The position numbers and the translations under genes were made by a program. Shown here piece by piece: positions 1 through 42,994 of a DNA stretch of 42,994 nt (positions are counted from its first letter, which is position 1; every line of letters starts with the position of its first letter). The DNA is from Candidatus Parvarchaeota archaeon. Lineage in GTDB: Archaea; Nanobdellota; Nanobdellia; Parvarchaeales; Parvarchaeaceae. The stretch spans positions 1 to 42,994 of the forward strand of contig JAMCRN010000021.1 of the NCBI GenBank assembly GCA_023380585.1. The letters are read 5' to 3'. The notes beneath the pieces are model-generated. The model was not told where the DNA came from and did no database searches. It saw only the letters and a list, made by a program, of their open reading frames with translations.

Positions 1-398
1 ATCTGAAACTGAACCAAGTCTTTCTGGTACATCAGTACAGCAGACGTTCCGCGTTTCTTGTTCATGAAACTTACCACTATTTCAGTGACAGGCGATGATA
101 TATCATATGGCAGGTTTGCGACTATCTTTGTAGTGTCTTCTGGTATGTTTGTCACAAGTATATCGGCGTTGATAAACACTATGTTTTTCATCCCGTCTAG
201 CTTCATTTTTGCCTCGTCAAGAAGGTATATATCCTTCTCTACAGCATAGACTTTTCCAGCCATTTCTGCTAAAAGCCCAGTGAGACGTCCGTCCCCGCTG
301 CCTATCTCAAGTACGACATCCTCGCTTTCTATTTCCGCAGAATCGACTATCTTTTTCGCGACGCCGGTATCCCTAAGAAAGACTTGGTTATTTTTCAT
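1..398 (-). CDS. ksgA: KsgA/Dim1 rRNA adenine dimethyltransferase (3' end cut by window edge)
   Basis: Reading the minus strand from ATG at 398 gives about 132 codons that run off the window start. The N-terminus contains FLRDTGVAKKIVDSA, then SAM-binding motif I EIGSGDGRLT, an acidic loop VEKD, an NAD motif and the family signature NLPYDISSP (motif IV), followed by the MYQKD segment typical of KsgA. Family knowledge: it dimethylates two adjacent adenines in the 3' terminal helix of small-subunit rRNA during ribosome assembly. The start codon overlaps the stop of the upstream GTPase gene in an ATGA arrangement, so it is the last known gene of a three-gene operon. In many euryarchaea ksgA follows the DUF655 gene; here DUF655 is about 15 kb away and followed by tRNA-Trp. 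The C-terminal domain lies outside the window. Confidence 0.9.
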   Translation of the reverse strand, partial: MKNNQVFLRDTGVAKKIVDSAEIESEDVVLEIGSGDGRLTGLLAEMAGKVYAVEKDIYLLDEAKMKLDGMKNIVFINADILVTNIPEDTTKIVANLPYDISSPVTEIVVSFMNKKRGTSAVLMYQKDLVQFQ

Positions 399-1534
399 AT
401 CAGTATCTTAAGTATCTGCCCGTTTTTTACAGGCTCATCGTTTTTGACCTTAAGTCCCGTCCTGCAGTCTATTGCGCCCTTGTAAGCTTTGGCGAAGTCC
501 GAGTGTACAAGCTCTGCGACATCTTTAGGTGTCGCCATCTGGTCTACTATGTATGCGTCTGGAAGGACCCTTCCGTTCGCGTCAGATAGGTTCTTTTCGT
601 CTTGCACTGTAAAGACTACCTTGCATTTTTTTATGGATAAGACAAGGCGGTTCAATATCTCCTGCACACCTGTGCTGCCGTGAGCCTTTATTATGTTTTC
701 GACTATGCGTATCGCCCGCTCCTGCTCAGGCGTTAGTTTCTTTACCCTTTCTATCTTACCTTTTCTGTAAGATATAAACCCGTGTCTCTCCGCTTCTTTT
801 ATCGTCAATTCTGCGGCGGCTGAGCATGGCATGAACTCATACGGAAAACTGGACCTTAAACGCTCTACCGCTCTATCTGCATCGTCTGATGCATCCATCT
901 TGTTGCAGGCGACTATCATCGGCTTTGTCGTCTTTAAGATGTAATCCGCTATTGCTTCGGCAGAACTATCAGATACCGAATCCGCACGTACTGCCTTTAC
1001 CGCTTCCCTTACCCTCTCCAGAGAGATGCCTAACCCGGATAGGTTCTTTTGTATTTCCTGGGATAGGTCGAGCCCGCTTTTGGCTTTAGCGCGCATTATT
1101 ACGTTCTTGAGCCATATTCTCATCTCCGAATCTACCATCCTGACGTCGTTAGCCGGGTCATAATCAGAAGTCTTATTCCCTCCAGCGTCTGTCTTTCCGG
1201 AAATGTCTATGACCTGTATCAGAGCATCAGCTTCCATCGCTTCGCTCAGGAATTTGTTACCTAGGCCTTTGCCAGATGAAGCGCCCTGTATCAACCCAGC
1301 TACGTCTATCACCTCCAGTGGCACGAGTCTTTCTCCGTCAATGCACGGCGAATTATGCGGCTGGCATTTCGTGCCAAATTCCTTTTCAGGACATTCGACT
1401 CTTACATATGCGATCCCTCTGTTCGGTTCTATCGTTGTGAAAGGCCTGTCTTCTATCTCTACTTCCTCCATAGTTATCGCCTTGAAGAAAGTGCTTTTAC
1501 CGACGTTAGTTCTGCCTATTATTCCAATCTTCAT
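395..1534 (-). CDS. YchF/OLA1-like Obg-family GTPase with TGS domain
   Basis: This 379-residue protein has G1 GRTNVGKST (residues 7-15), G3 DVAGLIQGASSGKGLG (about 97-112), G4 NKMD (about 212) and a C-terminal TGS-like region ending in VKNDEPVKNGQILKILI. An insertion with Cys residues (KCQPHNSPCIDGE) follows the switch I region. Archaeal members of this family (the type of Pyrococcus PH0525) are ribosome-associated NTPases. The G4 motif is canonical NKxD, which predicts GTP rather than the ATP used by bacterial/eukaryotic YchF/Ola1, whose motif is changed. Both ends overlap neighbours by ATGA, giving tight translational coupling with the upstream membrane-protein gene and downstream ksgA. A ribosome maturation role is inferred from the family and the ksgA linkage. 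Confidence 0.9.
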   Translation of the reverse strand: MKIGIIGRTNVGKSTFFKAITMEEVEIEDRPFTTIEPNRGIAYVRVECPEKEFGTKCQPHNSPCIDGERLVPLEVIDVAGLIQGASSGKGLGNKFLSEAMEADALIQVIDISGKTDAGGNKTSDYDPANDVRMVDSEMRIWLKNVIMRAKAKSGLDLSQEIQKNLSGLGISLERVREAVKAVRADSVSDSSAEAIADYILKTTKPMIVACNKMDASDDADRAVERLRSSFPYEFMPCSAAAELTIKEAERHGFISYRKGKIERVKKLTPEQERAIRIVENIIKAHGSTGVQEILNRLVLSIKKCKVVFTVQDEKNLSDANGRVLPDAYIVDQMATPKDVAELVHSDFAKAYKGAIDCRTGLKVKNDEPVKNGQILKILI

Positions 1535-1884
1535 AAAAACGAGACTATTATCAACGTCAGGAATGAAACAAAAATGAATACCGTCTGGTACTTTATAGTC
1601 TCTGTCAGGTCCGTCTTTAGCGCGTTGTACATCGCAAGCAGTACCATGTTCGTCACAATGAGAACCGCCGCGACTGCATAATAAAAGAAGCTGCTTAGGT
1701 AAGCGGAAGAGCCAAGTATCACGCCGGTAATGACCGAAAATATATAATAATTTATGTTGTCTGCCTTTATCTTCCTTGCAGATTTTATTATCTCTTCCTC
1801 CGTGCTTACCCCTATAAAGTACCCTGCAAGCATTGAAAACGACACTAGCAGCACAATAAGTATCTTACCGGTGACCGAAAGCAT
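1531..1884 (-). CDS. Small integral membrane protein, unknown function
   Basis: The frame is open up to 2055, but ATG at 1884 (MLSVTGKILIVLL) is the likely start. It gives 117 residues, avoids overlap with the divergent flippase gene, and places a TATA element about 25 nt upstream. The protein is almost entirely hydrophobic with about four predicted membrane segments: near residues 4-24, 43-62, 63-83 and 98-117. A short charged loop (STEEEIIKSARKIKADN) lies after the first segment. I do not recognise a family. Its stop overlaps the start of the GTPase gene (ATGA), so it is the first gene of the GTPase-ksgA operon. Confidence 0.7.
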   Translation of the reverse strand: MLSVTGKILIVLLVSFSMLAGYFIGVSTEEEIIKSARKIKADNINYYIFSVITGVILGSSAYLSSFFYYAVAAVLIVTNMVLLAMYNALKTDLTETIKYQTVFIFVSFLTLIIVSFL

Positions 1885-1908
1885 TAGTTTTAATACATGC
1901 GTATCAAT

Positions 1909-1919
1909 AAATATATTTA
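1909..1919. promoter_or_regulatory. Symmetric TATA element shared by two divergent genes
   Basis: The core AAATATATTTA is nearly self-complementary and sits in the 49-bp gap between the divergent starts at 1884 (minus) and 1934 (plus). It is about 25 nt from each start codon, the distance expected for a leaderless archaeal transcript in both directions. One element could therefore serve both genes. Confidence 0.6.
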
Positions 1920-1933
1920 CAGTAAACCAAGTT

Positions 1934-3475
1934 ATGCCTACGATAGGAACAGAAGATTCGGACTTAGAACAGGAAAAGGTCCTTGTAGCATCCAACAGCA
2001 TATACGGGTTCATGCGCTCCATCTCAAAGTTCGTAATGTCATTTGTAGTAAGCATCTTTTTAGTGAGGTTTCTTGGGCCTGTAAACTACGGAGTATATTC
2101 TGTCGTGATAATATACTGGGGCATATTTTCGGTTATAAGCTCGTATGGGATAGACGGCGTCCTGGTCTATGCCATAGCAAAATATCGCGCGTCTAACCAG
2201 CTCGACAGGATAAATTCTATATTAAAGAAATATGCGATAGCTCTGCTTATAAGCTCAAGCGTCGTTTCGCTGGTCATGTTTGCCTTGGCCGGCGTGATAA
2301 GCGGCCTATACCACCAGCCGGTAATGGCCAATCTTCTGCGTATACTTGCGATAGGCCTTGTCCTCTACACTTTTATAGATAGGTTCTTCTATCCTGTTTA
2401 TACCGGTTATCAGAAGATGAAGTACGGTTTTGTAGTGGGGATATTGTTCGATTCCCTCCGTATAGTCCAGCTTGTCATAGTATACCTTGGGTTCGGCCTT
2501 CTCGGGCTCATAACTTTCTATGATGTGATATATCTTTCCGTAGTATCGGTGTCGGTGTTTTTCGTATACAAGATAGTCAAGAAGAACCGAAGGAAGCTTC
2601 CAGTAAGACCATCCGATGTGCCTGTCTTAAACAGCTACAGGAAATTCTCATACGGTACATCTCTCATATCGTCGTTGTACGGGCCGTTCATAACGATTTT
2701 CCTCGGCGCGGTAGCACCCAATCTGCAATTCGTGAGTTTTTACAGAGTCGGCATACTTATGGCGGGTATCATAGGGATGCCGGCTGCCGCCATCGGCTCC
2801 GCGTTTTTTCCTACGATAACAAAGTACTTCCACAGAAAAGATATGAAGAGGTTTTACAGGCTGCAGAAGATACTCTTGAGGTATTCTGCATTGATCACAT
2901 TGCCGTTGGTCATCGGCTCCATAGTAGCAGTAGGTCCGCTAGTGAGTTTTCTTTACCGTTCTGCTTTTTCCGGAGCCGAGCTTCCTTTTGTTATAATGCT
3001 CGTTGCCGTGCTTATAACCGGCATCTTCGGACCAGTATCTGTTGTCCTAAGCGCAATAGGTCGCCAAAAATTCTTCATGTATTCCACGATAGGCGGGGCG
3101 ATAGTAGGGGTCTTAATGACGTTGTTTCTCGTCCCAGCCCTGCTGTCGGTCGGAGCGGCCGTGGTCTATCTAGGGGTAAGCCTGAGCATGCTCTCTATAA
3201 ACCTGTTCTTCTCCCTTAAATATATTCATATAGACATGCCTGTCATGGCGATATTGAAAGGCGCCGCCGCTGCAGGAGTGATGGGTGTGCTTATCCACTT
3301 CCTTTTGATTATGGTAAAAAGGCTGTTTTTCCTACCCTTCATACTCATATTCTCTCTGGCGGTCTACCTGGTATTGATATATATGATGGGCGCGATAAAC
3401 CGGCAGGACATAGCCTTTTTATCGCGGCTGCTTAGGGTATCAAGACTTCTGAGAAAGCTGGGGCTGCAGAGATGA
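1934..3475 (+). CDS. Polysaccharide/lipid-linked oligosaccharide flippase (Wzx/MOP superfamily)
   Basis: From ATG 1934 the protein has 513 residues and about 14 hydrophobic segments, typical of the MOP-superfamily RfbX/Wzx flippases. Diagnostic features are the N-terminal FVMSFVVSIFLVRFLGPVNYG motif region and the YGVYSVV and GIDGVLVYAIAKY segments. The upstream in-frame ATG at 1754 would overlap the divergent operon, and the TATA at 1909-1919 supports 1934. Family members flip lipid-linked sugars across the membrane. Here the gene lies two genes upstream of the oligosaccharyltransferase aglB, so it could supply lipid-linked glycan for N-glycosylation. That role is inferred from context; the substrate cannot be read from sequence. 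Confidence 0.85.
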   Translation: MPTIGTEDSDLEQEKVLVASNSIYGFMRSISKFVMSFVVSIFLVRFLGPVNYGVYSVVIIYWGIFSVISSYGIDGVLVYAIAKYRASNQLDRINSILKKYAIALLISSSVVSLVMFALAGVISGLYHQPVMANLLRILAIGLVLYTFIDRFFYPVYTGYQKMKYGFVVGILFDSLRIVQLVIVYLGFGLLGLITFYDVIYLSVVSVSVFFVYKIVKKNRRKLPVRPSDVPVLNSYRKFSYGTSLISSLYGPFITIFLGAVAPNLQFVSFYRVGILMAGIIGMPAAAIGSAFFPTITKYFHRKDMKRFYRLQKILLRYSALITLPLVIGSIVAVGPLVSFLYRSAFSGAELPFVIMLVAVLITGIFGPVSVVLSAIGRQKFFMYSTIGGAIVGVLMTLFLVPALLSVGAAVVYLGVSLSMLSINLFFSLKYIHIDMPVMAILKGAAAAGVMGVLIHFLLIMVKRLFFLPFILIFSLAVYLVLIYMMGAINRQDIAFLSRLLRVSRLLRKLGLQR

Positions 3476-3548
3476 TAGTCTTTTGTCCTTGGTTTTCAAG
3501 AATATACGGCCTGAGAGTATCAGACGGATCACAAAAATCTTAAATAAG

Positions 3549-4349
3549 ATGGGAGATAAAATAGAAGTAGTGGAACTAAACCCGAGATTAGCAAGATTGG
3601 ACTTTGATGAGAGGTCAAACAGGCTATTCTCCGGAGGAACGGAGATAGTGCCCTCTGTCAGGAGACTGTCAGAGATGAAGGATGTCCTTTTCAATAAAAA
3701 CTTCATTAACAGGAAAAACCAGAACGACGTCCTCTACTACATGTACAGGAATGCCGGCGTCGACAAGAACCCTACAGTTTTCCAGGCGCATACGATAAGA
3801 TACGACGTAACTGCGATAATGGATTACGACCTCGGAGGCGAATTCAATAAGACTCTCGGGCATTACCATCCTATCGCAGAGAACGGCCTTTCTTACCCAG
3901 AGCTGTATGAGGTCCTGTACGGAGAAGTGATGTACCTGCTTCAGAAGAAACAAGATGATGGAAGCTATGATGTGATGCTGATAAGGGCGAAAAAAGGCGA
4001 CAAAGTTATAATGCCGCCCAACTACGGGCACATATCTATAAACATAGGCAAAAGCGTTCTGATAGAAGCCAATCTGGTCAATTCCACATTTAAATCGGAT
4101 TATAAATCCATAAGCAGCATGGGCGGCGGTGCGGTATACGTAACCAACAATAAGGACGTAATAATAAACAAAGCTTATTCCGGGAAGGTTTCGATAACGT
4201 ACAAAGATGCGGCTAAACCGGGATTTTTGGGCGAAGGGAGCATATACGACGAATACGTTTCCCATCCAGAGCATTTCCGTTTCCTCAACAGACCCGATTT
4301 TCTGCTTTGGAAGCACGACGAATGGGAGATAGAAAGCCAGTCTTTCTGA
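3549..4349 (+). CDS. Archaeal cupin-type glucose-6-phosphate isomerase
   Basis: The cupin core is visible: GHYHP, ENGLSYPELYEVLYGE, then MPPNYGHISIN, providing the His/His/Glu/His metal site of cupin PGI, which interconverts glucose-6-P and fructose-6-P. ATG at 3549 gives 266 residues. A TTG at 3483, 7 nt after the flippase stop, is an alternative start adding 22 residues. Both forms exceed the roughly 190 residues of the Pyrococcus enzyme; the extra length is mostly C-terminal (about 70 residues after the cupin), a region I cannot assign. It is co-directional with flippase and aglB, so hexose-phosphate supply for glycan building is plausible. Confidence is high for the family and moderate for the start. 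Confidence 0.85.
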   Translation: MGDKIEVVELNPRLARLDFDERSNRLFSGGTEIVPSVRRLSEMKDVLFNKNFINRKNQNDVLYYMYRNAGVDKNPTVFQAHTIRYDVTAIMDYDLGGEFNKTLGHYHPIAENGLSYPELYEVLYGEVMYLLQKKQDDGSYDVMLIRAKKGDKVIMPPNYGHISINIGKSVLIEANLVNSTFKSDYKSISSMGGGAVYVTNNKDVIINKAYSGKVSITYKDAAKPGFLGEGSIYDEYVSHPEHFRFLNRPDFLLWKHDEWEIESQSF

Positions 4350-4400
4350 GCGAGTAAAGCTTAAAAAACAAAAGATGTTCAGTATAGTATTGGATTTCTG

Positions 4401-7400
4401 ATGGATCAAATGGAAGAAAACAATGAGATTAAAAAAATAGAGGAGAAAGAGAAGAAAGTAGAGCACGAGCTGTCAGAAGAAGAGAAGCGCTTGTCGAAGG
4501 AGATAGAGTACTTGGAGAAAACAAGGGTAGAGGTAAAAAAACTCGAGGCGGAATCGAAAAAAGCCGAGGGTAAAGAGCGCATAACGGACATAGAGATACA
4601 ATTAAACACTGACTCTTTAAAAAAAGTAACCAGGGTTTTGTACGACATAATGATAAAAAAGAGGGTCTTGTTCTATCTGCTCTTGGTACTTGCAGTGCTC
4701 ATAGGCGTTATGATAAGGACTTCCAGTCTTCCAGCCCTTGGCGCGTCCCCATTGATAGGTAACAACTACCTGAATGCAGGAGGCTCGCTTACTGGTCTAG
4801 ATCCCTATATATTTTATATAGAGATGAACAATATCCTTAGCACCGGCAACGTGCCTGCCGTCGAGCATCTGGAATATCTTCCCCTAGGGCTCCCTACGCG
4901 GGCCGATGAACTTATGATATCGTTTTTTGGAGCTTACAGTGCTAGGCTTTTGGACCCGGTGATAAAAGGTGCGACTCCTATGACTTGGTTCATGCTTTAT
5001 CCTCCGTTCGTTACCATCTTCTCTACGCTTCTTCTGTTTTTCATATGCTTGGCGCTGTTCGGGGACTATTGGGTCGCTTCTCTAAGTGCTTTCGTATTCC
5101 CCGCATTTTTGACCTTCTTAAGCAGGTCTACAGCCGGATTTTCCACGAAAACGGCGATGGGCTACATGTTCATCCTTCTGTCGATATATTTCCTCGTAAA
5201 AGCCTTGAAATCCGAAAAGACGAAGTCAAAGCTGATTTATGGCGTAATGCTCGGGATATCGACCGGTCTGGCTTCAGCGGCCAGCGGATACGATCAGTAT
5301 CTTATAATAACTGTGCCAGTGACTTATCTTCTACTTATACTGTTTGATTACGCAAGGAAAGGGGATCTATATGCATACCTCGCTTTCGGGCTCTGGGTGC
5401 CGATAAACGCATCCTTCGTTTCGCTATCAGCTGACAAGCTGATAAGCGACCCATTGTTTTATCCGATGTATGTCGTGTATATAACAGTCTTGTTTAAGGC
5501 CCTTGTCTATGATAAATACAGCAAGAAATTAAAGATACCGCTGATAAATCACGGTCTGTCTTCTGCTTTGTACGGCATACTGATATCGGTCGCGGCCATC
5601 GCCATATTGGGGCTGCATGAACTCGGCAGAGTAGCCTCAAAGCTGATATCCGAGGTGAGCTCTCCCCTTGGCGTGGGGGTAGCGAACCCTGTGACCCAGA
5701 CGATAGCTGAATACGCGAAGATAACGCTATCGCAGAGAGTCAGCGATTATAACTTTCTGGTCGGGATCTCCGGAGGGAGCATAGGATTAAACTTCTTGCT
5801 TCTTTCATTGGGTGCAATCTTCATTCTCTATTTTGTGCTTAGGAGGTTCAAGCACTGGTATGTGCCTTTCCTGCTTTCCCTTCCATTCATATTGGTCATG
5901 AACGGCGGCTCATACACGCCGGGACCGGAGTCAGCTTCGGTTTTCTCCGTCTTTGTTCTGGCTTCTTTCATCCCGATAGCTTTCATGATATTGAAAGAGC
6001 ATAAGAAAATAACGAAGATGAACAATACAGTGATTCTAGTCGCGGCTTTGACTTTAGTCTCGATAATCCTTTCATTTGCTCTGTTTAACTACAATCAGAC
6101 GTCCAATTACTATAAGTACGGGGCCTTCGGTCTTGCCATAATCCTTATAGGTACCATTGCGTTCGATAAGAGAGATGACGGTGCAGCTTCATATTCAGTA
6201 TATCTGCCTGTCCTGGCTTTTTTCATCCTGGCCACAGTCCTTTCAAACGTAGAGAGCAGACTGCTGGAGCCGACCGAGCTTGCTGCTGCCATACTCATAC
6301 CGTTTGCAGTGGTCCTTTCCTTTAAGAATGTTTATTACTATCTGGAAAAATGGCTTTCCGGATCAAAGCGTACTAAGATCCTGATAGCGGCTGTCGTTGT
6401 AGTGATAGCATTTGCCTTCGTAGTACTCGACATTTACACCAGTCTTAGCCTGTCCTATGTCTCTGCGCAGCAAAGCGGAAGCGGACTGGCCCTTTGGGGC
6501 CCATCATTATTGTGGGTAAATCAGAACACTCCCACAAACTCATCGATAATATCATGGTGGGACTATGGATATTGGGAAGAAGCCATAGCTAACCGCACGA
6601 CTGTTGCTGACGGCAGCAACGCATACGGCTACCAGTCCATGATAGCCAAGTACTTCTTTGAGGCTACTTCCCCCTACGAATACGCTACATATCTTCACTA
6701 CATACACGAGCCTACTTATGCTGTGATAAGCGGGAGCGAAGTCCTTAAATTCTCAGCCATCTCCACGATAGCTCTGAATTATACGCAATTTACGCCATTT
6801 CCGCAGGTCCCTAATGCTATTAAAAATTCACAGAATATAGGGGCTTCAGGATACGAATATCTGGAAGAATTCGGGGGCAACGGCGCTAACGTTGGGCCAT
6901 TGGAAGCGAACATAAAGATAAACGGCACTGAATGGAACGGCTCTGATACATTAGTCGTGGCCATTCTTGTGCCTTTCAACTTCACAAACGGCACGTTCTC
7001 CTCAGGAAATCCTTACGGTGTACTTTATAATGGGCTGACTCAGCAGGAATCCACCCCTCTTCCATTTGACGGGGCCTGTACGTATGGAGTAGGCTGTAAA
7101 AACGTGACTTCAGACGGGATACCAGGAGCAGTTCTTGCCTTAGATCCTAGCAACACGGCTTACTTGCATATAGGCGGCTACAAGCAGTCGCCTTCAGGCT
7201 ATCTAACTGCGCCGATAAATCTCTCAAATTACGGCAACCAGCCAGGCGTGCTTTTCATGCCGCAGAAGTCATTGGATACGCTTTTTGTAAAATTATACCT
7301 GCTGAACGAGACAGTGCCAGGGTTCAAACTGGTATTCTCAGACGGAATGCCTGTAAATTCCTTGTTAAGCATAAACAATCAGGTCCTCCCTAATATAAAC

Positions 7401-7556
7401 ATATATGAGATAAATTATTCTCAGCTTTCGCCATACATGCTTACCGGAGAATGCTCAGTATCCACATCCGCGCCGAATTACTGCGCGAATCTTAATTATC
7501 TTCCAGCAGTGTTCGGTAATTATTCAAGTAAAATAAGCAGTACGCCAATACCATAA
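4401..7556 (+). CDS. aglB: AglB/STT3 oligosaccharyltransferase with N-terminal coiled coil
   Basis: The 1051-residue protein carries the STT3 signature WWDYGYW at residues 719-725 and an early catalytic Asp in GLDPYIFY (D134). About a dozen membrane segments span residues 89 to about 690, followed by a large extracellular C-terminal domain. It transfers a lipid-linked glycan to Asn in N-x-S/T sequons on the outer face of the membrane. Residues 5-60 form a highly charged Glu/Lys coiled coil ahead of the first membrane helix, predicted to be cytoplasmic and not part of the usual AglB architecture. The start ATG at 4401 is followed closely by another Met at residue 4. The neighbouring flippase fits the pathway, and the pilin-like and giant surface proteins in this window are rich in sequons. 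Confidence 0.93.
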   Translation: MDQMEENNEIKKIEEKEKKVEHELSEEEKRLSKEIEYLEKTRVEVKKLEAESKKAEGKERITDIEIQLNTDSLKKVTRVLYDIMIKKRVLFYLLLVLAVLIGVMIRTSSLPALGASPLIGNNYLNAGGSLTGLDPYIFYIEMNNILSTGNVPAVEHLEYLPLGLPTRADELMISFFGAYSARLLDPVIKGATPMTWFMLYPPFVTIFSTLLLFFICLALFGDYWVASLSAFVFPAFLTFLSRSTAGFSTKTAMGYMFILLSIYFLVKALKSEKTKSKLIYGVMLGISTGLASAASGYDQYLIITVPVTYLLLILFDYARKGDLYAYLAFGLWVPINASFVSLSADKLISDPLFYPMYVVYITVLFKALVYDKYSKKLKIPLINHGLSSALYGILISVAAIAILGLHELGRVASKLISEVSSPLGVGVANPVTQTIAEYAKITLSQRVSDYNFLVGISGGSIGLNFLLLSLGAIFILYFVLRRFKHWYVPFLLSLPFILVMNGGSYTPGPESASVFSVFVLASFIPIAFMILKEHKKITKMNNTVILVAALTLVSIILSFALFNYNQTSNYYKYGAFGLAIILIGTIAFDKRDDGAASYSVYLPVLAFFILATVLSNVESRLLEPTELAAAILIPFAVVLSFKNVYYYLEKWLSGSKRTKILIAAVVVVIAFAFVVLDIYTSLSLSYVSAQQSGSGLALWGPSLLWVNQNTPTNSSIISWWDYGYWEEAIANRTTVADGSNAYGYQSMIAKYFFEATSPYEYATYLHYIHEPTYAVISGSEVLKFSAISTIALNYTQFTPFPQVPNAIKNSQNIGASGYEYLEEFGGNGANVGPLEANIKINGTEWNGSDTLVVAILVPFNFTNGTFSSGNPYGVLYNGLTQQESTPLPFDGACTYGVGCKNVTSDGIPGAVLALDPSNTAYLHIGGYKQSPSGYLTAPINLSNYGNQPGVLFMPQKSLDTLFVKLYLLNETVPGFKLVFSDGMPVNSLLSINNQVLPNINIYEINYSQLSPYMLTGECSVSTSAPNYCANLNYLPAVFGNYSSKISSTPIP

Positions 7557-7560
7557 CCAT

Positions 7561-8112
7561 ATGAGAATAATAATATCAGGGCTCACAGCGTCTGGTAAAT
7601 CGACACTTGCAAAGAGATTGGCCGATTACTTCGGTCTTGAGTATTTCTCCGCAAGCTCGAAACTAAGAGACATAATGAAATATGGAGATTTCAAGTTCTG
7701 GGAATCGAAGAAAGGGATAGAGGCGGTCAAGTTCAGATTGAAGCATCCGGAATACGACCGTAAACTGGATGCGTATGTTCTTTCCTACTTAAAAAAACAC
7801 GATAACATAGTAATGGACAGCTGGGTAGCATCATGGAAGTTTTACGGAAAAGCCATAAAGATATATCTAAAATCCGACTTGGAGACGCGTGCACGCAGGG
7901 TATCTTCCAGGGATTCAACACCGTACAAAAGCGCACTTAAGTTCATGAGGGAGAAAGATAAGCTGACGACGGAAGTCTATCGCAAACTTTACAAGATGGA
8001 CATAATAAATGACATGTCGCCATTCGATTTAGTCATCGATTCTTCCGAATTGTCGATGCCCGAGCGCGATTCAATCTGTATCTCTTTCATATCCGCTTTA
8101 AGCAGAAAATGA
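7561..8112 (+). CDS. cmk: Archaeal cytidylate (CMP) kinase
   Basis: The 183-residue protein begins MRIIISGLTASGKST, a P-loop at residues 7-14, and continues AKRLADYFGLEYFSASSKLRD as in archaeal CMP kinases. The middle MDSWVASW segment and the Arg-rich lid (LETRARRVSSRDS) complete the nucleoside monophosphate kinase fold. It phosphorylates CMP/dCMP to the diphosphate. It begins 4 nt after the aglB stop and precedes cbf5; cmk next to cbf5/truB is a common archaeal order. Length is normal. Confidence 0.9.
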   Translation: MRIIISGLTASGKSTLAKRLADYFGLEYFSASSKLRDIMKYGDFKFWESKKGIEAVKFRLKHPEYDRKLDAYVLSYLKKHDNIVMDSWVASWKFYGKAIKIYLKSDLETRARRVSSRDSTPYKSALKFMREKDKLTTEVYRKLYKMDIINDMSPFDLVIDSSELSMPERDSICISFISALSRK

Positions 8113-8139
8113 AGCATAGCAGCCGTTTTAAGCGGAAAC

Positions 8140-8150
8140 ATATTTTAATT
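8140..8150 (+). promoter_or_regulatory. TATA box for cbf5
   Basis: An AT-rich box (ATATTTTAATT) lies about 25 nt upstream of ATG 8174. This spacing supports 8174 rather than the upstream GTG at 8159 as the cbf5 start and implies a leaderless transcript. Confidence 0.5.
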
Positions 8151-8173
8151 AAGCCTGCGTGCTAAATGTCGGT

Positions 8174-9196
8174 ATGGGACTCCCATTCGAAAACGTTAAA
8201 AGGAGGACCATAGTGCTACGTGAGGAGGCGACAGACAGTGGATACGGCCTGAATCCGGAGGAGAGAAGCATAGAAGAAAGGTTAAAGACCGGCTTCATAC
8301 TTCTGGATAAACCTCCAGGTATAAGGTCCAAGACAGCGGCACATATAGCGAAGAAGATATTGGCACCTTTGGATGTGACTAAGATCGGTTACTCCGGGAC
8401 TTTAGAAGACTGAAGAAATCCCAACGTTACAGGTCTCTTGCCACTTACATTGAATCGTGCTACAAGGGCTATAAGTCCGCTTTTACTTGGTGGAAAAGAA
8501 TACGTGGCGCTTATGCATCTGCACGGAGAGGTCACCGAGCAGTTACTCGTATCTGTGCTTGACTCATTCACAGGGAAGATAAAACAGCTTCCGCCAGTAA
8601 GGTCTCATGTTAAGCGGCAGGAAAGAGAAAGAGAGATATTCTACATAGACCTTTTGGAGATCCAGGGAAAGGACGTTCTTTTCAGAGTCGGGGTGCAATC
8701 TGGCACATACATACGAAAGCTTATCCACGACATAGGACAGAAGCTTGGCGCTGGTGCGCATATGACCGAACTGAGGCGTACAAAAGTCAGCCACTTATCA
8801 GAAAAGGACAGACTTGTCACGCTGCAGGACCTGGAAGATGCTGTTTATTTATATCTCCAGGAGAGTGACGGCAGGCTGCTGGATTTTTCTATACAGACTA
8901 TAGAAAAGGCACTAGATTTCCTTCCAAAGGTCATGGTTTCCGATACTGCTGTCGATCCGATATGCCTTGGAGCAGGAGTGGCGATACCAGGTATAGTGAG
9001 GCTCGATGATTTCAAGGCAGGTGATAGAATATTCATATCCACGTTGAAAGGCGAGCTGATAGCCTTGGGCGATGCGGTCTTGGATTCGGATAAGCTCATT
9101 AAAATGAAGAAGGGGATAGCAGTAAAGACAGATAGCGTTATAATGTTGCCTGGTACATATCCTAGATATAAGAGAAAAGACATAGGAAGTCAATGA
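8174..9196 (+). CDS. cbf5: Cbf5/TruB pseudouridine synthase, interrupted by a predicted 12-nt BHB intron
   Basis: Two open segments in the same frame are separated by a TGA at 8411-8413. The first ends ILLDKPPGIRSKTA...IGYSGTLED; the second continues RNPNVTGLLPLTLNRAT. Family members read G-x-S-G-T-L-D-P-x-V-T-G here, where the Asp is the catalytic nucleophile. Removing 8406-8417 gives GGG ACT TTA GAT CCC AAC, that is GTLDPNVTG, with Asp78 restored. The spliced product is 336 residues, normal for archaeal Cbf5, with the TruB core and a C-terminal PUA domain (about 250-330, containing GAGVAIPGIVRLDDFKAGD). Cbf5 is the catalytic subunit of H/ACA RNPs and also makes tRNA pseudouridine 55. The remainder shows no decay, so a pseudogene is unlikely. 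Start 8174 is chosen from TATA spacing. Confidence 0.88.
8406..8417 (+). other. Predicted 12-nt archaeal BHB intron in cbf5 pre-mRNA
   Basis: The bases fold as a complete bulge-helix-bulge. The outer exon helix is GGGA (8396-8399) with TCCC (8419-8422). The four-pair central helix is CTTT (8400-8403) with GAAG (8412-8415): three Watson-Crick pairs and one U-G. The three-nt bulges are AGA (8404-8406) and AAA (8416-8418), and AGACT (8407-8411) is the terminal loop. Archaeal splicing endonuclease cuts between nt 2 and 3 of each bulge, which defines the intron AAGACTGAAGAA. It contains the only in-frame stop of the gene and is a multiple of three. Its excision restores the catalytic motif. Splicing is inferred, not demonstrated. 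Confidence 0.82.
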
Positions 9197-9197
9197 T

Positions 9198-9271
9198 GGG
9201 GTGGTGATCTAGCTTGGTATGATGCTAGCTTCGGGGGTTAGTTGTCCTGGGTTCAAATCCCAGCCACCCCA
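9198..9271 (+). tRNA. tRNA-Pro (anticodon CGG)
   Basis: Acceptor GGGGTGG (9198-9204) pairs with CCACCCC (9264-9270), with discriminator A 9271. The anticodon stem CTAGC/GTTAG encloses loop TTCGGGG, giving anticodon CGG. The T arm is CTGGG-TTCAAAT-CCCAG. CCA is not encoded and no intron is seen. The gene starts one base after the cbf5 stop codon, so it may be released from the cbf5 transcript. Confidence 0.93.
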
Positions 9272-9332
9272 AATACAGTTCTGGGTATAGTATATCTCTC
9301 TCTTAATCTCACTCCTTGCTAGCACATATAAA

Positions 9333-9346
9333 AAAGTATATACTTT
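9333..9346. repeat. Perfect 14-bp palindrome upstream of msrA
   Basis: AAAGTATATACTTT is its own reverse complement. It lies in the 192-bp gap between tRNA-Pro and msrA, an AT-rich stretch in which I see no gene. It could be a dimeric regulator site or the TATA of an unseen small transcript; no function can be assigned. Confidence 0.4.
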
Positions 9347-9428
9347 CAATAATTCATGCCTAGATCATATAAAATCAGTATCTAATCGGTATATGCCCAT
9401 TTATTAGTCTTCCGATCAAGTCGAAAAA

Positions 9429-9454
9429 CTTTATTATTAAAATGCGCAACGCAT
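9429..9454 (+). promoter_or_regulatory. msrA promoter with an inverted repeat between TATA and start
   Basis: An AT-rich TATA-like stretch (TTTATTATTAAAA) is followed by the inverted repeat ATGCG-CAA-CGCAT at 9442-9454, ending 9 nt before the msrA ATG. A palindrome between the TATA box and the initiation site is where an archaeal repressor would block initiation. Regulation is inferred from position only. Confidence 0.4.
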
Positions 9455-9463
9455 ATTCTTTAT

Positions 9464-10009
9464 ATGATAAAATCTCTTGAGACGGCTGTTCTTGCAGGCG
9501 GATGCTTTTGGTGTATGGAAGCGGTTTTCTTGCGGTTAAAAGGGGTGGAAAAAGTAGAGTCCGGTTACTGTGGTGGCAGTGTTAAAAACCCATCGTATAA
9601 AGAGGTATGCACCGGGAAGACAGGACATGCCGAGTCTGTAAGGATCACTTTTGATCCTGCAGTGATATCATACAAACAGATTCTCCGAATTTTCTTCACG
9701 CTTCACGATCCAACAAGCCTTAACAGACAAGGTAATGACGTTGGCAGCCAGTATAGATCTGAGATATTCTATGTAAACAAAAAACAGAAAGAAACTGCGG
9801 AACAGGTAATAAAAGAGATTACACAAGAAAAACTGTGGGACAAGCCCATAATTACTGTTTTAGAGCCTTTAAAGGAATTTTACATCGCCGAGGCGTATCA
9901 TAAGGATTATTACAAAAAGAACCCCTTAAACCCATACTGTTTTATTGTGATAAGGCCAAAAATAGCAAAACTTAGAAAAGAATATTCAGATTTTTTGAAA
10001 AAAGACTAA
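9464..10009 (+). CDS. msrA: Peptide methionine-S-sulfoxide reductase MsrA
   Basis: The 181-residue protein has the active-site motif GGCFWCMEAVF at residues 13-23 with the catalytic Cys. Conserved GYCGG, GHAE and HDPTSLNRQGNDVGSQYRS segments and the C-terminal EAYHKDYY follow. It reduces the S epimer of methionine sulfoxide in free or protein-bound methionine. Start ATG 9464 fits a leaderless transcript. Its 3' end overlaps the convergent msrB gene by 4 bp, so the R- and S-specific enzymes form a convergent pair. Confidence 0.96.
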   Translation: MIKSLETAVLAGGCFWCMEAVFLRLKGVEKVESGYCGGSVKNPSYKEVCTGKTGHAESVRITFDPAVISYKQILRIFFTLHDPTSLNRQGNDVGSQYRSEIFYVNKKQKETAEQVIKEITQEKLWDKPIITVLEPLKEFYIAEAYHKDYYKKNPLNPYCFIVIRPKIAKLRKEYSDFLKKD

Positions 10010-10416
10010 GATCCTCTCTTTTCCGGTATAAAAATTAATGATATGGAATTTACACAGTGACGTGTATTCTTATCGGTGAAGCCCTCTCCATAAAAAACAT
10101 GCCCCAAATGAGCCCCACACCTACTGCATTCTATTTCTATTCTTTTTTTATCTTTGTCAGGGAGCTTTTTTACTGCGCCTTTTATCTCCTCGTCAAAAGA
10201 AGGCCATCCGCAGTTTGATTCAAATTTCGCTTTTGATTCATACAAAGGCAAGCCGCATCTTTTGCACACATAAGTTCCCTTCTCGAAAGTATAGCAGTAT
10301 TCTCCAGTAAAAGGCTTTTCGGTTCCTTTTTCAATTATGACACTCTCCTCCTCCTTTGTGAGTTTTCTATACTGCTTAAAGTTTTTAGCTTCGGAGTTGC
10401 TGTCTGGACCAGGCAT
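10006..10416 (-). CDS. msrB: Peptide methionine-R-sulfoxide reductase MsrB
   Basis: The 136-residue protein has the SelR fold markers: two zinc-binding CxxC pairs (CKRCG near 51-55 and CSRCG near 95-99), CGWPSF, GHVF, and the catalytic RHCVNSISL near the C-terminus. It reduces the R epimer of methionine sulfoxide in proteins. The ATG at 10416 has a TATA-like box about 25 nt upstream, consistent with a leaderless mRNA. It is convergent with msrA and lies beside a Cys/Met PLP enzyme, forming a small sulfur amino acid and oxidative-repair neighbourhood. Confidence 0.95.
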   Translation of the reverse strand: MPGPDSNSEAKNFKQYRKLTKEEESVIIEKGTEKPFTGEYCYTFEKGTYVCKRCGLPLYESKAKFESNCGWPSFDEEIKGAVKKLPDKDKKRIEIECSRCGAHLGHVFYGEGFTDKNTRHCVNSISLIFIPEKRGS

Positions 10417-10435
10417 ATAAAAAGTTATGAGTTCC

Positions 10436-10447
10436 AGTATTTATACT
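10436..10447 (-). promoter_or_regulatory. TATA box for msrB
   Basis: On the minus strand the sequence reads AGTATAAATACT, centred about 25 nt upstream of ATG 10416, the normal spacing for a leaderless archaeal promoter. Confidence 0.55.
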
Positions 10448-10522
10448 CGCATTAGCGACTTATTTTCGCCTCGGGATGTCCGTTAGAGAAACCTTTTCCA
10501 GGGATACGGATAGTCGAAATTT

Positions 10523-11686
10523 TTACCTTCCGCTAAAAGCTGCTGTAAAAGCCTGTTCAAGATCAGCTATCATATCCTTAGGGTCTTCCAAGCCTACCGA
10601 CATCCTTATCAATCCATCCTTTATTCCTATCTTTTCTCTTTCCTTTGTGGACAAGTGGAAATGTGTCATGTATGCAGGGTTTTCGACCAGTGATTCGGTA
10701 CCGCCAAGGCTGACTGCGAATGAAAATATCTTTAATGAAGTCAAGAATTTGTTTATTTCATTTCTTTTCCCCTCCATTAAAAATGACAGGGTCCCGCCAT
10801 AACCAGTCATCTGCCTTTTTATCACGTCTATTTGAGGGTGGTCTTTTATACCAGGATAATATACTTCTTCTACGTGCTCGTTATCTTTCAGGTATTCTAC
10901 TACGCTCTTCGCATTCTGCTGGTGTTTTTCCATTCTTACCGGCAGCGTCTCCAGTCCTCTCAGTACAAGAAAACTATCGAAAGGGGACATGGCGGAACCT
11001 GTCTCGTCTCTGGTAAACTTTATTTTTTTGTAAACGTTCTCATCTGATACTATTACTGCTCCGCCGATAGAATCACTGTGTCCATTTATGTATTTAGTAG
11101 TGCTGTGTATTACTATATCTGCGCCACATTCCAGTGGCCTCTGGAAATACGGACTAAGGAAAGTATTATCGACGACCGTAAGAACCCCGTGTCTCCTAGC
11201 GATCGATGATATTGCTTTTATGTCGCATATTTTCATCAACGGGTTGGTTGGAGTCTCAAGCCAGACCAGCTTCGTGTTGCTTTTTATGGCTTCCTTCACG
11301 TTTTCCGGTTCTCTTGCATCGACATAAGTTAACTCTACTTCAAAGTTTTTCTTCATTATATTGTTAAAAAGATCCTTTGTGCCACCGTACAGGTCGTCAA
11401 AAGCCACGACATGATCTCCAGCCTTTAGAAGCGACATTGCAAGGCATGTTTCAGCGGCCATACCAGACGCAAATGTCAACCCAAATTTTCCATTCTCGAG
11501 CATTGCTAATCGCTTCTCCAAGGCTTCTCTAGTAGGGTTGTTCAATCTTGAGTATACATATCCAGTCTCCATCGGCTTTTCTAAGTCTTTTACCAGAAAA
11601 GTAGAGGACACGTATATAGGCATCTTCACGTCTCCTTTTTCGTCTTTAGCCAATCCGCCGTGTATGGCTTTCGTATCGAACTCCAT
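10523..11686 (-). CDS. Cys/Met-metabolism PLP enzyme (cystathionine gamma-synthase/lyase family)
   Basis: The 387-residue protein starts with TKAIHGG and PIYVSSTF and has YSRLNNPTREALEKRLA, SGMAAETCLA, the PLP-ring motif DDLYGGT, ETPTNP, VVDNTF, and the Schiff-base Lys in HSTTKYINGHSD. The C-terminal SLGGTESLVENPA and IRMSVGLED complete the family signature. Members catalyse gamma-replacement or gamma/beta-elimination on cystathionine, homocysteine or methionine; the sequence alone does not separate synthase from lyase. Co-directional with msrB downstream and GH15 upstream. Length is normal. Confidence 0.92.
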   Translation of the reverse strand: MEFDTKAIHGGLAKDEKGDVKMPIYVSSTFLVKDLEKPMETGYVYSRLNNPTREALEKRLAMLENGKFGLTFASGMAAETCLAMSLLKAGDHVVAFDDLYGGTKDLFNNIMKKNFEVELTYVDAREPENVKEAIKSNTKLVWLETPTNPLMKICDIKAISSIARRHGVLTVVDNTFLSPYFQRPLECGADIVIHSTTKYINGHSDSIGGAVIVSDENVYKKIKFTRDETGSAMSPFDSFLVLRGLETLPVRMEKHQQNAKSVVEYLKDNEHVEEVYYPGIKDHPQIDVIKRQMTGYGGTLSFLMEGKRNEINKFLTSLKIFSFAVSLGGTESLVENPAYMTHFHLSTKEREKIGIKDGLIRMSVGLEDPKDMIADLEQAFTAAFSGR

Positions 11687-11737
11687 ATAAAATTTCCCCC
11701 AAGACTTATTTTAATCAGCCGTGATATTAAAATGTTC

Positions 11738-13516
11738 TCATCTTCCCTGTTTTTTAATAGCGTCTGACAGCTCTATCATCGCAATAACAGCCGAACCATG
11801 TACAAATCCTTGCGGAAAGTTACCAAGGAAATCCTTATTCTCTATATCTATGTGTTCTCCCAACAGGAGAGACTTCCCGCACACATCGTACAGAGCTGAC
11901 ATGGTCTTCTCTGCTTCCCTTACCATACCAAGTTTAGTGTAGACCCTGCTCAGCCATGTAGAACAGAGACTGAAAGGATGCATGGCTTCTCCTATGGTAT
12001 CCTTCTTATACCTGAAAATGTAGGACTGTTTCACAAGTTCATTTTCTATGATTTTCAGCGTCGCTGAGAACAAAGGGTCCTTTTCGTCCACGAAATCCAA
12101 CAGAGGCAGGACAAGAAGAGCCGCATCCATCTCTGCGTCGGAGGCCGATTTAACAAAATGGCCGTCTTTGACGCCGTTTTTGAATATCCAGTCTTTTAGT
12201 CTATATCTGTCTCCCTTCCATCTGTCTTCCTTTCCGATGACTTCTGCCATCCTACCTGCTGTCGAAAGCGTCACCCACATCATAACTTTTGAAAAGGTAA
12301 AGTCCTGTTGCATGCTTTCTTCCCATATACCCGCATCTTTCATAGTCCAATTCTTGGATACCCAGTCGGCTACATACTCTACATATTTGAAATTTCTGCG
12401 TAGGAAATCTATATCTTTGGTTTCATTTACATAGGTATAGAGCGCATGCATGAAAAAGCCCTCTATGTCCAGTTGTATCTGCCTATAAGCTGCGTTGCCA
12501 ACCCTTACTGGTTTTGAACCGTTGAAGCCGTCAAGCCATCCGATCTCTACTTCAGGCTTCGGCGATAGTCCGTCAAGGGCGTACAATGGTTGATCGAATG
12601 GTTTGCTTGACATATCCATGACGCGTAAAAGAAAACCTATTATGTCGGTACCGAATTGTGTAAACCCGGCCTTTATAAGAGCTTCCGCCATAATACATGA
12701 GTCCCTTACCCATATGAATCGGTAATCCCAGTTTCTTGGTCCTCCAATCGTTTCCGGCAAGGAAGTAGTGGGCGCAGCTACTGGGGCTCCGGAGGGCAGG
12801 TAAAATAAGCCTATTATAGTCGATAGTGAGCGGGTATAGGCTTCTTGGAGTTTTTCGCTAAGATTATATACGGAAGGTCCTTTCTCTTTTCCGCTAGATA
12901 ATATCTGTTCCCATTCTAGTTTGGCTCTGGAGAAGGCCTCCTCTGGGTATGCAAAAACTATGCCTTTATCGCTGAATGCGCCTTTGCTTACATCCTCTGA
13001 ATAGAGGAAATATAGATACCCTTCCCCGCGGTCTACTTCTATTACGTCCTTGCCTATTTTTTTTACACTATCTGAGAATACTCTGAGCTCGAACCCTTCT
13101 TGTTTAGACTGTCTCTTGAATATTATACCGTCTCTAACGGTTTCTACTGTGGGCGCCTCTCCTGCGTAGTTGAATTTAGGGGATAGTCTAAATGTAAGAG
13201 GCACATCGGTTTTAAATTTCCTTATGAGCGCAGTTTCCCCAAAAGGGAGAAAATCAACGATAACTGCATTTCCATCTTTCGTAAAAAATCTGCTTTCAAG
13301 AATGTTCGGACATAAGTAACGTTGTTCTATTCTGCTTTCCACAGCGGTGTTTACCTCAAAAGATCCCCCCTTTTTTTCGTCCAGAAGTTTGCAGAAGGCA
13401 GCACTGGAGTCGAAACGAGGGAGAGGAAGCCAGACTACTTCCGCAGAAGCGTTTACAAGGCAGGAAGTTATCTGGTTGCTTATAAACCAAAGTCCATTTA
13501 TTCGAAGCATATGCAT
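11738..13516 (-). CDS. Glycoside hydrolase family 15 (glucoamylase/trehalase-like)
   Basis: The 592-residue protein has the two-part GH15 architecture. The N-terminal beta-sandwich begins LRINGLWFISNQITSCLV. The (alpha/alpha)6 catalytic domain follows, with GGPRNWDYRFIWVRDS near residue 265, the general acid region IWEESMQQDFTFSKVMMWV, and the C-terminal acidic motif GEAMHPFSLCSTWLSR. No signal peptide is seen, so it is probably cytoplasmic, acting on storage alpha-glucan or trehalose. Intracellular archaeal and bacterial GH15 proteins of this size include both glucoamylases and trehalases; the substrate is uncertain. Met3 (13510) is an alternative start. A TATA-like box TTTTATATA lies upstream, between this gene and tRNA-Leu. 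Confidence 0.88.
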   Translation of the reverse strand: MHMLRINGLWFISNQITSCLVNASAEVVWLPLPRFDSSAAFCKLLDEKKGGSFEVNTAVESRIEQRYLCPNILESRFFTKDGNAVIVDFLPFGETALIRKFKTDVPLTFRLSPKFNYAGEAPTVETVRDGIIFKRQSKQEGFELRVFSDSVKKIGKDVIEVDRGEGYLYFLYSEDVSKGAFSDKGIVFAYPEEAFSRAKLEWEQILSSGKEKGPSVYNLSEKLQEAYTRSLSTIIGLFYLPSGAPVAAPTTSLPETIGGPRNWDYRFIWVRDSCIMAEALIKAGFTQFGTDIIGFLLRVMDMSSKPFDQPLYALDGLSPKPEVEIGWLDGFNGSKPVRVGNAAYRQIQLDIEGFFMHALYTYVNETKDIDFLRRNFKYVEYVADWVSKNWTMKDAGIWEESMQQDFTFSKVMMWVTLSTAGRMAEVIGKEDRWKGDRYRLKDWIFKNGVKDGHFVKSASDAEMDAALLVLPLLDFVDEKDPLFSATLKIIENELVKQSYIFRYKKDTIGEAMHPFSLCSTWLSRVYTKLGMVREAEKTMSALYDVCGKSLLLGEHIDIENKDFLGNFPQGFVHGSAVIAMIELSDAIKKQGR

Positions 13517-13574
13517 GTTAAGCAGCTAGACGTTAAATTATTTTATATACTGAGTGTAATACTGTTATCTTTAA

Positions 13575-13657
13575 GCAGAGGTAGCGAAGCGGTCAAACGT
13601 GTAAGGCTAAGGACCTTATGGCTTAGGCCTTCGAGGGTTCGAATCCCTCCCTCTGCA
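13575..13657 (+). tRNA. tRNA-Leu (anticodon AAG)
   Basis: Acceptor GCAGAGG pairs with CCTCTGC (13650-13656), with discriminator A 13657. The anticodon stem TAAGG/CCTTA encloses the 7-nt loop CTAAGGA, giving anticodon AAG with G37. A long variable arm (GGC-TTAG-GCC) and discriminator A identify leucine rather than serine. T arm GAGGG-TTCGAAT-CCCTC. CCA is not encoded. An A at the wobble position is unusual, because archaea normally use GAG to read CTC/CTT. The 3' half is overlapped on the minus strand by the end of an unknown protein gene. Confidence 0.88.
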
Positions 13658-14636
13658 CTGGTTTTTTGTCCCTGTCCTTTTCGGCTTTTTCAGCGCCACC
13701 AAGGTCTAAGTTATCAAGGTATGCTCCATAATTCTTGCTGTCGCTGAAGAAATAAGATTTTACCTGGTTTTTACCAGGCTCTTCAGAAGCCGAAAGCCCT
13801 ATTTTTTTGTTACGACCATGGCTCGAAGTCCTTATTTTCCCACACCCTACGGCTTCCAAGAAATCCGCTACACCGCTGTCTCCCGCAACGAAATAGTCCA
13901 CTCCCGCTTTCTTTGAGATGTAAATCGCCGCAAACACGGCTTTTTTGAATATTCCTTCAATGGCTTCTTCTATCCATTCGGTAGGAGAGTGTATAAATGT
14001 AGAATATCCTTTTTTACCTTCTAATAGGTCCATGAATAAATAACTTCTGTTTTTTTCGTCTATACCTACGAAACATCTGACAAAAGCACACCCTCCGTTT
14101 TTTTTTGAAACAAAATATATTATAGACCCACCGTATTCTGTGCAGTCCCTTGCAAGATTTTTGCTGTAATCGTCAAAGTCATCCTTCTCCCAGCATATTT
14201 TCGCTTTTTTGGCCATGTGCTTGATAGTCTGTCCCTCGTCTCCCGGCTTATAAAATTCTATATCGTAGTTTTTGTAAGAATCGTCAAAAAGCATCTTTAC
14301 GGAAGCGGTACGGGTTCTTTTTGCGCTGGAATCAACGCCGAATATGTATTCTTCATCGTCAAGATCTATCTTCTCATTTTTCCTGATTTTTTCTTTTATC
14401 TCCAGTATCTCCTCCAGCTTCTTCTTGTAATTTTCCCGCAATTGTTGTATCTGGTTCTTCGGCGTTTTTAGTTCACCTTTGTCTAGCCGCTTTAACTGAT
14501 AAGTAGGATAATTTTCAAGAAAAGACCGTATTTTTTCGTATTCTGACTCGGTCGGCATGAAAGATGCTATAGAAGAATGTATACTTTCCTTTAATCTGGA
14601 TTCCAGGTCGCTTTTTTTTACGACCTCATCTTCCAT
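13623..14636 (-). CDS. Unknown soluble protein, 337 aa, with C-terminus antisense to tRNA-Leu
   Basis: I do not recognise this family. ATG 14636 (MEDEVVKKSD) is preferred over the upstream TTG at 14651 because a TATA-like AT-rich box lies about 25 nt upstream. The N-terminal third is charged and probably helical (LRENYKKKLEEILEIKEKIRK). It is followed by FGVDSSAKRTRTASVKM and a mixed alpha/beta region with FVRCFVGIDE and YFVAGDSGVADFLEAVG. The last 11 codons (QREGFEPSKA) are read from the antisense strand of tRNA-Leu, a string that often appears in translations of antisense tRNAs. The reading frame over about 325 codons nevertheless looks like a genuine gene. Confidence 0.65.
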   Translation of the reverse strand: MEDEVVKKSDLESRLKESIHSSIASFMPTESEYEKIRSFLENYPTYQLKRLDKGELKTPKNQIQQLRENYKKKLEEILEIKEKIRKNEKIDLDDEEYIFGVDSSAKRTRTASVKMLFDDSYKNYDIEFYKPGDEGQTIKHMAKKAKICWEKDDFDDYSKNLARDCTEYGGSIIYFVSKKNGGCAFVRCFVGIDEKNRSYLFMDLLEGKKGYSTFIHSPTEWIEEAIEGIFKKAVFAAIYISKKAGVDYFVAGDSGVADFLEAVGCGKIRTSSHGRNKKIGLSASEEPGKNQVKSYFFSDSKNYGAYLDNLDLGGAEKAEKDRDKKPVQREGFEPSKA

Positions 14637-14771
14637 ATATTCAAGAGGCAATCCTATGTATAAATAATTAATTTATACGATTTTACATACTGTTCCAGCA
14701 GCATTCTCTGGCTTTCAAATCACGATACTGGAACATAAAGTTTTAAATATCCCGTTTCCATAAGTAGAGGT

Positions 14772-15065
14772 ATGTCAATAACAGGTAACGGTCTACATCA
14801 CAGATCGAGGCGTCGTCTTAAGCGAAGGAAGCAGGAAAAAGGTAGCATAGATATCCGCAAGGAAATGCAGACTTTTAGTCCGGGGGACACAGTCGTAGTC
14901 TCACCTTCTCCCTACAGGCAGAGGAATATACCCCACCGCTCGTTTTTCGGCTTAAACGGCAAGATAATAGAAAAAAGGGGCAGGGCATACGTCGTGGAGA
15001 TAAACAAAGGCTCCTCAAAGAGGCGCATAGACCTTATGCCGGTCCACCTGGAGAAGCTAAATTAA
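14772..15065 (+). CDS. rpl21e: Ribosomal protein L21e
   Basis: The 97-residue protein matches archaeal L21e: the basic N-terminus HHRSRRRLKRRK, then FSPGDTVVVSPSPYRQRNIPHRSFFGLNGKI and the C-terminal RGRAYVVEI. It is a large-subunit protein of archaea and eukaryotes. A TTTTAAATA box about 25 nt upstream indicates a leaderless transcript. One base separates its stop from rpoF, the conserved archaeal L21e-RpoF-DUF655 order. Confidence 0.95.
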   Translation: MSITGNGLHHRSRRRLKRRKQEKGSIDIRKEMQTFSPGDTVVVSPSPYRQRNIPHRSFFGLNGKIIEKRGRAYVVEINKGSSKRRIDLMPVHLEKLN

Positions 15066-15066
15066 C

Positions 15067-15390
15067 ATGGATTACGAGATAGTAGATGAAAAAATAATAA
15101 GCGAAACAGAGGTCAAGGAGAATTATATGGACTTCATAGAGTCCGAGATGGAAGTAGGAAAGAAGTTGATCGAGCATATAAAGAAGAACATAAAAGTAAA
15201 CGATTTTAGCTCGGCGTTTAGCGAATTGTCTGCGCTTGATCTCAATATAAGGGAAGATTATATACGGATACTTATCGACACCGCTCCGACTTCCGCCGAC
15301 CAGGTAAGAGCGATACTTTCTCCGCTCAAACCAAATCTAAAAGAAGATGACATAAAAAAGATACTTTCTGTATTAAAAAAGCATTTATAA
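15067..15390 (+). CDS. rpoF: DNA-directed RNA polymerase subunit F (Rpb4)
   Basis: The 107-residue acidic helical protein ends in an HRDC-like Rpb4 domain (IRILIDTAPTSADQVRAILS and the C-terminal IKKILSVLKKHL). Archaeal RpoF pairs with RpoE (Rpb7) as the stalk of RNA polymerase. Position directly behind rpl21e and ahead of the DUF655 gene is the classical archaeal arrangement and strengthens the call for this short, fast-evolving protein. Confidence 0.88.
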   Translation: MDYEIVDEKIISETEVKENYMDFIESEMEVGKKLIEHIKKNIKVNDFSSAFSELSALDLNIREDYIRILIDTAPTSADQVRAILSPLKPNLKEDDIKKILSVLKKHL

Positions 15391-15411
15391 TCGGATTAAT
15401 AACTCTTCTTT

Positions 15412-15945
15412 ATGCCAAGAGACCAATACGCGTATGTTATAGAGTATCTTCCAAACGGACTGGCGGAATCAAGGGAGAGAAGACCGTCTGCAGTTATACT
15501 TACTGAATCCACGGCCCTGCTAATCGCGGCCTTGAAGAAAGGCATAGAAGTTAGTGCAGGGCAAAAAGTATACATAGGCGAGAACAAGAGGGACGAAGTG
15601 CATCACATAATCGGCAGAGTATCACCAGAAAAACTCAGCGATCTCGGTCTACAGACACTAAGTGATAAGGTAAAAGAATCATTAAATCAGAATGAAAAAA
15701 AGTACATATCTATAATAAATGTGCTAGGTCCAGTGAACGTAAGATTGCATTCTCTGGAGCTGATCCCTGGCCTTGGCAAAAAGACAGTACAAAAACTGGT
15801 AGAGGAGCGGAATAAAAAGCCGTTCGAGTCGTACAAGGACGTGGACTCCCGCGTCGGATTAGTACCAGGCATAGAGAAGGACATAGAACAGAGGATAATG
15901 GACGAGCTTTCAAACAAGGATAAATACAAAATATTCACAGGATGA
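15412..15945 (+). CDS. DUF655 helix-hairpin-helix nucleic-acid-binding protein
   Basis: The 177-residue protein starts with an OB-like segment (DQYAYVIEYLPNG...PSAVILTESTALLIAALKKGIEV) and ends with tandem helix-hairpin-helix motifs (LELIPGLGKKTVQKLVEERNKKPFES, then GLVPGIEKDIEQRIMDEL). This is the DUF655 protein found after rpoF in many archaea. It is predicted to bind RNA or DNA, probably linked to ribosome biogenesis; no biochemical function is established to my knowledge. In other genomes ksgA commonly follows; here the next element is tRNA-Trp, 6 nt downstream. Confidence 0.9.
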   Translation: MPRDQYAYVIEYLPNGLAESRERRPSAVILTESTALLIAALKKGIEVSAGQKVYIGENKRDEVHHIIGRVSPEKLSDLGLQTLSDKVKESLNQNEKKYISIINVLGPVNVRLHSLELIPGLGKKTVQKLVEERNKKPFESYKDVDSRVGLVPGIEKDIEQRIMDELSNKDKYKIFTG

Positions 15946-15951
15946 GTGTAA

Positions 15952-16061
15952 GGGGCTGTAGTATAACGGCAGAACAAGCGGCTCCAGTCTGACTGGAAGC
16001 ATGACGCAAGGATGATTAAAGAAGAAACCGCTTGATCCAGGTTCAAATCCTGGCAGCCCCA
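15952..16061 (+). tRNA. tRNA-Trp (anticodon CCA) with a 39-nt intron
   Basis: Acceptor GGGGCTG (15952-15958) pairs with CAGCCCC (16054-16060), with discriminator A 16061. The anticodon stem AGCGG (15977-15981) pairs with CCGCT (16028-16032). The 5' loop half CTCCAG gives anticodon CCA at 15984-15986; A 16027 is position 38. The T arm is CCAGG-TTCAAAT-CCTGG. The bases right after the discriminator read CCA (16062-16064), so the 3' CCA may be encoded, unlike in the other tRNA genes of the window. The D arm is weakly paired. Confidence 0.9.
15988..16026 (+). other. Intron of tRNA-Trp at canonical position 37/38
   Basis: The 39 nt between G37 and A38 are removed to give the loop CTCCAGA. The BHB is relaxed: CTCC (15982-15985) faces GAAG (16021-16024) with one C-A mismatch, and the downstream bulge is AAA (16025-16027). 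The 3' splice context, GAAGAA then A, is identical to that predicted in the cbf5 intron. A CTGA (15989-15992) and an ATGATTA (16012-16018) recall D and C boxes, but the intron is too short for a typical guide RNA. Confidence 0.78.
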
Positions 16062-16071
16062 CCAGCTTTTC

Positions 16072-16165
16072 GGGATAATGGTATCTCAAATAAATGGCAC
16101 TATTTTATTGTTTACTTCATTAGAAGGATGAAAGTATTTATTTACTCTCTCTATTTCTCTGTTAT
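16072..16165 (+). repeat. Left arm of long inverted repeat: promoter of LamG pilin-like gene
   Basis: These 94 bp match the reverse complement of 24974-25067 with 3 differences and no indels (position x pairs with 41139 minus x). The arm contains the TATA-like AGTATTTATTTACT and runs into the start of the pilin-like gene. Similarity continues at a lower level through the signal-peptide coding region of both genes. The outer edge lies 10 nt from the tRNA-Trp discriminator base. Confidence 0.85.
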
Positions 16166-17314
16166 ATGAGCCTGACGCACAAATCCCAGTCAGCCCTAGA
16201 GTACATGATGACCTATGGCTGGGCCATCCTCATCATAGTCATCGTAGCCGCAGTCCTTTATTCCTTGGGTATATTTTCTCCCGCGTCGTCTTTGTCTCTT
16301 ACAGTCACTGGATTCTCAGGCTTCGTAGGTACTCAGGCCGACTGTACACCATCCGGTGTATTGGTTCTGTCATTGAACAACGCGCTAGGAACTCCTGTTT
16401 TCATAAAGTATGCCAATTCTACATATAATGGCAAAACATTTTCATCGAACGTTTCTGAGACGATACTATCCGGTTCCTCTGGGAAAGTACTAATTCTTAA
16501 CGGTTGTGTGAATGCGTCAAACGTTCGCTTCTCATCTACAGTCACGATAGAATACACAGAACCTGGGCAGCCGTTACCAGGGCCTTATATAAGTAAGGGT
16601 TCTGTCACAGGCACAACATCTTCATTCGTACAGAATACTGTCGCGAACTTTACTAATTCAAGCTATATAAACATACCCGCTTCCCCATCAATGGATTTAC
16701 TATGGGGCGGAGGTACTCATATGGCTATTATTTATTGGGCAAATTTCGTTAAGGTGTACCCTGGCTGTTACTTCGATGCGTGTATTACATTTATATCGGA
16801 AAATGAAGGTTGTACAGAAGGCAGCAGTGGCAGCACTGTTAACTCTACTTATTTTAATAATGGTCTTTTTGAGTGGAACGGGTCTACTGCTTATGAGTGT
16901 AAAGACACTACTGGATTTTCATCTCAATATTATCCTGTGTCTTATAACAAGTGGTCATTAATTGTAGACGAATACTCATATAATCCAACCTCAGAGGATA
17001 TTACTTTCACAGTGTGCATAGATGCGGCCTGTTACAATAATACTGAAAGTATACCTGGTGGACCGGGTTTTTACTTAAATCCAACCACATTACTGATGAA
17101 CGAGCACGTTAACGGCAAATTAGCAGACGTTCAGTTCTACGATTCATACCTTTCTCAAAAGCAGGTAGACGAAGCGTATGGTCTCGGTTACGCTGGCATA
17201 CCTCCGACTACCATCGGCCTGCTAGCGTGGTATCCTCTAGACGGCAACGCGAATGACTATTCTGGCAACAATAACAATGGCGTGCCCTATAATGTTCAGT
17301 GGGTTTCTCCTTAG
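16166..17314 (+). CDS. Pilin-like surface protein: class III signal peptide plus LamG/ConA-like domain
   Basis: The 382-residue protein starts MSLTHKSQSALEYMMTYGWAI followed by a hydrophobic helix to about residue 35. This is the archaeal class III signal, processed before QSALEY by a prepilin peptidase. Residues about 45-150 form a conserved beta-rich linker with a TVEYTEPGQPLPGP-type segment. Residues 160-380 resemble a laminin G/concanavalin-like jelly roll, ending LLAWYPLDGNANDYSGNNNNG. Such proteins are likely pilus-like or surface-anchored and may bind glycans. There are many N-x-S/T sequons. It is one of three paralogues in the island (others at 22417 and 23876); the shared signal and promoter contrast with a diverged C-terminal domain. 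Confidence 0.8.
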   Translation: MSLTHKSQSALEYMMTYGWAILIIVIVAAVLYSLGIFSPASSLSLTVTGFSGFVGTQADCTPSGVLVLSLNNALGTPVFIKYANSTYNGKTFSSNVSETILSGSSGKVLILNGCVNASNVRFSSTVTIEYTEPGQPLPGPYISKGSVTGTTSSFVQNTVANFTNSSYINIPASPSMDLLWGGGTHMAIIYWANFVKVYPGCYFDACITFISENEGCTEGSSGSTVNSTYFNNGLFEWNGSTAYECKDTTGFSSQYYPVSYNKWSLIVDEYSYNPTSEDITFTVCIDAACYNNTESIPGGPGFYLNPTTLLMNEHVNGKLADVQFYDSYLSQKQVDEAYGLGYAGIPPTTIGLLAWYPLDGNANDYSGNNNNGVPYNVQWVSP

Positions 17315-17411
17315 TTCCTCTATTTTAGTCTAAATCTAAAAGTCAAATATAAATTGCTGTCATCTTTCTATTACAAATTATATATACCATTTATTAATAT
17401 TAACTATAATA

Positions 17412-17536
17412 TGAGTCAACCACACAGATCCCAGTCAGCCTTGGAGTACATGATCGGCATTTATTTCATCGGATGCATTCACGTTCCAAGAATACGATTT
17501 CCCTTTTCTAGACTTGAAATTGAATTTCGGAGCTGA
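17412..17536 (+). pseudogene. Relic of a class III signal pilin-like gene
   Basis: ATG 17412 opens MSQPHRSQSALEYM, matching the first 14 residues of the intact pilin-like paralogues. The hydrophobic helix is then missing and the frame runs through unrelated residues (IGIYFIGCIHVPRIRFPF) to a stop at 17536. A TATA-rich stretch precedes it as in the intact genes. This looks like an internally deleted copy. Confidence 0.7.
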
Positions 17537-17579
17537 AGTATTTAAAAGTTTATAAGTCAGTTGTCATCTACTAAATAAA

Positions 17580-18002
17580 ATGGGGATACTGAGAAGGCTT
17601 GAAACGTTGATCGGATACGATCCGGATCTGAACAAAAAGCTGAAAAGGAACAAAACCCTGATAAAAGAGATATACCGTATGGCGGACCCGGTTCTTCCGA
17701 ACGGATGCGGCCTGGGTTTGAAGCATGGGAATGTAAGAGTACGTATAGAAAGGTTTCAGTACAGGAAAAAAGAGGAACGCTATTTAATCCCCACAAAAGA
17801 TGATCTTCTCAGAGGCAGCATCAAGTTGGAATACTACGACTCAAATAATCCATCTAAAAAAATAAACAGTTATATATTCAGATCAGGTAAAGTCGACTCT
17901 GAATCTTATAAAGACTATTTGAAAGCCGTAAAGGAAGGCCGGCCGGTGGAGTCTGCCTTGATCGATACGATAGAAGCGTTGAAAGATTACCATATAAAAT
18001 AG
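17580..18002 (+). CDS. Hypothetical 140-aa basic protein
   Basis: I do not recognise this protein. It is basic and soluble, starting MGILRRLETLIGYDPDLNKKLKRNKTL with no membrane segment or signal. The middle has GCGLGLKHGNVRVRIERFQYRK and the C-terminus a helical ESALIDTIEALKDYH. ATG 17580 has a TATA-like TATTTAAAAG box about 35-40 nt upstream. It lies in the surface-protein island between a pilin relic and lysine aminotransferase. A 14-nt stretch of its 3' end (GAGTCTGCCTTGAT) recurs at 18025-18038, just beyond the gene, indicating a small local duplication. Confidence 0.55.
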   Translation: MGILRRLETLIGYDPDLNKKLKRNKTLIKEIYRMADPVLPNGCGLGLKHGNVRVRIERFQYRKKEERYLIPTKDDLLRGSIKLEYYDSNNPSKKINSYIFRSGKVDSESYKDYLKAVKEGRPVESALIDTIEALKDYHIK

Positions 18003-18039
18003 ATCTGAAATGGAGCTGTATCTGAGTCTGCCTTGATAG

Positions 18040-18114
18040 AATGACAAAAGACTTGAAACCGGTCTCTAAGACAGCAGTCAGTCCGGCTGCAGGCGCGCTC
18101 TGCTACCAGTCATT
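18040..18114. ncRNA. Possible structured RNA or tRNA relic of tRNA size
   Basis: A 75-nt stretch is closed by AATGAC (18040-18045) and GTCATT (18109-18114). Inside are a hairpin AGAC/GTCT and a second stem AGCAG/CTGCT with an inner CAG/CTG, so a three-way junction can be drawn. Read on the minus strand it has tRNA-like fragments (GGTAGCAGAGC and GGTTTCAAGTC), but no proper anticodon or T arm. It could be a decayed tRNA, a structured RNA or chance. Confidence 0.25.
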
Positions 18115-18166
18115 GTTTCTGCTCCTGTAAAATGAGGAGTGATTTGACGTTTTCTTATATCAGAGT

Positions 18167-19486
18167 TTATCCGGTTTCTTTCAGTGTCTTATCGAGTATC
18201 GAGAGAGCTTCATTGGCTTCATTTTCATCCACGACAAGCGGGGGACGGAATCTGACTCCCGACTCGCCAGTTTTAAGCGCTATAAGTCCGTTATTATACA
18301 GCTTGTCAAGAAAGTCTATCCTGGTCTGGTTGTCTTTCATATCAAACGCGCACATCAGCCCTCTGCCGCGGGCGTTACCGATCTTGTCGGGGTATCTGTT
18401 TTGGAGTTCTTCTAGACCTTTTAAGAATATCCTACCGATGTGGTCTGCGTTATCGATAAGTTTGTCGTCTTCCATTATCTGGAGGTATTTGCTTGCCCTC
18501 ACCATATCAACGAGATGGCCACCCCACGTGGAATTTATACGGCTTTTTATCTTGAAAACGTTGTCCCTTATCTCATCTATCTTGTTGCTTACCATTATGC
18601 CGCACACTTGCAGCTTTTTGCCGAAGACTAGGATGTCCGGCTCAAAGTCAAAATGCTGGTATGCCCAAAGTTTTCCAGTGGTACCCGCACCTGTCTGTAC
18701 CTCGTCTACTATAAATAGCATGTCGTTTTCCCTCGTTATTTTTCTCAATTCCTGAAGGTATTCCTTGCGGAAATGATTGTCTCCGCCCTCTGCCTGGATA
18801 GGCTCTATTATCAGTGCTGCTATGTCGTTTGTGTTGTCTTCCAGGGCCTTTTTTACCTCAGCAAGGCTTTTTTCTTCGAGCTGTCTTACCTTTTCCAGGT
18901 TCTCTGGGGTAATCGGGAACCTTATCTTTGGATTGGTTATCTTGGGCCATCTAAACAGGGGAAAATGCTGAGTTTTTCTTATATCGTGCGAATTTGTTAT
19001 AGAAAGCGAATATCCAGACCTGCCATGGAAAGACTCATCCAGCGATATGACCTTTTGCCCTCGTTCTGTCTTCAGGCCGGAATTAAGGTTTTTCTTGACT
19101 TTCCAGTCGAAGGCCGTCTTGAGAGCATTTTCAACCGCCAATGTGCCGCTGTCTATGAAAAAATAGTAGTATAAATGTCTGGGAGTCGCTAATTTTGATA
19201 GGCTTTCTACGAATTCCGCCATCTCCGTCGTATAAACATCGCTATTCGTGGGATTGTTCAATGCCGCGAGCTGGAGCTTCTTCAAGAAAACCGGGTCCTG
19301 AAGCTTTGGATGGTTCATTCCAAGTAAAGAAGTGGAGAAAAAGCCGAAAAAGTCTAGAAACTGGCGGTCGTGCCTGGAATCATAAAGGCGTAGTCCCTTG
19401 CTCTTTTCCAGGTCAAGGACCATGTCGTAGACATCTATAAGCATCCTTTTCCCTATTATCTCATGCACTTTATCCGGAGAAACCAT
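18167..19486 (-). CDS. lat: L-lysine 6-aminotransferase (class III PLP aminotransferase)
   Basis: The 439-residue protein has DSGTLAVENALKTAFDWK, the SFHGRSGYSLS PLP-phosphate loop, IIEPIQAEGGDNHF, the Asp of VDEVQTGAGTTGKLWAYQHF, and the Schiff-base Lys in VFGKKLQVCGIM. SRINSTWGGHLVDMVRAS and RGRGLMCAFDM follow. FGKKxQVCG and NSTWGG are hallmarks of lysine epsilon-aminotransferase, which converts lysine and 2-oxoglutarate to 2-aminoadipate 6-semialdehyde and glutamate. No partner dehydrogenase is in the window. It is transcribed alone on the minus strand within the surface island. Confidence 0.88.
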   Translation of the reverse strand: MVSPDKVHEIIGKRMLIDVYDMVLDLEKSKGLRLYDSRHDRQFLDFFGFFSTSLLGMNHPKLQDPVFLKKLQLAALNNPTNSDVYTTEMAEFVESLSKLATPRHLYYYFFIDSGTLAVENALKTAFDWKVKKNLNSGLKTERGQKVISLDESFHGRSGYSLSITNSHDIRKTQHFPLFRWPKITNPKIRFPITPENLEKVRQLEEKSLAEVKKALEDNTNDIAALIIEPIQAEGGDNHFRKEYLQELRKITRENDMLFIVDEVQTGAGTTGKLWAYQHFDFEPDILVFGKKLQVCGIMVSNKIDEIRDNVFKIKSRINSTWGGHLVDMVRASKYLQIMEDDKLIDNADHIGRIFLKGLEELQNRYPDKIGNARGRGLMCAFDMKDNQTRIDFLDKLYNNGLIALKTGESGVRFRPPLVVDENEANEALSILDKTLKETG

Positions 19487-19657
19487 AATGCTGTCTTGAT
19501 ATCTGCGAATGGTTTAAGCTATAAGAATAGATGATTCCAGGGCCTATTAATCTTTTAAAAAGTTGTAATTATTGCAATTTTCCTTCCTAGCAGCAGATTA
19601 AAGCTAGAAAAAACCAGGAGTATAAAGCATATATAATTTTGGTTTGATTCTTTATAA

Positions 19658-21241
19658 ATGAGCCGGAGATCGCAGTCATCTTTAGAATATATCGCCACCT
19701 ATGGCTGGGCTATCTTGATAATCGTCGTAGTAGCGGCTCTTCTCTATTCAATGGGGATATTCTCCCCATCTCCAAGCCTGTCTCTGTCTGTCACCGGACT
19801 GAGCCCTTTTACCTTCATAACTCAGCAATGCGGTAGCGGAGGTTTCGTCCTAGTACTCGGTAATTCCGCTGGCAGTGTCATAGAGATAAAAAATGCATCA
19901 ATAGTCAGGCCTTCCGGTATAAATGGCAGCGATCTCGTAGGTATAAACCAATCGGTGGCTCCCGACTCCGATTTTAACCTCATCTTCTATAACAGCTCTT
20001 GTCCTGTTCCTGGCGTGTTCTATACCGTAAACATAGAGATAAACTATACGATTACGACCCCGTTCGGTCCGCAGAAAAGCATATCAAAGGGGGTCATTTC
20101 AGCCAGGTCGTCCATACAGCCGACCCTGTCTTTCAACGAAATAGGCCTGCCAGTAGGGACAGCATGGACAGTAACCTACGCAGGCGAAACCAAAACGGAA
20201 CCCGTTTCCAGCATAAGTTTCGTCTATATAGCCGGCCAGAGGTTCTCGGTAAAGAACGTCACCATCGATAAGGTCTCCTATTTCCCTTCTGTTTCGGCCG
20301 GAGAGGTAGGCAACATCACTTCGCTATACATCGACTTCATACCGCTTCGCGACATGTATGTGTCTGATGGCGGCTCCAGCACGCTGTCCGCCATAGATAC
20401 GGCTACCAACCAGGTAGTCCTTAACATAAGCGTTAACAGCAACCCGCAGGGCGTAGCGGTGACTCCGAACGGTAAATTTGTTTATGTCACTAATCATGGG
20501 AACTCTTTCGTTTCCGTCGTGGACACCGATACAAATACAGTCGTGGCTAATGTCAGCGTCGGCATAAATCCAGTTGGCGTGGCTATAGACCCTAAAGGAG
20601 ACACTGCCTATGTCACCTCGGGAACGAAAGGAGGGACTTTGACTGAGATAAACACCTCGGATTACGCAATAAAACTGTCTTCAGTGATAGGCGGCGGACC
20701 TATAGGAATCGCTGTCTCTCCTTTCTCAGGCTTTTTATACGTGGCAGAAAGCACATCGGACAGTGTGTCGGTCATAAACGCTTCTGATATCAGCATCATA
20801 AAACAGATACCAGTCGGTTCATATCCGACAAGCGTCACGATTTCTCCGGACGGATTATTCGCTTATGTCACAAACAACGATTCGAATACCGTGTCGGTTA
20901 TAGACCTGTCTGACAATAAGGTGATAAGAAACATATCTGTAGGGACTGGGCCGTACAGCGCAGCGGTATCGCCCAACGATGAGGTCTTGTATGTTGTAAA
21001 TAAATTTTCAAACAACGTCTATGTAATAAACACTTCTGACTATTCTTTGATGGATGTCATAAACGTTGGTTCGGAGCCTTCTGGTGTGGTAGTAAATCCG
21101 AACGGTGAATATCTTTATGTTTCTAATTATGCATCCAGCAGTGTATCCGTGATTTCGGCTTCTACATATCAGATAACCGACACTATAACCGCCGTAAAGG
21201 ACCCGACAGGCATAGCGGATGCCGCTTCTGGAAGTATATGA
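19658..21241 (+). CDS. Pilin-like surface protein with YVTN-type beta-propeller
   Basis: The 527-residue protein starts MSRRSQSSLEYIATYGWAI with a hydrophobic helix, a class III signal. Residues about 45-160 are a beta-rich linker. About 165-225 begins with LSFNEIGLPVGTAWTV, a small beta domain also seen in surface proteins of acidophilic archaea. Residues 230-525 hold about seven beta-propeller blades of about 42 residues: repeated VSVIDT...V...ISVG..P.GVAV.P.G...YV motifs. The blades resemble those of the giant protein at 36034, so the propeller module is shared between two anchoring systems. TATA-like CATATATAATTT lies 25-30 nt upstream of the start. Confidence 0.85.
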   Translation: MSRRSQSSLEYIATYGWAILIIVVVAALLYSMGIFSPSPSLSLSVTGLSPFTFITQQCGSGGFVLVLGNSAGSVIEIKNASIVRPSGINGSDLVGINQSVAPDSDFNLIFYNSSCPVPGVFYTVNIEINYTITTPFGPQKSISKGVISARSSIQPTLSFNEIGLPVGTAWTVTYAGETKTEPVSSISFVYIAGQRFSVKNVTIDKVSYFPSVSAGEVGNITSLYIDFIPLRDMYVSDGGSSTLSAIDTATNQVVLNISVNSNPQGVAVTPNGKFVYVTNHGNSFVSVVDTDTNTVVANVSVGINPVGVAIDPKGDTAYVTSGTKGGTLTEINTSDYAIKLSSVIGGGPIGIAVSPFSGFLYVAESTSDSVSVINASDISIIKQIPVGSYPTSVTISPDGLFAYVTNNDSNTVSVIDLSDNKVIRNISVGTGPYSAAVSPNDEVLYVVNKFSNNVYVINTSDYSLMDVINVGSEPSGVVVNPNGEYLYVSNYASSSVSVISASTYQITDTITAVKDPTGIADAASGSI

Positions 21242-21286
21242 TTAGTTTAAATTCTATGGTCAAAATCAAAAGCAGGGTTTCTTGAA

Positions 21287-22378
21287 ATGGATATAAAAAG
21301 GCGGCTGCTAAACGAATGGTTTTTTATCTGCCTGCTTATAGTGTATGCTGGCCTGCTTATCTATAACCCAAGATTTCTTAACCCGAATTTCGTGGATACT
21401 GATACAGTTCTTATAATCGCCGCGCTCATAATCTCAAACACAGGCATTTTTGTATCGGGAGGCACGGACTTGATAGCGACGAAAATACTCAGTAGATTCA
21501 AGGATATCAAAAGCGTTTCCGTGGCAGCGATAATCCTAACCGTCGTGATATCGATGTTCATAACCAACGACGCCTCGCTAATTATCTTTGTGCCTTTGAC
21601 AGTAAGCATCGGAAAGATGGCAAAAAAGTCGATGTCTAGGACGATAGTGCTAGAGGCTATAGGTGCCAACGTCGGTTCTGCGCTTATGCCGTTCGGAAAC
21701 CCGCAGAACATAATACTGTTTAGAGGATACGGACTAAGTGCACAATCGTTCTTTGCGGGAAGCATTCCGCTTTTTCTCATCCTACTCGCTGTCCTATTGG
21801 CGTTTTCATTGGTTCTGACAAAAAGCTCAAGTATAACCAGGCGGAAATGGAAGGCGTCTTTTAATCCATGGCTGTTTTACGTTTCCTTGGTGCTTTTTGT
21901 CCTTGGTGTGGCCGGGTTCTTTATGGGCCTCGGCGGCTATTTCTTCTTAGGATTGTCAGCCTTGTCTGTACTAGCATTATTGACCTTAAGACCGAGGAAT
22001 TATACGGTTAGGAACGTCTTGCTTAGAATAGACTTTTTCCTGATATTAACGTTCGTTCTGATATTTCTGGTAATAAACTCGGTCAGGTCCATTATAAACA
22101 TAGAAATAGGCGGCGTACTCTCAGTTTTTCTGTTTTCGACGCTGATTTCGCAGGTAATAAGCAATGTCCCCGCGACAGTGCTTTTGACAGGGAAAACTGC
22201 ATTTGTGCCGCTCTTGTGGGGCGTGAACATAGGCGGGAACGGCACAATGGTCGCCTCGCTTGCGAATCTTATAGCGTTGAGAAGATCCGCTTCTGGCAAG
22301 GTATTAGATTTTATGAAAATATCCGGATTGTTTCTAGTAGTAACGGCGGCAATCGGGGCGCTTACCTTCTACATATAA
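21287..22378 (+). CDS. ArsB/NhaD-superfamily ion transporter
   Basis: The 363-residue protein has about ten hydrophobic segments. It carries ion-transporter superfamily markers: VFITNDASLIIFVPLTV-type segment near 92-105 and IGANVGSALMPFGNPQNIILF near 125-145. A second-half counterpart (ISNVPATVLLTG... WGVNIGGNGTMVASLANLIAL) shows the internal inverted duplication. Relatives include arsenite permease ArsB and Na+/H+ antiporter NhaD; the substrate cannot be decided. It is slightly shorter than typical ArsB (about 420). It follows the propeller gene by 45 nt in the same direction. Confidence 0.8.
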   Translation: MDIKRRLLNEWFFICLLIVYAGLLIYNPRFLNPNFVDTDTVLIIAALIISNTGIFVSGGTDLIATKILSRFKDIKSVSVAAIILTVVISMFITNDASLIIFVPLTVSIGKMAKKSMSRTIVLEAIGANVGSALMPFGNPQNIILFRGYGLSAQSFFAGSIPLFLILLAVLLAFSLVLTKSSSITRRKWKASFNPWLFYVSLVLFVLGVAGFFMGLGGYFFLGLSALSVLALLTLRPRNYTVRNVLLRIDFFLILTFVLIFLVINSVRSIINIEIGGVLSVFLFSTLISQVISNVPATVLLTGKTAFVPLLWGVNIGGNGTMVASLANLIALRRSASGKVLDFMKISGLFLVVTAAIGALTFYI

Positions 22379-22416
22379 TCCGTAGCAGATAACTAACGCG
22401 CATCGATTAGGATGGT

Positions 22417-23649
22417 CTAGCTTTTGAAATTAGAAGTTATCTGTACTGGCCCGTTTAAAGTGCCTACTAATCCAGAAACTAGGTCCTTAGTTGAAATATT
22501 TAGTGGCCACCAATCAATAGCGCCTGAACCGCTTAAAGGTCCACCAAGAATACCCTCTTTGTATAAAGATAATATTTGTGATGCAGATAAGGGATTATTA
22601 TATATCTGTACATTTGATATCGCACCATAGAATGGTCTTCCATCACAAGCGAATTGAGAACCGATCATTATTTGATTTGTGTCATTATCCGAATAGTTCA
22701 GATAATACGGGCCATAAACCTGTCCGTCTATAGAATATGTATACGATAGATGACCGGGAGTGTCCCTATTAAAAGAATAGGACCTGGAGAATGTTACAAA
22801 ATTCCAAGTATTATTGAATTCGTTTGCATTTACGTTTATTGCCTGGTCACCTGGTGTGCATGTATGAGAACCAAATGCACCATTAGGATTACCATAGTAG
22901 GCAGGCAAATTAGAAGAGTACCCTCCTTGGTAATAACCAAAACCGAATATAGGCGTCCAGCCAGAAGATGCCGCACTCGAATTCGGTGGAACCCAATAAT
23001 AATCTAAATAAACCCATATAGAAACAGTGAAGTTAAAATCCGTGTTTGTGGTTAACGACGGTGCTGTTGATGTTATATAAGATGTTGAGCCAGAAACATG
23101 AGTTATTGGGGGGTTTCCATCCCATCTAGGTTGTCCATTAAAAGTCGCAACGGCTAACGGAAGAATAACAGAAGATGTTATTCCTGAAATTGTACCTGTG
23201 GATTGATAAGGACCCGGCAATGGCTGTCCGGGTTCTGTGTAGTTCACTGTCGTCGATATGGAGTAATGAGTGCCGGCAGGGGGACATACATTTGGAACAG
23301 AGAAGATGTAACTGCCTCCAACGTCTATTATAGGATTAGGATCTACCGTGGAATTTGATTTGAATGTTGATATCTGTCCTGTGGAGGAGTCTTTTGCTGT
23401 TATACCGGTGACGTTTATAGGGTAACCTGTTGAGTCTCCTAGGTTTATCCTTAAGACTCCGTTGGCTGTGCATTGTGCTGCTACTGAACCTAGATTGGAG
23501 AATCCCGTTACTGTTGCTGATATGCTTGAGGATGGGGAGAAGATACCGAAAGAGTAGAGGACTGCGGCTACGATGACTATTATGAGAATAGCCCAGCCAT
23601 AAGTCATCATGTACTCCAATGCTGACTGAGATCTATGCGTCAGGCTCAT
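22417..23649 (-). CDS. Pilin-like surface protein, LamG/ConA-like paralogue 2
   Basis: ATG 23649 (MSLTHRSQSALEYMMTYG) is the start; the longer upstream frame reads through the promoter. The 410-residue protein has the class III signal and hydrophobic helix, the shared linker with NYTEPGQPLPGPYQSTG, then a LamG-like domain with SIWVYLDYYW, SRSYSFNRDTPGHLSYTYSIDG and NVQIYNNPLSASQILSLYKEG. It ends with a WWPLN segment. Only about 45 bp of its upstream sequence match the inverted-repeat promoters, so this copy is older or more rearranged. Convergent with the transporter gene, 38 bp apart. Confidence 0.8.
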   Translation of the reverse strand: MSLTHRSQSALEYMMTYGWAILIIVIVAAVLYSFGIFSPSSSISATVTGFSNLGSVAAQCTANGVLRINLGDSTGYPINVTGITAKDSSTGQISTFKSNSTVDPNPIIDVGGSYIFSVPNVCPPAGTHYSISTTVNYTEPGQPLPGPYQSTGTISGITSSVILPLAVATFNGQPRWDGNPPITHVSGSTSYITSTAPSLTTNTDFNFTVSIWVYLDYYWVPPNSSAASSGWTPIFGFGYYQGGYSSNLPAYYGNPNGAFGSHTCTPGDQAINVNANEFNNTWNFVTFSRSYSFNRDTPGHLSYTYSIDGQVYGPYYLNYSDNDTNQIMIGSQFACDGRPFYGAISNVQIYNNPLSASQILSLYKEGILGGPLSGSGAIDWWPLNISTKDLVSGLVGTLNGPVQITSNFKS

Positions 23650-23875
23650 ATAATAGAGAAATAGAGAGAGTAAATAAATAGTTTCATAGGGCAGCGGCAA
23701 GTCTTAATATGACTTTTACTAGGAAGAAGTTTAAACGTCAAGAAGCCATTTCCACAGCGGGATAAACTTAATCTTTTTGCCCCATAATTTAAATAGTTTT
23801 CTAAGGAAACAATATCATATGAAAGTTGTTTTATGAAGAAACGGAAATAATAAGATTCGATACTGTATTTCTTCC

Positions 23876-24973
23876 TTAGGGAGAGACCCAGTTCACGTTT
23901 ACTGCGACACCATTGTTATTGTTGCCTGAATAATCATTCGCATTACCGTCCAATGGCCACCATCCTATAAGACCAGCATTTGTTATTGGAGCTCCCCCAA
24001 AACCGCTCTTATATAGATCTTGAATTTGATTTGTAGATAAGGTTGTATTATAAATCTGCACATCAAATATATCGCCTGTAAAATATTGATTTGATTCGTG
24101 CTGACCAGTCGGATCCGAACCTATCGTAACATAATCAAATGTGCCTGAGGGAGAATATGTACCACCACTGCTCACCGTGCTTTGATTAACGTATAACTCT
24201 TGAAAAGAAGAAGTGGCAGAATATGTTATTGCACTAAAATACCATCTTCCAAAAGTGGCAGAAAGTCCTAGGATCGGAGGACCATTTATCCATGAATAAA
24301 TATAACCTGCTCCAGAATTATTATATCCAAGAAATGGGGTTGACCAGCCCCCACATGTTGGTGAAGTACATATATTCGCTATCGTGCCGCCAAAACTAGC
24401 CGGACTATAAACCCAAGCAACTACGGTAAACGCGTGATTAGTTCCCAACCACGAACCTACGGGAGCGTAAATATAAGCATTGTTGCCGTTAAAATTAGCT
24501 ACTGTCCCTTGGGATACCGTCTTGCCTGTAATCGTCCCTGAGGAGATATATGGACCTGGTAAGGTCTGTCCAGGCTCTGTATATGTGACAGAGACCTTAT
24601 TTGAATAGCTTAAGCCAGAGGTATTGGAGCATGAATCAGCTACGACGAAGTAAGACGAACTGCCAGGAGAAACAGTTGTGGAGAAATTCGCGGATACTGG
24701 TTTGCCGTTTTGATTTGTAGTATTTATTTTTGTTATTTGGATAGGGACACCAAGAGAATCGCTTAGAGATAGCACGAGACCTCCTCCCGGGAAACATTGG
24801 GCTGAAACGGTTCCTAAACCGGCGAAGCCGGTTATTGTCGCTGATATGCTTGAAGAAGGAGAAAAGATACCTAAGGAGTATAAGACTGCAGCTACGATGA
24901 CTATTATGAGAATAGCCCAGCCATAAGTCATCATGTACTCTAATGCTGACTGGGATTTGTGCGTCAGGCTCAT
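23876..24973 (-). CDS. Pilin-like surface protein, LamG/ConA-like paralogue 3
   Basis: The 365-residue protein has the same first 40 residues as the gene at 16166 (MSLTHKSQSALEYMMTYGWAI and the following helix), and a linker with VTYTEPGQTLPGPYISSG. Its LamG-like domain contains AFTVVAWVYSPASFGG, DIFDVQIYNTTLSTNQIQDLYKSG and the ending GWWPLDGNANDYSGNNNNG. Both ends match the 16166 paralogue closely while the centre differs, the pattern expected from recombination that swaps the exposed domain. Its promoter is the right arm of the inverted repeat. The 226 bp between this gene's stop and the start of paralogue 2 (23650-23875) hold no gene I can support. Confidence 0.82.
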   Translation of the reverse strand: MSLTHKSQSALEYMMTYGWAILIIVIVAAVLYSLGIFSPSSSISATITGFAGLGTVSAQCFPGGGLVLSLSDSLGVPIQITKINTTNQNGKPVSANFSTTVSPGSSSYFVVADSCSNTSGLSYSNKVSVTYTEPGQTLPGPYISSGTITGKTVSQGTVANFNGNNAYIYAPVGSWLGTNHAFTVVAWVYSPASFGGTIANICTSPTCGGWSTPFLGYNNSGAGYIYSWINGPPILGLSATFGRWYFSAITYSATSSFQELYVNQSTVSSGGTYSPSGTFDYVTIGSDPTGQHESNQYFTGDIFDVQIYNTTLSTNQIQDLYKSGFGGAPITNAGLIGWWPLDGNANDYSGNNNNGVAVNVNWVSP

Positions 24974-25067
24974 ATAATAGAGAAATAGAGAGAGTAAATA
25001 AATACTTTCATCCTTCTAATGAAGTAAACAATAAAATAGTGCCATTTCTTTGAGATAGCATTATCCC
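24974..25067 (-). repeat. Right arm of long inverted repeat: promoter of LamG paralogue 3
   Basis: This is the inverted counterpart of 16072-16165, with 91 of 94 positions identical. The noncoding arm is better conserved than the adjacent signal-peptide codons, which have several synonymous differences. The outer edge is 10 nt from the tRNA-Val discriminator base, mirroring the geometry at tRNA-Trp. Confidence 0.85.
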
Positions 25068-25077
25068 CTGTTAATAG

Positions 25078-25150
25078 TGGGCCCAGGGAGATTCGAACTC
25101 CCGACCTTCTGCGTGTAAGGCAGACGTCATGACCGCTAGACCATAGGCCC
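25078..25150 (-). tRNA. tRNA-Val (anticodon TAC)
   Basis: On the minus strand the acceptor GGGCCTA pairs with TGGGCCC (one G-T pair), with discriminator A at 25078. Anticodon stem TCTGC/GCAGA encloses CTTACAC, giving TAC. T arm CGGGAG-TTCGAAT-CTCCC type. No intron and no encoded CCA. Confidence 0.94.
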
Positions 25151-25280
25151 TCAAAACCATAAGAGACCGCCATTATTTAACGATTTTCCTCATAAGAGGA
25201 TGTAAACAGCGGGCAGATAAAAACACTATGTCATACAAAAATAAAGATTTTTATTCTAAGCGACATTTAATGATTTCTGA

Positions 25281-25354
25281 GGACTCGTAGCTCAAGCTGG
25301 TAGAGCAACTGGCTCTTAACCAGTTGGTTGGGGGTTCAAATCCCCTCGAGTCCA
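25281..25354 (+). tRNA. tRNA-Lys (anticodon CTT)
   Basis: Acceptor GGACTCG pairs with CGAGTCC, with discriminator A 25354. Anticodon stem ACTGG/CCAGT encloses CTCTTAA, giving CTT. T arm GGGGG-TTCAAAT-CCCCT with one wobble. No intron, no encoded CCA. An AT-rich TTTATTCTAA-type box lies upstream. Confidence 0.95.
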
Positions 25355-25402
25355 ATAGCCGATTATTATGCCCTCATTGCATATATCCCTCTTGTACTTG
25401 TC

Positions 25403-25951
25403 TTATCGTATGCTCACTGTCCTTATCATATCTCCTATGACTACATATCCAAAATCGTTGTATACGTTTCGCCTTTTGCTCATTGTCCCGGCGCATATCG
25501 ATTTTATAAACCAGAAGTACCTCAGTGCGTGAGCATGGCCTACAACCAGCGTCTCATTCAAAAGATGCATGCGCATCCTGGTATATAAACAGAATAGTAC
25601 TAGCGGCAGGTCTTTGTTTATACTTTTAAGGAACTTTGCAAGAATGTACGTCATATGCTCGTTCCCTATCTGGAATTGATGTCCATGCAAGAATACAAAC
25701 TTCCTCCCATATACGGATACGCGATAGACCTCTACCCCCATGTCCGTGACATCTCCGTCGCCTTTTATGAATATTGTCTCGCCATGAAAAACATCCTTCA
25801 TCAAAGAAAGAAATCTTTTTGTCCATCCCCTTGTCGTGATAGTATCACCAAGGAAAACTATTCTGTCTGGGCCCTCCTTTCTTATGGCTTTTTTCACTTT
25901 TCTGAAATCGCATTCCGGGAAATGCAGGTCCGAAAACACCAAGATCTTCAT
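25403..25951 (-). CDS. Calcineurin-like metallophosphoesterase
   Basis: The 182-residue protein shows the two-metal phosphoesterase motifs in order: SDLHFPE (7-13), FLGDTI (33-38), KGDGD (64-68, the GN[HD] position), HGHQF (89-93) and GHAHA (138-142). It resembles small archaeal YfcE/MJ0936-type phosphodiesterases; substrate unknown. The start at 25951 lies 42 bp from the divergent dephospho-CoA kinase gene, and the two share an AT-rich intergenic promoter region. Confidence 0.88.
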   Translation of the reverse strand: MKILVFSDLHFPECDFRKVKKAIRKEGPDRIVFLGDTITTRGWTKRFLSLMKDVFHGETIFIKGDGDVTDMGVEVYRVSVYGRKFVFLHGHQFQIGNEHMTYILAKFLKSINKDLPLVLFCLYTRMRMHLLNETLVVGHAHALRYFWFIKSICAGTMSKRRNVYNDFGYVVIGDMIRTVSIR

Positions 25952-25993
25952 ATCTCCAGTGATTTAATATATTTCAAATATGTATATATTACT

Positions 25994-26536
25994 ATGGACC
26001 TCAAGCCAGGGGAAGCGTTTCTATTGCCAGAACATATGCGTTATAAGCTCAAAGCCCCGTTCGGGAAGGTCTTAAGCGAACAAAAAGCCATAGGCATACT
26101 GGAGGATTCAAAGCCGTTTCTAATAACCGTGGGAGACGTAGTCACAAAGACTGTCATCCTGGCCGGACTTAAGCCGGGCCTTGCTGTGTTCGATTCAAAG
26201 ACAAGGAGGAGTAGGGAAAAAGACGACTATCTGCTGGATTTTTATAAATCCAAAGAAGCAGTAAAAAATCCGCCTGGGCACATAACATACGAATTATGGC
26301 ACAAGGTAGGTGCCGCGCTTGCGCAGAGGACTGAATCTCATATCTTCGTGGATGGGGAAGAAGACCTTGCCGCGATCCCATGTGTGCTCATGGGAAGGAC
26401 AGGCGATGTTCTTCTCTATGGTGTGCCGGATTCAGGCATAGGTTTAGTCCAGATAAACAACGTAGCAAAGGACATCGCATATAATCTACTCAGGATGATG
26501 TACGTGGAGGATACCAATAAAAGCCATCAAAAATAG
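25994..26536 (+). CDS. GTP-dependent dephospho-CoA kinase (DUF359)
   Basis: Start ATG 25994 gives 180 residues; the longer upstream frame is antisense to the phosphoesterase. The family motifs are visible: VGDVVTKTVILAGLKPGLAVFDSKTRR, NPPGHITYELW, VDGEEDLAAIPCVL and YGVPDSGIGLV. This archaeal enzyme performs the last step of CoA synthesis using GTP (characterised in Thermococcus). Here the family's usual D-x-K-T-x-R is DSKTRR. It is followed 13 nt later by an EF-Tu-like gene in the same direction. Confidence 0.9.
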   Translation: MDLKPGEAFLLPEHMRYKLKAPFGKVLSEQKAIGILEDSKPFLITVGDVVTKTVILAGLKPGLAVFDSKTRRSREKDDYLLDFYKSKEAVKNPPGHITYELWHKVGAALAQRTESHIFVDGEEDLAAIPCVLMGRTGDVLLYGVPDSGIGLVQINNVAKDIAYNLLRMMYVEDTNKSHQK

Positions 26537-26549
26537 ATAATATCTTTAT

Positions 26550-27464
26550 ATGGCAGTGGGTCTGTTTTCTTCAGAGAGTCTAAGTGAGAAATCAGTACAG
26601 AAGATATTCTCAAGGAAACTTGATTCCATAAACGGCATACAGATGTACGTCGGAAAGAAAGGTGAGGTAATCCTGTTCCCGACCGAATATCCTTCATCCA
26701 TTAATCCGCTTGTAAGGGCTATATCCTCCGTCAACTCTGCGGTTTTCATTGTAAACCGGCAGATAACCGGCCTAGACGCAGAATTGGCAGTCGCCATAGA
26801 AAACTCAAAGATAGAAAGAGGCATCGTACTTTATTCCGTTGATTCTGACATGGATTCGTTTTCCAGATATTTTCGGGGTTACAAGGTGGGTTCTTTCGAA
26901 AAAATCAGCCTTTCTGATTTCTCCGGCTGCGAGGAAACAGTGTATGGTCCTTCTTCTTTTAAGTATGCATCCATAGACAAGCATTTCATAGTAAAGGGCA
27001 TAGGGAGCGTGATTATAGGCTTTGACCTTGCAGGAGAGATAAAGAAAGGCGACAGGATGTTTCTTCTCCCTTCATTAAAGGAAGTCAGTGTGAAGAGCAT
27101 CCAGGTAATGGACAAAGACACGGCGTCATGTCTTCCCGGGCAGCACGTAGGGCTGGCTCTCAACAATGCCTCGCAGTCAGACATAGAATCCAATTACGGC
27201 GTCTCCTCTTCGAATGAGATAAGCGAGGATTACGATGTCTCATTGGAAATGTCTGAATTCTACAAGGAAAACGACATTTACAGCAGAGACCTGGCCTGCG
27301 CAGTCTACGGCAACGACTTCAGTCTTCGTCTTAAAAAAGACCAGGGAGGCTTGCATGCAAGGTTCAATAAAAAGGCACTGAAAACGACGGATAAACTGCT
27401 ATTGGCTGACCCGAGTCTCCCGCCAGGCAGGAACAGGGTCTTAGGAAGCATAAGAATCCTGTAA
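26550..27464 (+). CDS. EF-Tu-domain-2-like protein with degenerate GTPase region
   Basis: The 304-residue protein has a central segment typical of domain 2 of translational GTPases (FIVKGIGSVIIGFDLAGEIKKGDRMFLLP, about residues 148-176, then the CLPGQHVGLALNN loop). The N-terminal region resembles the shape of a G domain (AVFIVNRQITGLDAELAVAIENS), but has no P-loop, DxxG or NKxD, so it should not bind GTP. Archaea have such SelB/EF-1-alpha-like paralogues of unknown role. It lies between CoA kinase and an unknown Rossmann-like protein. Confidence 0.65.
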   Translation: MAVGLFSSESLSEKSVQKIFSRKLDSINGIQMYVGKKGEVILFPTEYPSSINPLVRAISSVNSAVFIVNRQITGLDAELAVAIENSKIERGIVLYSVDSDMDSFSRYFRGYKVGSFEKISLSDFSGCEETVYGPSSFKYASIDKHFIVKGIGSVIIGFDLAGEIKKGDRMFLLPSLKEVSVKSIQVMDKDTASCLPGQHVGLALNNASQSDIESNYGVSSSNEISEDYDVSLEMSEFYKENDIYSRDLACAVYGNDFSLRLKKDQGGLHARFNKKALKTTDKLLLADPSLPPGRNRVLGSIRIL

Positions 27465-27543
27465 ACCATGCGAATAAAACAACAGTCTCTGTCAGCAGGT
27501 CTTAAAACTATTTATACCGGTTGTTCTCTTGTTTAATCCAATT

Positions 27544-28179
27544 ATGGCAGGCAGGATATACAGCGTATACGATTCTGATAGGAACGAGGGAATGGGGGTA
27601 TTCTATCCAGTGTCCAACGAGATGGCAGAATCTAAAGACATGGAGAAGAGTGTCCGCGGTCTTGACGGTTACATAGGTATATGCGGAGGAGGTACTCAGA
27701 ACATCAGTATATTATCCAGATTGTCAAGGCACAATGATCTGGAAAAGATAGTGCTTGTCGACAGGAATTACGATCAGCTTGAGAACTTCCGAAAAGTCTC
27801 TGAGATATTCAATTCAAGCGAGGATTCTAAAGCATACCGAGAAAAATTGAAGAAGCATTTCCTCAGTTCAAAAGGCTATTTAAGCGGATACTCTTCCACA
27901 GTGATAGACTCGATGGAAAAGCCTGTCCTAAAAGACGATACGGTAGTGAAGCTAGTCAATTCAGACATATACAGCTATCTTGGGAAGAAAAAGAAGGCAG
28001 GCTCATACGCGATCTACATGTCGAATGCTATCAGGATACCGGCAGACTTGAAATACACGCTGAATGCGCTTTCGGCGGACGATGAGATAAAAGACGGCTC
28101 AATCCTAATATTGGCTGACCAGACCCTTAAGAACTATTATCTATTGAAAAAAGAAGGCAGGAGGTTCGCTACCTTCTGA
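27544..28179 (+). CDS. Unknown protein with Rossmann/methyltransferase-like glycine motif
   Basis: ATG 27544 is chosen over TTG 27529 because a TATTTATACC box lies about 30 nt upstream. The 211-residue protein contains YIGICGGGTQNISILSRL (about 43-60), followed by a strand ending in Asp (IVLVDRNYDQLENF). This pattern fits a SAM-binding or dinucleotide-binding Rossmann fold. Later segments (VKLVNSDIYSYLG, then SYAIYMSNAI) match the downstream strands of a methyltransferase. I cannot name the family or substrate. Convergent with the epimerase gene 9 bp downstream. Confidence 0.6.
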   Translation: MAGRIYSVYDSDRNEGMGVFYPVSNEMAESKDMEKSVRGLDGYIGICGGGTQNISILSRLSRHNDLEKIVLVDRNYDQLENFRKVSEIFNSSEDSKAYREKLKKHFLSSKGYLSGYSSTVIDSMEKPVLKDDTVVKLVNSDIYSYLGKKKKAGSYAIYMSNAIRIPADLKYTLNALSADDEIKDGSILILADQTLKNYYLLKKEGRRFATF

Positions 28180-28188
28180 TACCAGGGA

Positions 28189-29121
28189 TCATTTTACGTC
28201 GGGTATGTCGTATTCATGCATCTTTCTATAATATCCAAAAGAATGTCTTATTCCAGTGAGCAGGTCGACTTTAGCCCTGAATCCAAGTATCGACTCCGTC
28301 TTTCTTGTATCAGCTTCGACAACGTCCACATAGTTTTTTACAGGATTGGACACGTACTTCAGGCGCACATCGTCGTCCACGATCGAATTTATCATCTCAG
28401 CTGCCTGATTAAGAGAATATGATCTCCCGGTCCCGACATTGAATATGCCTGTAGCACCCTTCTTCAGAGCCGCCATGTTCGCGTCCACAACGTCGTTTAC
28501 ATGCACAAAATCGCGTCTCTGCGTCCCGTCTCCATATATGGACATTGGTTTTTTCTTCAGCGACTTCCATATCATCTGCGTTATCAGGTTAGCGTAGGCG
28601 CCTTTGCTCTGCTCTCCATCCCCGTACACGCTGAAGTATCTTAGCCCGCAGTACTTTACTCCGAACATCTGGTGATAAAGCTCTGCCAGCCTTTCCATAT
28701 AATACCTAGTTTCGGTGTAAAAGTCCTTTATCATAGCGCCCATAGTCTCCTTGTGTGGAGGTTTATGGCCGTTGTAAATCGAAGAAGTGGATGCGAATAT
28801 CAGCCTAGAATCGTTTTTCTTGCAGAACTCCAGCACATTTATGAAGTCGTTTATCGCTTTCCCAATAAGGAGAGGGTCGGCCCTGTACAAAGGGCTGGAT
28901 GAATAGACTCCTTCATGGAAGACTACGTCTACATATGGCAACCTCCTTATTTCCCCCGAGTCTGCCTTTAATATGCTGTATTTAAGGTCTATGTTGTCCA
29001 GGTTACTTATATCGCCAGTGCTGAAATTGTCTATTACCGTGACCTTGTATCCTTTCTCTACAAGCGTTTTTACGATGTGAGAGCCTATGAAGCCGGCGCC
29101 ACCTGTCACTATCGCTTTCAT
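28189..29121 (-). CDS. NAD-dependent sugar-nucleotide epimerase/dehydratase (extended SDR)
   Basis: The 310-residue protein has the N-terminal TGGAGFIGSH (6-15), the acidic VIDNFSTG (29-36), the STSSIY Ser/Thr site (111-116), and GLRYFSVYG followed by GDGTQRRDFVHVNDVV, all of the GalE/heptose-epimerase type. The catalytic YxxxK reads Y135-T-E-T-R139, with Arg replacing Lys (codon AGG). Family members epimerise or dehydrate UDP-, GDP- or ADP-sugars, here presumably for glycan precursors. The Arg may lower activity or mark a changed reaction. A sequencing or assembly error cannot be excluded, since AAG to AGG is a single change. Confidence 0.85.
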   Translation of the reverse strand: MKAIVTGGAGFIGSHIVKTLVEKGYKVTVIDNFSTGDISNLDNIDLKYSILKADSGEIRRLPYVDVVFHEGVYSSSPLYRADPLLIGKAINDFINVLEFCKKNDSRLIFASTSSIYNGHKPPHKETMGAMIKDFYTETRYYMERLAELYHQMFGVKYCGLRYFSVYGDGEQSKGAYANLITQMIWKSLKKKPMSIYGDGTQRRDFVHVNDVVDANMAALKKGATGIFNVGTGRSYSLNQAAEMINSIVDDDVRLKYVSNPVKNYVDVVEADTRKTESILGFRAKVDLLTGIRHSFGYYRKMHEYDIPDVK

Positions 29122-29175
29122 ATGAAAATTAAGATATGTACGTTTAAAAGCCTTAATCAGAAAATAATGCGTATA

Positions 29176-29904
29176 TCATCTCAAGAAATACGGTTCAAGG
29201 TCCTCCGCGTTGACTATCGGCTTCTCCAGTTTTTTTGCGTCGTCTATCGCTATCCTCTGGCATGCGGTGTTTATGAATATGTCCACATCCCTGAATTCGT
29301 TCAGTCTTTGGAAATTTACCTCGTCAAAGACTACGGAAAAGACCTTCTTCCCCTTCTTCTTCATGGCTTCCTTGAGCATGCCGACGCCATAAGTCTGTCC
29401 TGCCTTTGTGCTTTCTAAAAACATCACCCTCTCTGCCACAAGTGCGGAGCCTATCCCCTGGAGTATGCTTTTTCTATAATGTTCGGCTGTCTTCTCGTCT
29501 ATCACGTCTATCTGCCCGCTTTCTATGTCGACGTTTATCACCTTCTTGCCGAATTTTATCGGGATTCCCAGGACGTGGAACATCCCCTGTGTGAACGCTA
29601 GAGTAACGTCGCAATCTTCGCACTCTGCAGCGTATACGTCGCATCCGAGTATCTGCCCCGGGTGTTGCGCTCTGTATGGTGATCTCTTTATTATGAGCTC
29701 CTTGCCCTCTATCTTCTTTGCGAATTCCTGCATTTGGTCTAGATACTGCACAGAAGCCACAAGGTTTATCTTCTTGTATCCGGAGAGGGCGGCCTCCAGC
29801 TTTTTGAAAAGGTCCTCGCTGATGCCTCCTCTATACCTGGCTTCTACGAACATCGTGTCCATGTCTTTACTTTTGGTGGGAACGTATATAAATACTGTTA
29901 TCAT
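29176..29904 (-). CDS. dph2: Dph2-like diphthamide synthase lacking the first domain
   Basis: The 242-residue protein matches domains 2 and 3 of archaeal Dph2, the radical-SAM-like enzyme that transfers a 3-amino-3-carboxypropyl group to a His of EF2. It has HPGQILGCDV (Cys88), AFTQGMFHVLGIPI, STKAGQTYG and the C-terminal INTACQRIAIDDA (Cys215). The usual first domain of about 100 residues, with its CYGACD-type Cys, is absent; the upstream DNA is the divergent S6e gene. Two extra Cys (Cys95 and Cys98, in ECEDC) follow Cys88 and might supply the missing cluster ligand. The start retains the conserved IYVPTKSK strand, so this is not simply a mis-chosen start. Confidence 0.75.
   Translation of the reverse strand: MITVFIYVPTKSKDMDTMFVEARYRGGISEDLFKKLEAALSGYKKINLVASVQYLDQMQEFAKKIEGKELIIKRSPYRAQHPGQILGCDVYAAECEDCDVTLAFTQGMFHVLGIPIKFGKKVINVDIESGQIDVIDEKTAEHYRKSILQGIGSALVAERVMFLESTKAGQTYGVGMLKEAMKKKGKKVFSVVFDEVNFQRLNEFRDVDIFINTACQRIAIDDAKKLEKPIVNAEDLEPYFLR
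29882..29893 (+). promoter_or_regulatory. TATA box for S6e inside the first codons of dph2
   Basis: GTATATAAATAC lies about 25-30 nt upstream of the S6e ATG at 29915. Because dph2 starts on the other strand at 29904, this promoter element lies inside the dph2 coding sequence. Confidence 0.6.
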
Positions 29905-29914
29905 ACCATAAGTT

Positions 29915-30301
29915 ATGGAAATAAAACTCGTGATAAATGATCCAAAATCCGGTAAGTCTTACAACAAGACGCTATCCCAGGAAGAATCAGAGACTCTGCT
30001 CGGGAAAAAGATCGGAGAGGAGACGGACCTTTCGTTCATAGGACTTGACGGTTACTCAGGTATGATAAGCGGCGGAAGCTACATGACCGGTACTCCGATG
30101 ATGAAAAGCGCAGACGGTACCGGGCTCAAGAGAATACTTACTTCCAGAGGGTTCGGGAACAGGCGCAATGTGCGTCTGAGGAAAAGCGTTGCAGGCAACA
30201 CTTTCAGCCAGTTCTCTTCCCAAGTTGACATAAAAATAACAAAATATGGGGAGAAAACCCTAGAGGAGATATTCCCGCAGAAAAAAGAGAACAATGGTTG
30301 A
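29915..30301 (+). CDS. rps6e: Ribosomal protein S6e
   Basis: The 128-residue protein begins MEIKLVINDPKSGKSYNKTL and has LLGKKIGEE, FIGLDGYSGMISGGSYMTGTPM and RKSVAGNTFS, the core of archaeal S6e, a small-subunit protein. It lacks the phosphorylated tail of eukaryotic S6, as usual in archaea. Its 3' end overlaps aIF2-gamma by 8 bp. The S6e-aIF2-gamma-PIN order is a conserved archaeal translation cluster. Confidence 0.94.
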   Translation: MEIKLVINDPKSGKSYNKTLSQEESETLLGKKIGEETDLSFIGLDGYSGMISGGSYMTGTPMMKSADGTGLKRILTSRGFGNRRNVRLRKSVAGNTFSQFSSQVDIKITKYGEKTLEEIFPQKKENNG

Positions 30302-31487
30302 AGACATAATAATAGACATTGTCGGAAGCTTCGCGGACGGCAAGACGACCCTAGTAAAGGCGATGACGCGTGAAACTACTTTAAGACACAGCGAAGAAAT
30401 AAAGAGAGGTATAACGATAAGGCTTGGATACGCGCATTTTATAGTCTACAGGTGCGGCTCATGCGGAAGATACAGCAGGACGGAAAAATGCGAATACTGC
30501 AACGGCGCATCATCACCGCATTACAGAGTGTCGATAATAGACTCTCCTGGGCATAAGACATTGATGACGATAATGCTAAGCGGCGCGTCCCTGGTTGACG
30601 GGGCTGTGCTTGTAATAGCCGCCAATCAGCCATGCCCGCAGCCGCAGACGCAGGAGCATCTCGAAGCGCTGAAGATAATAGGCATAAAGAACATGGTGGT
30701 CGCGCAGACCAAAGTCGACGTTGTCGGAGAGCAGAGGGCGAGACAGAGCTATTCGGAAATAAAGTCGTTCCTCTCTCAGAACGGACTGCATGACGTCCCT
30801 ATAATCCCAGTCTTTTCCATACAGGACATAAACATAGGCGAGCTGATCCAGTGGATAGGCAGATTCAAGATAGAAAAGGCGGACAGAGGCAATCAGACAG
30901 AGATGGTTGCGATAAGGAGCTTTGACATAAACAAGCCGGGCGCCGACATAAAGAAAATGAACGGGGCTGTCCTTGGAGGCGCTTTGAAGCAGGGAACGAT
31001 GTCCAAAGGAGACAGCGTGACTGTCTACCCAGGTGTCTTCATAAAAAACTCATGGAAACCATTGAACACGAAGATAGCCAGCATCCAGAGTGAATTTGGG
31101 GAAGAAAGCCGTGTAGGGCCAGGGTTGATGGTAGGCGTTAGGACAATGTTGGACCCGTCTCTTTCAAGACGCGACAACCTGGCCGGAAGCCTAGTCGTTG
31201 GCACTGACAGCAAACCGCTTTTTAAGAACAAAATATCGATCGAATATTCCGCTCTGGAGGAGAAAGAAAAACAGAAGTTCAAAAGACCTATACAGAGGAA
31301 CGAATCCGTATTGGTCAACGTACTGGCTTCCAAAGTGCTTGGTACGGTAACGTCCGTAAATGGAAGAAAAGTCACTATATTCCTAAACAATTCTTTTTTG
31401 CCGTATTTCCTGGGGGACAAGGCCATAATCTCCAGGAAAGTAGACAACATATGGGTCCTGGCAGGGGCCGGGACGATATATGATTAG
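30294..31487 (+). CDS. Translation initiation factor aIF2-gamma with divergent GTP motifs
   Basis: The 397-residue protein has the G domain, the zinc knuckle (Cys54, 57, 66, 69), DSPGH (83-87), LSGASLVDGAVLVIAANQPCPQPQTQEHLE, and the two C-terminal beta-barrels of aIF2-gamma. aIF2-gamma brings initiator Met-tRNA to the ribosome with GTP. G1 reads GSFADGKT (11-18) where the family has GHVDHGKT, so the Asp and His of the loop are altered. G4 reads TKVD (139-142) instead of NKID. The Lys and Thr of the P-loop remain. It overlaps S6e and the downstream PIN gene by 8 bp each, indicating one operon. Confidence 0.92.
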   Translation: MVEDIIIDIVGSFADGKTTLVKAMTRETTLRHSEEIKRGITIRLGYAHFIVYRCGSCGRYSRTEKCEYCNGASSPHYRVSIIDSPGHKTLMTIMLSGASLVDGAVLVIAANQPCPQPQTQEHLEALKIIGIKNMVVAQTKVDVVGEQRARQSYSEIKSFLSQNGLHDVPIIPVFSIQDINIGELIQWIGRFKIEKADRGNQTEMVAIRSFDINKPGADIKKMNGAVLGGALKQGTMSKGDSVTVYPGVFIKNSWKPLNTKIASIQSEFGEESRVGPGLMVGVRTMLDPSLSRRDNLAGSLVVGTDSKPLFKNKISIEYSALEEKEKQKFKRPIQRNESVLVNVLASKVLGTVTSVNGRKVTIFLNNSFLPYFLGDKAIISRKVDNIWVLAGAGTIYD

Positions 31488-31830
31488 GCTGCTGTTCGAT
31501 ACTAACTTACTGATATACTCATTCGATGACAAGACAGACATAAAAAGGCTGCTTGATTCCAGCATGACAGATTCGTACAGGCTTTATGCTCTACAGCAGT
31601 GCATCAATGAGCTCAAGACTATAGGAAGAAGGGACGTCGCAGCGTGGGCGGAAAGCTATGGATTTACCATCCTGGAAAAGGAGGACGGCAGAAAGGCGGA
31701 CGACATCCTGCTCGAAAAATCGAAGCAAGGTTTTCACATAGCTACTAATGACAAGGCTTTGTACTCCAAAGTCATAAAGCATGGCGGCAAGGCCGTGAAG
31801 TTTTCAGGCAGATTCATATCTGTACAGTAA
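31480..31830 (+). CDS. PIN-domain ribonuclease of the Fcf1/Utp24-like archaeal type
   Basis: The 116-residue protein has the PIN acidic residues: Asp7 in LLFDTNLLIY, Glu44 in CINELK, Asp74/75 in KADDILLEK and Asp91 in ATNDKALYSK. Archaeal PIN proteins next to aIF2-gamma are related to Fcf1, an rRNA-processing nuclease. No antitoxin gene is adjacent, which argues against a toxin role. Overlaps aIF2-gamma by 8 bp. Confidence 0.85.
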   Translation: MIRLLFDTNLLIYSFDDKTDIKRLLDSSMTDSYRLYALQQCINELKTIGRRDVAAWAESYGFTILEKEDGRKADDILLEKSKQGFHIATNDKALYSKVIKHGGKAVKFSGRFISVQ

Positions 31831-31833
31831 GAT

Positions 31834-32400
31834 TCAAAGAATACGCAGTTCTCTAGCTCTGGCCTTTATCTTCCTTATGTCCTCTCTAAGGTCCTTCTCC
31901 GTCTTTTTCCTTTCCTTCACAGACATTTCAGCCTCTATCATCTTTCTCAACCTGCTCTGCTCGTTCCTTTTCACTAATACGTCAAGGTTGAGCCTCTTGT
32001 GTATCTGCCTAAGCTTTTCCAAGAGTTTCTCAGAGATATCCCTCCCTACGACTTTCTGCACAGAGTTCACTGCCTCTCCGTCTTTGAAGGATCTCTTTGC
32101 CCTCAATATCTCTTTCCCGTGGTATTTTAGGCTTATGAATCCGTTAGAATGTATCTCCACCTCGGTGTCCATATAATACGCTATGCCTAGTCTTTTAGCA
32201 GCCTTTGCTATGTCGTAACAAGCGGAGGCCGCGGAATCTATCCTCCTCTCTGCGGACACCACTTTCTTTTCGAGCTCGTTTCGCTCCTTTTGTAGCCGGT
32301 TTACCCTCTCCATATACTTCTTAAGGACGGCGGCTTTGTCCTTTCTTGGTTTTCTGGTCTTTTGCATGCCAAGTATCGTTGATATCAGCTTTCTCTCCAT
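31834..32400 (-). CDS. Coiled-coil protein of unknown function
   Basis: The 188-residue basic protein has two long helical coiled-coil segments: about residues 24-60 (LKKYMERVNRLQKERNELEKK) and 125-185 (LRQIHKRLNLDVLVKRNEQS and RKKTEKDLREDIRKIKARAR). Between them is a small beta-containing middle (GIAYYMDTEVEIHSNGFISLKYHGKEI). I do not recognise the family. The start at 32400 has a TATA-like AATAT box on the minus strand about 25 nt upstream. Convergent with the PIN gene, 3 bp apart. Confidence 0.65.
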   Translation of the reverse strand: MERKLISTILGMQKTRKPRKDKAAVLKKYMERVNRLQKERNELEKKVVSAERRIDSAASACYDIAKAAKRLGIAYYMDTEVEIHSNGFISLKYHGKEILRAKRSFKDGEAVNSVQKVVGRDISEKLLEKLRQIHKRLNLDVLVKRNEQSRLRKMIEAEMSVKERKKTEKDLREDIRKIKARARELRIL

Positions 32401-32500
32401 ATTATAATATTAGCATGGCGGACATATTAAACTATTATTTATATGGGAAGCGGCATAAAAGTACTTAAATATTATAACGTTCTATCAGTAAGGAAAGCCT

Positions 32501-32776
32501 ATGGAAGACGACGTGATTTTTATAGGGAAGAAGCCGCTTATGTCCTATATATTGGCGATACTTACGCACATGAACTCGGGACATTCCCGCATAGTGATAA
32601 AAGCGCGTGGCAGCATGATATCCAAGGCGGTCGACGTCTCCCAAATAGTCAAGAGGAAATTCTCTAAGGACCTAAAAGTCACGAAGGTGGAGATAGGCAC
32701 CGAGGAGCTTCCGGGCAGAGAAGAGGACCACAAGACAAGGGACGTTTCATACATATCGATAGAGATGGCCGGCTGA
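32501..32776 (+). CDS. albA: Alba DNA/RNA-binding chromatin protein
   Basis: The 91-residue protein has the Alba fold signature: VIFIGKKPLMSYILAILTHMNSG, then IVIKARGSMISKAVDVSQIVKRKF, and the C-terminal DVSYISIEMA strand. The Lys in GKKPLM corresponds to the acetylatable DNA-contact Lys. Alba coats DNA and RNA in archaea. A TTAAATATTATAA box lies about 30 nt upstream. The FKBP gene follows within 4 nt. Confidence 0.95.
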   Translation: MEDDVIFIGKKPLMSYILAILTHMNSGHSRIVIKARGSMISKAVDVSQIVKRKFSKDLKVTKVEIGTEELPGREEDHKTRDVSYISIEMAG

Positions 32777-32779
32777 AAT

Positions 32780-33424
32780 ATGATAACGGAAAACGATTTT
32801 GTGCTAATAAACTTCGTGGGACGCATAGCGTCCACTGGGAAGATATTCGACCTTACCGACAAGATCATCGCGGAAAAGGAGGGAGTCAAGCTGGAAGGGC
32901 AGGATTTTTCGCCAGTGCTCGTCATACCGCAGGCCAAATACATCTTGGAGCCTATATCAAAGTCACTGATAGGAAAGAACGTCGGGGACAGATACTCCAT
33001 AAACATAAAAGCAAGAGACGCTTTCGGTGATTTCAACAACAAACTAGTAAAGACGATCGGGATGAGCAGCTTCAGGCAGAACAAGATAAACCCGGAGCCA
33101 GGTGATGTCGTCATGCTTGACAATATGATGGCGACGGTCCTTTCAGTATCCGGCGGCAGGGTCATGGTGAATTTCAACCACCCTTTGGCCGGAAAAGACC
33201 TGGTCTATGACATAGAAGTAGTCGCCATACTGGAAGACGTGAAGCAGAAATATTCGTGGATATTCAAGCACTACGCCGGAAAGCAGCCGAAAGACGTGGT
33301 CATGGAAGACAACAAGGTGACTATAATCTCGTCTGAGCCTGTGAAGAGCTACGTTTCAGACGCGATAATAGCTGACATAGGGAAATACGTAAACAAGGAC
33401 GTTAAAATAGAGATATCGGCTTGA
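32780..33424 (+). CDS. FKBP-type peptidyl-prolyl isomerase (SlyD/FkpA-like archaeal)
   Basis: The 214-residue protein begins with the FKBP strand DFVLINFVGRIASTGKIFDLT and has PISKSLIGKNVGDRYSINIKARDAFGDF. The inserted-in-flap domain contains EPGDVVMLDNMMATVLSVSGGRVMVNFNHPLAGKDLVYDI, in which FNHPLAGK is diagnostic. A C-terminal alpha/beta extension (about 150-214) is usual for long archaeal FKBPs. It is a folding helper and chaperone. Operon with alba. Confidence 0.93.
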   Translation: MITENDFVLINFVGRIASTGKIFDLTDKIIAEKEGVKLEGQDFSPVLVIPQAKYILEPISKSLIGKNVGDRYSINIKARDAFGDFNNKLVKTIGMSSFRQNKINPEPGDVVMLDNMMATVLSVSGGRVMVNFNHPLAGKDLVYDIEVVAILEDVKQKYSWIFKHYAGKQPKDVVMEDNKVTIISSEPVKSYVSDAIIADIGKYVNKDVKIEISA

Positions 33425-33471
33425 TGTGGCTTAAATATTTAAATACTATATGATTAATCTTTACATCGGTA

Positions 33472-34626
33472 ATGCGATTCGGACATAACTTTATGGACAT
33501 GGACAACTTAAGGACAAGCAATCTGTCTTCTCAGGGAGTAAAATCACCGAATTTCGACGTAAGCAGGACAAAAGAGTTCGATAAGTCCCTTGAGGAAATG
33601 ATAACTTCAAGGCGTACAAGCATAAAAGTCGTAGGTGTGGGCGGTTCAGGGAATAACACGATAAGCAGGATGTTCGAGGTAGGGATAAAGGGCGCTGAAC
33701 TTATCGCCATAAACACCGATGCAGCAGACCTTCTATGCACTCCAGCAGACAAGAAGATACTCATAGGCAAGGAGCTTACCAACGGCTTAGGCGCGGGGGC
33801 GGATCCGTCCGTCGGTGAGCAGGCCGCAAAGGAACAGGAGCAGGAGATAAAGGAGGCATTGCAGGGCGCTGACATGGTATTTATATGCTGTGGTATGGGT
33901 GGAGGTACCGGCACAGGAGCAGCCCCGGTCGTCGCTCAGGTATCCAAGAAACTCAACATACTCACGATAGCCGTCGTTACACTGCCTTTCAAGGCAGAGG
34001 GAAGGCACAGAATGTCTTCTGCGATGAATGGAGTAGAGAAGCTGAAAAGTTCTGTAGATACCCTGATAACGGTACCGAATGAAAAGCTTTTAGCGGTAGC
34101 TCCAGGCCTTCCGATAGGGATAGCCCTGAAAATAGCTGATGACGTACTTACGAACGCAGTAAAGGGAATAACCGAACTGATAACTAAACCAGGACTTATA
34201 AACGTCGATTTCGCTGATGTGAGGAGGATAATGTCCAATGGAGGAGTAGCATTGATAGGGACAGGCGAAAGCGATGCAAAGGACAAGAGACTGGAGAGCG
34301 TAGTGGAAAAAGTGCTCAACAATCCTCTTATAGACGTCGATACTTCCACCGCAAAAGGCATGCTTGTAGACGTGAGCGGCGGGCCTTCGCTCACTCTTGA
34401 AGAAGCCAACAAGGTCGTAGACATGATAAACAAGCGGCTTCCTGAGGACATAATGATAATCTGGGGTTCTCACATATTGCCAGACATGAAAAACGCGATA
34501 AAAGTCCTCGCTATAATAACCGGCGTCAGCTCCAAGCAGATAACAGGCAAATCTATAAACGAAGAGAAAGAGGCCAAGCAGAGGCAGGAAGTCGAAGAGG
34601 AGCTTGGCATAACGTTCTTAAACTAG
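33472..34626 (+). CDS. ftsZ: Cell division GTPase FtsZ
   Basis: The 384-residue protein has an N-terminal tail of about 50 residues, then [23 protein letters not shown], the tubulin signature GGGTGTG at 143-149, and the T7 region with [22 protein letters not shown]. The C-terminal domain contains [16 protein letters not shown]. It polymerises with GTP to form the division ring. No archetypal CTP tail beyond EELGITFLN is evident. TATA-like TTAAATATTTAAATA lies 25-40 nt upstream. secE follows, as in many euryarchaea. Confidence 0.97.
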
Positions 34627-34646
34627 ACGCATATCGATATTAGATT

Positions 34647-35123
34647 ATGGAGTCAGAAAGTAAAAAAAGTCTTGCTGAAGCGAATAGTCAAGGAGAACAT
34701 AAGCCGGAAGCCACTGACAGACAATCGCAGGCACCGACAATAAATCAGAAGGAAGCAGATTCTAAAGCCCAGCAGACACAGCCAATAGCCACAGCAGAAG
34801 AGGCAAAGAGACCAGCAGAGCAGACACCGCTTGAGAAACACGCTTCAATTCAAAAGAGTCCGGAACTTAGGAAGCAGGAGAGGATACAAGGAAAAAAGAA
34901 AAGGATGCTGTTCAAGAGGCTTTTCTCAAAGACCGGCGTGGTGAAGCCATCGTCCCTAAAGGCCAAGTTAAACCATTATTGGTTCGAGTACTCGCGGGTG
35001 CTCCATCTGACAAGGAAACCGACGAGGCAGGAATACAAGGAACTCGCTATAATGGTTGTCATCGGCACGCTGATAATTGGAGGGATAGGCTTCGTGGTCC
35101 AGGTCTTCTTCCAGTATATTTGA
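34647..35123 (+). CDS. secE: Preprotein translocase subunit SecE (Sec61-gamma) with long N-terminal extension
   Basis: The C-terminal 60 residues match archaeal SecE: the amphipathic FEYSRVLHLTRKPTRQEYKELA followed by one membrane helix (IMVVIGTLIIGGIGFVVQVFF) at about 135-156. SecE clamps SecY in the translocon. The preceding 95 residues are polar and low in complexity, rich in Gln/Ala/Glu/Lys, with a basic patch KKKRMLFKRLF, whereas archaeal SecE is normally about 60 residues in total. Located 20 nt after ftsZ, a known archaeal pairing. Confidence 0.85.
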   Translation: MESESKKSLAEANSQGEHKPEATDRQSQAPTINQKEADSKAQQTQPIATAEEAKRPAEQTPLEKHASIQKSPELRKQERIQGKKKRMLFKRLFSKTGVVKPSSLKAKLNHYWFEYSRVLHLTRKPTRQEYKELAIMVVIGTLIIGGIGFVVQVFFQYI

Positions 35124-35177
35124 CCCTTTAAAAGGCGCATCAAGAAATATTAATATAAAAAGTACCATCCATTAAGC

Positions 35178-35666
35178 ATGCAGGAAAAGATAAGCATAAC
35201 GCTGAACAAGGGTCTGATGCAGCTTGTGGACATGATGCGAGGCGATGTTTCTAGAAGTAGATTTATAGAAAACTCCTTGAAAGCAGGCATGGGCCTGTTC
35301 GAAGCCGTATGGATATTCTCCAACGAGCTCAAGAAAATGAGCATAAAGGATTTCGCCGCTTCTCATCTAAGCCAACCGTTCGGCAAACCTCTTCATAGGC
35401 ATGAAGGGTTCATAGACATGCAGAAGGACTCATTGGATTTCTATGACAACGATATGAACCTTCTCTTTTCAGTAAAGAAATCAGAAATAAGGAACATAAA
35501 AGTCGGATACGATGATAAGTTCAGGCGCTTCAAACATTCGCGGGGCCTCTCACCGCCTCTGCATTTTCAAATGAAAAACAGGACGATATATCTTTTTGTA
35601 AGAAGCAGCGGAGAGATCATGTTCAAGGGCAACAATCAGCGCTTTATTTCTTTTTTAAAGCAGTAA
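35178..35666 (+). CDS. Ribbon-helix-helix regulator fused to a PH-like domain (predicted)
   Basis: Residues 1-45 look like a ribbon-helix-helix DNA-binding unit (EKISITLNKGLMQLVDMMRGDVSRSRFIENSLKAG). Residues about 80-162 are beta-rich (LDFYDNDMNLLFSVKKSEIRNIKVGYD, then RTIYLFVRSSGEIMFKGNNQRFISFLK), resembling a small PH/GRAM-like barrel closed by a helix. I do not know a named family with this combination. An AATATTAATATAAAAAG box lies upstream of ATG 35178. Confidence 0.6.
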   Translation: MQEKISITLNKGLMQLVDMMRGDVSRSRFIENSLKAGMGLFEAVWIFSNELKKMSIKDFAASHLSQPFGKPLHRHEGFIDMQKDSLDFYDNDMNLLFSVKKSEIRNIKVGYDDKFRRFKHSRGLSPPLHFQMKNRTIYLFVRSSGEIMFKGNNQRFISFLKQ

Positions 35667-35688
35667 GGTAATTTTTATAAAGAAAGCT

Positions 35689-35778
35689 CTACGTTGATTC
35701 TGCAGCTTCATATGATACAGCAAAGACGTCTTTTGCATCTATCGCTTCTTTGATGGTCACGATGCCTGCGCAGAAAGA
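35689..35778 (-). pseudogene. Possible 3' relic of a protein gene in a non-coding stretch
   Basis: In the 367-bp gap 35667-36033, the minus strand has a 29-codon open stretch preceded by stops, reading SFCAGIVTIKEAIDAKDVF and ending AESTstop. Its composition looks protein-like, but it has no start codon and I cannot name the source. The rest of the gap is AT-rich and holds the hairpin at 35827-35855. Confidence 0.25.
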
Positions 35779-35826
35779 TCAAGTCTACGAACGTCCTGCA
35801 AATCTGTTGTTTTTTTATCTTTCTTG

Positions 35827-35855
35827 TTAGATTTTTCTAAAAAACAAAAATCTAA
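35827..35855. terminator. Perfect 10-bp stem hairpin with A/T runs, possible terminator
   Basis: TTAGATTTTT and AAAAATCTAA flank a 9-nt loop. The T-rich runs before it (TTGTTTTTTTATC at about 35807-35820) could end transcripts coming from the RHH gene. It could also be a regulator site upstream of the giant surface gene. Function is inferred. Confidence 0.4.
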
Positions 35856-36033
35856 AACCTATTTTAGTAATAAAAAGTATATTATCTGACTAAAAACATG
35901 TTTTTACCTCCTCCCACTTTGATTATTTAAAACTATAAATCTTGAAAAAATGTCTGATTTTTATGTAGCGGCCGAAGTAAAGCCCGAAACAGTTAGTTGT
36001 AGTTAGGATTATAGAAAACCGGTAAAAAGTAAC

Positions 36034-39000
36034 ATGGAAACCAAAAAACCGAATAAAAAATTGTTTATATTAGCAGTGGTATTTTTTGTCCTGCTGGCTT
36101 TTATCCTGTCCTACTACGTCATCCATTATTATATAAACATCAATCTTTTCGCCAATCCGGCAAGAGCCAACAACCCTATCCAATCAGTATTCGTCCATCC
36201 AAGCGCAGCAGGAAACCCATCCTCTACTCCAGGCATAACTTTGTACATAAACGGCAGCACAGCAAAGGACGTGAAAATAAGCAACGGAGAGGTTTCAAAT
36301 TTCACGGCTATTATCTCCAACCCAAACGATTACGTCGGACTTTACCTCTCCAGCGACAGCGGTCTTAATAATACTTTGATAGCCCCATTGACCAAGGGAA
36401 AGGCGACATACACAAATGTCCTCCCAAACAATACGATATACAAAGTCACGGCCTTCTCCAATTCCAGTGGAGTCTCCAATGTGACCCACTTCGAGACCGA
36501 AGCCGACGCTAAACCAACATGCACAATAACTTCTCAAAACTTATATTTAAATAATGTTGAAAATGCAAATACTTCAATAAGTTACAGCGTTATATCAAAC
36601 TTTACTTCACAAACGGCAGTTAGTAGTGGAGGTGGTGCTACCTGTACGATTACTCTTTATGTCAACTCAAAAAGTGTAAATTCGACGACAACAGGTGGGG
36701 GTGTCGGAACGATAAATTACATCAAAACATTGGGCGCCGACTATTATAAAGTTACAGCCGTTGGGGTTCCTTCAACGGGTAGTAATACTTCAAAAACAGA
36801 GTACGAAAAAATAAACAAATCAACTCCAAGCATTATCCTATCTTCTTCACCGTCTGTGAATTACTCCGAAAACGGCACATATCTAAAGTTCCACTTCTCC
36901 ATATCCACGATAAACAGCCAGCTGGCAGGTAGATTCTACCTTAACGGCACTCTGAAGAACTCATCGATAACGACAAGCGGAGTATACAACACCGCAGACA
37001 ACACTCCGAACATATTCATAGGCACATTCAACACCTCCGGAAACCAGAACTACACATCAAATTCATTGACAATAGCCAGGCAAATAAAACCTGCGGTTTT
37101 CCTATATCTTAATGGAGTCAAGGATGCGAACACCTCCATAACCTATGGCACCCAGTCCAACTTCACAGGCATCGCACCGTCCTCTTCAGATTTCGTTTCA
37201 ATCTACGTAAACAACACGCTTGTAGTACCTCTTACAAAGAGTAAAGCGACGTATACAAAGACATTAGCTGCAGGTCTATACAAGGTCACAGCTGCTACTA
37301 ATCTGAGCGGAGTATCCAATAAGACTTATTACGAAAAGATCAACAAAGCCACTCCTACGCTCTCCATCTCGGACGTGCCGGGCAACTTCACCTACAACGG
37401 CACGAAGGACAACACATCAGCCACGATAACGACCATAAACAGCCAGCTGGCGGCATCCCTGTACATGAACGGCAAGAACATGACCTCGACAAGGTCGAAG
37501 GCATACTACGTGAATGCCACCGCAGCGACCTACAGGGGCGTCTTCAACACAAGCGGCGACCAGAACTACACCTCATTCTCCGTCTCCACAGAATCAATAA
37601 TCTCCAAAGCCGCACGTCTCCTTCTATATCTTAATGGAGTCAAGGATGCGAACACCTCCATAACCTATGGCACCCAGTCCAACTTCACAGCTTCTTTTGA
37701 GCAGAATCAAAACTACACACTGCCGTCCAACCAGTCCGTCTTCAAGACCATAAGCGTAGGTGCTAACCCCGAGGGAGAGACATACGATTCCGCCAATAAT
37801 CTGGTATACATAGCAAACTACGGCTCGAATACCGTCTCGGTGATAAACCCCTCCAACCAGTCCGTCTTCAAGACCATAAGTGTAGGTTCTAACCCCTACG
37901 CAGCGACATACGATTCCGCCAATAATCTGGTATACGTAGCAAACTTCGGCTCTAGTACCGTCTCGGTGATAAACCCCTCCAACCAGTCCGTCTTCAAGAA
38001 CATAAGTGTAGGTTCTAAACCCGACGCAGCGACATACGATTCTGCCAATAATCTGGTATACGTGGCAAACGATGGCTCGAATACCACCTCGGTGATAAAT
38101 CCTTCCAACCAGTCCGTCTTCAAGAACATAAGCGTAGGTACTAGCCCCGACGCAGCGACATACGATTCCGCCAATAATCTGGTATACGTGGCAAACGAAG
38201 GCTCGAATACCGTCTCGGTGATAAACCCCTCCAACCAGTCCGTCTTCAAGAACATAAGCGTAGGTACTAGCCCCGTCGCAGCGACATACGATTCCGCCAA
38301 TAATCTCGTATACGTGGCAAACTACAACTCGAATACCGTCTCGGTGATAAACCCCTCCAACCAGTCCGTCTTCAAGACCATAAGTGTAGGTTCTAACCCC
38401 TACGCAGCGACATACGATTCCGCCAATAATCTGGTATACGTGGCAAACGAAGGCTCGAAGACGGTCTCGGTGATAAATCCTGCATATCAGATACAATTGT
38501 ACGTAAATTCCACCCTGAAACAGACGTCAGAGTATAAGCCGGATCAATACGAAGCCACATTAGCCGCAGGATTGTACAAAGTCACAGCTATCTCGAATAT
38601 AAACACCACAAATCTCACATACTACGAAAAGATCAACAAATCCACGCCAACAATCTCTTTGACCTCTTCACCACTTGCAAATTACACCCAGAACGGTACA
38701 TATCTTAAGTTCCACTTCTCCATATCCACGATAAACAACCAGTTAGCAGGAGACTTCTACCTCAATGGCACTCTGAAGAACTCCTCAATAACGACAAGCG
38801 AAGTATACAACACAACAGACAACACCCCGAACATATTCATAGGCACATTCAACACCTCCGGAAACCAGAACTACACATCAAATTCCTTGACAATAGCCAG
38901 GCAGATAAAACCTGCAGTTTTCCTATATCTTAATGGAGTAGAAGATGCGAACACCTCCATAACCTATGGCACCCAGTCCAACTTCACAGGCATCGCACCG

Positions 39001-42000
39001 TCTTCTTCAGATTTCGTTTCGATTTACGTAAACAACACGCTTGTAGTACCTCTTACAAAGAGTAAAGCGACGTATACAAAGACATTAGCTGCAGGATTGT
39101 ACAAAGTCACAGCAGCCAGCAACGCCAGCGGTATAGCAAACGCCACCTACTATGAGAAAATAACAAAAGCTGTACGCCTCCTTCTATATCTTAATGGAGT
39201 AGAAGATGCGAACACCTCCATAACTTATGGCACACAGTCAAACTTCACAGCTTCTTTTGGGCAGAATCAAAACTATACACTGCCGTCCAACCAGTCCGTC
39301 TTCAAGACGATAACAGTAGCCTCTGAACCGAAAGCAGAAACGTATGATTCTGTCAATAATCTTGTATACGTAGCAGAATATGCTGAAATTACAATTGGAC
39401 TTAAAAAGATTTATGAGGTAGCCGTAATAAACCCAGCCAATGAGTCCAACTTCAAGTTAATACTTGTAGGGTCTGCACCAGACGCAGAGGCGTATGATTC
39501 CGCCAATAATCTGGTATACGTAGCAGACTATCTTTCGGGTGCCGTCTCGGTGATAAACCCCTCCAACCAGTCCGTCTTCAAGACGATAACAGTAGGTACT
39601 CACCCAGAAGCAGCGACATACGATTCCGCCAATAATCTTGTATACATAGCAAACTATGGTTCGAATACGACCTCGGTGATAAACCCCTCCAACCAGTCCG
39701 TCTTCAAGACGATAACAGTAGGTACTCACCCAGAAGCAGCGACATACGATTCCGCCAATAATCTTGTATACATAGCAAACTATGGTTCGAATACGACCTC
39801 GGTGATAAACCCCTCCAACCAGTCCGTCTTCAAGACGATAACAGTAGGTTCCGGTCCCGATGCGGCGACATACGATTCCGCCAATAATCTTATATACATA
39901 GCAAACTATGGTTCGAATACGGTATCTGTAATAAACCCAGCTAACCAGTCCGTCTTCAAGACGATAACAGTAGGTACTCACCCAGAAGCAGCGACATACG
40001 ATTCCGCCAATAATCTTGTATACATAGCAAACTATGGTTCGAATACGACCTCGGTGATAAACCCCTCCAACCAGTCCGTCTTCAAGACGATAACAGTAGG
40101 TTCCGGTCCCGATGCGGCGACATACGACTCTTTTAATAATTTGGTATATGTTGCAAATTACGTTTCTAACACAACCTCGGTGATAAACCCATCTTACCAG
40201 CTACAATTGTACGTAAATTCCACCCTGAAACAGACGTCAGAGTACAAGCCAGATCAATATGAAACCACATTAGCCGCTGGTCTATACAAAGTCACCGCTA
40301 TCTCGAATATAAACACCACAAATCTCACATACTACGAAAAGATCAACAAATCCACGCCAACAATCTCTTTGACCTCTTCACCCCTTGCAAATTACACCCA
40401 GAACGGTACATATCTTAAGTTCCACTTCTCCATATCCACGATAAACAGCCAGCTAGCAGGAGACTTCTACCTAAACAGCACCCTGAAGAACTCCTCAATA
40501 ACGACAAGCGAAGTATACAATACGACAGACAACACCCCGAACATCTTCATAGGCACTTTCAACACCTCCGGAAACCAGAACTACACATCAAATTCATTGA
40601 CAATAGCCAGACAGATAAAACCAGTTTCCGCGGTTTTCCTATATCTTAATGGAGTAGAAGATGCTAACACCTCCATAACCTATGGCACCCAGTCCAACTT
40701 CACAGGGATCGCATCTTCTTCTTCAGATTTCGTTTCAATCTACGTAAACAACACGCTTGTAGTCCCCCTTACAAAGAGTAAGGCAACGTACACAAAGACA
40801 TTAGCCGCAGGTTTATACAAAGTCACAGCAGCCACCAACACCAGCGGTATAGCAAACGCCACATACTACGAAAAAATCAACAAAGCCACACCCACCCTCA
40901 CCATAAAAGACCTTCCGGGCAACTTCACCTACAACGGCACAAAGGACAACACATCAGCCTCCATAACCACGATAGACAACCAGCTCGCAGCATCCCTGTA
41001 CATCAACGGCAAGAACGTCTCATCCACAAAGACAAGGACGTACTACGCAAATGCGACCGCAGCCACCTACAAGGGTGTATTCAACACCTCCGGAAACCAG
41101 AACTACACCTCCTTCTCCGTCTCCACAGAATCAATAATCTCCAAGTCTACACCCACAATCTCTTTGACCTCTTCACCATCAGCAAACTACACCCAGAACG
41201 GCACATATCTTAAGTTCCACTTCTCCATATCCACGATAAACAGCCAGCTGGCAGGCAGATTCTACCTGAACGGCACTTTAAAGAACTCATCAATAACCAC
41301 AAGCGGAGTCTACAACACAACGGACAACACCCCGAACATATTCATAGGCACTTTCAACACCTCCGGAAACCAGAACTACACATCAAATTCATTGACAATA
41401 ATCAGGCAAATAAAACCTGCGGTTTTCCTATATCTTAATGGAGTAGAAGATGCTAACACCTCCATAACCTATGGCACCCAGTCCAACTTCACAGGCATCG
41501 CATCATCCTCCTCAAATTTCGTTTCAATCTACGTAAACAACACGCTTGTAGTCCCTCTTACAAAGAGTAAGGCAACGTACACAAAGACATTAGCCGCAGG
41601 TTTATACAAAGTCACAGCAGCCACCAACGCCAGTGGGGTATTAAACGCCACATACTACGAGAAAATAACAAAAGCAGTACGCCTTCTTCTATATCTTAAC
41701 GGAGCTGAGGATGCAAATACCTCCGTAACCTACGGCGCCCAGTCCAACTTCACAGCTTCTTTTGAGCAGAATCAAAACTATACACTGCCGTCCAACCAGT
41801 CCGTCTTCAAGAACATAAGCGTAAGCGCCACTTTACCCGAAGGAGCGACATACGATTCTGCTAATAATCTGGTATACGTAGTAAACTATGGCTCGGATAC
41901 CGTCTCGGTGATAAACCCCTCCAACCAGTCCGTCTTCAAGACCATAAATGTAGGTACTAGCCCAGATGCAGCGACATACGATTCTGCTAATAATCTGGTA

Positions 42001-42994
42001 TACGTGGCAAACTACGGCTCGAATACGACCTCGGTGATAAACCCCTCCAACCAGTCCGTCTTCAAGACAATAAGCGTGGGTTCTCACCCTGCTGCAGCGA
42101 CATACGATTCCGCCAATAATCTGGTATACGTGGAAAACGTGGGCTCGGATACCGTCTCGGTGATAAACCCCTCCAACCAGTCCGTCTTCAAGACAATAAG
42201 CGTAGGCTCTGGACCTGAGGGAGCGACATACGATTCCGCCAATAATCTGGTATACGTGGCAAACGATGGTTCGAATACCGTCTCGGTGATAAACCCCTCC
42301 AACCAGTCCGTCTTCAAGACAATAAGCGTAGGCTCTGAACCAGTTGCAGCGACGTATGATTCCGCCAATAATCTGGTATACGTGGCAAACTACCTCTCGA
42401 GTACAGTCTCGGTGATAAACCCCTCCAACCAGTCCGTCTTCAAGACCATAAATGTAGGTACTAGCCCAGATGCAGCGACATACGATTCCGCCAATAATCT
42501 GGTATACGTGGCAAACTTGTTATCGGATACGGTCTCGGTGATAAACCCCTCCAACCAGTCCGTCTTCAAGACAATAAGCGTGGGTTCTCGCCCTACTGCA
42601 GCGACATACGATTCCGCCAATAATCTGGTATACGTGGCAAACGAGGTCTCGAATACGGTCTCGGTGATAAACCCGGCTTACCAGATACAATTGTACGTAA
42701 ATTCCACCCTGAAACAGACGTCAGAGTACAAGCCAGATCAATACGAAACCACATTAGCTGCAGGTTTATACAAAGTCACAGCTATCTCGAATATAAACAC
42801 CACAAATCTTACGTATTACGAAAAGATCAATAAAGCCACACCAACCCTCACCATAAAAGACATCCCGGGCAACTTCACCTACAACGGCACAAAGGACAAC
42901 ACCTCAGCCTCCATAACCACGATAGACAACCAGCTCACTGCGTCCCTGTACATCAACGGCAAGAACGTCTCATCAACAAAGACAAGGACGTACT
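36034..42994 (+). CDS. Giant membrane-anchored surface protein with Ig-like modules and three beta-propellers (3' end beyond window)
   Basis: From ATG 36034 one frame stays open to the window end: more than 2320 codons, with the frame verified at many points. Residues 1-9 are basic and 10-32 form a membrane helix (LFILAVVFFVLLAFILSYYV), probably a signal anchor. Then come Ig-like beta modules repeated with variation (for example NTSITYGTQSNFT, TLAAGLYKVTA, TYYEKINKATPT, FHFSISTINSQLAG). Three blocks of YVTN-like blades of about 42 residues lie at residues 565-816 (6 blades), 1085-1386 (7) and 1920-2214 (7). N-x-S/T sequons are very dense and Cys is rare, fitting a heavily N-glycosylated extracellular stalk, a likely AglB client. 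It could act in cell-cell contact; that is inference. Confidence 0.85.
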   Translation, partial: METKKPNKKLFILAVVFFVLLAFILSYYVIHYYININLFANPARANNPIQSVFVHPSAAGNPSSTPGITLYINGSTAKDVKISNGEVSNFTAIISNPNDYVGLYLSSDSGLNNTLIAPLTKGKATYTNVLPNNTIYKVTAFSNSSGVSNVTHFETEADAKPTCTITSQNLYLNNVENANTSISYSVISNFTSQTAVSSGGGATCTITLYVNSKSVNSTTTGGGVGTINYIKTLGADYYKVTAVGVPSTGSNTSKTEYEKINKSTPSIILSSSPSVNYSENGTYLKFHFSISTINSQLAGRFYLNGTLKNSSITTSGVYNTADNTPNIFIGTFNTSGNQNYTSNSLTIARQIKPAVFLYLNGVKDANTSITYGTQSNFTGIAPSSSDFVSIYVNNTLVVPLTKSKATYTKTLAAGLYKVTAATNLSGVSNKTYYEKINKATPTLSISDVPGNFTYNGTKDNTSATITTINSQLAASLYMNGKNMTSTRSKAYYVNATAATYRGVFNTSGDQNYTSFSVSTESIISKAARLLLYLNGVKDANTSITYGTQSNFTASFEQNQNYTLPSNQSVFKTISVGANPEGETYDSANNLVYIANYGSNTVSVINPSNQSVFKTISVGSNPYAATYDSANNLVYVANFGSSTVSVINPSNQSVFKNISVGSKPDAATYDSANNLVYVANDGSNTTSVINPSNQSVFKNISVGTSPDAATYDSANNLVYVANEGSNTVSVINPSNQSVFKNISVGTSPVAATYDSANNLVYVANYNSNTVSVINPSNQSVFKTISVGSNPYAATYDSANNLVYVANEGSKTVSVINPAYQIQLYVNSTLKQTSEYKPDQYEATLAAGLYKVTAISNINTTNLTYYEKINKSTPTISLTSSPLANYTQNGTYLKFHFSISTINNQLAGDFYLNGTLKNSSITTSEVYNTTDNTPNIFIGTFNTSGNQNYTSNSLTIARQIKPAVFLYLNGVEDANTSITYGTQSNFTGIAPSSSDFVSIYVNNTLVVPLTKSKATYTKTLAAGLYKVTAASNASGIANATYYEKITKAVRLLLYLNGVEDANTSITYGTQSNFTASFGQNQNYTLPSNQSVFKTITVASEPKAETYDSVNNLVYVAEYAEITIGLKKIYEVAVINPANESNFKLILVGSAPDAEAYDSANNLVYVADYLSGAVSVINPSNQSVFKTITVGTHPEAATYDSANNLVYIANYGSNTTSVINPSNQSVFKTITVGTHPEAATYDSANNLVYIANYGSNTTSVINPSNQSVFKTITVGSGPDAATYDSANNLIYIANYGSNTVSVINPANQSVFKTITVGTHPEAATYDSANNLVYIANYGSNTTSVINPSNQSVFKTITVGSGPDAATYDSFNNLVYVANYVSNTTSVINPSYQLQLYVNSTLKQTSEYKPDQYETTLAAGLYKVTAISNINTTNLTYYEKINKSTPTISLTSSPLANYTQNGTYLKFHFSISTINSQLAGDFYLNSTLKNSSITTSEVYNTTDNTPNIFIGTFNTSGNQNYTSNSLTIARQIKPVSAVFLYLNGVEDANTSITYGTQSNFTGIASSSSDFVSIYVNNTLVVPLTKSKATYTKTLAAGLYKVTAATNTSGIANATYYEKINKATPTLTIKDLPGNFTYNGTKDNTSASITTIDNQLAASLYINGKNVSSTKTRTYYANATAATYKGVFNTSGNQNYTSFSVSTESIISKSTPTISLTSSPSANYTQNGTYLKFHFSISTINSQLAGRFYLNGTLKNSSITTSGVYNTTDNTPNIFIGTFNTSGNQNYTSNSLTIIRQIKPAVFLYLNGVEDANTSITYGTQSNFTGIASSSSNFVSIYVNNTLVVPLTKSKATYTKTLAAGLYKVTAATNASGVLNATYYEKITKAVRLLLYLNGAEDANTSVTYGAQSNFTASFEQNQNYTLPSNQSVFKNISVSATLPEGATYDSANNLVYVVNYGSDTVSVINPSNQSVFKTINVGTSPDAATYDSANNLVYVANYGSNTTSVINPSNQSVFKTISVGSHPAAATYDSANNLVYVENVGSDTVSVINPSNQSVFKTISVGSGPEGATYDSANNLVYVANDGSNTVSVINPSNQSVFKTISVGSEPVAATYDSANNLVYVANYLSSTVSVINPSNQSVFKTINVGTSPDAATYDSANNLVYVANLLSDTVSVINPSNQSVFKTISVGSRPTAATYDSANNLVYVANEVSNTVSVINPAYQIQLYVNSTLKQTSEYKPDQYETTLAAGLYKVTAISNINTTNLTYYEKINKATPTLTIKDIPGNFTYNGTKDNTSASITTIDNQLTASLYINGKNVSSTKTRTY
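37726..38481 (+). repeat. Six tandem 126-bp repeats (first propeller block)
   Basis: Units start at 37726, 37852, 37978, 38104, 38230 and 38356, each encoding SNQSVFKxISVG..P.AATYDSANNLVYVAN.GSNTVSVINP. Variation is concentrated in two short loops per unit. Six units instead of seven may mean that a blade was lost or that an adjoining segment completes the ring. Confidence 0.9.
39286..40191 (+). repeat. Seven tandem repeats (second propeller block) with identical units
   Basis: Units start at 39286 (150 bp, with an 8-residue insertion), 39436, 39562, 39688, 39814, 39940 and 40066. Units 39562 and 39688 are identical over 126 bp. Unit 39940 differs from them only in its first codon, and units 39814 and 40066 share their first half. 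This is recent duplication of one- and two-unit segments. Confidence 0.9.
41791..42675 (+). repeat. Seven tandem repeats (third propeller block)
   Basis: Units start at 41791 (129 bp), 41920, 42046, 42172, 42298, 42424 and 42550. The framework is nearly constant while the loop codons after ISVG and after YVAN vary, as in the first block. The flanking linkers (AYQIQLYVNSTLKQTSEYKP after the block) are the same as those after blocks 1 and 2. Confidence 0.9.

Follow-up and report, generated by a model that had tools for sequence, protein, structure and literature searches.

How can a very small archaeon produce Cbf5, an essential RNA-modifying enzyme, from a gene that carries a stop codon in the middle of its catalytic motif? 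The question is raised by a contig of a Candidatus Parvarchaeota archaeon (the window, i.e. the whole stretch of 42,994 nucleotides that was analysed), in which the frame starting from the ATG at 8174 reads GGG ACT TTA, then GAA GAC TGA, and ends at the in-frame TGA at 8411-8413 (forward strand, as are the other parts of cbf5 and the tRNA-Trp gene described below). We propose that positions 8406-8417 are an archaeal tRNA-type (bulge-helix-bulge, BHB) intron of the cbf5 pre-mRNA, cut by EndA and joined by RtcB, and give this reading a probability of about 0.96. It is based on sequence, conservation, covarying pairing, selection acting on both exons as well as on the codons around the insert, and the presence of the enzyme genes; from these we infer the cuts, the ligation and any regulatory use that the stop may have.

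The interrupted cbf5 gene

The predicted exon 1 (8174-8405) begins with the ATG, carries the TruB_N domain (Pfam) and ends with the G that opens the catalytic Asp codon. The predicted exon 2 (8418-9196) begins with the AT of the same codon and encodes the remaining pseudouridine synthase and the C-terminal region. Between them, the 12-nt insert AAGACTGAAGAA (8406-8417) interrupts the Asp codon as G|AT. An earlier note on this DNA had claimed that the TGA splits cbf5 at the catalytic motif and that excision of the 12 nt restores GTLDPNVTG. Re-reading of 8396-8422 (GGGA CTTT AGA AGACT GAAG AAA TCCC) gave the same coordinates. With the insert removed, the join reads ...GGGACTTTAG|ATCCC..., the codons become GGG ACT TTA GAT CCC AAC, and GTLDPNVTG is found in a single frame from 8174 to 9196.

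Both halves of the gene, which is present as a single copy in the genome, match TruB_N. The closest solved structures are those of archaeal Cbf5 (PDB, E=5e-90, residues 7-330), with GTLDP aligned to GTLDP. Across the genus, the cbf5 homologs are 60-67% identical. We also observed that a tRNA-Pro(CGG) gene (9197-9272) begins one base past the cbf5 stop codon; since the two directly adjoin, they may be co-transcribed. Archaeal homologs of Cbf5 are able to form pseudouridine 55 of tRNAs.

Distribution of the insert in the family and the class

The cbf5 gene was detected in 52 of 55 related genomes. When these genes were aligned at the site, as the earlier note had suggested, the 12-nt insert appeared at the same place in 19 of the 27 genes detected in the same genus and was missing from intronless relatives. 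The genus inserts vary mainly in the middle of the loop (GAC, GCC, AAT, GAT, CAA, CAT, TAT, GCT or TAA). In 19 of the 32 family genomes the motif GGGAYYTTAG-N5-TGARGAAATCCY has a single match, always in cbf5, and the reversed pattern, used as a control, had no matches in these 32 genomes; the presence of the motif in cbf5 is far beyond chance. In the sister genus, two of three genomes (G030 and G031) carry a 16-nt, frame-shifting insert TGTGATTCACAAAGAA with an extra inner stem, GTG/CAC, and its predicted splicing restores GTLDPNVTG as well. The 16-nt form is also found in a record of Ca. Acidifodinimicrobium mancum, and the same DNA in Candidatus Parvarchaeota records. In nine other family members the motif is uninterrupted.

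An assembly error or a decaying pseudogene might be suspected in an incomplete draft (83%, 31 contigs) with apparent frame disruptions in two other genes. The sharing of the insert by 19 same-genus genomes, the single copy of cbf5 and the strong purifying selection on exon 2 leave this explanation a negligible chance. Between close carriers, dN/dS of exon 2 is about 0.03-0.08; therefore, exon 2 appears to be translated.

A class-wide protein search (207 genomes) revealed breaks at the same Cbf5 residue in further families. Individual sequences, together with a pattern scan that covered 378 genomes, placed predicted introns at precisely the base seen in the window in 34 genomes from seven families, a number that is a lower bound because the pattern demands GGGA and ATCC. 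The carriers comprise 21 genomes of the window's family and 13 elsewhere (12 found by the pattern and one, G081, by sequence). Among the 34 class-wide pattern matches, the one in G134 was rejected as false, with the intact GGAACGTTAGATCC; the control also gave one match. Scans of viral contigs produced chance matches only, with no similarity to Cbf5. The lengths of the cbf5 introns in the class are 12, 13, 15, 16, 20, 21, 22 and 29 nt, and predicted excision restores an uninterrupted Cbf5 in the window's genome, in G030 and G031, and in the class-wide carriers.

On the family tree, the three states (12-nt, 16-nt and intronless) need three changes. On the class tree, presence and absence need nine changes, at least six of which are forced by strong branches; these trees give the number of changes without separating gain from loss. 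For example, the intron is present in G211 but not in G101 of the same genus, and in G061 but not in G153 and G210, again of one genus. Most sampled genomes of the class have no detected cbf5 intron. Judged from these comparisons, the putative intron is widespread and has been repeatedly gained and/or lost.

Pairing, selection and the in-frame stop

In the window, the outer helix is formed by two exonic strands, GGGA (8396-8399, the Gly codon and the first letter of the Thr codon) and TCCC (8419-8422, the third letter of the Asp codon and the Pro codon). The central 4-bp helix joins the exonic CTTT (8400-8403) to the intronic GAAG (8412-8415). We found the same layout in all 14 distinct introns, i.e. 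an outer helix GGGA/TCCY, a 4-bp central helix and 3-nt bulge positions (3-4-3 spacing), with 100% pairing in both helices; predicted cuts after the second base of each bulge position fit all 14. The central pairs numbered 56 of 56, a result reached in none of 100,000 shuffles. The central helix takes the forms CTTT/GAAG, CTTT/AAAG, CCTT/GAGG, CCTT/AAGG, CGTT/AACG, CACT/AGTG, CATT/AATG, CTCT/AGAG and CTCT/GGAG, so that its two strands covary over seven families: 12 cells were altered on both sides compared to 3.6 in shuffles (0 of 500). One compensatory pair change, GAGG opposite CCTT in G023, lies inside the genus.

The earlier note had described a complete BHB motif in the window. The eight helix pairs that it named are right (one of them U-G) and the 3-4-3 spacing is kept, but the minimum-energy fold of the 12-nt form is a helix-bulge-helix-loop. 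It has the AAA bulge (8416-8418, predicted cut after 8417 from the fold and the spacing) at the 3' site, while the 5' splice site is in or next to the loop. The 5' bulge position AGA (8404-8406, predicted cut after 8405) is here part of an 8-nt loop and not a true bulge. Past it, an inner helix could have at most one A-U pair, less than a strict hBHBh' BHB has, and "complete BHB" is therefore too strong a term for the window's species; by its predicted fold, the 12-nt form is a relaxed motif (bulge-helix-loop). An inner helix does exist in the 16-, 21-, 22- and 29-nt introns of relatives. Among four other introns that were folded, those of 22, 21 and 29 nt are exact BHBs and the one of 13 nt is a bulge-helix-loop.

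In the proposed mechanism, the outer helix GGGA/TCCC and the CTTT strand of the central helix would come from the codons for Gly-Thr-Leu-Asp-Pro, and the opposite strand from the intron. EndA would cut at 8405|8406 and at 8417|8418, two bases into either bulge position, and ligation of the exons by RtcB would rebuild the split Asp codon (G+AT). Translation of unspliced RNA would terminate at the intronic TGA and yield only an inactive N-terminal fragment of 79 residues, with the ATG at 8174 as residue 1.

The five flanking codons bear the mark of such pairing. Codon identity among carriers was 1.0 for GGG, 0.89 for ACT, 1.0 for TTA, 1.0 for GAT and 0.80 for CCC, whereas the remaining invariant residues averaged 0.45. 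The corresponding five codons of the nine intronless relatives had values of 0.44, 0.31, 0.08, 0.44 and 0.25, with a mean of 0.37 elsewhere. Because these codons are frozen in carriers and variable in intronless relatives, an RNA structure appears to be overlaid on the code only where the intron is present.

An in-frame stop was found in each of the 14 distinct introns. In shuffled loops, the probability of a stop ranged from 0.17 to 1.0, with a product of 2.5e-5 over 13 introns; since the introns are not independent, the excess only suggests that a stop in the unspliced RNA is favoured. Could the cell nevertheless do without splicing, by readthrough or recoding of the TGA or by ribosome hopping over the insert? 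The 12-nt insert preserves the frame and most carriers have a single stop, as readthrough would need, but G022 has a tandem TAA-TGA and the introns of 13, 16, 20, 22 and 29 nt shift the frame; the double stops and frame shifts therefore exclude readthrough. Moreover, its product, GTLE-D-x-R-NP, would lose the catalytic Asp, and the in-frame GAC/GAT of the insert is unconserved (GCC, CAT, AAT, TAT, TAA or CAA in relatives). Covariation of the RNA helices also argues against it. A tRNA-SeC(TCA) reported by ARAGORN with a 12-nt intron (G000 C1:4101-4183) makes a better tRNA-Gly(TCC), in our reading, whose 12-nt intron is located at 37/38. Taken together, translation through the insert by any of these routes is extremely improbable.

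A stop in every distinct intron would also fit termination control, by a hairpin that EndA cuts without rejoining (an element of destruction or regulation) or by an uncut translational regulator. Such a role on its own is very unlikely, given that an uninterrupted Asp codon would never be restored without joining, that both halves of this single-copy gene are under purifying selection, and that the crenarchaeal counterparts are joined in vivo. To return to splicing, the cbf5 intron is real and conserved, and almost certainly spliced. The principal claim of the earlier note, that cbf5 of a DPANN-type archaeon contains a protein-coding intron which is spliced out, gains strong comparative support from conservation, same-base introns in seven families, covariation, intronless sisters, frozen codons, and the EndA and RtcB genes.

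Splicing enzymes and other introns

The genes of both EndA and RtcB are present in the window's genome. EndA is a single 172-aa subunit with the best full-length match to the M. jannaschii homotetramer (E=3e-32). A search of 31 genomes gave no convincing second subunit outside G037, though a divergent beta subunit could escape such a search; a weak second match on contig C16 was rejected as an antisense-looking frame. EndA was not found in two of 24 genomes (G151 and G240), perhaps through incompleteness. According to reviews, relaxed motifs are cut well only by heterotetrameric or epsilon2 enzymes, and alpha4 enzymes are narrow in specificity. An alpha4-like EndA is thus in tension with the relaxed 12-nt motif, and our reading requires either a second subunit that escaped the search or an alpha4 enzyme of wider range. 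What eases the tension is that the genome also encodes a tRNA-Gly(CCC) whose 12-nt intron (CAGC TTCC CAA AATAA GGAA AAA GCTG) has the layout seen in cbf5. In the relative G015, tRNA introns of 11-14 nt are common. Within the window, tRNA-Trp(CCA) with a 39-nt intron (15952-16064, ARAGORN) is another predicted substrate of the same machinery.

We compared the window's genome with the complete genome of G015, a relative that lacks the intron, over 561 homologous stretches (451 kb in total) and found cbf5 to be the only intron-like interruption; this comparison misses introns without stops or common to both genomes, and left out about 23 kb (the ends of C31 and C12). Two further interruptions that were examined individually were rejected as frame errors with no net intron. 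The gene of ribosomal protein S12 (G000 C15:77-511) has two compensating frame shifts, and a homolog of a 655-aa G015 protein (G000 C25:12599-13836) has one; both cases look like sequencing errors. A purely structural scan of the genome for 3-4-3 BHBs joining open frames is useless without homology, because most of its 685 matches were gene junctions.

In relatives, the rtcB gene is itself interrupted. Putative tRNA-type introns split the Tyr codon of HxGYG as T|AC in L370 (G153; 31 nt), L371 (G061; 32 nt) and L375 (G033; 31 nt). The rtcB of L372 (G143) has one of 29 nt at GFD|INCG, and that of L373 (G188) one of about 32 nt near DGH. Predicted splicing restores the motif in these genes. The introns fit the 3-4-3 spacing except in G188 (three of four central pairs), and their outer helix is short, at about 2 bp. 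In G063, G076, G108 and G165, the tblastn pieces of rtcB break at the same two sites with gaps of 23-29 nt, and G108 apparently has two introns. In 12 more genomes (G055, G081, G093, G171, G258, G264, G040, G046, G126, G135, G097 and G052), rtcB frames of about 950-1475 aa contain inserts of about 1.5 kb, mostly at the INCG site; these are likely to be inteins, two of them in G052. The Cbf5 of L275 (G096) and L276 (G162) lies in an open frame of 824 and 829 aa, respectively, in which a large insert, likely an intein, follows about residue 179 and keeps the frame.

Crenarchaeal counterparts, origin and meaning

Introns in protein-coding genes of archaea are rare. In the literature searched, the confirmed ones are those of crenarchaeal cbf5. 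They are 16-44 nt long, with BHB or relaxed BHB motifs, were confirmed by cDNA in several cases and are spliced in vivo (Watanabe et al. 2002; Yokobori et al. 2009, PMC2738675). In these unrelated, heat-loving archaea the boundary splits the same codon after the same letter as here, G|AT (PMC2738675), which makes the crenarchaeal link drawn in the earlier note stronger than its author could know. In both groups, cbf5 introns are scattered, subject to loss and too short to code for anything. On the other hand, the hosts here are DPANN archaea rather than Desulfurococcales or Sulfolobales, the introns are of 12-29 nt rather than 16-44 nt, the only EndA found is alpha4-like rather than a heterotetramer, and splicing is predicted rather than observed.

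Archaeal tRNA introns with relaxed BHB motifs (hBH, bulge-helix-loop) have the same predicted enzymes and the same spacing of 3-nt bulges around a 4-bp helix, but the cbf5 intron is located in an mRNA and draws its outer helix from codons of the catalytic motif, where tRNAs use the anticodon stem. Putative introns of the same size, 12 bp, have been described in protein-coding genes of the rudivirus SIRV1 (Peng et al., as cited in PMC2738675); these are viral and their splicing is putative, and the likeness lies in the size and in the coding location. Our literature searches, which covered sources outside subscription journals, gave no report of cbf5 introns in DPANN, and the Parvarchaeales papers mention neither introns nor cbf5. 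By its sequence features, the candidate intron is of the known crenarchaeal kind, but smaller and in a new superphylum.

Apart from the mechanism, one may ask if a single ancient intron was ancestral to the DPANN and crenarchaeal cbf5 introns, with intronless lineages as losses, or if introns were repeatedly gained at a preferred site. The identity of gene, codon and letter boundary in the two superphyla, the small size and variable interior of the introns in both, and the loss documented in Crenarchaeota would fit one origin. Set against it are the nine or more changes required on the class tree (six forced by strong branches) and the sampled genomes, most of them with no intron detected. In addition, GTLDP forces GGN AC...GAY CCN, close to the outer helix, so that GGN-ACN-NNN-GAY-CCN is itself a near inverted repeat and the site could invite independent gains. 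We consider the single ancient origin possible but somewhat doubtful.

More tentatively still, mini-introns of tRNA type, almost all of them with a stop in frame, might recur in DPANN archaea at the catalytic-motif codons of genes for RNA processing (cbf5, and in relatives rtcB, the gene of the splicing ligase), which would tie the output of these enzymes to the splicing system to which they belong. Either a selected feedback control would then be at work, or the cbf5 intron would predate the split of DPANN and Crenarchaeota; we hold this broader idea to be rather unlikely. In practical terms, with tiny introns at the same base in seven families, gene callers probably break cbf5 in many DPANN genomes, and cbf5 (and rtcB) are probably mis-annotated there as broken or missing. 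A further question raised by the finding is how a relaxed motif would be processed by an EndA that seems to be of the alpha4 type. Seven DPANN families with predicted introns down to 12 nt, including sister species that differ in the intron, would provide a comparative system for its origin, gain and loss.
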